This document shows, piece by piece, positions 1-64,000 of a stretch of 64,000 nt of DNA. The first letter of the stretch is position 1, and each line of letters starts with the position of its first letter. The position numbers and the translations under genes were made by a program. Under the pieces are notes generated by a model. It made no database searches, was not told the origin of the DNA, and was given only the letters and a program-made list of their open reading frames with translations. Source of the DNA: Burkholderia cepacia (GTDB lineage: Bacteria; Pseudomonadota; Gammaproteobacteria; Burkholderiales; Burkholderiaceae); assembly GCF_029962485.1 (NCBI RefSeq), contig NZ_CP073637.1, positions 1,550,001 through 1,614,000 on the forward strand, in the 5' to 3' direction.

Positions 1-618
1 GCCGACCACGCCGAGGTTCGACGGTGCGACTTCGGGCGCCGGCTTCTCGACGATCGCCGACATCTTGACGATCGATTCTTCCCATTCCTTGCCGTCGACG
101 ATGCCGTACGCCTTCGTTTCCGACGGCGGGATCTCTTCGACGCCGATCACCGAGCTGTGATAGTGGTCGAACACGTCGACCATCTGCTTCATCACGGGCG
201 GATTGCCGTCGAGCAGGTCGTCGGCGAGGATCACGGCGAACGGGTTGTCCGCCACGAGCTTTTCCGCGCACAGCACCGCATGGCCTAGGCCGAGCGCTTC
301 CGGCTGGCGCACGTAGAAGCAGTCGACATGGCTCGGCTTGATGCTGCGCACGAGCTCGAGCAGCTTTTCCTTGCCGCGCGCCTCGAGTTCGGCCTCGACC
401 TCGTACGACTTGTCGAAATGATCCTCGATCGCGCGCTTGCTGCGCCCGGTGACGAAGATCATCTCGGTGATGCCCGCGGCGATCGCTTCCTCGACCGCAT
501 ACTGGATCAGCGGCTTGTCGACGACCGGCAGCATTTCCTTCGGGCTCGCCTTCGTTGCCGGGAGGAACCGCGTGCCGAGACCGGCAACGGGGAACACGGC
601 CTTGGAAACTTTCAGCAT
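1..618 (-). CDS. galU: UTP--glucose-1-phosphate uridylyltransferase (partial, C-terminus outside window)
   Basis: This enzyme makes UDP-glucose from UTP and glucose-1-phosphate for exopolysaccharide, LPS and trehalose synthesis in the cytoplasm. The 206 codons visible start [20 protein letters not shown] and carry the nucleotide-binding GxGTRF loop (residues 13-18) and the [11 protein letters not shown] segment typical of GalU. The start is the ATG at 618. A minus-strand TATAAT lies at 679-674, about 55 bases upstream, but no good -35 box is present. The frame is open to base 1, so the C-terminal third lies beyond the window. The family (GalU/GtaB nucleotidyltransferase) is certain. A paralogue role cannot be excluded. 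Confidence 0.95.
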
Positions 619-705
619 GATCGAACCTTTATTCCTGTAATCGACTTGTCAGACGGTTTATGTTCTCGTTCGCATTATAGTGAACGCAAACGGCCTTACC
701 CTTTG

Positions 706-3573
706 TTACGCAGGCAACCGATCGAGCTGCGCGCGCAGTTTTTCGAGCGTGCTCTGGAATTCCGCGACGCGTTTCTGCTCCTGTTCGACCACGGCCGGCG
801 GCGCCTTCGCGACGAATGCCTCGTTGCCGAGCTTCGCGTTGCACTTCACGATCTCGCCCGTCAGGCGCGCGATTTCCTTCGACAGGCGCTCGCGTTCGGC
901 CGCGACGTCGATTTCAACTTTCAGCACCAGCTTGTTCGGGCCGACGATCGCGATCGGCGCGCCGTGCGCTTCCTTGTCGAGCGTCGCTTCGTTCGCGAGG
1001 ATCTGCACTTCCGACAGGCGCGCGAGCGCCTGGACGTACGGCGCGAACGAGCGCAGGCGGTCGGCATCGCCGGCAGCCAGCAGCGGCACCTTGGTCGCCG
1101 GCGACAGGTTCATCTCGCCGCGCAGGTTGCGGCATGCGTCGACGATTGCCTTCAGGTCGGCTGCCCACTGCTCGGACGCCTCGTCGATCTTCTGCAGGTT
1201 CGCGAGCGGATACGCCTGCGTCATCAGCGACGCTTCGCCCTCGGCCTTGCCTTGCGGATAGCGGCCGGCGAGCGGCGCGACCTTCTGCCAGAGCGCTTCG
1301 GTGATGAACGGGATGACCGGGTGCGCGAGGCGCAGCACCGTTTCCAGCACGCGCAGCAGCGTACGGCGCGTCGCGCGCTGCTGTTCCGGCGTGCCGTTCT
1401 GGATCTGCACCTTCGCGAGCTCGAGATACCAGTCGCAGTACTCGTCCCACACGAACTTGTAGATGCTGCTCGCAACGTTGTCGAAGCGGTAATCGGCGAA
1501 GCCCTTCGCGATGTCGGCCTCGGTACGCTGCAACAGCGACACGATCCAGCGGTCGGCCGCCGAGAAGTCGAGGTAGCCGCCGGGGCCGCAATCGCCCGCG
1601 CCGCACACTTCCGGCTTGTCGCTGCCGCAGTCGTGGCCTTCGCAGTTCATCAGCACGAAGCGCGTCGCGTTCCACAGCTTGTTGCAGAAGTTGCGGTAGC
1701 CTTCGCAGCGCGCGAGGTCGAAGTTCACGTTGCGGCCGAGCGTCGCCATCGACGCCATCGTGAAGCGCAGCGCGTCGGTGCCGAACGCGGCGATGCCGTC
1801 CGGGAATTCCTTGCGCGTCTTCTTCTCGATCGTCGCGGCCTGTTTCGGGTTCATCAGGCCCGTCGTGCGTTTCGCGACCAGCGTCTCGAGGTCGATGCCG
1901 TCGACGATGTCGATCGGGTCGAGCGTGTTGCCCTTGCTCTTCGACATCTTCTGGCCTTCCGCGTCGCGCACGAGGCCGTGCACGTAGACGGTGTGGAACG
2001 GCACCTTGCCGGTGAAGTGCGTGGTCATCATCACCATCCGGGCGACCCAGAAGAAGATGATGTCGAAGCCCGTGACGAGCACCGATGACGGCAGGAAGTG
2101 CTGCAGTTCAGGCGTTTCGTTCGGCCAGCCGAGCGACGAGAACGGCACGAGCGCCGACGAGAACCACGTGTCGAGCACGTCCTCGTCGCGCTTCAGCGCG
2201 CCCGCGTAACCCTTGGCAGCGGCCTGCGCACGCGCTTCTTCCTCGTTGCGCGCGACGAACACCTCGCCGTTCTCGCCGTACCACGCGGGAATCTGGTGGC
2301 CCCACCACAGCTGGCGCGAGATGCACCAGTCCTGGATGTTCTCGAGCCACTGGTAGTAGGTGGTCGTCCAGTTTTCCGGCACGAACTTGATCTGGCCGTT
2401 GCGTACGACGTCGAGCGACGTTTCGGTGATCGACTTGCCCGGGGTGAACGTGCCTTCCGGCGCCGGCTTCGTCATCGCGACGAACCACTGGTCGGTCAGC
2501 ATCGGCTCGATCACGACGCCCGTGCGGTCGCCGCGCGGCACCATCAGCTTGTGCGGCTTGACGGAGTCGAGGAAGCCCTCTGCATCGAGGTCGGCGACGA
2601 TCGCCTTGCGCGCGTCGAAGCGGTCGAGGCCGCGATACTGCTCGGGGCCGTTGTCGTTGATCTTGGCGTCGAGCGTCAGGATCTCGATCGGCGCGAGGTT
2701 ATGACGCAGGCCGACCTGATAGTCGTTGAAATCGTGCGCGGGCGTGACCTTCACGACGCCCGTGCCGAACTCGCGGTCGACGTAGTCGTCGGCGATCACC
2801 GGAATCTCGCGGCCCGTCAGCGGCAGCGTGACGAGCTTGCCGATCAGGTGCGCATAGCGCTCGTCTTCCGGGTGGACCATCAGTGCGACGTCGCCGAGCA
2901 TCGTCTCCGGGCGCGTGGTGGCGACGGTCAGCGAGCCCGAGCCGTCGACGAGCGGGTAGCGGATGTGCCACAGGTGGCCGTTTTCCTCTTCGCTCGCGAC
3001 TTCGAGATCCGACACCGCGGTGAGCAGCACCGGATCCCAGTTGACGAGGCGCTTGCCGCGGTAGATCAGGCCCTGTTCATGGAGCGTGACGAACACGTCG
3101 CGCACGGCGGCCGACATCTTGTCGTCCATCGTGAAGTATTCGCGCGACCAGTCGGGCGACGCGCCGAGGCGGCGCACCTGGCCGGTGATCGTCGAACCCG
3201 ATTTTTCCTTCCATTCCCACACGCGCTCGACGAACTGCTCGCGGCCGAGGTCGTGGCGCGACACGCCCTGCGCGTCGAGCTGGCGCTCGACGACGATCTG
3301 GGTGGCGATCCCCGCGTGGTCGGTGCCCGGCACCCACAGCGTGTTCTCGCCGAGCATCCGGTGGTAGCGGGTGAGGCCGTCCATGATCGTCTGGTTGAAC
3401 GCGTGGCCCATGTGCAGCGTGCCCGTGACGTTCGGCGGCGGCAACTGGATCGCGAAATCCGGGCGGGACGGATCGAATGCCGGGGCGGCATAACCGCGTT
3501 TTTCCCACTCCGGCCCCCATTGGGACTCGATGGTGTGGGGCTCGAAGCTCTTCGCAAGCGTGTTGTCGCTCAT
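706..3573 (-). CDS. valS: valyl-tRNA synthetase
   Basis: Class I aminoacyl-tRNA synthetase charging tRNA-Val, 955 residues and so of normal length (E. coli 951). The HIGH signature reads HMGH at residues 54-57, KMSKS lies near residue 542, the editing domain lies between them, and a C-terminal coiled coil rich in Glu, Arg and Leu follows (about 890-955). The frame opens further upstream to 3621, but that longer start would overlap a predicted promoter (-10 at 3626-3621). [20 protein letters not shown] at 3573 is also the natural ValS amino terminus, so 3573 was chosen. It points the same way as galU, 87 bases away. Confidence 0.97.
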
Positions 3574-3620
3574 GTTGGAAATCTGCCGAAAAATGCGTGA
3601 ATTGGATGCCGAATCTGACA

Positions 3621-3649
3621 ATTATAAATGGATGCCCATCGGCCAGCCA
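3621..3649 (-). promoter_or_regulatory. predicted sigma-70 promoter of valS
   Basis: On the minus strand a perfect TATAAT (3626-3621) sits exactly 17 bases from a weaker -35 element TGGCTG (3649-3644). Transcription would begin near 3614, leaving a leader of about 40 bases before the valS ATG at 3573. The -35 match is only 3 of 6. Confidence 0.5.
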
Positions 3650-3752
3650 TCGCCTTGCCGCCACGGGCCTGTCGCGACGGGGCCGCAACGCGCCGGCAAC
3701 GCGTCCGCAACGTGCGGCCAAACGGATCGGGAACGGCATCGCGCGGCCGACT

Positions 3753-3758
3753 TATAAT
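3753..3758 (+). promoter_or_regulatory. likely -10 element of the uvrD promoter
   Basis: A perfect TATAAT lies 40 bases upstream of the uvrD ATG. No recognisable -35 hexamer sits at 16-18 bases, so this is a candidate only. Confidence 0.35.
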
Positions 3759-3797
3759 GTCGGGTCCGCATTTTTCTCGCCCGTCCGCTGCCGCTCC

Positions 3798-6161
3798 ATG
3801 CCCGATCTGCTCGCCAATCTGAACCCCGAACAACTCGCCGCCGTCACGTTGCCGAACGAACCGGCGCTGATCCTTGCAGGGGCGGGCAGCGGCAAGACCC
3901 GCGTGCTGATCACGCGCATCGCGTGGCTGATCCAGCAGGGCTACGCGTCTCCGCCCACCGTACTCGCCGTCACCTTCACGAACAAGGCCGCGCGCGAGAT
4001 GATGGCGCGCCTGTCGGCGATGATGCCGATCGATACGCGCGGGATGTGGATCGGCACGTTCCACGGCCTGTGCAACCGGATGCTGCGCACGCACTGGCGC
4101 GACGCCGGCCTGCCGCAGACCTTCCAGATCCTCGACACGGCCGACCAGCTGTCCGCGATCAAGCGGCTGATGAAGGCCGCGAACGTCGACGATGAAAAGT
4201 ACCCGCCGAAGAACGTGCAGTACTTCATCAACAACGCGAAGGAGCAGGGGCTGCGTCCCGACAAGGTCGACGCGACCGACAACTTCAATCGCAAGTTCGT
4301 CGAGCTGTACCAGGCATACGACCAGCAGTGCCAGCGCGAGGGCGTCGTCGATTTCCCGGAGCTGCTGCTGCGCTGCTACGAGCTGCTCGCGTACAACGCG
4401 CCGCTGCGCGCGCACTACCAGGCGCGCTTCCGGCACATCCTCGTCGACGAGTTCCAGGACACCAACAAGCTGCAGTACGCGTGGCTCAAGATGCTCGCGG
4501 GCGGCGAGAACGCGATCTTCGCGGTCGGCGACGACGACCAGTCGATCTATGCGTTCCGCGGCGCGAACGTCGGCAACATGCGCGACTTCGAAGACGAATT
4601 CCGCGTGCGCAACCTGATCAAGCTCGAGCAGAACTACCGGTCGCACGGCAACATCCTCGACGCGGCCAACCAGTTGATCTCGAACAACGCGCACCGCCTC
4701 GGCAAGAACCTGCGCACCGACGCCGGCCACGGCGAGCCCGTGCGCGTGTACGAGGCGAGCACCGATTCGCAGGAAGCCGGCTGGATCGTCGAGGAGATCC
4801 GTTCGCTGATCAACACCGGGATGGCGCGTAGCGAAGTGGCCGTCCTGTACCGCAGCAACGCGCAGTCGCGCTCGATCGAGCACACGCTGATGTCGTCGGG
4901 CATCCCGTACCGCGTGTATGGCGGCCTGCGCTTCTTCGAGCGGCAGGAAGTGAAGCACGCGCTCGCGTACCTGCGCCTGATCGACAACCCGAACGACGAC
5001 ACGGCGTTCGTACGCGTCGTGAACTTCCCGACCCGCGGGATCGGCGCGCGCTCGATCGAGCAGCTCGCCGACGCCGCGCGCCTGTACGGCTGCTCGATGG
5101 CCGCCGCGATTCCGTACGTGACGGGCAAGGCCGGCACGAGCCTCGGCGGGTTCGCGAACCTGGTCGCGAAGATGCGCGCCGATACGCAGCACATGAACCT
5201 GCCCGACACCGTCGAGCACATCGTGCGCGCCAGCGGTCTCTCCGATTTCTACCAGGGCGAGCGCGAAGGCCAGGACCGCCTCGAGAACTTGCAGGAACTC
5301 GTGAACGCGGCCACCGCGTTCATCGCCGAGGAAGGCTACGGGCTCGACACGCCGGCCCGCTCGATCCCGTTGCGCGCGGGCGCGATCGCGGCGCCCGAGC
5401 TCGGCACCGCGACCGACGATCCGGCGGTCGACGTGCTCGATCCGGCGTCGCCCGCCGATCCGGCACAGAACCCCGACACGATGACGCCGCTCGCCGGCTT
5501 CCTGTCGCATGCGTCGCTGGAGGCCGGCGATAACCAGGCGCAGGCCGGCCAGGACGCCGTGCAACTGATGACGGTGCACGCGGCGAAGGGGCTCGAATTC
5601 TCCGCCGTGTTCATCACGGGCCTCGAGGAGGGGCTGTTCCCGCACGAGAACAGCGTGCTCGAATCCGACGGCCTCGAGGAAGAGCGCCGGCTGATGTACG
5701 TCGCGATCACGCGCGCGAAGGAGCGGCTCTACCTGTCGTTCGCGCAGAGCCGGATGCTGCACGGCCAGACGCGCTACAACGTGCGCTCGCGCTTCTTCGA
5801 CGAGCTGCCCGAGCACGTGCTGAAGTGGCTGACGCCGAAGGTCGAGGCCGGGTCGCGCTGGGGCGGGCGTTCGGACAATGCCGGGTACGGGCGCGACTGG
5901 TTCGCGCGGCCGGGCGGCGGCAGTCGCGAGCAGATCGTCGACGCGGCCGTGTCCGCGCCGCTGCCCGCGTTCGCGAACAAGCAGCGCGCCGCCGATACCG
6001 GGTTCCGGGTCGGCCAGCAGGTGTTCCATACCAAGTTCGGCGAAGGCACGGTCACCGCGCTCGAAGGCAACGGCACCGATGCGAAGGCGCAGGTGAAATT
6101 CAAGCGGCACGGCGAGAAGTGGCTCGCGCTCGCGGTCGCGAAACTGCAGGCGGTGGAATGA
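3798..6161 (+). CDS. uvrD: ATP-dependent DNA helicase UvrD (helicase II)
   Basis: Superfamily 1A 3'-5' helicase acting in nucleotide excision repair and mismatch repair. The 787-residue protein begins MPDLLANLNPEQLAAVTLPN with the Q motif, then Walker A GAGSGKT. Walker B DEFQDTN and GDDDQSIYAFRG follow, then QNYRS, the VQLMTVHAAKGLEF motif and VAITRAKERLYLS near the end of domain 2A. The C-terminal tail resembles the UvrD/PcrA Tudor-like RNA-polymerase-interaction region (FRVGQQVFHTKFGEGTV). The ATG at 3798 was chosen because upstream residues are low-complexity Arg-rich translation of a promoter region. Its stop overlaps the start of the nucleosidase gene, so the two are likely cotranscribed. 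PcrA and Rep are alternatives, but the tail favours UvrD. Confidence 0.95.
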   Translation: MPDLLANLNPEQLAAVTLPNEPALILAGAGSGKTRVLITRIAWLIQQGYASPPTVLAVTFTNKAAREMMARLSAMMPIDTRGMWIGTFHGLCNRMLRTHWRDAGLPQTFQILDTADQLSAIKRLMKAANVDDEKYPPKNVQYFINNAKEQGLRPDKVDATDNFNRKFVELYQAYDQQCQREGVVDFPELLLRCYELLAYNAPLRAHYQARFRHILVDEFQDTNKLQYAWLKMLAGGENAIFAVGDDDQSIYAFRGANVGNMRDFEDEFRVRNLIKLEQNYRSHGNILDAANQLISNNAHRLGKNLRTDAGHGEPVRVYEASTDSQEAGWIVEEIRSLINTGMARSEVAVLYRSNAQSRSIEHTLMSSGIPYRVYGGLRFFERQEVKHALAYLRLIDNPNDDTAFVRVVNFPTRGIGARSIEQLADAARLYGCSMAAAIPYVTGKAGTSLGGFANLVAKMRADTQHMNLPDTVEHIVRASGLSDFYQGEREGQDRLENLQELVNAATAFIAEEGYGLDTPARSIPLRAGAIAAPELGTATDDPAVDVLDPASPADPAQNPDTMTPLAGFLSHASLEAGDNQAQAGQDAVQLMTVHAAKGLEFSAVFITGLEEGLFPHENSVLESDGLEEERRLMYVAITRAKERLYLSFAQSRMLHGQTRYNVRSRFFDELPEHVLKWLTPKVEAGSRWGGRSDNAGYGRDWFARPGGGSREQIVDAAVSAPLPAFANKQRAADTGFRVGQQVFHTKFGEGTVTALEGNGTDAKAQVKFKRHGEKWLALAVAKLQAVE

Positions 6162-6955
6162 TGGGCGTCGACAAGGTTGGGACGGCTTCGACCCGTCCGC
6201 TCGGCATTCTGGCCGCGCTGCCCGAGGAACTCGGCGACCTGATCGCCGCGATGCGCGCCGATGGCGCGATGAAGACGGTCACGCTCGGCCGCCGCGATTA
6301 TCACGTCGGCACCGTGCACGGCGCGGCCTGCGTGGTCACACTCGCGCGGGTCGGCAAGGTCGCGGCCGCCGCGACGGTCAGCGCGCTGATCCACGTGTTC
6401 GGCGTGTCGGGCGTCGTGTTCACCGGTGTGGCTGGCGGCGTATCGCGCACGGTGCGGGTCGGTGACGTCGTCGTGGCCGATACGCTGCTGCAGCACGATC
6501 TCGACGCATCGCCACTCTTTCCGCGCTACGAAGTGCCGCTGCTCGGCATCACGCGCTTCGCGACCGACGCGGCGCTGACGGCGCGCCTGCGGACTGCCTG
6601 CACGCTGTTCGTCGCGGAAGAGGGGGCGCAGTTCGCCGAGCGCTTCGGGCTTGCCGGCGCGACGCTGCACGCGGGGCTCATCATCAGCGGCGACCGCTTC
6701 GTGTCGAGCGAGCGCGAGGTCGTCGCGCTGCGCGACGCGCTGCCGGACGCGCTCGCGGTCGAAATGGAAGGCGCCGCGATCGCGCAGGTGTGCGCGGAGC
6801 ACGACGTGCCGTTCGCACTCGTGCGCACGATTTCCGATACGGCCGACGATCACGCGACGCAGTCGTTCTCGCACTTCCTGTCGGCGATCGCGAGCAGCTA
6901 TTCGTCCGGCATCCTCAAGCGTTTCCTGACGCTGCATGCGACGACGGCGGCCTGA
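6161..6955 (+). CDS. mtnN: 5'-methylthioadenosine/S-adenosylhomocysteine nucleosidase-family protein
   Basis: Predicted to cleave adenine from MTA and SAH, recycling by-products of polyamine synthesis, methylation and autoinducer synthesis. The 264-residue protein shows the PNP_UDP fold pattern: GILAALPEEL at the amino end, a GVAGG turn, the catalytic region VEMEGAAIAQ and the ISDTADD motif holding the general acid Asp. Tandem ATGs at 6158 and 6161 overlap the uvrD stop (ATGATG), which indicates translational coupling; 6161 gives better spacing to the purine-rich stretch upstream. It is somewhat longer than E. coli MtnN (232 residues), so a related purine nucleosidase activity is possible. 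Confidence 0.85.
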   Translation: MGVDKVGTASTRPLGILAALPEELGDLIAAMRADGAMKTVTLGRRDYHVGTVHGAACVVTLARVGKVAAAATVSALIHVFGVSGVVFTGVAGGVSRTVRVGDVVVADTLLQHDLDASPLFPRYEVPLLGITRFATDAALTARLRTACTLFVAEEGAQFAERFGLAGATLHAGLIISGDRFVSSEREVVALRDALPDALAVEMEGAAIAQVCAEHDVPFALVRTISDTADDHATQSFSHFLSAIASSYSSGILKRFLTLHATTAA

Positions 6956-6989
6956 AGCCGCCGCCGTATTGTCCCTTCGATCCGATCGA

Positions 6990-7017
6990 CCGGCCGCGGC
7001 GCACACACCGCGGCCGG
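6990..7017 (-). terminator. GC-rich hairpin between convergent genes
   Basis: A perfect 10-bp inverted repeat, CCGGCCGCGG and its complement, flanks an 8-base loop between the nucleosidase and the MFS gene, which converge here. Neither side carries a U-run, so it may only slow polymerase or stabilise 3' ends. Confidence 0.35.
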
Positions 7018-7021
7018 CTCG

Positions 7022-8257
7022 TCACGCCTTCTTGCGCCGGCTGCTTTCGAGATTCGGCAGGAAGATCGTCAGCACGCCGATCAGCGGCAGGAACGAGCAC
7101 ACCTTGTAGACGAACGTGATGCTCGTCGCATCGGCGAGCTGGCCGAGCACGGCCGCGCCGACCCCGCCGAGCCCGAACGCGAAGCCGAAGAACAGGCCCG
7201 CGACCATCCCGACCTTGCCGGGCATCAGTTCCGTCGCATAGACGAGGATCGCGGCGAATGCCGACGCCAGCACGATGCCGATGATCACGGTCAGCACGCT
7301 CGTCCAGAACAGGTTCGCGTACGGCAGCAGCAGCGTGAACGGCGCGACGCCGAGGATCGATACCCAGATCACGTACTTGCGCCCGATCCGGTCGCCCACC
7401 GGCCCGCCGATCAGCGTGCCGGCCGCCACGGCCGCGAGGAACACGAACAGGTGGATCTGCGCGGCCTGCACCGACAGGTGGAACTTGTCGATCAGGTAGA
7501 ACGTGAAATAGCTGTTGATGCTCGCGAGGTAGAAGTACTTCGAGAACACGAGCAGCACCAGCACGCCGATCGCGCTCATCACGCGGCCGCGCGACAGCGT
7601 CGGATGACCGGCCGACACGGCCTTCTTCTTCATCGACGGATGCTTCTTGTACCAGTGGCCGATCTGCGTGAGCACGATCATCGCGACGAGCGCGGCCGCC
7701 GAGAACCACGCGATGCTGTGCTGGCCGTGCGGAATGATCACGAGCGCGGCGAGCAGCGGCCCGAGCGCGGAGCCCGCGTTGCCGCCGACCTGGAACACCG
7801 ATTGCGCGAGCCCGTGCTGGCCGCCCGACGCCATCCGCGCGACCCGCGACGACTCCGGATGGAACACCGACGAGCCGCAGCCGACGAGCGCCGCGGCCAC
7901 CAGCAGCATCGGAAAACTCGACGCGACCGACATCAGCAGCAGCCCCGCGAGCGTGAAGCCCATGCCGACCGGCAGCGAATACGGCTTCGGACGCTTGTCG
8001 GTATAGAGGCCGACGAGCGGCTGCAGCAGCGACGCCGTGATCTGGTACGTGAGCGTGATCAGGCCGATCTGTGCGAACGACAGCGCGAACTGGCTCTTGA
8101 GCATCGGATAGATCGCGAGGATCAACGACTGGATCATGTCGTTGAGCATGTGCGAGAAGCTGATTGCGCCGAGCACCGGGTAGACGGTGCGGAGCGCGGG
8201 TGGCGCGGACGGCTGGGCGGCGGCTGCGCCGGCTCCGGAGTCGAGGCTGGTTTCCAT
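7022..8257 (-). CDS. fsr: MFS transporter, fosmidomycin-resistance (Fsr) type
   Basis: Inner-membrane drug exporter of the major facilitator superfamily, 411 residues and about 12 hydrophobic helices. The helix 2-3 loop carries a variant of the conserved motif ([13 protein letters not shown]), the middle carries a second MFS loop [11 protein letters not shown], and [23 protein letters not shown] matches the Fsr subfamily. Members confer resistance to the DXR inhibitor fosmidomycin; the actual substrate here is inferred. The start is [10 protein letters not shown] at 8257. It diverges from the chemotaxis receptor across 422 bases. Confidence 0.85.
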
Positions 8258-8679
8258 GTGAGCTGAACGAGTTGAGGTGGCGGGCGCGCTCTGATGGGGA
8301 TCGGCGCGTTGTTGATTCGTTGATGCGTCAAAGAAGTGTAATGTGGCGTATCAAGAATGTCAGGCCAAGTTTTATCGCAAATCGGACATTCATCGGACAG
8401 ATCGGACGATGCGTATTTTTTTGGACGGGTATAACGCTGGCGGCGCGTCCGGCCTTCAGCGGCGGCCGCGCCGGGGGCCGGTGCGTGTTTTACCGGACTC
8501 AAGAAACGGCGGTGGCGGCCGTAGAACGACCCAATGACAACAGGCGCGCCGCGCCCGGCACCGGCTACCCGCCGGGCGGGCGAGGGACGCGCGGCATGGC
8601 CAGCCATCGCGGGAATGCCGGAGCGCCGGACCGCCGGGACCGACCTTTCCGGCAGCGTGATCCATACGGGGATAGTTCG
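8258..8679. other. intergenic region, divergent promoters expected
   Basis: No convincing gene is seen in these 422 bases. The left part is AT-richer (about 8300-8430) and should hold the promoters of the minus-strand pump and the plus-strand receptor. I could not find a clear sigma-28 (flagellar) or sigma-70 box. Short open frames here are arginine and glycine rich and look like shadows. Confidence 0.5.
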
Positions 8680-10353
8680 ATGAAAGCAGCATCTTTGCAT
8701 CCACAGCCTGGTGCGGCGGCCGCCGCACCCGACGTTGCCGCGGCTCGCGCCGCACGGCGCACGCGCGCGACGCGCCGCGAGCGCCGGCCGTGGACCGTCA
8801 AGGCGACGTTGCGCGCCGCATTTGCGATCCTGCTGGCCGGCACGCTCGCGATCGGCGTGTTTTCGCTGTGGCAGATCAGCCGGCTGAACGCGTCGATCGC
8901 GTCGGTCTACGAGCAGGGCCACGTCGCGAGCCGTGCGGCGCAGGAGGTCCGGGCCGAGGTGCTGCGCGCGAGCCGCGCGCAGAAGATGCTGCTGACCGCG
9001 ACCACCGCAAAGGAGCGCGACGAACTCGGCGCCGAGGTCGGCGCGGGGCTCGCGTCGATCGGCCAGGCGCTCGGCACGCTGCAGCGCTACGCGGATCCGG
9101 CCGATGCCGACGATTCGGCGCGGCTGCGCGCATTCTCGACGGCCGTCGGCACGTGGAGCGCGCATCTGCGCGATTTCGTCACGCTCGTGCGCGCGCAGCC
9201 GCTCGACCTGTCGCAGATGAACTGGCAGGTCGGCACGCAGGACGTGTCGCTGCTGGTCGAGACCGGCAAGCTCGAGAAACTCGTCGCCGAACTCGTGAAG
9301 ACGCGCGGCGAAAAGTCGAAGGCGACGCTCGACGCGTCGGCCACCATCTTCTCGTCTTCGTTCGCGATGATCGCGGCGATGACGGCCGCGCTGATCGTGC
9401 TCGCAATCGTGATCGCCGAGCGGGTCGTGCGGCGTCTCGCGTCGCAACTCGGCGGCGAGCCTGCCCATGCGAAGGCGATCGCCGCGGACATCGCGCGCGG
9501 CGACTTGACGCGGCCGATCACGCTCGGCCGGCACGATCGCGACAGCATGGTGCGCGCACTGGCCGAGATGCAGACGGGGCTTGCGGCGACCGTCGGCGAA
9601 ATCGCGGTCAGCGCCGAGGCCATCGCGGCCGCGTCCGGCGAGATTTCGACCGGCAACCTCGACCTGTCGCGGCGCACCGAGCAGCAGGCCGTCGCGCTCG
9701 AGCGCACCGCGGCGAGCATGGAGCAGCTCACGTCGACCGTGCGGCAAAACGCCGAGAATGCGCGGCAGGCGAGCGCGCTCGCGGCCAATGCGTCGGTGGT
9801 GGCGGAGACGGGCGGTGAAGTCGTCGGGCGCGTGGTCGCGACAATGAGCGAGATCGACGACAGCGCGAAGAACATTCGCGACATCATCGGCACGATCGAG
9901 GGTATCGCGTTCCAGACCAACATCCTGGCGTTGAACGCGGCGGTCGAGGCCGCGCGCGCCGGCGAACAAGGGCGCGGCTTCTCGGTGGTCGCGGGCGAGG
10001 TGCGCCTGCTTGCGCAGCGCGCGGCAACGGCGGCGAAGGAGATCCGCGCGCTGATCGGCGCGTCGGTCGAGCGCGTCGCGAACGGCGCGGCGCTCGCGCA
10101 CGATGCCGGCCGCACGATGGGCGACGTCGTGCGCGCCGTCAAGCGCGTGACCGACATCATCGGCGAGATTTCGGCGGCGTCGGACGAGCAGAGCGCCGGG
10201 ATCGACGAGATTGGCCGAGCGGTCACGCAGATGGACGCCGGCACGCAGCAGAACGCGGCGCTCGTCGAGCAGGCGGCCGCTGCCGCCAACGCGCTCGACG
10301 AGCAGGCTCAGGCGCTGAAGTCGCTGGTCGGGCGTTTCCGCATCGCGGCCTGA
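8680..10353 (+). CDS. methyl-accepting chemotaxis protein
   Basis: Transmembrane chemoreceptor signalling through CheW and CheA, 557 residues. After a basic N-terminus come TM1 (about 43-64), a helical periplasmic sensor domain of about 160 residues likely of the four-helix-bundle type, TM2 (about 228-246), a HAMP region and the MCP signalling domain. The conserved hairpin tip is [20 protein letters not shown] near residue 407. The C-terminus [12 protein letters not shown] lacks the NWETF-type CheR/CheB tethering pentapeptide. The ATG at 8680 ([10 protein letters not shown]) was chosen because upstream residues look non-coding. The ligand cannot be predicted, and no che or flagellar gene is nearby, so this is an orphan receptor. 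Confidence 0.93.
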
Positions 10354-10374
10354 GCGTGCCGGGCAGTCCGGCCG

Positions 10375-11250
10375 TTACGACTTCTTCTGCTTGTCCGGAT
10401 CGATGATGACCGTGCAGGTCGTGCCCGCCGACAGCACCACGTCGGCCGGCACTTCGTCGATCTTGATGCGCACCGGCACGCGCTGCGCGAGGCGCACCCA
10501 GTTGAACGTCGGGTTCACGTCCGCGACGAGGTCGCGGCTTTGCGGGTTGTCGCGATCGTAGATGCCGCGCGAGATGCTCTCGACGTGGCCCTTCATCACG
10601 CCGCCGCTCATCAGCCGCATCTCGGCCGGCGCGCCGACCTTCACGCGCGGCAGCTTGGTTTCCTCGAAGTAGCCGTATACCCAGAACGAGTGGCTGTCGA
10701 CGATCGCGAGCTTCGCCTGGCCGGCCACCGCGTAGTTGCCCTTGAACGTCTGCAGGTTCGTGACGTAGCCGTCGACCGGCGCGACGACGCGCGTGCGCTC
10801 GAGGTTGAGCTTCGCGGCGTCGAGCGCGGCGATGGCCTGCTGGTACTGCGCGTCGGCGCTCGACGCGCTGTGCGCGGCGTTCTCGCGGTTTTCCTTCGAC
10901 ACGACGAGCGCATCGAGATCCGCGCGACGGGCCGCGTCGTCGCGGCGCATCTGCAGTTCCGCACGGCGGGCGGCGACGGCCGCCTGAGCCTGCTCGACGG
11001 CGATCTGGTAGTGCGACGGGTCGATCTGCATGATCAGGTCGCCTTTCTTCACGAGCTGGTTGTCATGCACGGGCAGCTCGACGATCGCGCCCGACACGTC
11101 CGGCGCGACGTTGACGATCTCGGCGCGTACGCGCCCGTCGCGCGTCCACGGGTCGTCCATGTAGTGCACCCACAGCGAGCGCCCGATCAGGATCGCGACG
11201 AGAAGGATGACGGCGGTCGCGACGAAGCCGAAGAGTTTTCTGAGAATCAT
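10375..11250 (-). CDS. HlyD/AaeA-family periplasmic adaptor of an efflux pump
   Basis: Membrane-fusion protein linking the FUSC pump to the outer-membrane channel. The 291-residue chain has one N-terminal transmembrane helix (about 7-27), a biotinyl-lipoyl half (APDVSGAIVELPVHDNQLVKKGD), a helical hairpin and the second lipoyl half (VVAPVDGYVTNLQTFKGNYA), then a beta-barrel. This is the AaeA/EmrA architecture with a short hairpin. It is the last gene of the minus-strand operon, 12 bases after the DUF1656 peptide. Confidence 0.9.
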   Translation of the reverse strand: MILRKLFGFVATAVILLVAILIGRSLWVHYMDDPWTRDGRVRAEIVNVAPDVSGAIVELPVHDNQLVKKGDLIMQIDPSHYQIAVEQAQAAVAARRAELQMRRDDAARRADLDALVVSKENRENAAHSASSADAQYQQAIAALDAAKLNLERTRVVAPVDGYVTNLQTFKGNYAVAGQAKLAIVDSHSFWVYGYFEETKLPRVKVGAPAEMRLMSGGVMKGHVESISRGIYDRDNPQSRDLVADVNPTFNWVRLAQRVPVRIKIDEVPADVVLSAGTTCTVIIDPDKQKKS

Positions 11251-11262
11251 GATGGTTCGGAA

Positions 11263-11466
11263 TCAACGGTAAACGGCAAGACTCAGTCCGCCGCAAATGC
11301 AGACGAGAAGGCAGGCCCGGAACAGCGACGGGTGCCAGACGAGACGGTAGAGGCCCGTATAGGCGAGCAGGCGGTCGACGGCCCAGGTCGCGAGCGCGCC
11401 CAGGACGAACATCAGCACCACCGTCGGCATGTAGGCATCGAGAATGGCGATTTCACGCGGCATCAT
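11263..11466 (-). CDS. DUF1656 (AaeX-like) small inner-membrane protein
   Basis: A 67-residue protein MMPREIAILDAYMPTVVLMF with two hydrophobic segments (about 13-30 and 47-64). This is the size and context of AaeX/DUF1656 peptides encoded between the pump and adaptor genes. Its first ATG overlaps the stop of the upstream FUSC gene by 4 bases (ATGA), which supports translational coupling and this start. Its function within the complex is not established for the family. Confidence 0.88.
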   Translation of the reverse strand: MMPREIAILDAYMPTVVLMFVLGALATWAVDRLLAYTGLYRLVWHPSLFRACLLVCICGGLSLAVYR

Positions 11467-13667
11467 GACGAGGCTCCTGGTTGGGGACGCACGGGGCGGT
11501 TGCGGTTGAGCGGCTCGAGCGGCGATTCCGGATCGAGCAGCGCGGTACGCACGAAATGCAGGTGGCTCAGGATGCGCTGCAACCGGTGGCGCTCCTCGCG
11601 CGACGGCTCGAACGCGTCGAGCGTCTGCCGCGTCGCGTCGATCGCCGCATTGGTCGCGGCGAGCGTCGCGTCGAAACGCGCGGCGTTCGGCTTCGTGAAC
11701 AGCGCGGCAAGCGCGGTGCGCATCGTCTCGATCGCGCGACGCCACGGCATCGCCGGCGCATAGCGCGGGTCGGGCGGCAGCGTCGCCAGTTCGTGGCGCA
11801 GGTCGATCGTCGCGTTGCCGGCTTCGAGCACCGCGAACATCCAGCGCAATGCGTCGCGCTGCACGTCGGGCTGGTCGGCCGACAGCGTGTGCGCTTGGTA
11901 CATCAGGTCGCGCGCGCCGCTCTCGAAGCGCGTGCGCAAGCCGGCGAGCCTTGCATGGCCGGCCGCGACGGCCTGATGGCGGAGGTCGGCGAACAGCCGC
12001 TTCTTGAGCCACGGCGCGGTCGGCGGGAACAGCACCGCGAACGCGATCGCCGACACCAGCATCGACAGTACGAGTGCGAGCGCATCGTTCATGAAGCCGG
12101 TCGGGTCGTAGTGCGTGATGCTGTCCGGGCCCGCGAGGAAGCAGAAGAAGATCAGGTAGCCCATCCCGTAGCCGGCGAGCTTCGGTTTCAGCGTCATGTA
12201 GATGCCGATCGCGAGCAGCGGTGCGAGCGCGACGCACAGCAGCGGGAAGCCGTCGATGTGCGGATAGATGCCGAACGTCAGCAGGAAGCCCGTGCAGACG
12301 GCGAGCGCCGTGCCCATGCCCATCTGCGCGGACATCGCGGTCGGACGCGGCGTCGACGACGCGAGCGCGCAGGTGGCCGCTGCCGTCAGCGTGAGCGTCA
12401 CGCCGCTCGGCCATGCGGTCTCGATCCAGAACCAGCCGAGCACGAGGATCACGGTCGCGGTGCGGATCGCCGCGATCACCATCGCGGTCATGTTGGTGCG
12501 CGGCTCGTAGCGTTCGATCCAGCGTTCGCGCTCGTGCGTCGCGGTCGACAGCGATGCGTAGGTCGCCGCGTACTCGTGCAGGTCGGTGATGAAACGGTAC
12601 AGCAGCTCGGCGGCCGTATCGAAGTCGAGCAGCGGAAAGTCCGGCTGCGTTTCGAGCGCCGCGCGCGTCGCACGGATGCGGCGCGGCAGCGCGTCGCGCC
12701 ACGCGAGCAGTTGCTCGGCCGCGTGGCCCGCGTCGGTCGACGTGCGCACGGGTTCGCCGGCGTGCGTCAGCAGCAGCGGCGCGATTTCGCGGAAGTACGG
12801 CTCGATCGCATCGATCGCGGCCTGCGCGCCGGCCGCATGCAGCCGGTTCATCAGCTGGTGCAGCGCATGGAAGCGGCTCGACGCGCTCATGAACTCGCTG
12901 TTCAGCCGCGCGAGGCGGCCGCTGCGCATCCGCGTGTCCGGATCCTCGAACACGGCCATGCTGCGCGCGGCTTCGAACCCGACCACATCGGCGACGAAGC
13001 GCGTATGGATGGTTTCGATATGCGCGCGGTCGAGCGTGCCCGACAGCGCCGACGCGACGTAGTCGACGAAGCTGCCGAAGCGCTTGCGCACCGTCGTGCG
13101 CATCTGCTCGCCGGTGGTCTGCGGAAACACGAGCGCGCTGACCACGCCGGCCGACACGATCCCGACCATGATTTCGGCCACGCGCGTCATCGCGCTCATG
13201 AACGCGCCGTCCGGGTGCTGCGAAGCGGGCAGCCCGATCAACGCGGTCGTGTAGCCGGCCAGCAGGAAGCCGTAGCTGCGGAAGTTGCGGTTGCGTGCGG
13301 CGCCGGCCGTGCACAGCGCGACCCACAGCGCGACGGCCAGCAGGAACAGCTGCGGCTGCTGCGGGAACAGCCCGACGAACGTGAGCGTCGCGATGAGCCC
13401 GAAGATCGTGCCGGCAACGCGGTAGAAGCTCTTTGCGAGCACCGCGCCGCTTTGCGGCTGCATCACGATGAACACCGTCGTCATCGCCGTTTTCGGCGCG
13501 GGCAGGTCGAGCCGCATCGACACGCCGGTCGCGATGAACGCGGCGAGCAGCGCCTTGAACAGGTAGAGCCACGCGGCGCCGTCGGTGCGGGCCCAGTCGC
13601 CGAATGCGGCGGTCCAGGCCGCGAACGGACCGCCGGCGGGTGTGGAAGCGGGGGAAGAGGCGGACAT
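11463..13667 (-). CDS. FUSC-family (AaeB/fusaric acid resistance) inner-membrane efflux pump
   Basis: A 734-residue transporter of the aromatic acid exporter/FUSC type with two hydrophobic bundles (roughly 30-190 and 390-530), each followed by a long helical cytoplasmic part. Motifs visible include KTAMTTVFIVMQPQSGAVLAKS and RIxAT-like segments (YRVAGTIFGLIATLTFVGLF) typical of the family. Relatives export p-hydroxybenzoate or fusaric acid; the substrate here is inferred. It lies 15 bases downstream of the outer-membrane factor gene and overlaps the DUF1656 gene. Confidence 0.9.
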   Translation of the reverse strand: MSASSPASTPAGGPFAAWTAAFGDWARTDGAAWLYLFKALLAAFIATGVSMRLDLPAPKTAMTTVFIVMQPQSGAVLAKSFYRVAGTIFGLIATLTFVGLFPQQPQLFLLAVALWVALCTAGAARNRNFRSYGFLLAGYTTALIGLPASQHPDGAFMSAMTRVAEIMVGIVSAGVVSALVFPQTTGEQMRTTVRKRFGSFVDYVASALSGTLDRAHIETIHTRFVADVVGFEAARSMAVFEDPDTRMRSGRLARLNSEFMSASSRFHALHQLMNRLHAAGAQAAIDAIEPYFREIAPLLLTHAGEPVRTSTDAGHAAEQLLAWRDALPRRIRATRAALETQPDFPLLDFDTAAELLYRFITDLHEYAATYASLSTATHERERWIERYEPRTNMTAMVIAAIRTATVILVLGWFWIETAWPSGVTLTLTAAATCALASSTPRPTAMSAQMGMGTALAVCTGFLLTFGIYPHIDGFPLLCVALAPLLAIGIYMTLKPKLAGYGMGYLIFFCFLAGPDSITHYDPTGFMNDALALVLSMLVSAIAFAVLFPPTAPWLKKRLFADLRHQAVAAGHARLAGLRTRFESGARDLMYQAHTLSADQPDVQRDALRWMFAVLEAGNATIDLRHELATLPPDPRYAPAMPWRRAIETMRTALAALFTKPNAARFDATLAATNAAIDATRQTLDAFEPSREERHRLQRILSHLHFVRTALLDPESPLEPLNRNRPVRPQPGASS

Positions 13668-13682
13668 GGCAGGCGCTCCGCG

Positions 13683-15278
13683 TTACCGTGCGGCCGTCAC
13701 GCCGGACGCGCCGGTGGTCGCGACCCGCGCGGGCCGGTCGGCTGCCGCCACGGGCTTGGTGCCCGACGCGGCGGCCGGCGCAGCGGCGCCGATCGCCGTC
13801 TCGTCCTTTGACGGATGGCCGCCCCGCACGTCCGTGCCCGTCTCGACACCACCGCCGAGCGCGGCCATCAGCTGCGCATGCACGGCGAGGCGTTCCGCAT
13901 CGATGCGGGCGGCCGTCTCCTGCGCGCGCAGCAGCTGCTGTTGCGCGATCAGCACGTTCACGTAATCGGTCAGCCCGCGACGGAAGCCTTCGCGCGACAG
14001 CTGGTAGCTGCGGTCGTTGGCGGCCACCGAGCGCGCGGCGTCCTTCTTCTGCGTATCGAGCGAGCGGATCCGCACGACCTGGTCGGCGATGTCCTTGAGC
14101 GCGCCGACGATCGTCTGGTTGTAGTGCTCGACCGCCTGGTCGTAGCCCGCGTTCGCCGCGCCGAGCTGCGCACGCAGCCGGCCGCCTTCGAAGATCGGCA
14201 GCGACAGCGCGGGGCCGGCCGTCCAGCCGCCGTTCATCGCGCGCAGGAAGTCGGTGAACGGCGCGGTCACGCCGAAGCCGCCGACCGTCGCGAGCAGGTC
14301 GATGTTCGGGTAGAACGACGCCTTCGCGACGTCAATGCCGCGTGCCTGCGCGTCGACTGTCCAGCGCGCAGCAACGACGTCGGGGCGGCGGCCGAGCAGG
14401 TCGGCCGGCATCGCCGACGGCAACCCGGCCGGCGCGTCGAGCGACAGCTGCGGCCGCTTGATCGTGTCGCCGGCGCCCGGGCCCTTGCCGGCCAGTGCGG
14501 CGAGCTGGTGGCGCGCGAGCTGGATCGCTTCTTCGTAGCTGTCGATCTGGCGCTCGTAGTCGGGCAGCGTCGATTCCGCCTGGCTCACTTCGAGCTGCGT
14601 GCCGAGGCCGGCCTGCAGCCGCTTGCGCGCGAGATCGGCGAGCGAACGCTGGCGTTCGAACGTTTCATGCGCGAGGTCGAGCAGCGCGTAGTTCATCGAC
14701 ATGCCGATATAGGCGCGCACGACGTTGACTTCGAGTTCGAGCTTCGCCGCACGCGCGTCGGCGGCGGTCGCATGCGCGGTGTCGAGCGCGCGTTCGGTCG
14801 CGTTCTTGTCCTTGCCCCACAGGTCGAGGTGGTACGACAGGCCGAGCGTGCCGGTGTTGTTCCAGGTGTCGGTGTTCGCGAGCGGGCCGGGGCCGTAGTA
14901 CACGTTGTCCGGCCAGTGCTGGCGCATCAGCGAGAGGTTGCCGTTGATCTGCGGCAATTCGGCCGAGCGGGCCACGCGCGCCATCGCCTGCGCTTCGCGC
15001 ACGCGGGCCTCGGCGGCCGCGAGGGTCGGGTTGCCGGCCTGGGCGGCAGCGATCCACGTGTCGAGCTGCGGATCGCGATAGGCACGCCACCAGTCGGCCG
15101 CGGGCCAGCCCGCGTCACGGTCGGCCGCGCGGATCGCGGCGCCGGCATCGAGCGCGTTCGCCTCGATACGGGCCGATTGGGGCTTGTTGTTGTCGCCCAT
15201 GCTCGCGCATCCGGCCATTATTAATGAGACTGCAAGAACCGCCAGTGCGAGCGTCCCTTTTGTCGCCGGAGACTGCAC
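13683..15278 (-). CDS. outer-membrane efflux lipoprotein (NodT/OprM family)
   Basis: TolC-like outer-membrane channel of the tripartite pump. With a GTG start at 15278 the protein has 531 residues, a signal peptide ending in the lipobox LIMAGC (acylated Cys24), and two outer membrane efflux protein repeats. These contain WWRAYRDPQLDTWIAAAQAGNP, the QINGNLSL segment and the C-terminal NVLIAQQQLLRAQE. The GTG is preceded at good distance by AAAGGGAG. The frame opens upstream to 15359, but the signal peptide would then be internal. It is the first gene of the four-gene efflux operon. Confidence 0.9.
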   Translation of the reverse strand: MQSPATKGTLALAVLAVSLIMAGCASMGDNNKPQSARIEANALDAGAAIRAADRDAGWPAADWWRAYRDPQLDTWIAAAQAGNPTLAAAEARVREAQAMARVARSAELPQINGNLSLMRQHWPDNVYYGPGPLANTDTWNNTGTLGLSYHLDLWGKDKNATERALDTAHATAADARAAKLELEVNVVRAYIGMSMNYALLDLAHETFERQRSLADLARKRLQAGLGTQLEVSQAESTLPDYERQIDSYEEAIQLARHQLAALAGKGPGAGDTIKRPQLSLDAPAGLPSAMPADLLGRRPDVVAARWTVDAQARGIDVAKASFYPNIDLLATVGGFGVTAPFTDFLRAMNGGWTAGPALSLPIFEGGRLRAQLGAANAGYDQAVEHYNQTIVGALKDIADQVVRIRSLDTQKKDAARSVAANDRSYQLSREGFRRGLTDYVNVLIAQQQLLRAQETAARIDAERLAVHAQLMAALGGGVETGTDVRGGHPSKDETAIGAAAPAAASGTKPVAAADRPARVATTGASGVTAAR

Positions 15279-15435
15279 GATTTTCTCCCTTTCGGATATA
15301 GATGAGTCGGATGCGATTATATTTTTCAGTGATTCCTGAATAAATGGACAACGGTGCAAGTCATTTTTACGAATCCTGAGATAATATTTGTTGGCCCCTG
15401 TGCAACAATCCCTCCGGATTCACACGGGTAATGGG

Positions 15436-16377
15436 ATGGATACGTTACAAAACATGCGGGTGTTCGTCCGCGTGGTCGACGCGGGAAGCTTTACCGCGGC
15501 CGCCCAGCAGATGAATTCGACCACCGCCTACGCGTCGCGCGCGGTCTCGGATCTCGAGGCGCACCTGCGCACGCGTCTCCTGAACCGCACGACGCGCCGG
15601 ATCGCGCTGACCGAAGCCGGCGAGCGCTACCTGCAACGCTGCGAGCAGATCCTGGCGTACGTCGACCAGGCCGAAGCCGAGGCCGGCGACGCGCACGCGC
15701 GCCCGTCGGGCAAGCTGAAGGTCCATTGCTTCACGAGCCTCGGCCAGCACTACCTGGTGCCGGCGATCGCGCGCTACCGCGAGCGCTATCCGGACGTGCA
15801 CGTCGAGCTGACGCTCGCGCAGCGGATGCCCGACCTGCTCGACGAGGGGTACGACGTCGCGATCGTCGTCGGCCGCGACCTGCCCGATTCGGGGCTCGTG
15901 TCGCAGCGGCTCGGCGAGAGCTACAGCGTCGTCTGTGCATCGCCCGGCTACGTCGAGGCGCATGGCGTGCCGCAGCGGCCGGCCGATCTCGCTCAGCATG
16001 TGTGCCTCGGGATGGTCGCGCCGGGTTTTCACTTCGATGAATGGGCGCTGGCGGGGCCGAACGGCGACGAGGTCGTCCCGATCACGGCGCCGCCGTTCCG
16101 CGTGAACGTCGCCGAGGCGCTCGCGGTGGCCGTGCGGGAAGGGATGGGGGTCGGCGGGTTGCCGCTCTATTCGGCGATCGGCTGGTTGCGTAGCGGACAC
16201 ATCGTGCGCGTGATGCCGGAGTACCGGTCGCACGTGATGAACATCTACGCACTGTATCCGTCGCGCCAGTACCTCGATGCGAAAATTCGCACCTGGGTCG
16301 ATTTCCTGCGCGACGAACTGCCGGCCACGCTCCAGGCCGACGAAGCCGCGCTCGAGCGGTACACGCGTGCGACATGA
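15436..16377 (+). CDS. LysR-family transcriptional regulator (AaeR-like)
   Basis: A 313-residue LysR-type regulator with an N-terminal winged helix-turn-helix (MDTLQNMRVFVRVVDAGSFT, residues 1-60) and a periplasmic-binding-like effector domain (about 90-300). It diverges from the efflux operon over 157 bases that include an AT-rich stretch, the usual position of a regulator that controls the pump in response to its aromatic substrate. The ATG at 15436 was chosen over the upstream 15388 because it begins the conserved helix. The effector is unknown. Confidence 0.9.
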   Translation: MDTLQNMRVFVRVVDAGSFTAAAQQMNSTTAYASRAVSDLEAHLRTRLLNRTTRRIALTEAGERYLQRCEQILAYVDQAEAEAGDAHARPSGKLKVHCFTSLGQHYLVPAIARYRERYPDVHVELTLAQRMPDLLDEGYDVAIVVGRDLPDSGLVSQRLGESYSVVCASPGYVEAHGVPQRPADLAQHVCLGMVAPGFHFDEWALAGPNGDEVVPITAPPFRVNVAEALAVAVREGMGVGGLPLYSAIGWLRSGHIVRVMPEYRSHVMNIYALYPSRQYLDAKIRTWVDFLRDELPATLQADEAALERYTRAT

Positions 16378-16494
16378 CAGCGCGGTTGTCCGCAATCTGA
16401 CGAGATTTGTCCTTCACGCAACATTTTTTTACGAACGCGTGTCAGACAGTTTGATACTGTGGGAATTAACGAGATACGCAACCCCGGAGTAGCA

Positions 16495-16647
16495 ATGGAT
16501 ACGCACCTGATGATCGGCCTTGGCGTCCTGCTGGGCGCGGCCGCTGCCGCCGCGGCGACGCGCGACCTGCTGCGCGCGATGAAGGCGAAGGCGCAGATGA
16601 AGCCGGTTCCGGTCCGCGTGCGCGAGCCGCGCCGCCCCGGCCGCTGA
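16495..16647 (+). CDS. small membrane-anchored hypothetical protein (50 aa)
   Basis: MDTHLMIGLGVLLGAAAAAA begins a 50-residue product with one N-terminal hydrophobic helix (about 5-22) and a basic tail rich in Lys, Arg and Pro. A Shine-Dalgarno GGAG precedes the ATG by 6 bases and codon bias fits. No function can be assigned. It stands alone between the LysR gene and the convergent phosphoesterase gene. Confidence 0.6.
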   Translation: MDTHLMIGLGVLLGAAAAAAATRDLLRAMKAKAQMKPVPVRVREPRRPGR

Positions 16648-16705
16648 TCCTGCCGACACGCGTGGAGGCGGGAAGGTCGCGCAATGCGGCCTGGCGGGCC
16701 GGTGT

Positions 16706-17545
16706 TCAGCCGAGCTCGACGACCTTGTCCCACGCGAATGCGGTGTTTTCCCGTTCGCCGGTACGCCGGTGGATGTAGCCGCGCGGGTTGCACACCACGC
16801 GCGTGCCGCCGTCCGCAACGTAGTCGAATGACGTATGGGTGTGGCCGTGGAGCCACAGATCCACGGGCGGCCGCACCAGTTCCGCCATGTCCGTCACGAA
16901 CCCCGCCGAAGCGAGATCTTCCGCATAGCGTTCCGCCAGCGAGTGCCGGTGCGGCGCATGATGGGTGACGACGATCGTCTTGCCCGCGAACGGCGTCGCG
17001 AGTTGCGTTTCCAGCCACTTGCGGCTTTGCCGGTGCAGCGCGATCGCGTCGGCCGGCGAGAAATCCCGTTCGGCAGCGCCCGGCGTACCCGGCGCCGCAT
17101 GCAGCGCCGCGTCGTGCGGCCAGGTCACCTGGATCAATCCCTTGAAATCGAGCATCACGCGCAGCGCGGCGTCGATCGCGCCGGCCATGCTGGCTTCGTC
17201 GTGGCCGAACAGCGAAAAATCGGCCCAGAGCGTCGTGCCGAGCACGCGGAAGCGCTGCTCGGGATCGATGTACACGCCGTTGTTCAGGTAATGCACGTTG
17301 TCGAGCGTGTGCGCCGCGTCGCGCATCGCCGTTTCCAGTGCGCCGAATTCCCCGTCGTAGTACTCGTGGTTGCCCGGCACGTAGACCACCGGTACGGCCG
17401 GGTCGAACGTTTCGGCGGCCCAGCGCAGGCCTTCCGCGTGATTGTGGATGTCGCCGGCCAGCACGACGAGATCCGCGTCGGCATGCGCGATCACGTCGGG
17501 CTGATTGCTTTCGAGGTGCAGGTCGGACAGGACGCGGATTTTCAC
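16706..17545 (-). CDS. calcineurin-like metallophosphoesterase
   Basis: A 279-residue predicted cytosolic metallophosphoesterase. The dimetal motifs are in order: DLHLE (9-13), VLAGDIHNH, GNHEYYDG, VTHHAPHRHS and the terminal HGHTH. No signal peptide is visible. The substrate (nucleotide, phosphodiester or phosphoprotein) cannot be told from sequence. It lies 25 bases downstream of the FAD dehydrogenase gene, so the two could share a transcript. Confidence 0.9.
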   Translation of the reverse strand: MKIRVLSDLHLESNQPDVIAHADADLVVLAGDIHNHAEGLRWAAETFDPAVPVVYVPGNHEYYDGEFGALETAMRDAAHTLDNVHYLNNGVYIDPEQRFRVLGTTLWADFSLFGHDEASMAGAIDAALRVMLDFKGLIQVTWPHDAALHAAPGTPGAAERDFSPADAIALHRQSRKWLETQLATPFAGKTIVVTHHAPHRHSLAERYAEDLASAGFVTDMAELVRPPVDLWLHGHTHTSFDYVADGGTRVVCNPRGYIHRRTGERENTAFAWDKVVELG

Positions 17546-17570
17546 GGGCGGGGCTCCGGAGTAGGCGGCT

Positions 17571-18995
17571 TCAGCGCAGGACCTTGCCGGGATTCATCAG
17601 GCCGCGCGGGTCGAGCGCGGACTTCAGCGTGCGCATCAGCGTCGTTTCGACCGGCGACTTGTAGCGCTGCGCGTCGTCGATTTTCAGCTGTCCGATCCCG
17701 TGCTCCGCGCTGATCGTGCCGTGGTGGCGGTGCACGTTGTCGTAGACGATCCGGTTGATCGGCGCCTGGAACGCCGCGAGGAACGCCTTCGCATCGCCGC
17801 CTTCGGGCATCTGCACGTTGTAGTGGAGGTTGCCGTCGCCGAGGTGGCCGAACGTGACCATCCGCGCGCCCGGCGCGGCCTGCTGGATCGCCGAGTCGGT
17901 CTCGTCGATGAAGCGCGCGACCGACGAGATCGGCACCGCGATGTCGTGCTTGATGTTGAGCCCCTCGTCGGCCTGCGCGAGCGGGATGTGCTCGCGCAGA
18001 TCCCAGAATGCGCGCGACTGCGCGAGATTCTCCGCAACCACGGCGTCGACCACGAGCCCGGCCTCGAACGCTTCTTCCATCAGTTTCTCGAACAGCGCGC
18101 GCGCATGCGCTTCGCTTTCGTTGTCGGACAGTTCGAGCAGCACCGTCTGCGCATGCGTCTGCGCGAACGGGTAGCGCAGTTGCGGGTAGTGCTTGCCGAC
18201 CAGCTGCATGCAGAAATCCGACATCAGCTCGAAGCCGGTCAGGAGCGGCCCGGCCGCGCGCTGCGCGAGCGCGAGGAAATCGAGCGCCGCGTGCGGCGAT
18301 TCGAGTGCGGCGAGTGCCGTGACCTGCGCGGCCGGCAGCGGATGCAGCTTCATCACGGCCGCCGTGATGATCCCGAGCGTGCCTTCCGCGCCGATGAACA
18401 GGTCGCGCAGGTCGTAGCCCGTGTTGTCCTTGCGCAGTCCGCGCAGGCCGTCCCAGATTTCACCCTGCGGCGTCACGACCTCGAGCCCGAGGCACAGCTC
18501 GCGCGCGTTGCCGTAGCGCAGCACCGCGGTGCCGCCCGCATTGGTCGACAGGTTGCCGCCGATCGTGCAGCTGCCTTCCGCCGCGAGGCTCAGCGCGAAC
18601 AGCCGGTCGCCTTCGCGGGCGCGCGCCTGCACGTCGGCGAGAATCACGCCGGCTTCGACGGTGATCGTGTTGTTGTGCGGATCGAGCGCACGCACGCGAT
18701 TCAGGCGCGCGACGCTCAGCACGGCCTGGCTGCCGCTCGCGTCGGGCGTGGCGCCACCGGCGAGGCCCGTGTTGCCGCCTTGCGGCACGAGTGCGACGCC
18801 GTGCGTGTTGGCCAGCTTCACGAGCGCGGCGACTTCGGCCGTGTTCGCGGGCTTCAGCACCGCGCACGCGGTGCCCTTGTAGCGGCGGCGCCAGTCGGTC
18901 AGGAACGGTTCGGTATCGTGCGGATCGGTCAGCACGTAGTCGGCGCCGATCGCGTCGCGGCACGCGGAAACGAAAGCTTCGGAGGACATCATCAC
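17571..18995 (-). CDS. FAD-binding 2-hydroxyacid dehydrogenase (GlcD / D-2-hydroxyglutarate dehydrogenase type)
   Basis: A 474-residue flavoprotein of the PCMH/VAO family. The FAD pyrophosphate-binding stretch PQGGNTGLAGGATPD lies near residue 90, followed by the typical GNLSTNAGG and GAEGTLGIITAA motifs. The C-terminal FAD-oxidase domain ends with FGHLGDGNLHYNVQMP and SAEHGIGQLK. Family members oxidise D-lactate, glycolate or D-2-hydroxyglutarate; the last fits a stand-alone single subunit best, but this is inference. MMMSSEAFVS offers three consecutive start ATGs. Confidence 0.88.
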   Translation of the reverse strand: MMMSSEAFVSACRDAIGADYVLTDPHDTEPFLTDWRRRYKGTACAVLKPANTAEVAALVKLANTHGVALVPQGGNTGLAGGATPDASGSQAVLSVARLNRVRALDPHNNTITVEAGVILADVQARAREGDRLFALSLAAEGSCTIGGNLSTNAGGTAVLRYGNARELCLGLEVVTPQGEIWDGLRGLRKDNTGYDLRDLFIGAEGTLGIITAAVMKLHPLPAAQVTALAALESPHAALDFLALAQRAAGPLLTGFELMSDFCMQLVGKHYPQLRYPFAQTHAQTVLLELSDNESEAHARALFEKLMEEAFEAGLVVDAVVAENLAQSRAFWDLREHIPLAQADEGLNIKHDIAVPISSVARFIDETDSAIQQAAPGARMVTFGHLGDGNLHYNVQMPEGGDAKAFLAAFQAPINRIVYDNVHRHHGTISAEHGIGQLKIDDAQRYKSPVETTLMRTLKSALDPRGLMNPGKVLR

Positions 18996-19010
18996 CTTGT
19001 CGCGTAAGGG

Positions 19011-20023
<1,013 letters not shown>

Positions 20024-20165
20024 CTACGGAGCCGCGTGCGGCCGCGCGCGTGCCCGGTGCAGTCGGCCCCTGCTGGAATCGAGCGGCTATTATAGGGGCT
20101 GAAGCCGTCGCGCAGCGCGGCGGCGGCGCGCCGTGAGGCGCGCGGCATCAAGAAGGAGAAGTCGT

Positions 20166-21497
20166 TTGCCGAAGTTGAGCGTCGATCTCGACACCCTCAA
20201 GCGCCTCGCGCAGTTCGCGGCCCGGCGCAGCGCCGAGGATCGCATCCCGCAAGTGGCGGGCAGCCTGACCTTCACGACGATGCTGGCGCTCGTGCCGCTC
20301 GTGACGGTCGCGTTCGCGCTGTTCACCGCGTTCCCGATGTTCGCGTCGTTCCAGATCTCGCTGCAGGGGTTCCTCGCGGATCACCTGATGCCCGCGCAGT
20401 TCAACATCCAGATCTTCAAGTACCTGAACCAGTTTGCGTCGAAGGCGAAGGGGCTGACGACGGCAGGCCTGATCGTGCTGGTCGTCACGTCGGTGATGAC
20501 GATGATGACGATCGAATCGGCGTTCAACCTGATCTGGCGCGTGCGCAAGCCGCGGCCGTTCGCGCAGCGCGTGCTCGCGTACTGGGCGTTGATCACGCTT
20601 GGGCCCTTGCTGTTCGGCGTGAGCCTGTCGATCTCGTCCTACCTGTTTACGCAGTCGCTTGCGTTCACCGGTGCCGGGCCGTCCACGTCGATCGTCGAGT
20701 GGCTGCTCGCGCTCGCGTCGCTGCCGCTGACGGTGCTGGCGTTCACGCTGATGTACGTGTACCTGCCGAACTGCGCGGTCGCGTGGCGCGACGCGGTGAT
20801 CGGCGGGTTGTTCGCGGCCATCGCGTTCGAGCTCGCGAAGCGCGGCTTCGGCTACTACGTGCGGCGCATTCCGACCTATACGGCCGTTTATGGCGCGTTC
20901 GCGGCGCTGCCGGTGTTCCTGCTGTGGGTGTACCTGAGCTGGTTCATCGCGCTGCTCGGCGCGATGGTGGCCTCGGCGCTGCCCGCGATCCGTGTCGGCC
21001 AGTTCCACCGCATCCACTATCCGGGCAGCGACCTGCTCGACGCGCTCGAGCTGCTCGCGCGGCTGGCCGAAGCGCGCGCGGCCGGCAAGCGCGGCCATAC
21101 GGCGATGCGGCTTGCGACCATGTTGCGCTGCGACATGGAAACCGCGCAGCGGTTGCTGACGACAATGGAGGAGCGGGAATGGATTGCGCGGCTCGACGGC
21201 GGCGGTGAAACCACGCCGCGCTACATCCTGCTCGCGAACCCGGAGCAGTTGACGCTCGCGCAACTGTTCGACGTGCTGGTGATCGACCGCACGGAGCTGA
21301 CCTACCAGCTGCAGCGCCGCCGCAGCCACGTCGAAGGCGCGGCGCTGCTCGCGGTGCTGTCGAGCGACCGGTTCGACGTGACGCTCGCGTCGTTGATCGC
21401 CGCGCACCGGCTCGCAGGCGCACAGACGGCAGACATCCCCGGGCAGGCGCCCGACGGCGTGCCCGACCCGCACGCGCGGCCGCCGCGGCCTGCGTGA
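20166..21497 (+). CDS. YihY/BrkB-family inner-membrane protein with C-terminal winged-helix region
   Basis: A 443-residue protein with six membrane helices (about 35-270) and the YihY signatures AGSLTFTTMLALVPL and PVFLLWVYLSWFIALLG. It was once annotated as RNase BN, a role since withdrawn for the E. coli homologue. The C-terminal third (about 315-410) looks like a winged-helix domain (MRLATMLRCDMETAQRLLTTM). The start is taken as TTG at 20166, placed 8 bases after AAGGAG; an in-frame ATG at 20133 would put this Shine-Dalgarno inside the gene. It diverges from wrbA. Confidence 0.88.
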   Translation: MPKLSVDLDTLKRLAQFAARRSAEDRIPQVAGSLTFTTMLALVPLVTVAFALFTAFPMFASFQISLQGFLADHLMPAQFNIQIFKYLNQFASKAKGLTTAGLIVLVVTSVMTMMTIESAFNLIWRVRKPRPFAQRVLAYWALITLGPLLFGVSLSISSYLFTQSLAFTGAGPSTSIVEWLLALASLPLTVLAFTLMYVYLPNCAVAWRDAVIGGLFAAIAFELAKRGFGYYVRRIPTYTAVYGAFAALPVFLLWVYLSWFIALLGAMVASALPAIRVGQFHRIHYPGSDLLDALELLARLAEARAAGKRGHTAMRLATMLRCDMETAQRLLTTMEEREWIARLDGGGETTPRYILLANPEQLTLAQLFDVLVIDRTELTYQLQRRRSHVEGAALLAVLSSDRFDVTLASLIAAHRLAGAQTADIPGQAPDGVPDPHARPPRPA

Positions 21498-21513
21498 AGG
21501 CGGAGCCCGGCGG

Positions 21514-21831
21514 TTACAGCGGAATCTTGCCGGTGCAGATGTCCTTGAACATCACCCAGTCGCCCATCAGGCTGTAGATCGGGTGCCGGAACGTGGCCGG
21601 GCGGTTCTTCTCGAAGAAGAAGTGTCCGACCCACGCGAACCCGTAGCCGCAGACGATCGCCGCCGGCAGCCACAGCCAGTTGCCGGTCGCGATCGCCATC
21701 GCGACGCAGCCGATCACGCCGAGCGAGCCGATGAAGTGCAGCCGCCGCGACGTCAGGTTCTGGTGTTCGTTCAGGTAATACGGGTAGAAATCCGCGAAGC
21801 TCGCGAATTGCTCCGAATGCGTATGCGCCAT
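21514..21831 (-). CDS. Mpo1/DUF962-like membrane protein
   Basis: A 105-residue protein MAHTHSEQFASFADFYPYYL with the NEHQNLTSRRLHFIG motif, two to three hydrophobic segments and the trailing WVGHFFFEKNRPATF. These match the DUF962 family that includes yeast Mpo1, a dioxygenase of 2-hydroxy fatty acid alpha-oxidation. The conserved His residues are present (H24, H32, H70). Biochemical role in bacteria is inferred. It converges on the YihY gene. Confidence 0.85.
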   Translation of the reverse strand: MAHTHSEQFASFADFYPYYLNEHQNLTSRRLHFIGSLGVIGCVAMAIATGNWLWLPAAIVCGYGFAWVGHFFFEKNRPATFRHPIYSLMGDWVMFKDICTGKIPL

Positions 21832-21988
21832 GGCCGTCTCCTCGGGCCGCTGTCGATGGGGCCATTGTGCGGCGGCTGGTCCGTGTCCGCAAGCGGGGGC
21901 GGGCCGCCGCGCCGGGCCGCGCTTTCCTTTTGACAGGCTTTCCGATAGGATCGAAAGAGATTTTGCATTCAAGCATGAGGGGACTACG

Positions 21989-22444
21989 ATGCGCGTCAGC
22001 GATATTCTGAAAGTGAAGGGCAACACGCTGTTTACGGTGACGCCCGATAAACCGCTGCGCGAAGCGGTCGACACGATGGCCGAACACGATATCGGTTCGC
22101 TCGTCGTGATGGAGTACGGCGATCTGGTGGGGATGCTGACGTTCCGCGAGATCATCCTGCGCCTGCACGTGAACGGCGGTGCGATCGGCGACGTCCAGGT
22201 GCGCAAGGTGATGGACGAGCCGCTCACGTGTACGCCGGAAACCGACGTCAACGAAGTGCGCCGGATGATGCTCGAGCGTCACGCGCGCTACATGCCGGTG
22301 CTCGACAAGAAGGTGCTGATGGGTGTCATTTCGTTCTACGACGTCGCGAAGACGGTCGTCGAGGCGCAGAGCTTCGAGAACCGGATGTTGAAGGCGTACA
22401 TCCGCGACTGGCCGGAATCGGAAGCCGAAGCGCACAAGCCGTGA
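21989..22444 (+). CDS. CBS-domain protein
   Basis: A 151-residue protein consisting of a pair of CBS motifs (about 8-60 and 75-130), starting MRVSDILKVKGNTLFTVTPD. Such stand-alone Bateman modules bind adenine nucleotides and modulate partner proteins; the partner is unknown. The ATG at 21989 follows GAGGGGAC at proper distance. It runs in the same direction as the MFS-acyltransferase gene, 139 bases away. Confidence 0.9.
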   Translation: MRVSDILKVKGNTLFTVTPDKPLREAVDTMAEHDIGSLVVMEYGDLVGMLTFREIILRLHVNGGAIGDVQVRKVMDEPLTCTPETDVNEVRRMMLERHARYMPVLDKKVLMGVISFYDVAKTVVEAQSFENRMLKAYIRDWPESEAEAHKP

Positions 22445-22583
22445 ACCGCGCCGCGCCCGGCACCTTGATGCATGGGCGCCGCCATCCGGCATGCGGCGGC
22501 GCAGGCTTGTCCTGCGCCGCCGTTTTTTCAACGACAACACGAGGCCCGCGCAGCTTCGCCGAGACGACGCGCGCGTATTCCGC

Positions 22584-24518
22584 ATGAGCGATCACACGCA
22601 AGCCACTTCGGAGCGGCGCGACGAGCGGCGCGCCCACGCATCGCAGTTCGACCTGCTGCGCGAGCGCCGCTTCGCCCCGTTCTTCACGACCCAGTTCCTC
22701 GGTGCGCTGAACGACAACGTCTTCAAGATCGGCTTCACGTCGCTCGTCACCTATCACACCGCGCGGTTCTCCGGCGTCGACGCCAAGACGGCCGCGTTCC
22801 TGATTTCCGCGATCTTCATTCTGCCGTTCGTGCTGTTTTCGGCGACGTCCGGCCAGATCGCCGACAAATACGACAAGGCGACTCTCACGCGCTTCGTGAA
22901 GACCTTCGAGATCGCGCTGATGCTCGTCGGCGCGGCCGGCTTCGTCACGCATAGCGCGACGCTGCTGTATCTGTGCACGTTCATGATGGGGATGCACTCG
23001 ACGCTGTTCGGGCCCGTCAAGTATTCGTACTTGCCGCAGCATCTGGGCGAGCACGAGCTGGTCGGCGGCAATGGCCTCGTCGAAATGGGCACGTTCATCG
23101 CGATCCTGATCGGCACGATCATCGGCGGCGCGGCTGCGGGCATCGAAGGCGCCGGCGAGCGCGTGCTCGCGGTGAGCGTCGTCGTGATCGCGCTCGCGGG
23201 GCGGCTCGTCGCGCAGCGCGTGCCGTCGACGCCGGCGCCGCAGCCCGATCTCGTGATCAACTGGAACCCGTTCAGCGAAACGTGGCGCAATCTCGGGCTC
23301 GCGCGCCAGAACCGCACCGTGTTTCTGAGCCTGCTCGGCATCTCGTGGCTGTGGTTCGTCGGCGCGACGTTCCTCACGTCGTTCTTCAATTTCGCGAAAG
23401 ACGTGCTGTCCGCGAGCCCCGACGTCGTCACGATCCTGCTCGCGACGTTCTCGGTCGGCATCGGCCTCGGCTCGCTGCTGTGTGAGCGGCTGTCGCAGCG
23501 GCGCGTCGAGATCGGCCTCGTGCCGCTCGGCTCGATCGGCATCAGCGTGTTCGCGATCGAGCTGTATTTCGCGAGCCACGCGCTGCCGTCGCCCGGCCAT
23601 CTGCTGTCGGTCGGCGAATTCCTGGCCGGCGCGCGCCACTGGCGCATCCTGGTCGACCTGTTCCTGCTCGCGATGTTCGGCGGCTTCTACAGCGTGCCGC
23701 TGTATGCGCTGATCCAGAGCCGCAGCGCGCCGACGCACCGCGCGCGGATCATCGCCGCGAACAACATCCTGAACGCGCTGTTCATGATCCTGTCGGCCGT
23801 GATGGCGATGGGGCTGACCAAGGCCGGCGTCGACATCCCGGGGCTGTTCCTCGTCACCGCGCTCTTGAACGTGATCGTCGCGACGTATATCTACCTGCTC
23901 GTGCCCGAGTTCCTGCTGCGCTTCGTTGCGTGGGTGCTCGTGCATACCTTCTACCGGATCCGCCTCGTGCATGCGGAGCGGATCCCGGCGGAAGGGGCGG
24001 CCGTGCTCGTGTGCAACCATGTCAGCTACGTCGATGCGCTCGTGCTGGCCGCCGCGAGCCCGCGCCCGATCCGTTTCGTGATGGATCACCGGATCTTCAA
24101 GACGCGCTTCGCGAGCTGGGTGTTCCGGCATGCGAAGGCGATCCCGATCGCGCCGCGTCACGAGGATCCCGCGATGCTCGCGCGGGCGTACGACCTGTGC
24201 GAGGCCGCGCTGAAGGACGGCGAACTCGTGTGCATCTTCCCCGAGGGCAAGCTGACGAAGACGGGCGACATCAACACGTTCCACCACGGCATCACCGAGA
24301 TCCTGGGTCGCACGCCAGCGCCGGTGATCCCGATGGCGCTGCGCGGGCTGTGGGGCAGCTATTTCTCGCGGCATTCCGATGCGCGGATGCCGCGTCCCAT
24401 CAAGCGCGGCATGATGAGCCGGCTGACGCTGGCCGTCGGCGAGCCGATCCCGGCGTCGGTCGCGACGCCCGAGTCGCTGCAGGCGGCGGTGACCGAACTG
24501 CGCGGCGCGCGGAAGTAG
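22584..24518 (+). CDS. MFS transporter fused to 1-acylglycerophosphate acyltransferase domain
   Basis: A 644-residue two-domain membrane protein. Residues about 25-425 form an MFS transporter with 12 helices (FFTTQFLGALNDNVFKIGFT is the LplT-like start). Residues about 440-644 form a PlsC acyltransferase with the catalytic NHVSYVD box (NHx4D) and FPEGKLTKTGD. The combination recalls the E. coli LplT-Aas pair that imports and re-acylates lysophospholipids, but without the Aas ligase domain. The start MSDHTQATSE at 22584 avoids an Arg-rich pseudo-extension. Substrates are inferred. Confidence 0.88.
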   Translation: MSDHTQATSERRDERRAHASQFDLLRERRFAPFFTTQFLGALNDNVFKIGFTSLVTYHTARFSGVDAKTAAFLISAIFILPFVLFSATSGQIADKYDKATLTRFVKTFEIALMLVGAAGFVTHSATLLYLCTFMMGMHSTLFGPVKYSYLPQHLGEHELVGGNGLVEMGTFIAILIGTIIGGAAAGIEGAGERVLAVSVVVIALAGRLVAQRVPSTPAPQPDLVINWNPFSETWRNLGLARQNRTVFLSLLGISWLWFVGATFLTSFFNFAKDVLSASPDVVTILLATFSVGIGLGSLLCERLSQRRVEIGLVPLGSIGISVFAIELYFASHALPSPGHLLSVGEFLAGARHWRILVDLFLLAMFGGFYSVPLYALIQSRSAPTHRARIIAANNILNALFMILSAVMAMGLTKAGVDIPGLFLVTALLNVIVATYIYLLVPEFLLRFVAWVLVHTFYRIRLVHAERIPAEGAAVLVCNHVSYVDALVLAAASPRPIRFVMDHRIFKTRFASWVFRHAKAIPIAPRHEDPAMLARAYDLCEAALKDGELVCIFPEGKLTKTGDINTFHHGITEILGRTPAPVIPMALRGLWGSYFSRHSDARMPRPIKRGMMSRLTLAVGEPIPASVATPESLQAAVTELRGARK

Positions 24519-24758
24519 GCGGGTGCCGGCGCACCGCGCCGGCATTCGGCTGCTGCCGGGCCGGAACGGGCATTCGGCTGCGACAATCGGGCCGCACCGG
24601 CATGTGCCGTGCGGCCGGCCGGCGTTTCATGCGGCCCGCGGGCCCGGGACGGCTGGCATAATAGCGGTTTACCTCTTTTTCTCGACCGGCAAACGATCGA
24701 TCTGCCCGCGGCACGGGCAGCGCATCGGTTTGCCCATTTCTCTTTGGGCGGTTCCATC

Positions 24759-25859
24759 ATGTCCGGCAATACCCTCGGCACGCTTTTCACTGTCACGACC
24801 TTCGGCGAATCGCACGGTCCCGCGATCGGTTGCGTGATCGACGGCTGCCCGCCGGGGATGGGGCTGACCGAAGCCGACATCCAGGTCGAGCTCGATCGCC
24901 GCAAGCCCGGCACGTCGCGGCACGTGACGCAACGACAGGAGGCTGACGAGGTCGAGATCCTGTCGGGCGTGTTCGAAGGCGTGACGACCGGCACGCCGAT
25001 CGCGCTGCTGATCCGCAACACCGACCAGCGCAGCAAGGACTACGGCAACATCGTCGAGACGTTCCGTCCCGGCCATGCCGATTACACGTACTGGCAGAAA
25101 TACGGCATCCGCGACTACCGTGGCGGCGGTCGCTCGTCCGCGCGCCTGACCGCGCCGATCGTCGGCGCAGGTGCGGTTGCGAAGAAGTGGCTGCGCGAGC
25201 GCTTCGGCGTCGAGGTGCGCGGCTACATGAGCGGCCTCGGCGAGATCGACGTGCCGTTCGTCGATTGGTCGCACGTGCACGAGAACCCGTTCTTCTCGCC
25301 GAATGCGGCGGTCGTGCCGGAGCTCGAGGCGTACATGGATGCGCTGCGCAAGGATGGCGATTCGATCGGTGCGCGCATCGACGTCGTCGCCTCGGGTGTG
25401 CCGGTCGGCTGGGGCGAACCCGTGTTCGACCGTCTCGATGCCGATATCGCGAAGGCGATGATGAGTATCAACGCGGTGAAGGGCGTCGAGATCGGCGCGG
25501 GCTTCGATAGCGTCGCCCAGCGCGGCTCGGTGCACGGCGACGAGTTGACGCCGAGCGGTTTCGTCGGCAACCATGCGGGCGGCGTGCTTGGCGGGATTTC
25601 GACGGGGCAGGACATCGCCGTGTCGATCGCGATCAAGCCGACGTCGAGTATCCGCACGCCGCGCCGTTCGATCACGAAGGCAGGCGACGAAGCGACGGTC
25701 GAGACGTTCGGCCGCCACGATCCGTGCGTCGGCATTCGTGCGACGCCGATTGCAGAGTCGATGCTCGCACTGGTGCTGATCGACCATGCGCTGCGCCATC
25801 GCGCACAGTGCGGCGACGTCGAGACATCGACGCCGAAGATTGCCGGTAGCGCGACCTGA
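24759..25859 (+). CDS. aroC: chorismate synthase
   Basis: Catalyses the last shikimate-pathway step, converting EPSP to chorismate with reduced FMN. The protein has 366 residues with all three family signatures: [14 protein letters not shown] near the N-terminus, [10 protein letters not shown] in the first third, and the RTPRRSI segment near 300. The ATG at 24759 gives the standard [18 protein letters not shown]. An AT-rich CATAAT at 24656-24661 could be its -10 box. A strong bidirectional terminator follows. Confidence 0.97.
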
Positions 25860-25916
25860 CGCAAGCGGGCGGGGGGCTTCGAGCCTCGCCTCGTCTGACA
25901 GACGTGCCGGGAATGC

Positions 25917-25950
25917 AAAACGGGGCGCTGCTTCAAGCAGCGCCCCGTTT
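25917..25950 (+). terminator. bidirectional terminator between aroC and the ETF-QO gene
   Basis: An 11-bp stem (CGGGGCGCTGC and its complement, 25921-25931 and 25937-25947) with a 5-base loop is flanked by AAAA on the left and TTT on the right. It can end transcription from both convergent genes. Confidence 0.8.
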
Positions 25951-26003
25951 CGTTTGTGGCGGCCCACAAAAACGCGCCGCTCGTGGCGGCGCGCTGTGGC
26001 GGA

Positions 26004-27677
26004 TTACATGTTCGGGTAATTCGGCCCGCCGCCGCCTTCCGGCGTGACCCACACGATGTTCTGCGTCGGGTCCTTGATGTCGCAGGTCTTGCAGTGCACG
26101 CAGTTCTGCGCGTTGATCACCAGCCGGTCGCTGCCGTCGTCGTTCTTCACGAACTCGTACACGGCCGCCGGGCAGAAGCGCCCCTCCGGCCCCGCATACG
26201 TACGCAGGTTCACGTTCACCGGCACGTTCGAATCCTTCAGCGTCAGGTGCGCCGGCTGGTTCTCCTCGTGGTTCGTGTTCGAGATGAACACCGACGACAG
26301 CCGGTCGAACGTCAGCTTGCCGTCCGGCTTCGGATACTCGATCGGCTGGCATTGCGACGCCGGCTTCAGCATCTCGTGGTCCGCGTGCTTGTGATGCAGC
26401 GTCCACGGCACGTTGCCGCCCATCACCTTCTGCTCGAGCCCGACCATCAGCGTACCCAGGTACAGGCCCTTCGCCATCCACTGCTTGAAGTTGCGCGCGC
26501 GGTACAGCTCCGTGTACAGCCACGACTGCTTGAAGGCATCCGGATACGCGTTGAGCTCGTCCGACTGACGGCCGGCCTGCACCGCGTCGAATGCCGCGTC
26601 GGCCGCCAGCATGCCGGTCTTGATCGCCGCGTGGCTGCCCTTGATTCGCGACGCGTTCAGGAAGCCCGCGTCGTCGCCGATCAGCGCGCCGCCCGGGAAC
26701 ACCGTCTTCGGCAGCGACAGCAGCCCGCCCGCCGTGATCGCACGCGCGCCGTACGACACGCGCTTGCCGCCTTCGAGGAACGCGCGGATCGACGGGTGCG
26801 TCTTGTAGCGCTGGAATTCCTCGAACGGCGACAGGTATGGGTTCGTGTAGCCGAGGCCGACCACGAAGCCGACCACGACCTGGTTGTTGTCCATGTGATA
26901 CAGGAACGAGCCGCCGTAGGTATCCGACTTCAGCGGCCAGCCGGCCGTGTGGATCACGAGGCCCGGCTTGTGCTTCGCGGGATCGATTTCCCACAGTTCC
27001 TTGATGCCGATCCCGTACGCCTGCGGCTCGGCGTTCGCGTCCAGCTTGAACTTCGAGATCAGCTGGCGGCCGAGGTGGCCGCGGCAGCCTTCGGCGAACA
27101 GCGTGTACTTCGCGTGCAGCTCCATGCCGAGCTGGAAGTTCTCGGTCGGCTCGCCGTCCTTGCCCACGCCCATGTTGCCGGTCGCGACGCCTTTGACTGA
27201 GCCGTCGTCGTTATAGAGGATCTCGGCGGCCGGGAAGCCGGGGAAGATCTCGACACCGAGCGCTTCGGCCTGCTGGCCCAGCCAGCGCGTGACGTTGCCC
27301 AGCGAAATGACGTAGTTGCCGTGGTTCTGGAAGTTGGCGGGCAGCGCCCAGTTGGGCGTGGTGACCGCGCTCTTCTCGGACAGGAACAGGAAGCGGTCTT
27401 CCGTCACCTCGACGTCGAGCGGAGCGCCGCGTTCCTTCCAGTCGGGGAACAGTTCGTTGATCGCACGCGGATCCATCACCGCGCCCGACAGGATGTGCGC
27501 GCCGATCTCGGAACCCTTCTCGAGCACGCACACGCCGATCTCGGTGCCTTTCTCGGCGGCCAGCTGCTTGAGCCGGATCGCCGCCGACAGCCCGGCGGGG
27601 CCGCCGCCGACGATCACGACGTCGTATTCCATCGATTCGCGCGGGCCGTATTGCTCGATGAGGCTTGCGGGGGTCAT
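26004..27677 (-). CDS. electron-transfer flavoprotein-ubiquinone oxidoreductase
   Basis: Inner-membrane iron-sulfur flavoprotein passing electrons from ETF (fatty acid and amino acid dehydrogenases) to ubiquinone. The 557-residue protein has the FAD dinucleotide fold VVIVGGGPAGLSAAIRLKQ near the N-terminus, the GCRGHLGRQL segment and a C-terminal ferredoxin-like domain. The latter has the cluster ligands in CVHCKTCDIKDP plus an upstream Cys in the RFCPAAVYEF segment. The start MTPASLIEQYGP at 27677 follows AGAGG. It fits the neighbouring acyl-CoA-related genes. Confidence 0.95.
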   Translation of the reverse strand: MTPASLIEQYGPRESMEYDVVIVGGGPAGLSAAIRLKQLAAEKGTEIGVCVLEKGSEIGAHILSGAVMDPRAINELFPDWKERGAPLDVEVTEDRFLFLSEKSAVTTPNWALPANFQNHGNYVISLGNVTRWLGQQAEALGVEIFPGFPAAEILYNDDGSVKGVATGNMGVGKDGEPTENFQLGMELHAKYTLFAEGCRGHLGRQLISKFKLDANAEPQAYGIGIKELWEIDPAKHKPGLVIHTAGWPLKSDTYGGSFLYHMDNNQVVVGFVVGLGYTNPYLSPFEEFQRYKTHPSIRAFLEGGKRVSYGARAITAGGLLSLPKTVFPGGALIGDDAGFLNASRIKGSHAAIKTGMLAADAAFDAVQAGRQSDELNAYPDAFKQSWLYTELYRARNFKQWMAKGLYLGTLMVGLEQKVMGGNVPWTLHHKHADHEMLKPASQCQPIEYPKPDGKLTFDRLSSVFISNTNHEENQPAHLTLKDSNVPVNVNLRTYAGPEGRFCPAAVYEFVKNDDGSDRLVINAQNCVHCKTCDIKDPTQNIVWVTPEGGGGPNYPNM

Positions 27678-27855
27678 TGGCGTTCCTCTAACCGTTAGAA
27701 TGCTTTTATTCGGGAGCGTATTGTCTGCGAAACGAAACGCTTGCCGCAACAACATGCGGCTAGATTAGCACGATCGTTCTATTTTCGTGCTAGGGTAATG
27801 CTGCCCGGGCTGTGCCGCCCGGGCTGGCGAAACGACATCGAAAGGGGATGTGCAA

Positions 27856-28638
27856 ATGGGTCGATCGATCAATCTGGAAGGCAAGGTTGCGCTGGTCACG
27901 GGCGCGTCGAGCGGCCTCGGGCAGCGCTTTGCGCAGGTGCTGTCGCAGGCCGGCGCGAAGGTCGTGCTTGCGAGCCGCCGTGTCGAGCGCCTGAAGGAGC
28001 TGCGCGCGGAGATCGAGGCGGCGGGCGGCGCCGCGCACGTCGTGTCGCTCGACGTCACCGACGTCCAGAGCATCAAGGCGGCGGTCGCGCATGCGGAAAC
28101 GGAAGCCGGTACGATCGACATCCTCGTGAACAATTCGGGTGTCTCGACGATGCAGAAGCTTGTCGACGTCACGCCGGCCGATTTCGAGTTCGTGTTCGAC
28201 ACCAACACGCGTGGCGCGTTTTTCGTCGCCCAGGAAGTCGCGAAGCGGATGATCATGCGCGCGAACGGCAGCGGCAACGGCAAGCCGCCGTGCCGGATCA
28301 TCAACATCGCGTCGGTGGCCGGGCTGCGCGTGTTCCCGCAGATCGGCCTGTACGCGATGAGCAAGGCCGCGGTCGTGCAGATGACGCGCGCGATGGCGCT
28401 CGAGTGGGGGCGCCACGGGATCAACGTCAACGCGATCTGTCCGGGCTATATCGATACCGAAATCAATCATTACCTGTGGGAAACCGAGCAGGGCCAGAAG
28501 CTGCAGTCGATGCTTCCGCGCCGGCGCGTCGGCAAGCCGCAGGATCTCGACGGGCTGTTGTTGCTGCTCGCGGCCGACGAGTCGCAGTTCATCAATGGCT
28601 CGATTATCTCCGCCGACGATGGCTTCGGCCTCGCCTGA
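27856..28638 (+). CDS. short-chain dehydrogenase/reductase
   Basis: A 260-residue NAD(P)-dependent SDR of the classical type: TGASSGLG cofactor loop (15-22), NNSG motif, and catalytic YAMSK (Tyr166, Lys170) with upstream Ser in IASVAG. Substrate unknown; the context with a thioesterase and ETF-QO suggests a 3-hydroxyacyl substrate, which is inference. The ATG at 27856 was preferred over GTG at 27850 because AAAGGGG ends 8 bases before it. Confidence 0.92.
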   Translation: MGRSINLEGKVALVTGASSGLGQRFAQVLSQAGAKVVLASRRVERLKELRAEIEAAGGAAHVVSLDVTDVQSIKAAVAHAETEAGTIDILVNNSGVSTMQKLVDVTPADFEFVFDTNTRGAFFVAQEVAKRMIMRANGSGNGKPPCRIINIASVAGLRVFPQIGLYAMSKAAVVQMTRAMALEWGRHGINVNAICPGYIDTEINHYLWETEQGQKLQSMLPRRRVGKPQDLDGLLLLLAADESQFINGSIISADDGFGLA

Positions 28639-28670
28639 GCGGACGACACTCAGCAACAAAGAAGACTGCA

Positions 28671-29111
28671 ATGAGCGCAACAAGCGATTACTCCCCCGTA
28701 TTTGAGATGTCGATGCCGATCCGCTGGGGCGACATGGACGCATTCGGCCATGTGAACAACACGGTCTATTTCCGCTACATGGAGCAGGCGCGGATCTCGT
28801 GGTTCGAGGAACTCGGCATTGCCGGCGGCAATGGCGAAGGGCAGGGGCCCGTCATCGTCACGGCGTCGATGGAATTCCTCAAGCAGCTGCATTATCCGGG
28901 CGACGTGATCGCGAAGATGTCGGCCGCGAAGCCCGGCCGGAGCAGCTTCGACACCGGTTTCGAGCTCACGCGCGCGGACGATCCGCAGCACGTCTATGCG
29001 CGCGGCAAGGCGCGCTGCGTGTGGGTCGACTACGCGCTGGGCAAGTCGGTGGAGCTGCCGCAATTGCTGCGCGACACGATCGAGCGCGCACTCGCGACGA
29101 AAATCGACTGA
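28671..29111 (+). CDS. acyl-CoA thioesterase, 4HBT hotdog fold (YbgC-like)
   Basis: A 146-residue single-hotdog thioesterase. The YbgC/4HBT active-site motif GDMDAFGHVNNTVYFRYME (about residues 19-37) includes the catalytic Asp. It lies 32 bases after the SDR stop and is probably cotranscribed with it. It hydrolyses an acyl-CoA thioester of unknown chain type. Confidence 0.9.
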   Translation: MSATSDYSPVFEMSMPIRWGDMDAFGHVNNTVYFRYMEQARISWFEELGIAGGNGEGQGPVIVTASMEFLKQLHYPGDVIAKMSAAKPGRSSFDTGFELTRADDPQHVYARGKARCVWVDYALGKSVELPQLLRDTIERALATKID

Positions 29112-29168
29112 GCGCCGGGTCGGCGAGGCCGGCGCCGGCGCGCCGGTGATTTGCCGTGCCTGTCGTTA

Positions 29169-29207
29169 CCCGAATCGGCCGCCTTGCGCGGCCGATCGTC
29201 ATTCGGG
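29169..29207. terminator. hairpin between convergent thioesterase and regulator genes
   Basis: A perfect 9-bp stem (ATCGGCCGC, 29174-29182, with its complement at 29188-29196) is nested in an outer repeat CCCGA/TCGGG. There is no clear U-run, so this is a weak terminator candidate. Confidence 0.35.
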
Positions 29208-29227
29208 CGCCGCCACGCGTCCGGCGT

Positions 29228-29773
29228 TCACTGTCCGAGCAGACGTTGCAGCAGCTCTGGCGTGTTGCTCGTGCCGTATTTGCGCATCAACCGTGCGCGG
29301 TAGATGTCGACCGTGCGCGAACTGATGTCGAGCACGCGTCCGATCTGCTTGCTGGTCTTGCCGGTCGCGAGCTGCGCGGCGATCTCGCGCTCGCGCGGGG
29401 TCAGCTCGACGGCGACCCGGCGTGTCGCACTCAGATCCTCGAAGGTCCACACGCCGGCCGCGAGCGGCGCGGTGCGGTCGAGCGCGCGGCCCGTCACGTG
29501 GCACCAGAACAACTCGCCATCCGCGCGCTTCATGATTCTGTCATCCGAGTAGATGCCGTTCGCGGCCATCACGCGCGCGATACGCTCGCCGATGCGCTGA
29601 AATTCGTCCGTCGACGGGTAGAGCACCTCGTAAGACTTTCCGATCAGGTCGGCCCGCGCGCAGCGGAAGATCGACGCGAGCGCGTCGTTGCAATCCTCGA
29701 TCACGCGGTCGCGAGACAGCACGAGGCCGAGCGGCGCGAGGTGGAAGGCAGTCTGGTAATCGAGAGCAGGCAT
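29228..29773 (-). CDS. PAS-LuxR transcriptional regulator
   Basis: A 181-residue regulator with an N-terminal PAS sensor (about 5-110, including the FWCHVTGRALD strand) and a C-terminal LuxR-type helix-turn-helix (about 120-175, LTPREREIAAQLATGKTSKQ). It has no receiver domain, so signal sensing is by PAS. The start MPALDYQTAF at 29773 was chosen; longer frames upstream read as atypical sequence. It diverges from scoAB across 223 bases and may regulate it; that is inference. Confidence 0.85.
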   Translation of the reverse strand: MPALDYQTAFHLAPLGLVLSRDRVIEDCNDALASIFRCARADLIGKSYEVLYPSTDEFQRIGERIARVMAANGIYSDDRIMKRADGELFWCHVTGRALDRTAPLAAGVWTFEDLSATRRVAVELTPREREIAAQLATGKTSKQIGRVLDISSRTVDIYRARLMRKYGTSNTPELLQRLLGQ

Positions 29774-29996
29774 GGCGCAGGCAAGCGGAGGCAAACGCTT
29801 ATGTATTTTTGCGTATTGTGCCGCATCCGCGCCGCATCGTACCCTTTCAGGCATCTCGCGGCGGTTTGCCGCGACATAAAAACAGCGCGCTTCGACGCAG
29901 GCATCGCCGCGCATGCATAGAATGATGCGGCGGGCTTGCGGCCCAGCTGGGCGCGTGAACCGGTTTTGCTGGTTTCCATAGAGGAAGGGACAACTG

Positions 29997-30701
29997 ATGA
30001 ACAAAGTCTATCCAAGCGCGGCTGCCGCGCTGGAAGGGATCGTCCGCGACGGACAGACCTTCGCGGTGGGCGGCTTCGGCCTGTGCGGGATTCCGGAGGC
30101 GCTGATCGCGGCGTTGCGCGACTCGGCCGTCAAGGGCATCACCTGCATCAGCAACAACGCGGGCGTCGACGGCTTCGGCCTCGGTCTGCTGCTGGAAACG
30201 CGCCAGATCAAGAAGATGATCTCGTCGTACGTCGGCGAGAACAAGGAGTTCGAGCGCCAGTACCTGGCCGGCGAACTCGAGCTCGAATTCACGCCGCAAG
30301 GCACGCTCGCCGAGAAGCTGCGCGCGGGCGGCGCAGGCATCCCCGCCTTCTTCACGAATACCGGCTACGGCACCGTCATCGCGGAAGGCAAGGAAACGCG
30401 TCAATTCGGCGACCGCCACTACGTGCTCGAGCCGTCGCTGACAGCCGACGTCGCGCTCGTGAAGGCGTGGAAGGCCGACAAGTCCGGCAACCTGATCTAT
30501 CGCCGCACGGCGCGCAACTTCAACCCGATGTGCGCGATGGCCGGCAAGATCACCGTGGTGGAGGTCGAGGAGATCGTCGAGAACGGCACGCTCGATCCGG
30601 ACCAGGTCCACACGCCGGGGATTTTCGTGCAGCGCATCGTGCTGAACGCGACGCCTGAAAAACGCATCGAACAACGCGTCGTACGCGCGAAAGGAGACTG
30701 A
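29997..30701 (+). CDS. scoA: 3-oxoacid CoA-transferase subunit A
   Basis: Alpha subunit of succinyl-CoA:3-ketoacid CoA-transferase, moving CoA from succinyl-CoA to acetoacetate. The 234-residue chain begins [20 protein letters not shown] and has the glycine-rich [14 protein letters not shown] loop and the [14 protein letters not shown] segment. It is paired with subunit B one base downstream. The AtoD-type alternative (acetate CoA-transferase) is possible, but segments such as [10 protein letters not shown] favour SCOT. Confidence 0.92.
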
Positions 30702-30702
30702 C

Positions 30703-31344
30703 ATGGCCTGGAATCGTGACCAGATGGCCGCGCGCGCGGCGAAGGAACTGCAGGACGGCTTCTACGTGAACCTCGGTATCGGCCTGCCGACGCTCGTTGC
30801 CAACCACGTGCCGGAAGGCGTCGAGGTGTGGCTGCAGTCGGAAAACGGCCTGCTCGGTATCGGCCCGTCGCCGACCGAAGACGAAGTCGACGCCGATCTC
30901 ATCAACGCCGGCAAGCAGACCGTCACGACGCTGCCGGGCTCGTCGATCTTCTCGTCGGCCGACTCGTTCGCGATGATTCGCGGCGGCCACATCAACCTCG
31001 CGATCCTCGGCGCGATGCAGGTCAGCAAGCAGGGCGATCTCGCGAACTGGATGATCCCCGGCAAGATGATCAAGGGGATGGGCGGCGCGATGGACCTCGT
31101 CGCGGGTGTGGGGCGTGTCGTCGTGCTGATGGAGCATGTCGCGAAGGGCGACCAGCACAAGATCCTCGACGCGTGCAACCTGCCGCTGACGGGTGTCGGC
31201 GTGGTCGACCTGATCATCACCGATCTCGGCGTGATCGAAGTGACGCCGGCCGGCCTGAAGGTCCTCGAGCTCGCCGACGGCGTGAGCGCCGACGAGATCC
31301 AGGCGAAGACGGGCGCGCCGCTCGACTTCAACGCCGTCGCGTAA
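30703..31344 (+). CDS. scoB: 3-oxoacid CoA-transferase subunit B
   Basis: Beta subunit, 213 residues, carrying the catalytic glutamate in [10 protein letters not shown] (Glu47) that forms the enzyme-CoA thioester. [13 protein letters not shown] and [15 protein letters not shown] are further family signatures. It is tightly linked to scoA, and a very strong hairpin terminator follows. The pair lets the cell use acetoacetate and PHB-derived ketone bodies. Confidence 0.93.
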
Positions 31345-31371
31345 GTCCGCCGCACACCCGCGCGGTCTCGA

Positions 31372-31407
31372 CGCCCCGCATGCCGGACGACGGCATGCGG
31401 GGCGTTT
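31372..31407 (+). terminator. terminator of scoAB
   Basis: A perfect 14-bp stem (31372-31385 with 31391-31404), 5-base loop GACGA, followed by TTT. Only a short U-run, but the stem is exceptionally stable. Confidence 0.65.
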
Positions 31408-31533
31408 GTCATGGCGCATTGGCGGGCCGCCTATTCGGTGCCCGATGAGCCGACCCGCGCGCCGGAAGCGGTTTACAATCGTTTGCATCGGGCGCCGCAA
31501 GCGTTGCCCCGCGCGTCGCCCCCGTTCGACAGG

Positions 31534-32439
31534 ATGCCAACGATGCCAACGACCCCAGCGAATCCCCAGGTTCCTCGCCAGCGGCGCGTGCAGTGTGCGA
31601 GCGCTGCAGGCCTGCATCACATCGCCTATACCGAGTGGGGCGATCCCGCCAACCCGCGCGTGCTCGTCTGCGTGCACGGCCTGACGCGTTCCGGGCGCGA
31701 TTTCGACCGGCTCGCCGCCGCGCTGTCCGATACGTATCGCGTCGTCTGCCCCGACATCGTCGGGCGCGGCCGGTCGGACCGGCTGGCCGACCCGCGGCTC
31801 TATGCGATTCCGCAGTACGTGGCCGACATGGTGACGCTGATCGCGCGGCTCGACGTCGAATCGGTCGACTGGTTCGGTACGTCGATGGGTGGCCTGATCG
31901 GCATGGCGCTCGCGGGGCTGCCCGGTTCGCCGCTGCGCCGGATGATCATCAACGACGTCGGTCCGCGCATCGAGCCCGATTCGCTGACACGCATCGGCGA
32001 ATACCTCGGCGTGCAGCCGCGCTTCGACACCGAGCAGGAGGCCATCGACTACCTGACGTCGCTGTCGCTGCCGTTCGGCGCGCTGACTGCCGACGAATGG
32101 CGCGAGATCAACGGACCGCTACTGCACGAGCTGCCCGAGGGCGGCTGGACGATGCGCTACGATCCGCGCATCGCCGAGCCGTTCAAGGCAACGACGCCCG
32201 AACTGGCCGCGCTCGGAGAAGCTGCGCTGTGGCGCGCGATCGAGACGACGGATGCGGCGTTGCTCGTCGTGCGTGGCGAGACGTCCGACCTGCTGTCGCG
32301 CGAGACGGTGGCCGACATGGTGCGTCGCGGCCGGCATGTGACACACGCCGAAATTCCGGGTGCGGGCCACGCGCCGGCGTTCATCAGCGCCGACCAGATT
32401 GCGCTCGCGCGGCGGTTTTTCGTCGAAGGCGACGCATAA
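31534..32439 (+). CDS. alpha/beta-fold hydrolase
   Basis: A 301-residue serine hydrolase. The oxyanion-region HG motif (VCVHGLTRSG), nucleophile elbow GTSMGG (Ser117), and C-terminal GAGHAPAF His give a complete triad together with an Asp or Glu after the VVRGETSD strand. Substrate unknown. The start is placed at the first of two close ATGs (31534, 31543) because the upstream frame looks non-coding. It runs with the RidA gene. Confidence 0.85.
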   Translation: MPTMPTTPANPQVPRQRRVQCASAAGLHHIAYTEWGDPANPRVLVCVHGLTRSGRDFDRLAAALSDTYRVVCPDIVGRGRSDRLADPRLYAIPQYVADMVTLIARLDVESVDWFGTSMGGLIGMALAGLPGSPLRRMIINDVGPRIEPDSLTRIGEYLGVQPRFDTEQEAIDYLTSLSLPFGALTADEWREINGPLLHELPEGGWTMRYDPRIAEPFKATTPELAALGEAALWRAIETTDAALLVVRGETSDLLSRETVADMVRRGRHVTHAEIPGAGHAPAFISADQIALARRFFVEGDA

Positions 32440-32519
32440 ACGCGTCATAATATGCGGTTCGGCGGCACGCGGGCCGTGTCGCCGCCCGATTCTCTACCCA
32501 CTCACGACCGGAACATTCC

Positions 32520-32873
32520 ATGGCAGTCATTCGTCACCACGTCGGGGCCCGTCTCTCCGAAACCGCGATCCACAACGGTACCGTGTATCTGGCCGGCCAG
32601 ATCGCCGAAGACACCACGCAGGACATCAAGGGCCAGACGCGCGAAGTGCTTGGCCATATCGACCGCCTGCTCGCCGAAGCGAACAGCGACAAGGCGCATC
32701 TGCTGTCGGTGCAGATCTACATCTCGGATCTGGCGAACTTCGACGGCATGAATGCCGAGTGGGATGCATGGGTCGCGCAGGGCAACACGCCACCGCGCGC
32801 CACCGTCGAGGCGAAGCTCGCGGATCCCGCGCTGCTCGTCGAGATCGTGGTTGTCGCCGCGCAGCGGAGCTGA
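32520..32873 (+). CDS. RidA-family protein
   Basis: A 117-residue member of the RidA/YjgF/UK114 family, which hydrolyses reactive enamine/imine intermediates. Visible are the NGTVYLAGQIAED strand and ATVEAKLADPALLVEIVVVA near the C-terminus with the conserved Glu. The usual catalytic Arg region reads PPRATVE, as in active deaminases. It precedes relA by 44 bases. Confidence 0.9.
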   Translation: MAVIRHHVGARLSETAIHNGTVYLAGQIAEDTTQDIKGQTREVLGHIDRLLAEANSDKAHLLSVQIYISDLANFDGMNAEWDAWVAQGNTPPRATVEAKLADPALLVEIVVVAAQRS

Positions 32874-32917
32874 TCCGGGCGTTATCCGACGATGACCGCA
32901 TTCCGCCAGGCCGTGCA

Positions 32918-35152
32918 ATGACCGAGTCCGTTCCCGCTTCTCCCGTCGCGGCACCGTCGTTCGACGACGTGCTGGCGTTCGTGCGCGAACGGGCCGGCGA
33001 CGCACGCCTGTCTTCGGGCGAACTGCTTGCCGATCACTCGGCCGGCACGGCGGCGATCATGCGCACGCTGAACGTCGACCCGTCCGCGATGCAGGCCGCT
33101 GCGTTGTTCGTGCTGACGCCGCATCTGAGCGACCCCGAGCGCGAGCTGACCGAGCGTTTCGGCGAAGAGGTGGCGCGGCTCGTGTCCGACGTGCGCAAGC
33201 TGTTGCGGCTCGGCACCGTCAGCCTGCGCGCCGCGCAGAACGCGATGCCAGACACGGGGCGCGACGCGGCGGAAGAGCGGCGCACGCAGATCGAGGCGCT
33301 GCGCAAGATGTTGCTCGCGTTCGCGCAGGATATTCGCGTCGTGCTGATCCGGCTCGCGTCGCGGTTGCAGTCGCTGCGCTATTACGCGGCCGCGAAGATC
33401 GAGCCGCCGCCCGACGTCGCGCGCGAGACGCTCGAGATCTATGCGCCGCTCGCGAACCGTCTCGGTATCTGGCAACTGAAGTGGGAGCTCGAGGATCTCG
33501 CGTTCCGCTTCGAGGATCCCGTCACCTACAAGCGGATCGCCAAGCTGCTCGACGAGAAGCGCATCGAGCGTGAGGCGTACGTCACGCAGGCGATCGAGCG
33601 GCTGCAGCACGAGCTCGCCGAAGCGGGCATCCAGGCCGACGTGAGCGGCCGGCCGAAACATATCTACAGCATCTGGCGCAAGATGCGCGGCAAGGAGCTC
33701 GATTTCTCCGAGCTGTACGACGTGCGCGCGTTTCGCGTGATCGTGCCGGACATCAAGGATTGCTACGCGGTGCTCGGCATCGTGCATCACCTGTGGCAGC
33801 CGGTGCCGAAGGAATTCGACGACTACATCTCGCGGCCGAAGCCGAACGGCTACAAGTCGCTGCATACGGTCGTGATCGGCGACGACGGCCGCGCGTTCGA
33901 GGTGCAGATCCGCACGCAGGAGATGCACCGTTTCGCCGAGTACGGCGTGGCCGCGCACTGGCGCTACAAGGAGGCCGGCACGCGCGGTTATGGCGGCCAG
34001 TTCTCGGCGAGCGACAAGTACGACGAGAAGATCGCGTGGCTGCGCCAGTTGCTGGCGTGGAAGGACGACGTCGAGGACGGCACCGAGGTGTCGGGCGATC
34101 AGGCGTGGGCGCAATTGCGCGAGACGTCGCTCGATGACGACCACATCTACGTGCTGACGCCGCAGGCGCGCGTCATCGCGTTGCCGCAGGGCGCGACGCC
34201 GGTCGATTTCGCATACCACCTGCACAGCGAGCTCGGCCATCGCTGCCGTGGCGCGCGCGTCGACGGCGTGATGGTGCCGCTGAACACGTCGCTCGCGAAC
34301 GGCCAGACGGTCGAGATCGTCGCAGTGAAGGAGGGCGGCCCGTCGCGCGACTGGCTGAACCTGCAGCTCGGCTACCTGAAGAGCCCGCGTGCGCGCCAGA
34401 AGGTGCGTGCGTGGTTCAACTCGATCGAACAGGAAGAAAACGTCGCGCATGGCCGTGCGCTCGTCGAAAAGACGCTGCAGCGCGAAGGCAAGACGTCGGT
34501 CAACCTGGACAACCTCGCCGCGAAGCTCGGCTTCAAGTCGCCCGAGGAGCTGTTCTCGGTCGTCGGCAAGGAAGAGTTCAGCCTGCGCAATGTCGAGCAC
34601 GCGCTGTCCGACGCGCCGCCGCCGGAGCCGGCGCCCGAGGCGCCGGCCGATTTCGAGAAGCGCAGCAGCGGCGCGAGCGTCGCGCACGGTGCGTCGACCG
34701 GCGTGCTGGTGGTGGGCGTCGATGCGTTGCTGACCCAGCTGGCGCGCTGCTGCCGTCCGGCGCCGCCCGATCCGATCAGCGGGTTCGTCACGCGCGGCAA
34801 GGGCATGTCGATCCACCGTACCGACTGCCCGACGTTCCGCCGGATGGTCGAGCGCGCGCCGGAGCGCGTGCTGCAGACGACCTGGTCGGCCGACGTGCTG
34901 GGCGGTCGCGGCGCGTCCGTCTATCCGGTCGACCTGATGATCGAGGCGAGCGACCGGCAAGGGCTGCTGCGTGACATCTCCGAAGTATTCGCGCGCGAGA
35001 AGATCAACGTGGTGGGCGTGAAGACGCAGAGTCGCCGCAATGCGGCATTCATGCAGTTCACGGTCGAGGTGTCGAATTCGGCGCAGGTGCAGCGCGCATG
35101 CACGCTGCTCGGCGAGGTGCAAGGCGTCGTGCGGGCAGGACGGAAGGCGTGA
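32918..35152 (+). CDS. relA: (p)ppGpp synthetase RelA
   Basis: Ribosome-associated stringent-response enzyme, 744 residues. Domains: an N-terminal pseudo-hydrolase HD region (about 30-180) lacking a clear HD pair, the synthetase domain (about 240-360, YDVRAFRVIVPDIKDCYAVL then PKPNGYKSLHT and EVQIRT), a TGS domain (near 405-465), a helical/zinc-finger-like part with CCRP (about 605) and a C-terminal ACT domain. The degenerate HD separates it from bifunctional SpoT. The ATG at 32918 (MTESVPASPV) was chosen. It is followed by tRNA-Val. Confidence 0.93.
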   Translation: MTESVPASPVAAPSFDDVLAFVRERAGDARLSSGELLADHSAGTAAIMRTLNVDPSAMQAAALFVLTPHLSDPERELTERFGEEVARLVSDVRKLLRLGTVSLRAAQNAMPDTGRDAAEERRTQIEALRKMLLAFAQDIRVVLIRLASRLQSLRYYAAAKIEPPPDVARETLEIYAPLANRLGIWQLKWELEDLAFRFEDPVTYKRIAKLLDEKRIEREAYVTQAIERLQHELAEAGIQADVSGRPKHIYSIWRKMRGKELDFSELYDVRAFRVIVPDIKDCYAVLGIVHHLWQPVPKEFDDYISRPKPNGYKSLHTVVIGDDGRAFEVQIRTQEMHRFAEYGVAAHWRYKEAGTRGYGGQFSASDKYDEKIAWLRQLLAWKDDVEDGTEVSGDQAWAQLRETSLDDDHIYVLTPQARVIALPQGATPVDFAYHLHSELGHRCRGARVDGVMVPLNTSLANGQTVEIVAVKEGGPSRDWLNLQLGYLKSPRARQKVRAWFNSIEQEENVAHGRALVEKTLQREGKTSVNLDNLAAKLGFKSPEELFSVVGKEEFSLRNVEHALSDAPPPEPAPEAPADFEKRSSGASVAHGASTGVLVVGVDALLTQLARCCRPAPPDPISGFVTRGKGMSIHRTDCPTFRRMVERAPERVLQTTWSADVLGGRGASVYPVDLMIEASDRQGLLRDISEVFAREKINVVGVKTQSRRNAAFMQFTVEVSNSAQVQRACTLLGEVQGVVRAGRKA

Positions 35153-35198
35153 TGTAGGGTTGGAGCACTGTTATTTTGCTGCGACCGCATAAAAATAC

Positions 35199-35227
35199 TT
35201 GCCAAGCGGGTAACGGCTCCATATAAT
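35199..35227 (+). promoter_or_regulatory. sigma-70 promoter of tRNA-Val
   Basis: TTGCCA (35199-35204) and a perfect TATAAT (35222-35227) are separated by exactly 17 bases, and the mature tRNA starts 12 bases after the -10 box. It also overlaps the end of the relA transcript. Confidence 0.85.
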
Positions 35228-35239
35228 CTTAGCTTCACT

Positions 35240-35316
35240 AGGCTCGTAGCTCAGCTGGTTAGAGCACCACCTTGACATGGTGGGGGTCGTTGGTTCGAGT
35301 CCAATCGAGCCTACCA
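35240..35316 (+). tRNA. tRNA-Val (anticodon GAC)
   Basis: A complete 77-base cloverleaf with encoded CCA. The acceptor AGGCTCG pairs with CGAGCCT, the D arm is GCTC/GAGC, the anticodon stem CCACC/GGTGG encloses loop TTGACAT (anticodon GAC), and the T arm contains TTCGAGT. It reads GUC and GUU valine codons. Confidence 0.97.
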
Positions 35317-35476
35317 ACGAATTGAGAATGCCCGGCCTCCGGGTGTTCGATGCAGTAAAGAACTCAACGCGAACAAGGCGAATACGGTTATGACACCGCG
35401 AACGTTGACCGAAACTACTTCGGAGCGACGCTAGTCGAGGAACGTTTTCGCCCTTTCAGTTTGAGTGAAGTATCGA
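35317..35476 (+). other. structured intergenic interval between tRNA-Val and thrS
   Basis: No protein gene is seen. Right after the tRNA a 10-bp stem with two G-U pairs forms (35326-35348, GAATGCCCGG/CCGGGTGTTC). Further on, a long-range pairing of GGCGAATACG (35377-35386) with CGTTTTCGCC (35443-35452) and an internal CCGAA/TTCGG hairpin (35409-35422) are possible. This could be a processed tRNA trailer, a small RNA or a thrS leader. Confidence 0.4.
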
Positions 35477-35511
35477 ATGCGGCCCCTCGAAAGCGGGGCC
35501 GCATTTTTTTT
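35477..35511 (+). terminator. intrinsic terminator upstream of thrS
   Basis: A perfect 10-bp stem ATGCGGCCCC/GGGGCCGCAT (35477-35486 and 35495-35504) with an 8-base loop is followed by an uninterrupted run of U residues to 35511. It ends the tRNA-Val transcript or attenuates read-through into thrS, which starts 78 bases later. Confidence 0.88.
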
Positions 35512-35588
35512 GTCGCGAAAATTTCGTGCGTGATTTTTAATCGCGCGTACCTGGTCTGCCGCCCACTGTCGGCATCACGGAGATTGCT

Positions 35589-37496
35589 ATGGTTTCGATA
35601 CGCTTGCCTGACGGCTCAGTTCGACAATACGAGCATCCGGTGACAGTTGCCGAGGTTGCAGCCTCGATCGGTCCCGGCCTTGCGAAGGCTGCGCTTGGTG
35701 GCAAGCTCGATGGCGAGCTCGTTGATACGTCCACGGTGATCGACCGCGACGCTTCGCTCGCGATCGTCACGGACAAGGATGCCGACGGTCTCGACATCAT
35801 TCGTCACTCGACCGCGCACTTGCTCGCGTATGCGGTGAAGGATCTGTATCCGGATGCGCAGGTGACGATCGGTCCGGTGATCGACAACGGCTTCTATTAC
35901 GACTTCTCGTACAACCGTCCGTTTACGCCGGAAGATCTGGAAAAGATCGAAAAGCGCATGCAGGAGCTCGCGAAGAAGGACGAGCCCGTGACGCGCCGCG
36001 TCGTGTCGCGTGACGAGGCGGCTGGTTACTTCCGCAGCATCGGCGAGAAGTACAAGGCCGAGATCATCGACTCGATCCCGCAAAGCGACGAAATCAAGCT
36101 GTACTCGCACGGCGGCTTCACCGATCTGTGCCGCGGCCCGCACGTGCCGTCCACCGGCAAGATGAAGGTCTTCAAGCTGATGAAGGTCGCGGGCGCATAC
36201 TGGCGCGGCGATTCGAAGAACGAGCAGCTGCAGCGCATCTACGGTACGGCCTGGACCAAAAAGGAAGATCAGGACCAGTACCTGCACATGCTCGAGGAAG
36301 CGGAAAAGCGCGACCACCGCAAGCTCGGCAAGCAGCTCGACCTGTTCCACATGCAGGAAGAGTCGCCGGGCATGGTGTTCTGGCATCCGAAGGGCTGGGC
36401 GCTGTGGCAGCAGGTCGAGCAGTACATGCGCCGCCGCGTGAACGACGCTGGGTACCTCGAGATCAAGACGCCGATGATCATGGACCGCTCGCTGTGGGAA
36501 GCGTCGGGCCACTGGCAGAACTACCGCGAGAACATGTTCACGACGGAGTCGGAGAAGCGCGACTACGCGATCAAGCCGATGAACTGCCCGGGCCACGTCC
36601 AGGTGTTCAAGCACGGCCTGCGCTCGTACCGCGATCTGCCGTTGCGTTACGCGGAATTCGGTTCGTGCCACCGCAACGAGGCGTCGGGCGCGCTGCACGG
36701 CCTGATGCGCGTGCGCGGCTTCGTGCAGGACGATGCGCACATCTTCTGTACGGAAGACCAGTTCATTTCGGAATCGATCGCGTTCAACACGCTGGCCATG
36801 AGCGTGTACAAGGACTTCGGCTTCGATCACATCGACATCAAGCTGTCGCTGCGCCCCGAGCAGCGCGCGGGCACGGACGAGACCTGGGATCGCGCCGAGC
36901 AGGGCCTGCGCGACGCGCTGACGGCCTGCGGCCTCACGTGGGAAGAGTTGCCGGGTGAAGGCGCGTTCTACGGCCCGAAGATCGAGTACCACATCAAGGA
37001 TGCGCTCGGCCGTTCGTGGCAGTGCGGCACGCTGCAGCTCGACATGGTGCTGCCGGAGCGCCTCGGCGCCGAGTACGTGGCGGAAGACAACAGCCGCCGC
37101 CGGCCGGTCATGCTGCACCGCGCGATCGTCGGTTCGATGGAGCGTTTCCTCGGCATTTTGATCGAGCACCATGCTGGTGCAATGCCTGTCTGGCTCGCGC
37201 CGTTCCAGGCAATTGTGCTCAATATCGCCGAAAGTCAGGCCGAATATGCGCAGTCTCTGACCCAAACGTTGCAAAAACAAGGGGTTAGAGTGGCGGCCGA
37301 TTTGCGCAACGAGAAGATTAGCTATAAAATACGCGAGCACACGCTGGAAAAGGTGCCTTATCTCCTCGTCGTGGGTGATAAGGAGCGTGATGCGCAAACG
37401 GTAGCCGTGCGTGCCCGTGGCGGCGTCGATCTTGGCGTAATGCCGATCGAAGCCTTCGTTGAGCGTCTGCAGGAAGACCTGCGCTCGTTCAAGTAA
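35589..37496 (+). CDS. thrS: threonyl-tRNA synthetase
   Basis: Class II synthetase charging tRNA-Thr, 635 residues (E. coli 642). Order: N-terminal TGS domain (1-61), editing domain with the [11 protein letters not shown] histidines (near 73), catalytic core with NCPGH and [18 protein letters not shown] motif 2, motif 3 region ending in [18 protein letters not shown], and an anticodon-binding domain. It heads the thrS-infC-rpmI-rplT-pheST-ihfA cluster. Confidence 0.97.
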
Positions 37497-37545
37497 CCGC
37501 CCTGGCAGCGCGGCTCGTTTTTTTAATTTTTAGAGGAAACGTAAC

Positions 37546-38070
37546 ATCGCTACTGATAAGTCGTCGCACCGCATCAACGGTGAAATCACTGCGCCGGAAG
37601 TGCGTCTGGTCGGGATCGAGAACGAACCGCTCGGTATCGTAAAACTCGCTGATGCTTTCCGTAAATCGGAAGAACTGGATGTTGACCTGGTGGAAATCGC
37701 GCCGCAAGCGGTTCCCCCGGTTTGCCGTCTGATGGATTACGGCAAGTTCAAGTACCAGGAATCGAAGAAGCAGCACGAAGCGAAGCTGAAGCAGAAGGTC
37801 ATCCAGGTCAAGGAAGTCAAGTTCCGCCCGGGTACCGATGACGGTGACTACAACGTCAAGCTCCGCAATCTCGTGCGCTTCCTCGAAGAGGGCGACAAGA
37901 CGAAGATCACGTTGCGTTTCCGCGGCCGTGAAATGGCTCACCAGGAAATCGGTATGCGGATGCTTGAGCGTCTGCGCACGGATCTCGAGGAAGTCGGCCA
38001 GGTCGAGCAGATGCCGAAGATGGAAGGGCGCCAGATGATCATGGTGCTCTCGCCGAAGAAAAAGAAGTAA
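37546..38070 (+). CDS. infC: translation initiation factor IF-3 with AUC start codon
   Basis: IF-3 binds the 30S subunit and checks start-codon pairing. The frame contains no suitable ATG; the protein must begin at ATC (37546), 7 bases after AGAGGAAA, giving [21 protein letters not shown] and 174 residues, close to E. coli IF-3 (180). The nearest conventional start is GTG at 37600, which would delete 18 conserved N-terminal residues. In E. coli infC starts at AUU and is autoregulated by IF-3 through this rare codon; AUC here should act similarly. It is 49 bases after thrS. Confidence 0.95.
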
Positions 38071-38259
38071 CGGGCCCGCGCGCTTCGCGCGCTGGTTCGA
38101 CAGTGGTTCGGCGCGTTGCCCGGTCAGGGCGGCGTGCCAACAATGACGGCGGCTGCGCAAGCGGTCCGCCGTACACAAGTGGACTGGGTTTCGAAGGGCG
38201 GGTCAAGGGCGCAAGCCAACCGCACACCCATCGCCATCTAATAAACTGGAGTTGTCGTC
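38071..38259 (+). promoter_or_regulatory. rpmI-rplT leader region
   Basis: These 189 bases separate infC from rpmI. A short GC hairpin GCGCGC-TTC-GCGCGC (38078-38092) follows infC but lacks a U-run. In Proteobacteria and Firmicutes the L20 protein represses this operon by binding such a leader; a comparable site may lie here, but I could not fold it by hand. Confidence 0.35.
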
Positions 38260-38457
38260 ATGCCGAAGATGAAGACCAAGAAGAGTGCTGCAAAGCGCTT
38301 CGTGGTGCGTCCGGGCGGTACCGTCAAGCGCGGTCAGGCCTTCAAGCGCCACATCCTGACCAAGAAAACCACGAAGAACAAGCGTCACCTGCGCGGCGCA
38401 ACGGCAGTTCATGATTCCGATCTGAACTCCGTCCGCGCAATGCTGCCGTTCGCGTAA
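38260..38457 (+). CDS. rpmI: 50S ribosomal protein L35
   Basis: A 65-residue basic ribosomal protein, [20 protein letters not shown], with the L35 signature and a conserved C-terminus. It is the standard partner of rplT, 30 bases downstream. Codon usage is that of a highly expressed gene. Confidence 0.97.
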
Positions 38458-38487
38458 CCCCTCAACAGATACTCACAGGAGAGAAAC

Positions 38488-38847
38488 ATGCCTCGAGTCA
38501 AACGTGGGGTAACCGCACGGGCCCGCCACAAGAAGATCATCAACCTGGCCAAGGGTTATCGCGGCCGCCGCAATAACGTCTACCGCATCGCCAAGCAGGC
38601 GGTGATGCGCGCTGGTCAGTACGCGTACCGCGACCGTCGCAACAAGAAGCGTGTGTTCCGCGCACTGTGGATCACGCGTATCAACGCGGCAGTTCGCCAG
38701 CACGACATGACCTACAGCGTGTTCATCAACGGCCTGAAGAAGGCGTCGATCGAACTCGACCGTAAGGTCCTGGCCGACATGGCGGTGTTCGACAAGGCTG
38801 CTTTTGCTGCGATCGTCAAGCAGGTGAAAGCCGCCGTTGCAGCCTAA
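38488..38847 (+). CDS. rplT: 50S ribosomal protein L20
   Basis: A 119-residue protein, [20 protein letters not shown], matching L20 over its whole length. It nucleates 23S rRNA assembly and in several bacteria represses its own operon. A Shine-Dalgarno AGGAGAG precedes the ATG. A terminator hairpin lies between it and pheS. Confidence 0.98.
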
Positions 38848-38914
38848 TTGCCAAATTAGCACTGCGTGGTTAGTTGCAGCGATGTTCCGGTAGTTTCGGC
38901 CGCTGCAGCGAAAA

Positions 38915-38939
38915 CGGGGCTCTTCCGAGCCCCTTTTTT
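38915..38939 (+). terminator. intrinsic terminator/attenuator between rplT and pheS
   Basis: Stem GGGGCTC-TTCC-GAGCCCC (38916-38933) followed by TTTTTT. An upstream 9-bp element (38873-38881 with 38901-38909) forms a preceding hairpin. pheST must rely on read-through or on its own promoter. No phenylalanine-rich leader peptide like E. coli pheM is visible. Confidence 0.85.
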
Positions 38940-38996
38940 GTTTGGTGGAGCAGTTTCGCTCGCCAAGACCGAATGACGTTGGAAATGATGGGATCT

Positions 38997-40010
38997 ATGG
39001 ATCTGGACCAGATTGTCGCCGACGCGCAGCAGTCCTTCGAACAGGCTGCCGACATCACCACGCTCGAAAACGAGAAAGCACGATTTCTCGGCAAGTCGGG
39101 TGCGCTGACCGAGTTGCTCAAGGGCCTCGGCAAGCTCGATCCCGAAACACGCAAGACCGAAGGCGCACGCATCAACGTCGTGAAGCAGCAGGTTGAAGCC
39201 GCGCTGACCGCCCGTCGCCAGGCACTGGCCGACGCGCTGCTGAATCAGCGCCTCACCGCCGAAGCGATCGACGTGACGCTGCCGGGCCGTGGCGCCGGCG
39301 CAGGCAGCCTGCACCCCGTGATGCGCACGTGGGAGCGGGTCGAACAGATTTTCGGCTCGATCGGTTTCGATGTGGCCGACGGCCCCGAAATCGAGACCGA
39401 CTGGTACAACTTCACCTCGCTGAACAGCCCGGAGAACCATCCGGCGCGTTCGATGCAGGACACCTTCTACGTCGAAGGCAAGGATGCCGACGGCCGCCAG
39501 CTGCTGCTGCGTACGCACACGAGCCCGATGCAGGTGCGTTATGCGCGCATGAACCGTCCGCCGATCAAGGTGATCGCGCCGGGCCGCACGTATCGCGTCG
39601 ACAGCGATGCGACCCACTCGCCGATGTTCAATCAGGTTGAGGGGCTGTGGATCGACGAGAACATCAGCTTCGCCGACCTCAAGGGCGTCTACACCGACTT
39701 CCTGAAAAAATTCTTCGAGCGCGACGACATCCTCGTGCGCTTCCGTCCGTCGTATTTCCCGTTCACGGAACCGTCGGCCGAGATCGACATGATGTTCGAG
39801 CAAGGCAAGAACGCCGGCAAGTGGCTCGAGATTTCCGGCTCGGGGCAGGTGCATCCGACCGTGATTCGCAACATGGGCCTCGATCCCGAGCGCTACATCG
39901 GCTTCGCGTTCGGCAGCGGCCTCGAGCGCCTGACGATGCTGCGCTACGGCGTCCAGGATCTCCGGCTGTTCTTCGAGAACGACCTGCGTTTCCTGCGCCA
40001 GTTCGCATAA
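38997..40010 (+). CDS. pheS: phenylalanyl-tRNA synthetase alpha subunit
   Basis: Catalytic subunit of the alpha2-beta2 PheRS, 337 residues. N-terminal coiled coil ([20 protein letters not shown], 1-85) that contacts tRNA, then class II motifs: [19 protein letters not shown], the [10 protein letters not shown] loop, [10 protein letters not shown] (motif 2 area) and [14 protein letters not shown] (motif 3). Two ATGs upstream (38973, 38985) are less likely because MDLDQ is the conserved amino end. Confidence 0.96.
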
Positions 40011-40106
40011 CGCCGCTCGCCGCGCCGACCTGTGCCCGCGCATGCCCCGACGGACGATCCGATGGGGCCCGGGCGTCGATCTAACCTGTTTCGAACGTAG
40101 ACATCC

Positions 40107-42536
40107 ATGCAATTCCCTGAATCCTGGTTGAGAACCTTTGTCGACCCGCAGCTGACGACCGACGAACTGTCGCACGCGCTGACGATGGCGGGGCTCGAAG
40201 TCGAATCGCTGAGCAAGGCTGCGCCGCCGACGTCGAAGATCGTCGTCGGCCGCGTGCTCGAAGTCGTCAAGCATCCGGATGCGGACAAGCTCAATGTCTG
40301 CCAGGTCGACGCCGGCACCGGCGCGACGCTGAACATCGTCTGCGGCGCGCCGAACGTCGCGCCCGGCATCAAGGTGCCGGTTGCATTGGTCGGCGCGGAA
40401 CTGCCGCCGTCGGAAGAGGGCGGCAAGCCGTTCGCGATCAAGCTGTCGAAGCTGCGCGGCGTGGAGAGCCAGGGGATGCTGTGCTCGGCACGCGAACTCA
40501 AGCTGTCCGAGGACCACAGCGGCCTGCTGATCCTGCCGGAAGATACACCGGTCGGCCAGGACATCCGCGAGACGCTCAATCTTGACGACACGATCTTCGA
40601 AATCAAGCTGACGCCGAACAAGGCCGACTGCCTGTCCGTGTTCGGTATCGCGCGCGAGACGGCCGCGATCACCGGCGCGCCGCTGACGCCGGTCGACATC
40701 CGCCCGGTGCGCGTCGAGCTCGACGAAACGCTGCCGGTGCGTATCGCCGCGCCCGATCTGTGCGGCCGTTTCTCGGGTCGCGTGATCCGTGGCGTGAATG
40801 CGCACGCGAAGACGCCGCAGTGGATGGTCGAGCGCCTCGAGCGTTCGGGCCAGCGCAGCGTGTCCGCGCTCGTCGACATCTCGAACTACGTGATGTTCGA
40901 GCTCGGCCGCCCGTCGCACGTGTTCGATCTCGACAAGATCCATGGCGGTATCGAGGTGCGCTGGGGCAAGCGCGGCGAATCGCTGAAGCTGCTCAACGGC
41001 AACACCGTCGAACTCGACGAAACGGTCGGCGTGATTTCGGATGCCGCCCAAGTCGAGAGCCTGGCCGGCATCATGGGCGGCGACAGCACGGCCGTCACGC
41101 TCGATACGACCAACATCTATCTCGAAGCCGCGTTCTGGTGGCCGGACAGCATCCGCGGCCGCGCGCGCAAGTACAACTTCTCGACCGATGCGGCGCATCG
41201 CTTCGAGCGCGGTGTCGACTACGCGACGACCGTCGAGCACGTCGAGCGCATCACGCAACTGATTCTCGAGATCTGCGGCGGCAAGGCCGGCCCGGTCGAC
41301 GATCAGTCGGTGAGCCTGCCGCAGCGCGCGCCGGTGAAGATGCGCGTGTCGCGCGCGAACCGCATCATCGGTGTGAAGATCAGCGCCGACGAGATCGCCA
41401 GCATCTTCACGCGCCTCGCGTTGCCGTTCGAGCGTGAAGACGACGCATTCCTCGTCACGCCGCCGTCGCACCGCTTCGACATCGAGATCGAGGAAGACCT
41501 GATCGAGGAAGTGGCGCGCATCTACGGTTTCGAAAAGATTCCGGCGCGTCCGCCGGTCGCGACGAGCGAAATGCGCGCGACCAACGAGACGCGGCGCTCG
41601 ATCCACGACATCCGTCACGCGCTCGCCGCGCGCGACTACGCGGAAACCGTCAACTTCAGCTTCGTCGATGCGGAGTGGGAGCACGATTTCGCCGGCAACG
41701 ACAACCCGATCCGGTTGCTGAACCCGATCGCGAGCCAGCTTTCGGTGATGCGCACGACGCTGTTCGGCAGCCTGATCGCCGTGCTGCGCCACAACCTGAA
41801 CCGCCGTGCCGATCGCGTGCGCGTGTTCGAGTCGGGCCGCGTGTTCCTCGCCGATTCGTCGGTGAAGGCCGGCGAGCTGGCGGTCGAAGGTCATGCGCAA
41901 CCGAAGCGTGTCGGCGCGCTGGCGTACGGTCCGGCAGTTGACGAGCAGTGGGGCGTCGCTACCCGCGCGGTCGATTTCTTCGACGTGAAGGGCGATCTCG
42001 AGGCGCTGCTGGCGCCGGCCGCCGCACGCTTCGTGAAGGCAGAGCATCCGGCCCTCCATCCGGGCCGCAGCGCACGCATCGAGGTCGATGGCCGTGCGGT
42101 CGGCTGGATCGGCGAGCTGCACCCGCGCCTGATGCAGAAGTACGAGCTGCCGCACGCGCCGGTGATGTTCGAGATCGATGCGGACGCGCTGATTGCACGT
42201 GCGCTGCCGGCCCCGACCGACGTGTCGAAATTCCCGCCGGTCCGTCGCGATATCGCCGTTGTCGTCGATCAGGCGGTCGAGGTTCAGGCACTTTTCGACG
42301 AAATGAAGAAGGCGCTTGCCGAAGAGGCCTGCCGATTCGTTCAGAAGGTTGTACTCTTCGACGAATTTCGTGCAAAATCAAATACTTCCGGTGGTCTTGC
42401 CGCACACGAGAAGAGCCTTGCCTTCCGCGTGACGCTGCAGGACGCGGCTGGCACGCTACAGGACGAGGTCGTCGATCAGGCGATCCAGACGCTGGTCGAG
42501 CGGATGGCTCGTACCGGCGCCCGCCTGCGCGGCTAA
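40107..42536 (+). CDS. pheT: phenylalanyl-tRNA synthetase beta subunit
   Basis: Editing and tRNA-binding subunit of PheRS, 809 residues. Order: tRNA-binding OB domain (about 40-150, [20 protein letters not shown]), B3/B4 editing domain, B5 domain, a catalytic-like core and a C-terminal FDX-ACB anticodon domain (about 715-808, [17 protein letters not shown]). It follows pheS by 96 bases and is followed by a terminator. Confidence 0.97.
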
Positions 42537-42545
42537 GGAGAGGGC

Positions 42546-42569
42546 CCGCCCGTTCGCGGGCGGCTTTTT
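42546..42569 (+). terminator. terminator between pheT and ihfA
   Basis: CCGCCCG-TTCG-CGGGCGG (42546-42563) closed by a stable UUCG tetraloop, then CTTTTT. ihfA expression would need read-through or an internal promoter. Confidence 0.8.
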
Positions 42570-42599
42570 CCCATCGTAAGTTTTGATTTAACGCGCTGT

Positions 42600-42995
42600 A
42601 TGGCAGATATGAACGACATGACCTCGAGTGAATTCGAAGCCCTCCTGACGGCGCAACGCAGCGCCATGAACCGCGACGCTTCGGCGCCGGCGTCCCCCGA
42701 GACGCCCACGCTGACGAAGGCGGAGCTGGCGGAGCTGCTGTTCGACAGCGTCGGGCTGAACAAGCGTGAAGCGAAGGACATGGTCGAGGCGTTTTTCGAG
42801 GTGATCCGCGACGCGCTCGAAAACGGCGAGAGCGTCAAGCTGTCGGGATTCGGTAATTTCCAGTTGCGCGACAAGCCGCAGCGTCCGGGCCGCAATCCGA
42901 AGACGGGCGAGGCGATTCCGATCGCGGCGCGCCGGGTGGTAACCTTCCACGCGAGCCAGAAGCTGAAGGCGCTGGTCGAAAACGGCGCGGAATAA
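42600..42995 (+). CDS. ihfA: integration host factor alpha subunit
   Basis: DNA-bending nucleoid protein, heterodimer partner of IhfB. The 131-residue chain carries the HU/IHF fold from residue 38 on ([45 protein letters not shown]). Residues 1-37 form an extra acidic, Ala/Pro-rich N-terminal tail absent from E. coli IhfA (99 residues). An internal ATG at 42663 would shorten it, but [16 protein letters not shown] reads as coding and is kept. It is followed by the merR-type gene, the same order as in E. coli pheT-ihfA. Confidence 0.93.
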
Positions 42996-43056
42996 GCGCC
43001 GCACGCAGCAGTCTCCGCGCGGCCGCCGCGCACCCTTTACCGACGGTTAACCGACG

Positions 43057-43470
43057 ATGACCACTACGGTTGAGAAAGTCGTCTTGCCTCCGATTCCCGC
43101 GAAGCGCTACTTCACGATCGGTGAAGTCAGCGAACTGTGCGGGGTCAAGCCGCATGTGCTGCGTTATTGGGAACAGGAATTCACTCAGCTGCGGCCGGTG
43201 AAACGGCGCGGCAATCGTCGGTATTACCAGCATCACGAAGTGCTGCTGATCCGGCGGATTCGCGAGTTGCTCTACGAGCAGGGATTCACGATCAACGGTG
43301 CACGCAACCGGCTCGATTCGCCGGGTAGCGAGCGGGGCGCGGCGGAACCGGTCGAACCCGAGTTGCAGGCCGCCGACGTGCGTGTATCGGGCAAGCCGGG
43401 TGGAACCGTCGACGTCATCGCATTGCGGCAGGCGCTGCTCGACGTGATCGACGGACTGAAGCACGACTGA
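43057..43470 (+). CDS. MerR-family transcriptional regulator
   Basis: A 137-residue protein with an N-terminal MerR helix-turn-helix (about 18-85, YFTIGEVSELCGVKPHVLRY, then NRRYYQHHEVLLIRRIRELL). The C-terminal part is short and has no metal-binding cysteines, so it is of the small chaperone-like MerR type commonly linked to ihfA. Its targets are unknown. Confidence 0.9.
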   Translation: MTTTVEKVVLPPIPAKRYFTIGEVSELCGVKPHVLRYWEQEFTQLRPVKRRGNRRYYQHHEVLLIRRIRELLYEQGFTINGARNRLDSPGSERGAAEPVEPELQAADVRVSGKPGGTVDVIALRQALLDVIDGLKHD

Positions 43471-43500
43471 GCGCGCAGCGCGAACGAGATCAAAGGGAAA

Positions 43501-43532
43501 GCCCGGTTGGCGATGCGCCACTGGGCTTTTTT
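43501..43532 (+). terminator. terminator after the merR-type gene
   Basis: A composite stem with inner TGGCG-ATG-CGCCA (43508-43520) and outer GCCC/GGGC (43501-43504 and 43523-43526) is followed by TTTTTT. The convergent minus-strand lipoprotein gene ends 22 bases beyond it. Confidence 0.7.
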
Positions 43533-43553
43533 CATGGGCACCGCACGTACGCA

Positions 43554-45764
43554 TCAGCGCGACGCGAGCGGATCCTTCTGGCCCATGTCGACGACCAGCG
43601 TACCGTCCGGCAGCATCCGCACCGAGCCCTGCGCGACCTGGCTGCGGTAGCCGTACAGGTCGAAACGCATCGGGCCGGCCTCGGCCGAATTGCGGATCAG
43701 CGCGCGCACGTTCAGCTCGAGCACGTTGAACATCTTCATGTCGCCGCCTTCCATCCACATGTAGCTCGGCGCGTCGATCTGCGGCCGCTTCGGCGCGGGT
43801 GCGCCGGCCGCGCGCCGGAACGTGAGGCGCAGTCCGTCGCGCTCGACCGTGGCCTGCCCGAGCTTGCCGTTCAGCATCGGCGGCGGGAACACGGTGTATT
43901 GGTCGAGCACGAGCGTGTCGCCGCGCAGCTCCGCACCGCGCCGCTGCAGCGGCGTCAGCGACGCGAGCTCGATGCCGAGCGAGCGCAGGAGCTGCGCCTG
44001 CGGAATGCCGAGCACCGACACCTGTGCAGGTTTGAACGCGAGGTGCCGGTCGTCGAGTACCGTCAGCGAGCCCTTCATGTCGGTCGGCAGCCAGACGCCC
44101 GGCACGTGATTCCACAGCTTGATGCCGCCGTGGACGCGCAGGTTCTGGCCGTCCGCGCTCAGTTGCAGGTCGTTCAGCGAACGCGGCGAGTAGTCGAGCA
44201 GGTAGTTGTTGAACAGCGCGGACATCGCCTTCCACGACTCGACGACCGTGCCGCCGAGAATGCGGATGTCGTACTGGTTCGGATCGTCGAGATCGACGGG
44301 CTCACCGGGCCGCTTCGACACGAGCTCGACGTCGAGATCCTCGACATGGAAGCCGATATCGCCGGACAGGTTGAAGTCGACGTTGCGCAGATGGATCGTC
44401 GGGTTGCGGTTCGACACGTGCCGTTCGTTGAACGGCGTGGTCGAAGTGCGCCGCATCGCGACCTTTTGCATGCCGGGATGCAGGGTGTCCGCCGCGAGCG
44501 CATAGGCTTCCCAGTGCTGGCGCACGTCGCGCAGCGCGGACTGCTGCGTGGCGAGGAAGCTGTCGTTCAGGCGCGCGGTCGCGTTGCCGAGCAGCGCGCC
44601 GCTGGCCGGGCCCGTGTACGAGGGCATCCGGATCGCCATTGCACCGCTCTCATCGAAATTGAAGTAGCCGGCCGACACCTGGTCGCGATAGTGATACAGG
44701 TCGAACACGAACGTCTGGTCGCGCTTCGACGGATCGACAGGACCGATCAGGATGTCCGCGTTCATCGGCATCGAGCGCATGAACTTCACGTCGCCGCCGC
44801 GGATATACATCGCCTGCTGCGGTGCGCTCGCGGGCATCGCGAAGCCGGCATGCGTGCCGTCGTCGAGCTTCAGGTCGAGGCCGGCCGGCGTCACGCGCAG
44901 CGCGGTGATCGTGAGCTTCAGGCGCGGCGGCGGCATCAGCTTGTCGACCGCCATCACGAGATCGTCGCCGGCGAGCTGCGCGATCGGCGTCTGGACTTTC
45001 AGCAGATCGGCCATCTTCACGTTGGCCGCGCGCATCACCGGTTGCGCGTTGATGCCCGACACGCGTACGCCGGTCGGGTGGAACACGAGCTGGCTACCGT
45101 CGCGTATCGCAAGCGTGCCCGTCAGCGAGAACGGGACCCAACTGTCGCGCTGCATCTCGCCTTGAAGATGGATCACGCCGTCGCCGGCCGATACGGCCAG
45201 CTTGCGCAGCGGCGCGTTGCGGTAGCCGAAGATGTAGGTGTTGAAGAGGGCGGTCAGCTTCGCGTTGTCGAGCGTGACCGTGCCTTCGTGCACGTCGATC
45301 TGGAAGCTCGTCGGATCGTCGAACACGATCGGCGCGCCGGCCTGCGTCGGCACGAGCGTGGCCGACAACTGATGAATGAAGAAACCGAGGTTGTTGACGA
45401 TGCGGAAATCGACGTCGCGCAGGAACGTCATCGCGCCGTTCTGGCCCGAGTCACGCAGCGTGAACGGGCGCGGTTGCGTGAGGCTGAGCGACGCGACCGA
45501 CGGTACGGTGCGTGCGATCTGCTGCTCGCGTGCGAGGCGCTCGGCTTTGGTGCGTTCGATCTTCGTCGACGCGACCGAAGGGCTGCCGTCGCGCTGCGCG
45601 GCCGATTCCGCGCAGCCGGCGCAGAGCAGCGCGAGCGCAAGTGCGCCGCAGCCGAATACGCGGGACGCGGTGTGCGACGCCGGGGCGGCCGTGCGTCGCA
45701 GGCCGGACATCCAGTCGAAAATTGCCAAAGGCGAGCGATGGCCGCGCCGGACCGCATTCCGCAT
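43554..45764 (-). CDS. large lipoprotein with two tandem homologous domains, function unknown
   Basis: A 736-residue exported protein: basic N-terminus, hydrophobic signal and lipobox LLCAGC (Cys51). Two long, related domains follow: about residues 112-380 and 455-730. Shared landmarks are (F/H)LR(D/N)VDF, IxxxGxVxx...LxALFNxY, PPP(R/M)L, (I/M)x(R/E)GGDxK and FDLYxYRxQVxxG. They resemble beta-rich lipid-binding folds such as LmeA/DUF2993 only loosely. The start at 45764 follows GGAGAC; the frame itself opens to 45809. Likely at the inner leaflet of the outer membrane or in the periplasm. No operon partner. Confidence 0.75.
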   Translation of the reverse strand: MRNAVRRGHRSPLAIFDWMSGLRRTAAPASHTASRVFGCGALALALLCAGCAESAAQRDGSPSVASTKIERTKAERLAREQQIARTVPSVASLSLTQPRPFTLRDSGQNGAMTFLRDVDFRIVNNLGFFIHQLSATLVPTQAGAPIVFDDPTSFQIDVHEGTVTLDNAKLTALFNTYIFGYRNAPLRKLAVSAGDGVIHLQGEMQRDSWVPFSLTGTLAIRDGSQLVFHPTGVRVSGINAQPVMRAANVKMADLLKVQTPIAQLAGDDLVMAVDKLMPPPRLKLTITALRVTPAGLDLKLDDGTHAGFAMPASAPQQAMYIRGGDVKFMRSMPMNADILIGPVDPSKRDQTFVFDLYHYRDQVSAGYFNFDESGAMAIRMPSYTGPASGALLGNATARLNDSFLATQQSALRDVRQHWEAYALAADTLHPGMQKVAMRRTSTTPFNERHVSNRNPTIHLRNVDFNLSGDIGFHVEDLDVELVSKRPGEPVDLDDPNQYDIRILGGTVVESWKAMSALFNNYLLDYSPRSLNDLQLSADGQNLRVHGGIKLWNHVPGVWLPTDMKGSLTVLDDRHLAFKPAQVSVLGIPQAQLLRSLGIELASLTPLQRRGAELRGDTLVLDQYTVFPPPMLNGKLGQATVERDGLRLTFRRAAGAPAPKRPQIDAPSYMWMEGGDMKMFNVLELNVRALIRNSAEAGPMRFDLYGYRSQVAQGSVRMLPDGTLVVDMGQKDPLASR

Positions 45765-46058
45765 CGTCTGTCTCCATGTCTTGTCGTGATCGACGGCGGC
45801 GCGTGCCACTGCACGGCGCGAGCGTCGATGCCGTGCAGTGTGTCATAGCGTGCTAGAGCGGCGTTACCAAACAACGGGCGCCCGGGCGTGGTGCGCCGGC
45901 GGGCGGCGGGACAATGGATTCGCGGTGGTCGGGCGGCCGGATCAAACGGTCGTTTGGTTTTTGCCGGGCGTCGGCCGGGGCTTTTTGCGGCGACCGGGCA
46001 AATCCGTCGCGAGCCTTGGCTGGCGCAGGTTTGCCCGGATGGGCGATACGGTGGCCGG

Positions 46059-46937
46059 TCAGACCAGCAGGCGCTGCCGGATCGCGTTCTGCGTGGCCTG
46101 GTCGAGTTGCAGGCCGTTCTCGATATACGACGCCATCGAGCCGTACGAAGTCGTGACCTGATCGAATGCCGCTTGCAGATAGTCGGCGTGTGCGCCTTGC
46201 AATGCGGTCATCATGTCCGCTGCATTCTGCCCACCGGCTTTTTGGGCCTGGGCGACGGAGGCGGCGATTTCGGCCGCGCTGTACGTGTTGGTGAGCAGGT
46301 AGTCGTCGACGATCGTTTGCTGCGGGACGCCGACGATCGTGTGCAGGATGGCGGTTGCCCAGCCGGTGCGATCCTTGCCGGCCGTGCAATGGAACACCAG
46401 GTTTTCACCCGTGCCGGCGAAGCCGGTGAACAGCGCGTGATAGCTCGCATGCGCCGTGTCCGACGTCACGAACGCGCGGTACATGCTCAGCATGAAAGCG
46501 GTCGCGGTTGCGCCGCTGGTCGGGAGCGGATCGATGCTGGCGGCGCCGAGCACGTTGAGGTTTTGCCAGACGGCACCGGCGAGCGTCACATCCGGTTGCG
46601 TCTTGATTTCGGCGGGCGTGCGCAGGTCGCAGATCTGCTTGATGCCGAGCGTGCCGACGGTCGCGACGTCGGCGCTGGACAGCGCGAGCGCAGACGAGCG
46701 GTAGATCACGCCTTTCTTCATCTTTGCGCCGCCGGTCGTTGCATAGCCGGTGCCGTCCGGCCCGGCCGTGTCGCGAAAGTTCGATACCGAAGCCAGCCGC
46801 GGTGTCGTGACCGGTGCGACCGAGATCGAGTCGCCGCCGCATGCCGATAGCAGCGACGCGCTCCCCAGCGCCACGCCTATCGTGCCGGCGCTCAGCCGGA
46901 GAAATTGTCGACGGGAGATTTCGTTTTTCTGATGCAT
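46059..46937 (-). CDS. tyrosine-phosphatase-like lipoprotein (Tat signal)
   Basis: A 292-residue exported protein of the dual-specificity/Y_phosphatase3 type. The N-terminus has a twin-arginine signal (SRRQFLRLS) and lipobox LLSAC (Cys33). The catalytic loop is HCTAGKDRTG with Cys184 and Arg190 (CX5R), preceded by FRDTAG and CDLRTPAE typical of this family. Relatives act on phosphotyrosine or phosphoinositides; the periplasmic substrate is unknown. Confidence 0.85.
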   Translation of the reverse strand: MHQKNEISRRQFLRLSAGTIGVALGSASLLSACGGDSISVAPVTTPRLASVSNFRDTAGPDGTGYATTGGAKMKKGVIYRSSALALSSADVATVGTLGIKQICDLRTPAEIKTQPDVTLAGAVWQNLNVLGAASIDPLPTSGATATAFMLSMYRAFVTSDTAHASYHALFTGFAGTGENLVFHCTAGKDRTGWATAILHTIVGVPQQTIVDDYLLTNTYSAAEIAASVAQAQKAGGQNAADMMTALQGAHADYLQAAFDQVTTSYGSMASYIENGLQLDQATQNAIRQRLLV

Positions 46938-47256
46938 TCAATGCCCTTTGTCGAAGACGGTTACAAGACGTCGCGACCGCGGGGTGACCGAAGCCGCCGC
47001 CTGTCTCGCGCAACGCGGCAAAGCCGGGCGGGCCGGATCGATCGGCATGCAGTCGGACGGTTCGCCGGGCGCGTCGATCTCGCGCCGGCTAACCGCACGG
47101 TAGCGATTTACGGCGAATCGGCCATCGTCCTTTTTGATGAGAAACGTGGCTGACGCGGGCCGTGCATCACCGAATACGATCGGTGTTGACGGCGAGGTAA
47201 GATCGACATCAGTGGCTGGTTCGATCACAACACGGTAGCCATCACGGGGAAGCGCC
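46938..47256. other. intergenic region, no gene assigned
   Basis: These 319 bases separate the divergent phosphatase and methyltransferase genes. I see no RNA gene or recognisable operator. A minus-strand frame (46938-47258) is open but overlaps the methyltransferase start and resembles no family. Confidence 0.45.
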
Positions 47257-47970
47257 ATGGACCTGAAGGAAGTCGACGTTTTGGGTGCGGGGGTAGGCGA
47301 TCACTGGTACTACGCGTCGAAGGCGAGCGCGATCCGACGGTTTCTGGGCGGGGCGGGCGCGAACCGGATCCTCGACGTTGGAGCGGGCTCCGGCTTTTTC
47401 TCGAAGCACCTGCTGGAGCGCACGCAGGCATCGGAAGCGTGGTGTGTCGATACAAGCTACGCCGACGATACCGACGAGGAGACGGCCGGCAAGCCCATTC
47501 ACTTTCGGCGATCCGTCGAACGCTTCGATGCCGATCTCGTGTTGCTGATGGATGTGCTCGAGCATGTCGACGACGACGTCGGTCTGCTGACGCAGTACGT
47601 GAGGGGCGCGCCTTCGGGCAGCCGGTTCCTGATCACGGTGCCGGCGTTCCAGTTTCTCTGGAGCGGCCATGATGATTTTCTCGAGCACAAGCGCCGCTAT
47701 ACGTTAGGCAGTCTCGAGGAGGTGGTGCGTCGCGCGGGGCTCGACGTCGAGCACGGCGCTTATTATTTCGGTCTCACGTTTCCGCTGGCGGCCGCGTTGC
47801 GGCTCGGCGAGCGTGCGCGTCGGCAGCCGCGCGAGCCGGCATCGCAACTGCGCCTTCACCATCCGCTCGTCAACGGCCTGCTCAAGGCGATCTGTCGCAT
47901 CGAGTTGCCGATGTTCCGCTTCAATCGCGTCGCCGGATTGACGGTCATCTGTGTGGCGCGCAAGCGGTGA
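47257..47970 (+). CDS. class I SAM-dependent methyltransferase
   Basis: A 237-residue methyltransferase: motif I ILDVGAGSGFFSKHLL near residues 34-50, VLLMDVLEHVDDD as motif II, and VPAFQFLWSGHDDFLEHKRR, which resembles methyltransferases of the Methyltransf_12/23 group acting on lipids or polysaccharides. Substrate unknown. The ATG at 47257 is used, although the Shine-Dalgarno sequence (GGGGAAG) is modest. Confidence 0.83.
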   Translation: MDLKEVDVLGAGVGDHWYYASKASAIRRFLGGAGANRILDVGAGSGFFSKHLLERTQASEAWCVDTSYADDTDEETAGKPIHFRRSVERFDADLVLLMDVLEHVDDDVGLLTQYVRGAPSGSRFLITVPAFQFLWSGHDDFLEHKRRYTLGSLEEVVRRAGLDVEHGAYYFGLTFPLAAALRLGERARRQPREPASQLRLHHPLVNGLLKAICRIELPMFRFNRVAGLTVICVARKR

Positions 47971-48130
47971 ATGCGATGCAAGGGCCGTGAGGTCGGTGCG
48001 CAAGGCGTGCCGCCATGCGCACGGGCACGGGCAGCCGTGCCGTCAGGCCAAAAAATTTCACAAGAACATTCACAAAATGCATGCGACCCGATTCTAAATC
48101 GGAACAGTGTCTGTTATACTTTTCTTCTTT

Positions 48131-48207
<77 letters not shown>

Positions 48208-48214
48208 GACAAAG

Positions 48215-48249
48215 AACCCGCGTCAGCACAGGCTGGCGCGGGTTTTTTC
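48215..48249 (+). terminator. terminator of tRNA-Pro
   Basis: A 13-bp stem with one G-U pair (48215-48227 with 48232-48244), 4-base loop, then TTTTTT. It starts 8 bases after the tRNA. Confidence 0.88.
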
Positions 48250-48348
48250 TTGCCCGTCGCTTTTTTGCACATCGCGGCGCGGCCCCGGTAAAATGCAAGG
48301 TTGATCCACGGAAAGCGCCGTGATTTAGCGGAAGAGGATTCCCCGAAC

Positions 48349-49557
48349 ATGACTGATCTTCGTCTTACCATGCGGTTCGCTGCAGTGCTCGCCACCGGCG
48401 CGCTCGTCGCCGGTTGCGGTACGTCGTCGCCCACGAAAGTGGACTACAAGAGCGATTCGAAATCGAAGGAAGCGTCGCTCGCAGTGCCGCCCAACATGCT
48501 CGACGAGACGGCCGATCAGCGTTCGCTGCCGCCCCAGGGCGGCGCGACTTCCCTGTCTGCGCTTCAGCAGGTCCAGCAGGCAGCGCCTGCGCTCGACACC
48601 GTCGCGCCGACCGTGACCGGCATGCATATCCAGCGCGATGGCACCGAGAGCTGGCTCGTGATCGACGCCAAGCAGCCGGCCGACATCTGGCCGCAGGTCC
48701 GCCGGTTCTGGCAGGAGCAGGGCTTCCTGCTCGTGGTCGACCAGCGCGACAAGGGCGTGATGGAAACCGACTGGAACGAAACCCACCCGCAGATCAACGA
48801 CGGCCTGATCCGCAGCGTGATCTCGAAGGCGATGGGCAACTCGTACGTGACGGCCGAACGCAACAAGTACCGCACGCGCCTCGATTCGGCGCCGAACGGC
48901 GGCACCTACGTGTTCATCAGCCAGAAGGGCATGCGCGAGGCGATCACGGGTGCGAACAACGATTCGAGCAAGTGGGAGCCGAAGCCGAACGATCCGGCGC
49001 TCGAGACTGAATACCTGAAGCGGTTGATGGCCGTGCTCGCGCAGAATGCACAGCGCGCGAAGAACGGCGAACCGCCGATCGCGAACATCAAGGACAACAC
49101 GGTACCGGCGGAGAAGAAGGCCGACGCCGACGCATCGTCGAAGGCTGCCGCGGCGGTCGCCGCGCAGAACGTCACGCGCACGTCGGCACAAGGCAACGAC
49201 GCGGCCGACGCGGCTGTGCCGTCCGAAGTCACGCTCGGCGAGCCGTACGATCGGTCGTGGCTGCACGTCGGCCTCGCGCTCGATCGCGCGAACTTCACGG
49301 TCGACGATCGCGATCGCACGAAGGGTCTGTATTTCGTGCGCTACGTCGATCCGAAGGATCTGACCTCGGCCGAGCAGGGCTTCTGGAGCCAGCTGTTCCA
49401 CGGCAAGAAGGAAAAGCAGGCGAAGCAGTACCGCGTCAACGTGAAGGCGGTCACGGCCGACCAGACGCGCGTTGCGATCGTCGACGATGCGGGGGCGATC
49501 GACACGACGTCGGCGGCACGCCAGATCATGGGGCTGCTCGTGAATCAGCTGCGCTGA
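48349..49557 (+). CDS. bamC: outer-membrane assembly lipoprotein BamC
   Basis: Accessory lipoprotein of the BAM beta-barrel assembly complex, 402 residues. The lipobox LVAGC (Cys23) gives outer-membrane anchoring. Two helix-grip NlpB domains follow (about 90-195 and 300-400), joined by an Ala/Lys-rich linker of about 60 residues. The ATG at 48349 follows GAAGAGGA; the frame opens slightly upstream (48301). A terminator follows. Confidence 0.9.
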   Translation: MTDLRLTMRFAAVLATGALVAGCGTSSPTKVDYKSDSKSKEASLAVPPNMLDETADQRSLPPQGGATSLSALQQVQQAAPALDTVAPTVTGMHIQRDGTESWLVIDAKQPADIWPQVRRFWQEQGFLLVVDQRDKGVMETDWNETHPQINDGLIRSVISKAMGNSYVTAERNKYRTRLDSAPNGGTYVFISQKGMREAITGANNDSSKWEPKPNDPALETEYLKRLMAVLAQNAQRAKNGEPPIANIKDNTVPAEKKADADASSKAAAAVAAQNVTRTSAQGNDAADAAVPSEVTLGEPYDRSWLHVGLALDRANFTVDDRDRTKGLYFVRYVDPKDLTSAEQGFWSQLFHGKKEKQAKQYRVNVKAVTADQTRVAIVDDAGAIDTTSAARQIMGLLVNQLR

Positions 49558-49578
49558 TCGCGGTACCTCCCTGCATCA

Positions 49579-49609
49579 CCAAAAAGCCCGCCATTCGGCG
49601 GGCTTTTTT
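49579..49609 (+). terminator. terminator of bamC
   Basis: Perfect stem GCCCGCC-ATTC-GGCGGGC (49586-49603) with A-run on the left and TTTTTT on the right. Confidence 0.9.
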
Positions 49610-49665
49610 CATGGCTGCTTGCTCCGGTGTGAGCATGTGCGAGCGGGTCGGTCCCTCCTGGTGAC

Positions 49666-49688
49666 GTTACGTAACATCCGCGCGTTAC
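49666..49688. promoter_or_regulatory. palindrome and repeat upstream of the sigma-54 promoter (candidate activator site)
   Basis: The perfect palindrome GTTACGTAAC (49666-49675) lies about 125 bases upstream of the predicted start, and CGTTACG occurs twice (49665-49671 and 49682-49688), 17 bases apart. This distance is usual for sigma-54 enhancer-binding proteins. The protein is unknown. Confidence 0.4.
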
Positions 49689-49768
49689 GGCGGCAGAACA
49701 CGTGTCACATTGTCTCGGACATCGAAAAATATCCTTTTAAATCAACGAAATGATCGGCGTGCGAGGGC

Positions 49769-49784
49769 TGGCATGCAACCTGCT
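49769..49784 (+). promoter_or_regulatory. sigma-54 (RpoN) -24/-12 promoter
   Basis: TGGCATGCAACCTGCT matches the consensus TGGCACG-N4-TTGCW at 10 of 12 fixed positions. The invariant GG (49770-49771) and GC (49782-49783) are 10 bases apart, which is exactly the required spacing. Transcription should start near 49795. Confidence 0.75.
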
Positions 49785-49794
49785 TTATATGTTG

Positions 49795-50005
49795 GAATTG
49801 TTGAAACAGGGAGGATGACGTCAGATGCCGGGCGGGCGCCGCGAGCGCCGGATCATCGGTATCGGCGTCTTCGAATGCCGGCGCGACATGCGCCGGTGCA
49901 ACCGATGACGATCCGCGCCAGCGTGCGGATCTCGATGGCCCCGTCGCCTATCCTCGTAGGGCGACGGTTTCGCCCGCGCTTCTCTGAAGCGCGGGCTATT
50001 TTTTT
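49795..50005 (+). ncRNA. predicted sigma-54-dependent small RNA
   Basis: From the predicted start near 49795 a transcript of about 210 bases would end at an intrinsic terminator. Before it sits an 8-bp hairpin CCGTCGCC/GGCGACGG (49941-49948 and 49960-49967) with an 11-base loop TATCCTCGTAG, which exposes a CCUC stretch. No long protein frame is convincing, although a 27-codon frame (49825-49908) lies inside. The downstream monooxygenase gene begins 90 bases after the terminator. I know of no name for this RNA. Confidence 0.55.
49972..50005 (+). terminator. terminator of the predicted small RNA
   Basis: An 11-bp perfect stem GCCCGCGCTTC/GAAGCGCGGGC (49972-49982 with 49986-49996) followed by TATTTTTTT. 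Confidence 0.85.
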
Positions 50006-50094
50006 GGGGCCGTCGGTTCGTGTCGCATCGGCGTGGCCGATGCGCGATGTGTGATTCGCGTATTCTCGGACTTTTATCGATGAAGGAGTCGGGA

Positions 50095-50385
50095 ATGGCG
50101 GCAATTGCAGTCGTGGCGCTGATCGTGGCGAAGCCGGGTACCGAGGAAAATCTGCGCACCGCGCTCGAAGGGATCGTCGGGCCGACCCGCAACGAAGCCG
50201 GCGCATTGCAGTACGACCTGCACCGGGATCTGAAGGAGCCTGCGCGATTCGTATTCGTCGAGCGTTGGGAGAGCGAGGAGGCATTGGCTGCCCATGCGCG
50301 TTCCGCGCACATTCTCGCTTATCGGGAAGCGGCCGCGGACTGGATCGAAAGTTCCGAAATCCGCGTGCTGTCGAAGCTCGTCTGA
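50095..50385 (+). CDS. antibiotic biosynthesis monooxygenase (ABM)-domain protein
   Basis: A 96-residue ferredoxin-like ABM protein, MAAIAVVALIVAKPGTEENL, with LQYDLHRDLKEPARFVFVERW as family core. Related small proteins are quinol monooxygenases (YgiN) or heme-degrading; the catalytic role here is open. AAGGAG lies 6 bases before the ATG, which decides against the longer frame from 50020. Confidence 0.88.
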   Translation: MAAIAVVALIVAKPGTEENLRTALEGIVGPTRNEAGALQYDLHRDLKEPARFVFVERWESEEALAAHARSAHILAYREAAADWIESSEIRVLSKLV

Positions 50386-50426
50386 GCCGGGTAGGGCGAC
50401 CGGACGCATCCGGTCGCAGCGGTGCG

Positions 50427-50684
50427 TCAGTGCGACGTGCCGGGGACGTCGAGGATCAGGATGATCGTCCAGTCGGCGTCGCCGTCATGGTGATACTGGC
50501 GCTCGGCCACGATGAACGGCGCCTGCTTGCCTTGCGGGCCGAGAAACAGCACGTCGCCCTCCATCGGCAGGCATTCGATCGGCGGCAGCGCGAGGAATGC
50601 GTCGGCTGAGCCGCGGGGCATCAGTTGCTTGATCTGGCGAGTGGCGGCTTCGGTCCACTCGATGTCGAGTTGAATGTTGCTCAT
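50427..50684 (-). CDS. hypothetical protein (85 aa)
   Basis: MSNIQLDIEWTEAATRQIKQ begins an 85-residue soluble, acidic protein with no signal or membrane segment. Its codon usage agrees with its neighbours and a purine-rich GGAGGACAGC precedes the ATG. I do not recognise the family. It converges on the ABM gene. Confidence 0.7.
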   Translation of the reverse strand: MSNIQLDIEWTEAATRQIKQLMPRGSADAFLALPPIECLPMEGDVLFLGPQGKQAPFIVAERQYHHDGDADWTIILILDVPGTSH

Positions 50685-50763
50685 GCTGTCCTCCGCACCG
50701 GGGTGCGCACGGGTGGAAAATTTCGGTGCGCGACTTTAGCACAGCGCGCAGGCGCCGCAACCA

Positions 50764-50798
50764 AAAAAGCCGAACCCGGTTGCCCGGATTCGGCTTTT
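50764..50798 (-). terminator. terminator of the Lys/His-rich secreted protein gene
   Basis: AAAAGCCGAA (50765-50774) pairs with TTCGGCTTTT (50789-50798), with CCGG pairing inside. On the minus strand the stem is followed by a U-run (complement of the A-run 50763-50768). It lies 22 bases after the stop. Confidence 0.75.
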
Positions 50799-50820
50799 CG
50801 CTTGTGCGGTGCCGCCGAAC

Positions 50821-51099
50821 TTACTGGCTGGCAGCGTCTGCAGCCTTGGCTGCCTTCTTGCCGGCCTTCTTCGCTGCTGCCTTGTGATGAGCAGCCTTCT
50901 TGCCGTGGTGATGCTCTTCCTGCATCGCCGGCTGAGCGGCTTCAGCCGCTTGCTGCTGCTGCAGCGCTTGTGCGCGCTGCTCGATCTCGGCGATCTTGGC
51001 CGGATCGGTGATGGTCTGGATCTGCGTGCTCTCTTGCGCATACGCTGCGCCAGTCAGCGCCGACATCGCTACCAGGATAGCCAGGGACGTCTTCTTCAT
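50821..51099 (-). CDS. secreted Lys/His/Ala-rich small protein (92 aa)
   Basis: MKKTSLAILVAMSALTGAAY starts a clear Sec signal peptide cleaved after AYA-QES. The mature part has a Gln/Ala-rich helix, then EEHHHGKK and repeated KAAAKK-type lysine/alanine blocks. This resembles histone-H1-like or metal-binding low-complexity tails. Function unknown. The start was chosen at the signal peptide; the frame opens upstream to 51339 without coding features. GGAGGTAAAGC-type Shine-Dalgarno precedes it. Confidence 0.8.
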   Translation of the reverse strand: MKKTSLAILVAMSALTGAAYAQESTQIQTITDPAKIAEIEQRAQALQQQQAAEAAQPAMQEEHHHGKKAAHHKAAAKKAGKKAAKAADAASQ

Positions 51100-51320
51100 T
51101 GCTTTACCTCCGCTAAGTGGTGATGAACCCGAGTGTTGCCGTTTTGTCTGGCGACTGCAATCGAGTGCGTGTCGAGTGTAACAAAAGTGACGGATCAATG
51201 TGCATCGGATCGCGGCGCTACGCAAGGCCCCGTTGAAGTCGCGCAACACTTCGCATACTTCGTCATGCGCATGCCATCCTGGGCGGAATCGCCATTTCCG
51301 CGCCCGTTTTCCCGCAATTT

Positions 51321-52037
51321 TCAAAACCAGCCGAGCCACCGGTACACGTGGAATTGCGCGATGCCGACCAGTTCGTGCAGCGCCTGCTCGGCATTGGCCA
51401 CATTGCGCCAGCGCGGCAGCCAGCCTGTTTGGGCAAGCCGGCGATTCGCATAAACGGGCTGCGGGTCGATGCCGAAACGGCGGAAATCGAGCAGCGCGCG
51501 GCGCATCTGGTAAGACGAGGTGACGAGAATGCGCGCGTCGTCATACTGTGAGCGTAGTATAGACGCAGTGAATTTCGCGTTTTCGTAGGTCGTGCGGCTG
51601 TCCGGTTCGAGAATGAGGTCGGCAGGAGCAACGCCTTCCGCGACGAGTTGGCGCCCGTATACGGCTGCTTCGGTTTCGCCGTGATGCTGCGGGTCGCCGC
51701 CCGACATCACGACGGTGCAGCGTTCGGCCTGCTGCCGGCATGTGCGATAGAGCGCCGCAATCGTGTGGATGCGCGCGGCGCCGTCGGGTGGCGGGCGCAG
51801 CCCGTTGTCGGTGCGGTGCGTGCCGGCGCCGATGAGAATCAGCGTGGTCCGCCCGTGCATGTCCGGGTGCTCGACCGGCGTGACGCCAGCCTCGGTCCAG
51901 GCGATCAGCGGCGCGGCGAGCCAGCCCGTCGCGAGCAGCCAGAACAGCGCAACGGCGGCGATCGAGATGATTCTCCGCCATTTGCGGCAGAGCATGAAAC
52001 AGATGAAGAGAAGTACAAATGAATCGAACAGAATCAA
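51321..52037 (-). CDS. YdcF/ElyC-like DUF218 membrane protein
   Basis: A DUF218-domain protein. Two N-terminal hydrophobic helices (LILFDSFVLLFICFM and IISIAAVALFWLLATGWLAA) precede the DUF218 fold with VMSGGDPQHHGETEA, EPDSRTTYENAKFT and ILVTSSYQMRRALLDFRRFG. Relatives act in envelope maintenance at the inner membrane. The start is unclear: TTG at 52037 keeps the first helix, while the first ATG (51995) falls inside it. Neither has a good ribosome site. Confidence 0.8.
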   Translation of the reverse strand: MILFDSFVLLFICFMLCRKWRRIISIAAVALFWLLATGWLAAPLIAWTEAGVTPVEHPDMHGRTTLILIGAGTHRTDNGLRPPPDGAARIHTIAALYRTCRQQAERCTVVMSGGDPQHHGETEAAVYGRQLVAEGVAPADLILEPDSRTTYENAKFTASILRSQYDDARILVTSSYQMRRALLDFRRFGIDPQPVYANRRLAQTGWLPRWRNVANAEQALHELVGIAQFHVYRWLGWF

Positions 52038-52194
52038 TTTGATTGGGGTATGGTGTCTTTTTATGGACGGCTGACGATCCGGCCCTGACGCGACGCCGAA
52101 CGTCGGCCTCCAGAATCGGTGGCGGTATCGGCGGGCGGAGACCTCGCCCGGCGCGCCGCTTCGCATTGTCGCTGCACTTTAAGAAAGAATCGAG

Positions 52195-52512
52195 ATGGCC
52201 ACGTATTCCAACGAAGCGGTGCTCGACGCATTGAGACGAGTGCAGTACCGCCAGGTACCGTGGGCACGCCGCCCGGGCGTGTTCGAGTATCTCCGTTCGC
52301 TCGGGCTGATGGACACGGTCAGGCAGAAGACCGTTGCCCCCGCACCGGGCTTCCACGCCCCGGTCGACATCGCCGTGCTGACCGACAGCGGTCGAGCCGA
52401 ATTCTCGCGCCTCGAGCATGACGAGAAATTACTTTCCTGGACCGATCGCCGCATGGACGACTACGCGTTAAGCGAAGCGAGTGCCGTGGCGATTCTCGAA
52501 AGCCGCCTGTAG
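52195..52512 (+). CDS. hypothetical protein (105 aa)
   Basis: MATYSNEAVLDALRRVQYRQ begins a soluble 105-residue protein with no recognisable domain; AAGAAAG precedes the ATG. It diverges from the YdcF-like gene. Not recognised. Confidence 0.65.
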   Translation: MATYSNEAVLDALRRVQYRQVPWARRPGVFEYLRSLGLMDTVRQKTVAPAPGFHAPVDIAVLTDSGRAEFSRLEHDEKLLSWTDRRMDDYALSEASAVAILESRL

Positions 52513-52559
52513 CGGCGGATCATTCCGGCTCGTGCGTCGCCGCGCGGGCTGGTCATGCC

Positions 52560-52590
52560 AAAAAAAAGCCCGTATCACGAGGATACGGGC
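52560..52590 (-). terminator. terminator for the minus-strand secreted peptide gene
   Basis: Perfect 9-bp stem GCCCGTATC/GATACGGGC (52568-52576, 52582-52590); on the minus strand it is followed by eight U residues. It could also serve the plus-strand gene only weakly. Confidence 0.85.
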
Positions 52591-52707
52591 GTACCGGATA
52601 CTTTTGCTGTTGCCACGCTGTGCTCATGGCAACGATGTGACTCGTCGCTTGCGGCGCAGTTCCCGAAAGCGGTCATTTTCTTTGGCGAATTCCTGAAATC
52701 GGCAGGA

Positions 52708-52959
52708 CTACGGATGACGCGGCACGTCGGTCGGCTGCGAGCCGATGCGCGCCCGCGCGTTGCTGGCAATGTCGCCGCGCAGGTCGCCGCGCGGTACGGT
52801 CTGCCGGCCGGACGCGTTGGCGGACGGCGGCTGGCGGAGGGTATTCCGGTGATCCTGCTGGCGATGAGGCGGCTTCGTGCGATCGTCGGCATGGGCTGGA
52901 GCGGTCAGTGCCAGGGAAATGACAATGCCGCATGCAACGAGCAGTGACATTGGTTTCAT
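52708..52959 (-). CDS. small secreted hypothetical protein (83 aa)
   Basis: MKPMSLLVACGIVISLALTA is a Sec signal with the cleavage motif AHA-DDR. The mature peptide of about 58 residues is rich in Arg, Pro, Gln and Asn, with no cysteine and no known domain. The terminator 118 bases downstream supports a real transcript. Confidence 0.65.
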   Translation of the reverse strand: MKPMSLLVACGIVISLALTAPAHADDRTKPPHRQQDHRNTLRQPPSANASGRQTVPRGDLRGDIASNARARIGSQPTDVPRHP

Positions 52960-53125
52960 GGCGGGGCTCCCTTCAAGCCGTCGACGCGGCCTGTTGATAT
53001 GTCGCTAAGGTAAGCGCGGGAGTGCAGGCTTGCTGTAAATATTGGTAAATAGATGTATCTCGGCACGACAACGGTAATCGACGGCAATACAGGCGCCGCG
53101 AAAAGGTCGCGTCGCAGAAAGAAAC

Positions 53126-53145
53126 CGGGCGGCCGAAGCCGCCCG
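53126..53145 (-). terminator. hairpin after the transposase-like gene
   Basis: CGGGCGGC-CGAA-GCCGCCCG, followed on the minus strand by GGTTTCTTTCT. It sits 13 bases after the stop of the transposase-like gene, so that gene has its own 3' end. Confidence 0.6.
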
Positions 53146-53157
53146 ATCGAGCATGCG

Positions 53158-53559
53158 TTACGCCATCTTGACGGGCGCGCGCCAGGATTCCGGGTTGGTC
53201 CAGAAGGCGCCGCGCAGCCGGTCGCGGCTCGGCGGTGCGGGCGGCTTCGCGGCGCTTGCGCCGATGCGCCCGCGCAGCGAGATCTGCCGGCCGCTCGTGC
53301 CGAGTCGCTTCACGATTTCGGCGAGCGTGCCGTCCGCCTGCCATTCGTCGAAGCGACGGCGGCAGGTCGGCGGCGACGGGTAGCGGCCCGGCAGCTTCGA
53401 CCAGCCTTCACCCGTCGACAGCACCCACAGCACGGCGTTGACCACCGAGCGGGCTTCCACGCGGGGACGGCCGCGCCGTTCACTCCGTGCGGGTTCCGAG
53501 CAAAACAGACCCTCGACCAGCGCCCACTCGTTATCTCTCAAATCGTCGAACAGCATCAT
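53158..53559 (-). CDS. transposase-like DUF4096 domain protein (IS5-type head only)
   Basis: A 133-residue protein starting MMLFDDLRDNEWALVEGLFC. Residues 8-75 match the N-terminal helix-turn-helix domain (DUF4096) of IS5/IS1182-type transposases (RRGRPRVEARSVVNAVLWVL and LPGRYPSPPTCRRRFDEW). The DDE catalytic part is absent, and the frame instead ends in RDRLRGAFWTNPESWRAPVK. A ribosome site (GTGAGGAC) and a terminator are present. It may be a domesticated fragment rather than a fresh remnant. Confidence 0.75.
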   Translation of the reverse strand: MMLFDDLRDNEWALVEGLFCSEPARSERRGRPRVEARSVVNAVLWVLSTGEGWSKLPGRYPSPPTCRRRFDEWQADGTLAEIVKRLGTSGRQISLRGRIGASAAKPPAPPSRDRLRGAFWTNPESWRAPVKMA

Positions 53560-53702
53560 GTCCTCACCTCAGCGAAGCTAACTCCGGTGCGCTGCCCTGC
53601 GCCGCGCACTCTTCAAGCACTCGATCGTCGAGTGCCGGGTGGGGGCGTCCGGTTGGCCGGCAGCGGCGTTTCTGCTCTTCCGTCCGACGAAACCTGCGCC
53701 CT

Positions 53703-53804
53703 GTGCGCCAGGTAATGCACGAAGCGTGCCATGTCGGAGGTGAATCCCTCGAGAGCCGCTTGGCAGCGAGCTAACGGCTAAGTCAGCTAGGGGCGTATAA
53801 GACG
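53703..53804 (+). mobile_element. possible 5' remnant of a group II intron
   Basis: GTGCGCCAGGTAATGCACG followed by ATGTCGGAGGTGAATCCCTC and CTAACGGCTAAGTCAGCTAGG resembles the 5' end and domain I of bacterial group II introns, which begin GUGCGCC. It stops after about 100 bases; no reverse transcriptase is present. Recognition is from memory, so this is tentative. Confidence 0.4.
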
Positions 53805-53987
53805 CCAAAATAACCCGCCAGCAAATCGGGACAATCACCAATCTTGTGCAGTTCGCCCGCACCACGTGCGTTTGGCGATGTATTGCACCGCAGCGAAACA
53901 TTCGCGGCAGGTGCCGGATTCGCACATCGAGGCCGGATTCGCGCATTAAAATCGCGCATCGATATCGACGATTGATGAGGTCAGGAG

Positions 53988-54890
53988 ATGAACGTCACGC
54001 TGCGCCAGCTTCGCGTATTCATCGAGGTCGCGCGGCTCAGGAGCTTCAGTCGCGCGGGCGACGAGATCGGGCTCACGCAGTCCGCGGTCAGCCGCTGCGT
54101 GCGCGAACTCGAGGCAGAGCTCGGGCTGAAGCTGATCGACCGCACGACGCGCGACGTGCAACTGACCGACGTTGGCGCGAACCTGATCGCGAGCGTGTCG
54201 CGCCTGATCGACGACCTCGACGACACGCTGCGCGAGATTCGCGAGATTGGCGAGCAGCGCCGCGGGCGCGTGATCGTCGCGGCGAGCCCGACGATCGCCT
54301 GCCGGCTGATGCCGCGTGTGGTCGCGTCGTGCGAGCGCCAGTTCCCGTTCGTGACGCTGGGTCTGCGCGACGACGTGCAGAGTGACGTCTTGCGCAAGGT
54401 GAAGTCGAGCGAAGTCGACTTTGGTGTCGTGATCGGGCCGCTGACGGTCGCCGATCTCGTGTGCGAGCCGTTGATGACCGATTCGTTCTGTCTCGTCGCA
54501 CGTGCCGACCATCCGCTCGCGGCGCGGGCCGAGGTGCCGTGGACGGCGCTGGACGGTGAGCGCCTCGTGTTGCTCGATCATGCGTCGGGCAGCCGGCCGC
54601 TGATCGATGCCGCGCTGGCCGCCCATCACGTCAATGCGACGGTCATGCAGGAGCTCGGGCATTCGGCGACGGTGTTCGGGCTGGTCGAGGCGGGCGTTGG
54701 CGTGAGCGTGCAGCCGTGGCTGTCGCTGCCGCTCCCGGCCGGATCGACGCTGGTCGCGCGGCCGCTCACGCCGCGCACCGAGCGGACGGTCGAGCTGGTG
54801 CGCCGCCGCGACCGGTCGTTGTCGCCCGCGGCGCAGGCGATCTGGGAACTCGTGCGGCAAATGCCGGCGCGGGCGGAGGACCTCGACTGA
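53988..54890 (+). CDS. LysR-family transcriptional regulator
   Basis: A 300-residue LysR regulator: DNA-binding helix-turn-helix at residues 1-60 (MNVTLRQLRVFIEVARLRSF) and a substrate-binding domain from about 90. It lies 75 bases upstream of and in the same direction as an aminotransferase gene, which could be a target. Effector unknown. Confidence 0.9.
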   Translation: MNVTLRQLRVFIEVARLRSFSRAGDEIGLTQSAVSRCVRELEAELGLKLIDRTTRDVQLTDVGANLIASVSRLIDDLDDTLREIREIGEQRRGRVIVAASPTIACRLMPRVVASCERQFPFVTLGLRDDVQSDVLRKVKSSEVDFGVVIGPLTVADLVCEPLMTDSFCLVARADHPLAARAEVPWTALDGERLVLLDHASGSRPLIDAALAAHHVNATVMQELGHSATVFGLVEAGVGVSVQPWLSLPLPAGSTLVARPLTPRTERTVELVRRRDRSLSPAAQAIWELVRQMPARAEDLD

Positions 54891-54965
54891 CGTGCGCCGA
54901 CTTGCGCCGGCCGGGCTTGCGGGCCGGTACACTACGCGGATCGTGTTCCTTGGCGGTGGTTCTCG

Positions 54966-56168
54966 ATGGTGCATTCCGATGATTTCCTTCCGGTGACCGG
55001 CGGGCCGGCGGCGCGCGCCGCGGTGCATGCGTTGCGTCCGTCGCTGATCCGGGAAGTGGCGAACGCCGGCTTCGGCGTGCCCGACGTGCTCCCGTTCTGG
55101 TTCGGCGAATCCGATCGCGTCACGCCGGATTTCATCCGCGACGCCGCGGTAGCGTCGCTGCGCGACGGCGCGACCTTCTACACGCACAACCTCGGCACCG
55201 CGCCGCTGCGCGCGGCGATCGCGGCCTACGTCAGCGCGCGCCATGGCGCGACGGCGGCCGACACGGTAGCCGTCACGAGTTCCGGTGTGAGCGCGCTGAT
55301 GCTGGCCGCGCAGATGCTTGTCGGTCCGGGGGATCGCGTCGTCGCGGTCACGCCGCTGTGGCCGAATCTCGTCGAAATTCCCAAGATCCTCGGCGCGCAC
55401 GTCGAATGCGTGCCGCTCGGCTATGGCGACGCGGGCTGGCGGCTCGATGTCGGGCGACTGCTCGCTGCGCTGACGCCTGACACGCGGATGCTCCTGATCA
55501 ATTCGCCGAACAACCCGACCGGCTGGACGATGTCGCGCGACGACCAGCAGGCCGTGCTTGCCCATTGCCGCCGCCACGGCATCTGGCTGGTTGCCGATGA
55601 AGTGTACGAACGGCTCGCGTTCGATGCGGGCGGCGCGTCGTCGTTTCTCGATATCGCCACGCGCGACGAGCGGGTCGTCGTCGTGAATTCGTTCTCGAAG
55701 GCGTGGGCGATGACGGGCTGGCGGCTCGGATGGCTCGTCGCACCGGCATCGGTGACGGATGACCTGTCGAAGCTCGTCGAATACAACACGTCGTGCGCGC
55801 CAGGCTTCGTGCAGGCCGCGGGCGAGGTCGCGCTGCGCGACGGCGAGCCGTTCGTGCGGTCGTTCGTCGCGTCGCTGCGCAACGCGCGCGATCACCTGGT
55901 CGCCGCGCTGCGGACGTTGCCGGATGTCGAGGTGCAGCCTCCACCGGGTGCGATGTACCTGTTCCTGCGTCTGCCCGGCGCGGCCGACAGTCTGGCGTTC
56001 TGCAAGATGCTGGTGCGCGAGGCGGGCATCGGCCTGGCGCCGGGACGTGCGTTCGGCCCGGAGGGCGAGGGATTCGTACGGTGGTGCTACGCGTGCGATC
56101 CGGCCCGACTCGATGCGGGCGTCGAGCGGCTGCGCCGGTTCCTTGCGCTCGGGTCGGCCGCCCGCTGA
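54966..56168 (+). CDS. PLP-dependent class I/II aminotransferase
   Basis: A 400-residue fold-type I aminotransferase. NSPNNPTGW and ADEVYERL contact PLP, and the Schiff-base lysine lies in SFSKAWAMTGWRLGW (near residue 246). This is the aspartate/aromatic aminotransferase pattern of subgroup I-gamma. Donor and acceptor cannot be told. The start is MVHSDDFLPV at 54966. Confidence 0.9.
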   Translation: MVHSDDFLPVTGGPAARAAVHALRPSLIREVANAGFGVPDVLPFWFGESDRVTPDFIRDAAVASLRDGATFYTHNLGTAPLRAAIAAYVSARHGATAADTVAVTSSGVSALMLAAQMLVGPGDRVVAVTPLWPNLVEIPKILGAHVECVPLGYGDAGWRLDVGRLLAALTPDTRMLLINSPNNPTGWTMSRDDQQAVLAHCRRHGIWLVADEVYERLAFDAGGASSFLDIATRDERVVVVNSFSKAWAMTGWRLGWLVAPASVTDDLSKLVEYNTSCAPGFVQAAGEVALRDGEPFVRSFVASLRNARDHLVAALRTLPDVEVQPPPGAMYLFLRLPGAADSLAFCKMLVREAGIGLAPGRAFGPEGEGFVRWCYACDPARLDAGVERLRRFLALGSAAR

Positions 56169-56440
56169 AGCGGGGCCGGAGCGCGCGGGCCGCACTGGCG
56201 GCGACCCGCTCGGCTCATCTTTACGCACTGGGCAATTTTGCGTAATATGGCGCTCAGTCACGCGGTTCCGTCGTTGAGCCGTGCTGTTCCGTCCGGTTTG
56301 GGCCTGGCCTGAAGTTGGTTCGCCGCCCCCGGTTCGTGCTCCCATCAATATGACCGATCAGAATCGGGCGAGCGCGTCTTCCGTTCCTTTCGTCTGTTTG
56401 TTGATCCGGTTCGTTTGACCACAGGGTCTGGCCTAGCTGC

Positions 56441-57478
56441 ATGAATACCCAAGAGGCGAAGATCGTCCTCGAGACTGCTTTGATCTGCGCGCAGGAACCG
56501 CTGAAGCTCGGCGATTTGCGCAAGCTCTTTGCCGACGGCGTGTCGGCTGACACGGTCCGCACGTTGCTCGAAGATCTGAAACAGGATTGGTCCGGCCGCG
56601 GCGTCGAACTGGTGGCGCTGGCGACCGGATGGCGCTTTCAGAGCAAGCCGGCGATGCGTCATTATCTGGATCGCCTGCATCCCGAGAAGCCGCCGAAGTA
56701 TTCGCGTGCGGTGCTCGAAACGCTCGCGATCATCGCGTACCGGCAACCCGTCACGCGCGGCGACATCGAAGAGATTCGCGGCGTCACGGTCAATACGCAG
56801 GTGGTCAAGCAACTCGAGGATCGCGGCTGGATCGAGGTCATCGGCCATCGTGACGTGCCGGGCCGCCCGGCGCTGTATGCGACGACCAAGCAGTTCCTCG
56901 ATGACCTCGGCCTGAAGGCGCTCGACGACCTGCCTGCGCTCGAAGAGCCGGCCGCGAACATCGAGGCCGCGCTGCTTGCGCAGCAGGCGATGGATTTCGA
57001 AGACGGTGTGCCGGTTGCCGATGACGCAGCGGGCGATCTGCCGCAGGCGCTGGCGGATGAGGCGTCGGTCGGCCAGTCGGTCGAATTGCCGGGTGATCCT
57101 GTGGCCGACGTCGCGTCGACGCAGGAAATTCCGGGTCGCGATACGCTCGAGGCTGATCGCGGGCACGCGGAACAAATGGAACAGGTTGGCGCCGAAGCAG
57201 TGCCGACCGGTGTGCAGCCCGAGCCGCTGCGCGCGGATTGGAGCGAGGAAGATCGCAAGCCGGCCGCCGAAGCGGCTGCCGGAGACGGAGCGGAAGCGGC
57301 GGGCGTCATGCCCGGCGAGGCTGAGCAGGCCAACGCGTCCCGTTCCCGTCCCGCGGACGACGAGATGCTGGACGACACGTCCGACAGTCTCGCGGATGCC
57401 GTACGAAGCGCCAGCGCGCCCATCGGCGCCGACGCGTTGTCGGACGACGAAGCAGAACCTGAACAGCGTCGCGCCTGA
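56441..57478 (+). CDS. scpB: segregation and condensation protein B
   Basis: Kleisin-associated subunit of the Smc-ScpAB condensin. Residues 1-165 contain two winged helices ([61 protein letters not shown]). The C-terminal 170 residues are an acidic, low-complexity tail, unusual since most ScpB proteins have 180-200 residues. scpA is not in the window. It is followed by rluB. Confidence 0.9.
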
Positions 57479-57538
57479 TCGCGGCCAACATCTTGCCGCG
57501 CCCGCGCCGGGCGCGAGACCTGACATTTTGAGGTTGTT

Positions 57539-59290
57539 TTGACAGATATCCACGATATTGAATCGTCCGCGCCTGCCGTGCAGGCAGCGCGCGCCGACGA
57601 TGCGCCGGAGCAGGACGCTTCGGCCGGTGGCGACGAGCGTCCCCGCCGCGGTTTGCGGCGCGGCCCGCGCAGCCTGATCGCGCGGCGTCGCGCGGCAGCC
57701 AAGTCGAAGGGCGCCGAAGGCGAGCAGCCGGGCGGCGAAGGCGCGGATGCGCCGCCGGCCGAGGCTGCCGAGGCGCAGCCGGCACGTGCGCCGCGCAACA
57801 AGGAAGGTGCGGCCAAGGGTGGCCGCAAGCCGGCCCCCAAGCGCGAAGGTGCGGCCAAGGCTGGCCAGGGCGGTCAGGGCCGACGCGGTGCGCCGAAGGC
57901 TGAGGGCGGCCCGGTGAAGGCGGAAAGCGATGCGTCCCAGGACGAGCTGTTCGAGTACGTGACGTCCCCTGCATTCGACGCGGACAACTCCGCGGGCGGC
58001 AGTGGCGTGCGTGCGCCGATGCTGCGTCGCGGCCGCAGCCAGCCGGCGAACAAGCGCGTGCTGTCGCCCGACGACGACGCGCCGAAGCTTCACAAGGTGC
58101 TGGCGGAGGCGGGCATGGGCTCGCGCCGCGAAATGGAAGAATTGATCGTTGCCGGCCGCGTGTCGGTGAACGGCGAGCCGGCGCACATCGGCCAGCGCAT
58201 CATGCCGACCGACCAGGTGCGGATCAACGGCAAGCCGGTCAAGCGCAAGCTGCCGAACAAGCCGCCGCGCGTGCTGCTGTACCACAAGCCGACGGGCGAG
58301 ATCGTCAGCCACGCGGATCCGGAAGGCCGTCCGTCGGTGTTCGATCGCCTGCCGCCGATGAAGACGGCGAAATGGCTTGCGGTCGGCCGCCTCGACTTCA
58401 ATACCGAAGGTCTGCTGATGCTGACGACTTCGGGTGACCTCGCGAACCGCTTCATGCACCCGCGCTACAGCGTCGAGCGTGAGTATGCGGTGCGCGTCGT
58501 CGGCGAGCTGCCCGAAGGGATGCGGCAGAAGCTGCTGCACGGCGTCGAGCTCGATGACGGCCCGGCGAATTTCCTGCGTATCCGCGATGGCGGCGGCGAA
58601 GGGACGAACCACTGGTATCACGTCGCGCTGGCCGAAGGCCGCAACCGCGAAGTGCGCCGGATGTTCGAGGCGGTCGGCCTGATGGTGAGCCGCCTGATCC
58701 GTACGCGTCACGGCCCGATCCCGCTGCCGCGCGGCCTGAAGCGCGGTCGCTGGGAAGAGCTCGACGACGCGCAAGTGCGCAAGTTGATGGCGACCGTCGG
58801 CCTGAAGGCGCCGACCGAGGAGAAGGGCAAGCGCGGCGGTGCGGGTCCGGTCGAGCGCCGCCAACCCGATCCGATGGAGACGTCGATGGGTTTCATCAGC
58901 CGTGAGCCGGTGCTGACGACGCACGGGCAGCTCGACCAGCCGCGTCGCGGCGGCGGCCGGCGCGGCGCGCCGGGCCTGCCGGGCCTGAGCGGCTACGGCA
59001 GCCTGCCGGTTTCGCCGTCGGGCTACGGTAACCGGACCGGCGGTGGTCGTGATGGCAACCGGGGTACGGGCGGCCGCGACGGCAACCGCGCAGGCGGCGG
59101 CCGTGATGTCGACGGCAATCGCGCATCGTACGGCGCAGGCCCGAAGCGCGAAGGCGCGGGCGGCAAGCGCGGTGGCAGCAAGGGTGGCGGCAATCGCAAC
59201 CCGAACGGCAATCGGGCTGAAGGCGCCGGCAACGGCGGCGGTCCGCGCGGCGGCCAGCGTCCGCAGCGTAGCCGTACGCGCAGCCGCTAA
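57539..59290 (+). CDS. rluB: 23S rRNA pseudouridine synthase RluB (TTG start, with long low-complexity tails)
   Basis: A 583-residue pseudouridine synthase modifying helix 89 of 23S rRNA (U2605). The catalytic core has an S4 RNA-binding domain (about 180-225, [20 protein letters not shown]) and the RsuA-type motif [11 protein letters not shown] with Asp286. Residues 1-175 are basic and Ala/Gly-rich, and 460-583 are Gly/Arg/Asn-rich like an RGG domain; E. coli RluB has 291 residues. The start is TTG, 5 bases after GAGG. Confidence 0.9.
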
Positions 59291-59532
59291 AAGCGTATCG
59301 GCGCACGGCGGCGCAAAGCCGCCGGCGTGCCGGCCCGATCGGCATCCCGCCGATCTTGCCGGCACGGCCTATTGCGCTGATCGCTTTCGACTATATATAT
59401 GTCGCGTGCCACTGCGTCGCAGCCGGCATGACCGATCTCCGGCCTGGCAGGATCGTGCCGGCTGATCGGATAACCCGATTTCGCATTTTTGGGTCGGTAA
59501 AGGCGGGCGATGCGCTGCTTTTACCGGCTGGC
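59291..59532. other. intergenic region before the rimP promoter
   Basis: These 242 bases after rluB hold GC-rich repeats such as CGATCGGCATCCCGCCGATCTTGCCGG and no clear gene or terminator with a U-run. I see nothing else. Confidence 0.4.
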
Positions 59533-59561
59533 TTGGCGTTTGCGCCAAAAATCGCTATAAT
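59533..59561 (+). promoter_or_regulatory. sigma-70 promoter of the rimP-nusA-infB operon
   Basis: TTGGCG (59533-59538) and a perfect TATAAT (59556-59561) are separated by exactly 17 bases. Transcription should start near 59568, about 180 bases before rimP. Confidence 0.85.
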
Positions 59562-59621
59562 CGCGAAGTCGCTGGGCGTACGGATTCAATGTGCGGCTCA
59601 GGTGCGACCACCAGTAAGAAG

Positions 59622-59647
59622 ATGGGCGTTCCGCCCATTTTTTTTTG
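59622..59647 (+). terminator. terminator/attenuator in the rimP leader
   Basis: ATGGGCG-TTC-CGCCCAT (59622-59638) followed by nine U residues. It would stop transcripts about 80 bases after the promoter, so rimP-nusA-infB needs antitermination or read-through. Confidence 0.85.
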
Positions 59648-59748
59648 CTGAAACGGTTAGGCATCTCGGGTAGCGCTTCCTGCGCCGGCTAAGGCGCGCG
59701 CCCGCGGGTGAATCGCGAGCGGCGGGCGCGAACACCTGAGAGGACACA

Positions 59749-60207
59749 GTGCAACTGACGGAACTGATAGAAACCACGGTCACCGGGCTCGGCTACGAGC
59801 TGGTGGATCTCGAGCGCACCGGGCGCGGCATGCTTTGCATCTATATCGATCAGCCTGCCGGCATCTCGCTCGAAGATTGCGAAAAGGTCACGCGTCAGCT
59901 CCAGCACGTCTTGACGGTCGAAAACATCGATTACGAACGGCTCGAAGTCTCGTCCCCGGGGCTCGACCGCCCGTTGAAGAAGCTGGCCGACTTCGAGCGC
60001 TTCGCTGGCAGCGAAGTCTCCGTGACCTTGAAAAAGCCGCTGGACGGGCGCAAGACGTACCGGGGCATTCTGCACGCGCCGAATGGCGAAACGATCGGTT
60101 TGGAATTTGAGGGGAAGAAGGGCGAGGCAGCCATGCTGGATTTCACGCTGGCCGATATCGACAAAGCCCGCCTGATTCCGCAAGTTGACTTTAGGAGCCG
60201 CAAATAA
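59749..60207 (+). CDS. rimP: ribosome maturation factor RimP
   Basis: 30S subunit assembly factor, 152 residues, with the N-terminal ferredoxin-like fold ([36 protein letters not shown]) and the C-terminal SH3-like domain. The start is GTG at 59749, 5 bases after GAGAGGA. Its stop overlaps the nusA start by one base (TAATG), as in the classic rimP-nusA-infB operon. Confidence 0.96.
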
Positions 60208-61682
60208 TGAGTCGCGAAGTGTTGATGCTGGTGGATGCGCTGGCGCGCGAGAAAAACGTCGACAAGGATGTGGTGCTGGGCGCCCTCGAGGCTGCGCTCG
60301 CGTCCGCTTCCAAGAAGCTGTTCGACGAAGGCGCCGAAATCCGCGTCCATATCGATCGCGAAAGCGGCGAGCACGAAACCTTCCGTCGCTGGCTCGTCGT
60401 GCCCGACGAGGCAGGCTTGCAGGAGCCGGATCGCGAGATCCTGCTGTTCGAAGCACGTGAACAGAAGTCCGACGTCGAAGTCGGCGAATATGTCGAGGAA
60501 CCCGTTCCGTCGATCGAGTTCGGTCGCATCGGCGCGCAGGCTGCGAAGCAGGTGATCCTGCAGAAGGTGCGCGACGCGGAGCGCGAGCAGATCCTGAACG
60601 ACTACCTCGAGCGTGGCGAAAAGATCATGACCGGTACGGTGAAGCGCCTCGACAAAGGCAATTTCATCGTCGAATCGGGCCGTGTCGAAGCGCTGCTGCG
60701 CCGCGATCAGCTGATCCCGAAGGAAAACCTGCGCGTGGGCGACCGCGTGCGCGCGTACATCGCGAAGGTCGACCGCACCGCGCGCGGCCCGCAGATCGAG
60801 CTGTCGCGTACGGCGCCCGAATTCCTGATGAAGCTGTTCGAGATGGAAGTGCCGGAAATCGAACAGGGCCTGCTCGAGATCAAGGCGGCTGCCCGTGATC
60901 CGGGCGTGCGCGCGAAGATCGGCGTCATCGCCTACGACAAGCGGATCGATCCGATCGGCACCTGCGTCGGCATCCGCGGTTCGCGCGTGCAGGCTGTGCG
61001 CAACGAGCTCGGTGGCGAAAACATCGACATCGTGCTATGGTCGGAGGATCCCGCCCAGTTCGTGATCGGCGCGCTCGCGCCGGCAGCTGTCCAGTCGATC
61101 GTCGTCGATGAAGAAAAGCATTCGATGGACGTCGTCGTCGACGAGAACGAACTGGCTGTCGCGATCGGCCGTAGCGGTCAGAACGTTCGCCTTGCCGGTG
61201 AGCTGACCGGCTGGCAGATCAACATCATGACGCCGGACGAATCCGCCCTGAAGCAGGGTGAAGAGCGCGACCGGCTGCGTGCACTGTTCATGGCGCGTCT
61301 CGACGTCGACGAAGAAGTTGCCGACATCCTGATCGACGAAGGCTTCACGAGCCTCGAAGAGATCGCCTACGTGCCGCTCAACGAAATGCTCGAAATCGAA
61401 GCGTTCGACGAGGACACCGTGCATGAACTGCGCAACCGCGCACGCGACGCGCTGTTGACGATGGCCATCGCGAACGAAGAAAAGGTCGAGAACGCAGCGC
61501 TGGATCTCAAGAGCCTCGACGGCATCACGCCGGAGCTGCTCGCGAAGCTGGCCGAACACGGTGTGCAGACGCGGGACGAACTCGCCGAGCTGGCTGTGGA
61601 TGAACTGGTCGACATGACCGGGATGGAAGAGGATGCCGCTAAGGCGTTGATCATGAAAGCACGTGAACACTGGTTCCAGTGA
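60207..61682 (+). CDS. nusA: transcription termination/antitermination protein NusA
   Basis: RNA polymerase-binding factor controlling pausing, termination and antitermination, 491 residues. N-terminal polymerase-binding domain (1-125), S1 domain (about 135-200), KH1 and KH2 (about 200-345, [20 protein letters not shown]) and two acidic C-terminal repeats (about 365-490), as in E. coli (495). In E. coli NusA autoregulates the operon through the leader. Confidence 0.97.
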
Positions 61683-61773
61683 GAAATGACCATGGCGCAC
61701 TGATTTGATGGCGGCCGTATGGCCTGACCCGATGCTAACCGCAAGGAATCGGTCCTTGCACTAAGAGGAATGA

Positions 61774-64000
61774 ATGGCGAGTAACAACGTAGCCCAATTT
61801 GCCGCGGAACTGAAAATGCCTGCTGGTGTGCTGCTCGAACAGCTGCAGGCAGCGGGCGTCCAGAAAGCGAGCGAAGACGATGCGCTGTCCGAAACGGACA
61901 AGGCGCGTCTGCTCGATCATTTGCGCAAGTCGCACGGCGCAACCGACGGCGACAAGCGCAAGATCACGCTGACCCGCAAGCATACGTCGGAGATCAAGCA
62001 ATCTGACGCGACGGGCAAGGCTCGCACCATTCAGGTCGAGGTCCGCAAGAAGCGCACGTTCGTCAAGCGCGACGACGTGAGCGAGGGTGCGGAACAGGGT
62101 CAGGCGCAGGTCGCCGAAGCGGACGACGATGCGGAACTGAAGCGTCGCGAGGAAGAAGCGCGCCGCGAGGCCGAGCTGCTCGAGAAGCAGGCGCAGGAAC
62201 TGCGCGAGCGCCAGGAACGCCTGGAGCGCGACGAAGCCGAACGCCGCGCCCGCGAGGAAGCGGCTGAAGCCGAGCGCCGTCGTGCCGAGGAAGAAGCGGC
62301 GAAGCGTGCCGCGGCCGAAGCCGCTGTGGCACAGCAGCAGGCGGCAGCGCAGCAGGCTGCTGCGGCCGAGCAGGAAACGGCAAGCGCACAGTCCGCGCAG
62401 GACGAAGCACGTGCGGCCGCCGAACGTGCGGCCCAGCGCGAAGCAGCGAAGAAGGCCGAGGACGCAGCCCGCGAGGCGGCGGACAAGGCACGCGCCGAGC
62501 AGGAAGAGATCAGCAAGCGTCGCGCGGCGGCAGAAGCCGAAGCACGCGCGATCCGCGAAATGATGAACACGCCGCGCAAGGCCGTGGTCAAGGCAGTCGA
62601 GCCGCCGAAGCCGGTCGAGCCGCCGAAGCCGGCCGAAGCGAAGGGTACGCTGCACAAGCCGGCGAAGCCGGAAGGCGCGCAGGCGCGTCCGGCCGTGAAG
62701 AAGCCGGCCGGTGCTGCCACCCCGGCAACGACGCAGGCGCCGGCAGGCGCGGGCGACCGCAACAAGAAGCCGGGCGCAGGCAAGGGCGGCTGGCAGGACG
62801 ACGCATCGAAGCGCCGCGGCATCAAGACGCGCGGCGATTCGAGCGGCGGCGTCGACCGCGGCTGGCGCGGCGGCCCGAAGGGTCGCGGCCGTCACCAGGA
62901 CAGCTCGACGTTCCAGGCGCCGACCGAACCGATCGTCCGTGAAGTGCACGTGCCGGAAACCGTGTCGGTTGCCGATCTCGCGCACAAGATGTCGATCAAG
63001 GCCTCCGAAGTCATCAAGGTGATGATGAAGATGGGCCAGATGGTCACGATCAACCAGGTGCTGGACCAGGAAACGGCGATGATCATCGTCGAGGAACTGG
63101 GCCACCGCGCGGTTGCCGCGAAGCTGGACGATCCGGAAGCGCTGCTCGTCGAAGGCGAAACGGGTACCGATGCGGAGCAACTGCCGCGTCCGCCGGTCGT
63201 CACGGTCATGGGTCACGTCGACCACGGCAAGACCTCGCTGCTGGACCACATCCGCCGCGCGAAGGTTGCCGCTGGCGAAGCGGGCGGCATTACGCAGCAC
63301 ATCGGCGCTTATCACGTCGACACGCCGCGTGGCGTCATCACGTTCCTCGATACGCCGGGTCACGAAGCGTTCACGGCAATGCGTGCACGCGGCGCGAAGG
63401 CGACCGACATCGTGGTGCTGGTGGTGGCAGCCGACGACGGCGTGATGCCGCAGACGAAGGAAGCCATCGCCCACGCGAAGGCGGGCGGTGTGCCGATCGT
63501 CGTGGCGATCAACAAGATCGACAAGCCGGACGCAAACCTCGATCGCGTCAAGCAGGAGCTGGTCGCGGAAGGCGTCGTGCCGGAAGAGTACGGTGGCGAT
63601 TCGCCGTTCGTGCCGGTGTCGGCCAAGACGGGCGCGGGTATCGACGATCTGCTCGAGAACGTGCTGCTGCAAGCCGAAGTGCTGGAGTTGAAGGCACCGG
63701 TCGAAGCACCGGCCAAGGGCATCGTGATCGAAGCGAAGCTCGACAAGGGCAAAGGCCCGGTCGCGACGATCCTCGTGCAGTCCGGTACGCTGAACCGTGG
63801 CGACATTGTGCTGGCGGGTACGGCCTACGGCCGCGTGCGTGCGATGCTCGACGAGAACGGCAAGCCGGCGAAGGAAGCCGGCCCGTCGATCCCGGTCGAA
63901 ATCCAGGGTCTGTCGGAAGTGCCGGGCGCGGGCGAAGAAGTGATCGTGCTGCCGGACGAGCGCAAGGCGCGTGAAATCGCGCTGTTCCGTCAGGGCAAGT
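61774..64000 (+). CDS. infB: translation initiation factor IF-2 (partial, C-terminus outside window)
   Basis: GTPase placing fMet-tRNA on the 30S subunit. 742 codons are visible. [20 protein letters not shown] opens the IF2_N domain, followed by a long charged coiled coil rich in Arg, Glu and Ala (about 110-270) and Lys/Pro-rich linkers. A second IF2_N domain (about 385-440) precedes the GTP-binding domain with G1 GHVDHGKT (about 480) and NKID. The ATG at 61774 follows AAGAGGAA; domain II begins near the edge. Confidence 0.97.

Follow-up and report, generated by a model that had tools for sequence, protein, structure and literature searches.

A conserved candidate small RNA gene with a predicted sigma-54 control region beside bamC in Burkholderia cepacia, and GtrR as its candidate activator

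The locus and its predicted product

The interval between bamC (48301-49557, PF06804) and a gene with an ABM domain (50095-50385, PF03992), both assigned by Pfam, very probably holds a conserved small RNA (sRNA) gene under sigma-54 control. Coordinates without a contig name are those of the window, i.e. the whole stretch of 64,000 nucleotides that was analysed. The original prediction was of a regulatory RNA that sigma-54 controls and that carries an anti-Shine-Dalgarno loop, and the comparative evidence supports it well. Our fuller explanation, to which we give a probability of about 0.6, would be a trans-acting sRNA driven by sigma-54, activated by GtrR and acting through this loop. An enhancer-binding protein (bEBP) would bind the GTTAC/GTAAC half-sites at 49661-49690, IHF would bend the DNA at 49740-49752 and the sigma-54 polymerase would start at about 49795, giving a trans-acting RNA that is about 209 nt long and ends at 50003-50005. 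The working part would be the 3' module, in which the loop AUCCUCGUA of a hairpin (H4) would pair with Shine-Dalgarno sequences of the CGAGGA type and block translation, and Hfq would make use of the U-tailed terminator. The activator would most likely be GtrR, a bEBP found beside the Flp/Tad cluster.

The bamC gene is followed by an inverted repeat with a T-run (49582-49610, plus strand as all elements of the sRNA unit given below), read from the sequence as its terminator, that parts it from the sRNA unit. Directly 5' of bamC there is a tRNA-Pro (GGG) at 48131-48207.

Distribution among relatives

A BLAST search with positions 49700-50020 matched 39 of 61 genomes, all 37 of the same genus (this genome included) and, weakly, 2 of the 24 from other genera. 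Loci were built for 30 of the matches, and both the -24/-12 element and the core hairpin were kept in every one of these same-genus loci (30/30). The exact 34-base core, searched in genome contigs, was found in 105 stretches, 80 of which are named among the matches listed and belong to Burkholderia, Paraburkholderia, Caballeronia and Trinickia; the core is invariant in these 80 by selection, having been the search key, and the BLAST and named-core sets share some organisms. Five named loci with less than 300 bases upstream were left out, and 58 of the remaining 75 carry the -24/-12 element. Of the 17 loci that have no such element, 14 are titled Caballeronia and three Burkholderia (turbans, peredens and Candidatus humilis), and the upstream DNA of these three aligns with Caballeronia. 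The element is thus kept in 58/58 non-Caballeronia loci and absent from 17/17 of the Caballeronia type, so that the expected conservation of element and hairpins across relatives holds outside Caballeronia and breaks down there for the promoter.

Many Caballeronia loci still have a weak box with GG-N10-GC spacing, for example TGGACAGTACATTGC (8 of 11 fixed bases), which makes the loss of sigma-54 control in them likely rather than proven. The Caballeronia-type loci (L051-L117) keep the core and have a quite different upstream region, with blocks of their own (GTGCGCAAAAGCTTATA and GGACAGTACATTGC) some 120-220 bases 5' of the core. Judging from these blocks, the upstream difference looks like an exchange of promoter.

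The sRNA model gave one strong match in this genome, a single copy by the models used. Three g32 loci (L289, L290 and L298) are distantly related to the core; they keep UAUCCUCGUA and have neither a UAS cluster nor a sigma-54 site scoring at least 8, so the RNA core may be older than its present control. That GtrR predates the sRNA was considered and given up, as these three loci share the loop. In g35, weak matches of the model (L291, L293-L296) correspond to a different double-hairpin RNA, CAUGCG-UUCCCCGU-CGCAUG followed by a terminator.

The predicted sigma-54 control region

The -24/-12 element TGGCATGCAACCTGC (49769-49783) had been described as near-consensus, with ten of twelve fixed bases and an exact GG-N10-GC spacing. 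The spacing is indeed exact, and the count is 9 of the 11 fixed bases of TGGCACG-N4-TTGC, which we take to be the sigma-54 consensus. The score alone is not beyond chance: the 64-kb window contains 11 sites scoring at least 9, versus 15.95 (sd 4.35) expected from 20 first-order Markov sequences. The support for the element is its conservation at a fixed place, not its score by itself.

Two further elements add to the original prediction. The first is an IHF-type site, AATCAACGAAATG (49740-49752), with one mismatch to WATCAANNNNTTR, presumably the IHF consensus. In the 75 bases before the promoter such a site is exact in 28 of the 58 loci and within one mismatch in 54, the corresponding figures for random 75-mers of the same loci being 0.16% and 0.84%. 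The second is the UAS GTGACGTTACGTAACATCCGCGCGTTACGG (49661-49690), about 80-108 bases 5' of the -24, with three GTTAC/GTAAC half-sites at 49666-49688. This is the only place in the window with at least three such half-sites within 60 bases. The cluster is found at the corresponding place in 56 of the 58 non-Caballeronia loci and in none of the 17 of the Caballeronia type, and no further cluster turns up elsewhere in these 75 loci (592,925 bases). Burkholderia loci have the form GTGACGTTACGTAACAT..GCGTTAC and Paraburkholderia loci GTAACGTGACGTTAC..GTAAC. Taken together, UAS, IHF-type site and -24/-12 element form a complete predicted sigma-54 control region. All three are also present at the locus of Paraburkholderia xenovorans LB400 (L123).

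A shared upstream motif at the Flp/Tad-adhesin locus

The sequence GTGACGTTACGTAACA, searched in this genome at no more than two mismatches, occurs at three places: the sRNA, one that is apparently coding and C1:1637244. The motif at the latter (L155, L157) precedes a perfect sigma-54 site, TGGCACGACAGTTGC, and the gene of a 609-aa collagen-like lipoprotein (adhesin) that is divergent from flp of the Flp/Tad cluster. The published passages on B. cenocepacia J2315 show an equal arrangement at bcal1524/bcal1525 (PMC10224339). Starting 12 kb beyond this promoter is a 463-aa bEBP (L176) with Sigma54_activat and Fis-type HTH domains. We take it to be GtrR (BCAL1536), because it has 463 aa and reads MRTTPA.. 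and ..TRESE; in the passages available on GtrR the protein has 463 aa and the gtrR primer ends imply MRNTPA.. and ..TRESE (PMC8174753). Published passages have GtrR acting with RpfR in BDSF/c-di-GMP signalling.

The half-sites were first defined at the sRNA and then sought in gtrR regions fetched from 20 other genomes with nine genus labels, the regions being chosen by gtrR. In 18 of the 20, spanning seven genus labels, a half-site cluster lies 135-198 bases 5' of a sigma-54 site scoring at least 9, and this promoter is about 12-14 kb from gtrR, as it is in our genome. The two exceptions are L231, with two half-sites beside promoters, and L233, with a cluster and no sigma-54 promoter of at least 9; L219 has one further cluster with no promoter. 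The gene behind the shared-UAS promoters resembles the same lipoprotein in most regions and was not recognised in L229 and L230. A similar motif and promoter were also seen in genera with no clear sRNA (L229, L230 and L232). The lectin cluster of the bclACB type (identity presumed), which published passages place downstream of BDSF, was tried as an independent check of a GtrR code and gave a negative answer, with no half-site cluster upstream in any of seven genomes.

Other activators were considered. The CbrB site is TGTTAC/GTAACA. Two published abstracts describe CbrAB as exclusive to pseudomonads or Pseudomonadaceae, and those on BerB and NtrC show no shared motif.

Co-occurrence of the sRNA and GtrR

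The GtrR N-terminus and the sRNA model R1 were searched in what is apparently the same family draw of 150 genomes. The counts cover genomes with a match in the GtrR, sRNA or PrpR search, to which 51, 32 and 29 matchless ones may add cases with neither, and genomes of the same genus are not independent in them. Within these bounds the sRNA and GtrR largely co-occur outside Caballeronia. Both are present in 15/15 genomes of g1, in 6 of 13 of g44 (neither in the other seven), where the terminators are identical to those of named Paraburkholderia loci (e.g. L194 and L110), and in 9 of 11 of g49, which resembles Trinickia (neither in the other two). In g34, Caballeronia by sequence, the sRNA is found in 14/14 and GtrR in 4/14, so that ten genomes have the sRNA with no intact GtrR; their loci, where examined, also have neither UAS nor -24/-12. 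PrpR, a control bEBP, does not track the sRNA: of the genomes with neither, all seven of g44 and one of the two of g49 have it, as do 13 of 14 of g34.

Fourteen weaker matches of the sRNA model were also inspected. G096 (g40) and G109 (g37) contain true relatives of the core and no intact GtrR. Upstream of the core, G109 has a 10/11 sigma-54 site (TGGCACGCAAGCTGC) with scattered half-sites, and G096 has a tandem half-site array with no sigma-54 site of at least 8. Both retain C-terminal remnants of gtrR at 32-33 kb from the sRNA, with 71% over residues 354-463 (G096:C6:136570-136890) and 62% over residues 403-463 with a stop (G109:C1:2800488-2800670). G099 (g44) likewise has no intact copy and small remnants only (C14:350677-350763), and G123 (g44, no GtrR) has a degenerate core only. 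The three g32 loci, too, come with no intact GtrR. Also in g40, G075 has both sRNA and GtrR, and G111 (83% complete) has GtrR only. Relatives of GtrR with no clear sRNA were found in g27, g29, g31, g35, g39 and g48; the first hairpin differs in the g35 matches examined.

GtrR is the likeliest activator because the UAS is shared with a gtrR-linked promoter and because sRNA and GtrR largely co-occur outside Caballeronia. We put its chances only a little above even and left them there, as the remnants cut both ways. Another bEBP might serve both the sRNA and the tad/adhesin promoter, GtrR being a mere neighbour. This we consider rather unlikely, and it has points in its favour: the genome has 21 strong matches to Sigma54_activat besides weaker ones, bclACB lacks the motif, G109 combines the sRNA and a good sigma-54 site with a mere remnant of gtrR, and the published passages on GtrR contain no binding motif for it. 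What speaks for GtrR instead is the motif at 12-13 kb from gtrR in 18 of the 20 gtrR-chosen regions, across seven genus labels, together with a co-occurrence that the control PrpR does not reproduce.

Structure of the RNA and likeness to known sRNAs

The predicted sRNA of about 209 nt extends from about 49795, as given by the spacing from the -12, to 50004, as given by the T-run, and predicted lengths across the 58 loci range from 194 to 253 nt. The entire 209-nt RNA has a fold z-score of -4.9, and the 66-nt double hairpin at its 3' end, a 9-pair hairpin with loop AUCCUCGUA plus an 11-pair terminator, one of -6.2. A hairpin before the terminator had been described with eight pairs and a CCUC loop. 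It is present (H4, 49941-49967), and in its minimum-energy fold it has nine pairs and a 9-base loop, AUCCUCGUA, at 49950-49958, the predicted anti-Shine-Dalgarno seed. H4 is invariant in the 48-sequence covariation set and so speaks neither for nor against pairing. A further hairpin, H3, lies at 49910-49932; for it 15 loci of several genera were tried, one without the exact core, and 10 of 14 folded loci have a hairpin at this position with differing sequences, the other four folding otherwise.

The terminator expected after some 210 bases is there as well (H5, 49972-50004, with a stem at 49972-49996 and a U-run), and it covaries between genera. By itself it is not beyond chance, as one was found and 1.0 expected in a crude scan with shuffles of the stretch. 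In the 48 sequences, 43 cells changed on both sides of the stem versus 14.6 in shuffles, and 99.4% of cells were paired, values that none of 500 shuffles reached. Two of the five covariation measures did not rise clearly above the shuffle level (double-change pairs, 4 versus 3.0; pair types, 10 versus 9.2). An intrinsic terminator with a U-tail is a feature of the Hfq type.

The predicted design, an sRNA from a sigma-54 promoter with dedicated bEBP sites, is that of the sigma-54-dependent sRNAs Qrr (LuxO), CrcZ (CbrB) and GlmY (GlrR), of which Qrr also takes part in quorum sensing. The likeness is one of design and does not come from sequence comparison, and half-sites and seeds differ here.

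In its 3' architecture the RNA resembles the double-hairpin sRNAs of RF02278 (ncS03, ncS05, ncS27 (bdhR1), ncS62 and S17 of B. pertussis), which likewise have two 3' hairpins and a CU-rich anti-Shine-Dalgarno seed, and anti-hemB (RF02837, ncS04), which has similar hairpins at another locus. It might therefore be a further copy of the "toxic" family RF02278, a reading that we find quite improbable. The scores, 25.0 bits for RF02278 and 33.7 for RF02837 (the best Rfam score), are below the gathering cut-offs of 50 and 49.5, and membership in either family was rejected for this reason. The seed here lies in the hairpin loop AUCCUCGUA, and UGUCUCCUCC, with which the four RF02278 members of this genome begin (L031, L032, L033 and L034; 62.6-76.5 bits), is absent. 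Furthermore, these four have no -24/-12 site of at least 9 in the 330 bases upstream. A fifth RF02278 candidate, L035, scored 42.5 bits.

Published passages on Bordetella S17, which resembles the RF02278 family, describe a precursor of 190 nt that is processed to 67 nt (PMC11722255), sizes like those of the 209-nt RNA and the 66-nt module here; the S17 promoter is given there as sigma-A. By this analogy, processing of the present RNA to the 66-nt module is a fair guess. In B. cenocepacia J2315, ncS11 is described as intergenic, 208 nt long and with a terminator. The length suggested identity, which was rejected because ncS11 adjoins hemP (about 3 kb away in the published passages) and hemP in our genome is 0.92 Mb from the sRNA, with no core in the surrounding 8 kb. 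None of the 15 biofilm sRNAs that are strongly expressed in J2315 matches by map position in the passages available, in which no sRNA of Table 1 maps between 1.18 and 2.54 Mb of replicon 1 (PMC5688073); synteny with bcal1524 (1.688 Mb) would place the J2315 counterpart within this range. Among the matches listed, the literature passages describe no Burkholderia sRNA as sigma-54-driven or as a GtrR target, and those of PMC10117139 discuss sigma-54 for an sRNA's target and not for the sRNA itself.

Other readings of the interval

A small protein of 27 aa, or one from a 79-aa frame, could be encoded instead of a regulatory RNA. The motif AGGGAGG near the 5' end is kept in most same-genus loci, and in this genome the 27-aa frame begins 10 bases 3' of it. 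However, a conserved frame was looked for in 30 loci and none was found, in agreement with the original view that there is no convincing large frame: 12 of the 30 share the start of the 27-aa frame, and the longer frame varies from 9 to 191 codons. In addition, in the named-core set the transcript portion of the Paraburkholderia and Caballeronia loci showed no GGGAGGA, which is missing from some Burkholderia loci as well, all of which makes a coding role very improbable. In the same part of the RNA, AGGGAGGAU (49809-49817), kept in most same-genus loci, is complementary to AUCCUC within the loop and is possibly an element of self-pairing or a sponge.

Nitrogen limitation or motility had been suggested as the condition of expression. 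The upstream half-sites do not support this, since GTTAC/GTAAC is unlike the NtrC consensus and is shared with the Flp/Tad-adhesin promoter near gtrR. An sRNA driven by NtrC or by nitrogen is thus hardly probable, even though published passages tie sigma-54 to nitrogen limitation in B. cenocepacia (PMC10117139, PMC5295037).

Finally, the RNA might be a leader or riboregulator of the ABM gene, on the same strand and starting about 90 bases 3' of it, which is very improbable, as the terminator intervenes and the ABM gene adjoins in only 54 of 96 testable loci versus 96 of 99 for bamC. The placement between bamC and ABM given originally is therefore right for this genome, and bamC is its only constant part. 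Convergent with the ABM gene there is a gene for an 85-aa protein of no Pfam family (50430-50684, minus strand), which 64 of 96 testable loci have next to the sRNA.

Possible targets and a proposed circuit

The exact complement of the 9-base loop, TACGAGGAT, has 30 sites in the genome, that of the sRNA locus included, versus three for the pattern read backwards. Four plausible ribosome sites of longer genes carry it (L246, L248, L250 and L256), labelled by eye as those of a protease-like lipoprotein, a Crp-like regulator, a membrane protein and an 89-aa protein. The loop had also been proposed as a seed for target prediction, with an outcome that depends on the background. In a post hoc test with heuristically chosen starts of this genome, 93 of them from outside the tad locus serving as background, pairing with the adhesin start GCGAGGAAGAAATG (-12.1) exceeded that with every background start, and pairing with the flp start ACGAGGAATAAAAAATG (-11.3) was equalled by one of the 93. 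Against the first background, 149 tad-rich starts, these values ranked only within the best 2.7% (adhesin) and 12.8% (flp). CGAGG is present at 12 of the 93 starts and 35 of the 149.

Among the sRNA-bearing genomes with readable starts, CGAGG is found at 13 of 15 flp starts (not in G142 and G075) and at 15 of 16 adhesin starts (not in L225). Of the genomes with no sRNA, G125 and G085 have no CGAGG at their flp and adhesin starts, and G074 has it at one of its two flp starts. The CGAGG pattern and the loop pairing are suggestive only of adhesin and pilin targets, and we propose tentatively, at odds clearly below even, that Flp and adhesin mRNAs are among the targets of the sRNA.

GtrR as activator would put the RNA under BDSF/c-di-GMP quorum sensing. 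A more speculative step, on balance unlikely as a whole, is a circuit in which GtrR/RpfR, with BDSF lowering c-di-GMP, would use one UAS code to turn on both the adhesin/Flp-Tad locus and the sRNA, and the sRNA would then pair with the adhesin and pilin Shine-Dalgarno sequences, an incoherent feed-forward loop limiting or pulsing attachment. Loop and target Shine-Dalgarno type would, in such a circuit, be kept together across genera. The logic is analogous to that of LuxO-Qrr, with unrelated parts.

If true, these bacteria would have a built-in brake on attachment, with a control signal shared with the pilus/adhesin locus whose messages the RNA could silence. The clusters of GTTAC/GTAAC are proposed as the DNA recognition code of GtrR. 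What would otherwise be a generic finding becomes a specific circuit through the predicted activator and targets, and with a complete promoter, one predicted activator and a short target list the link from BDSF/c-di-GMP to post-transcriptional control of adhesins would be directly testable.
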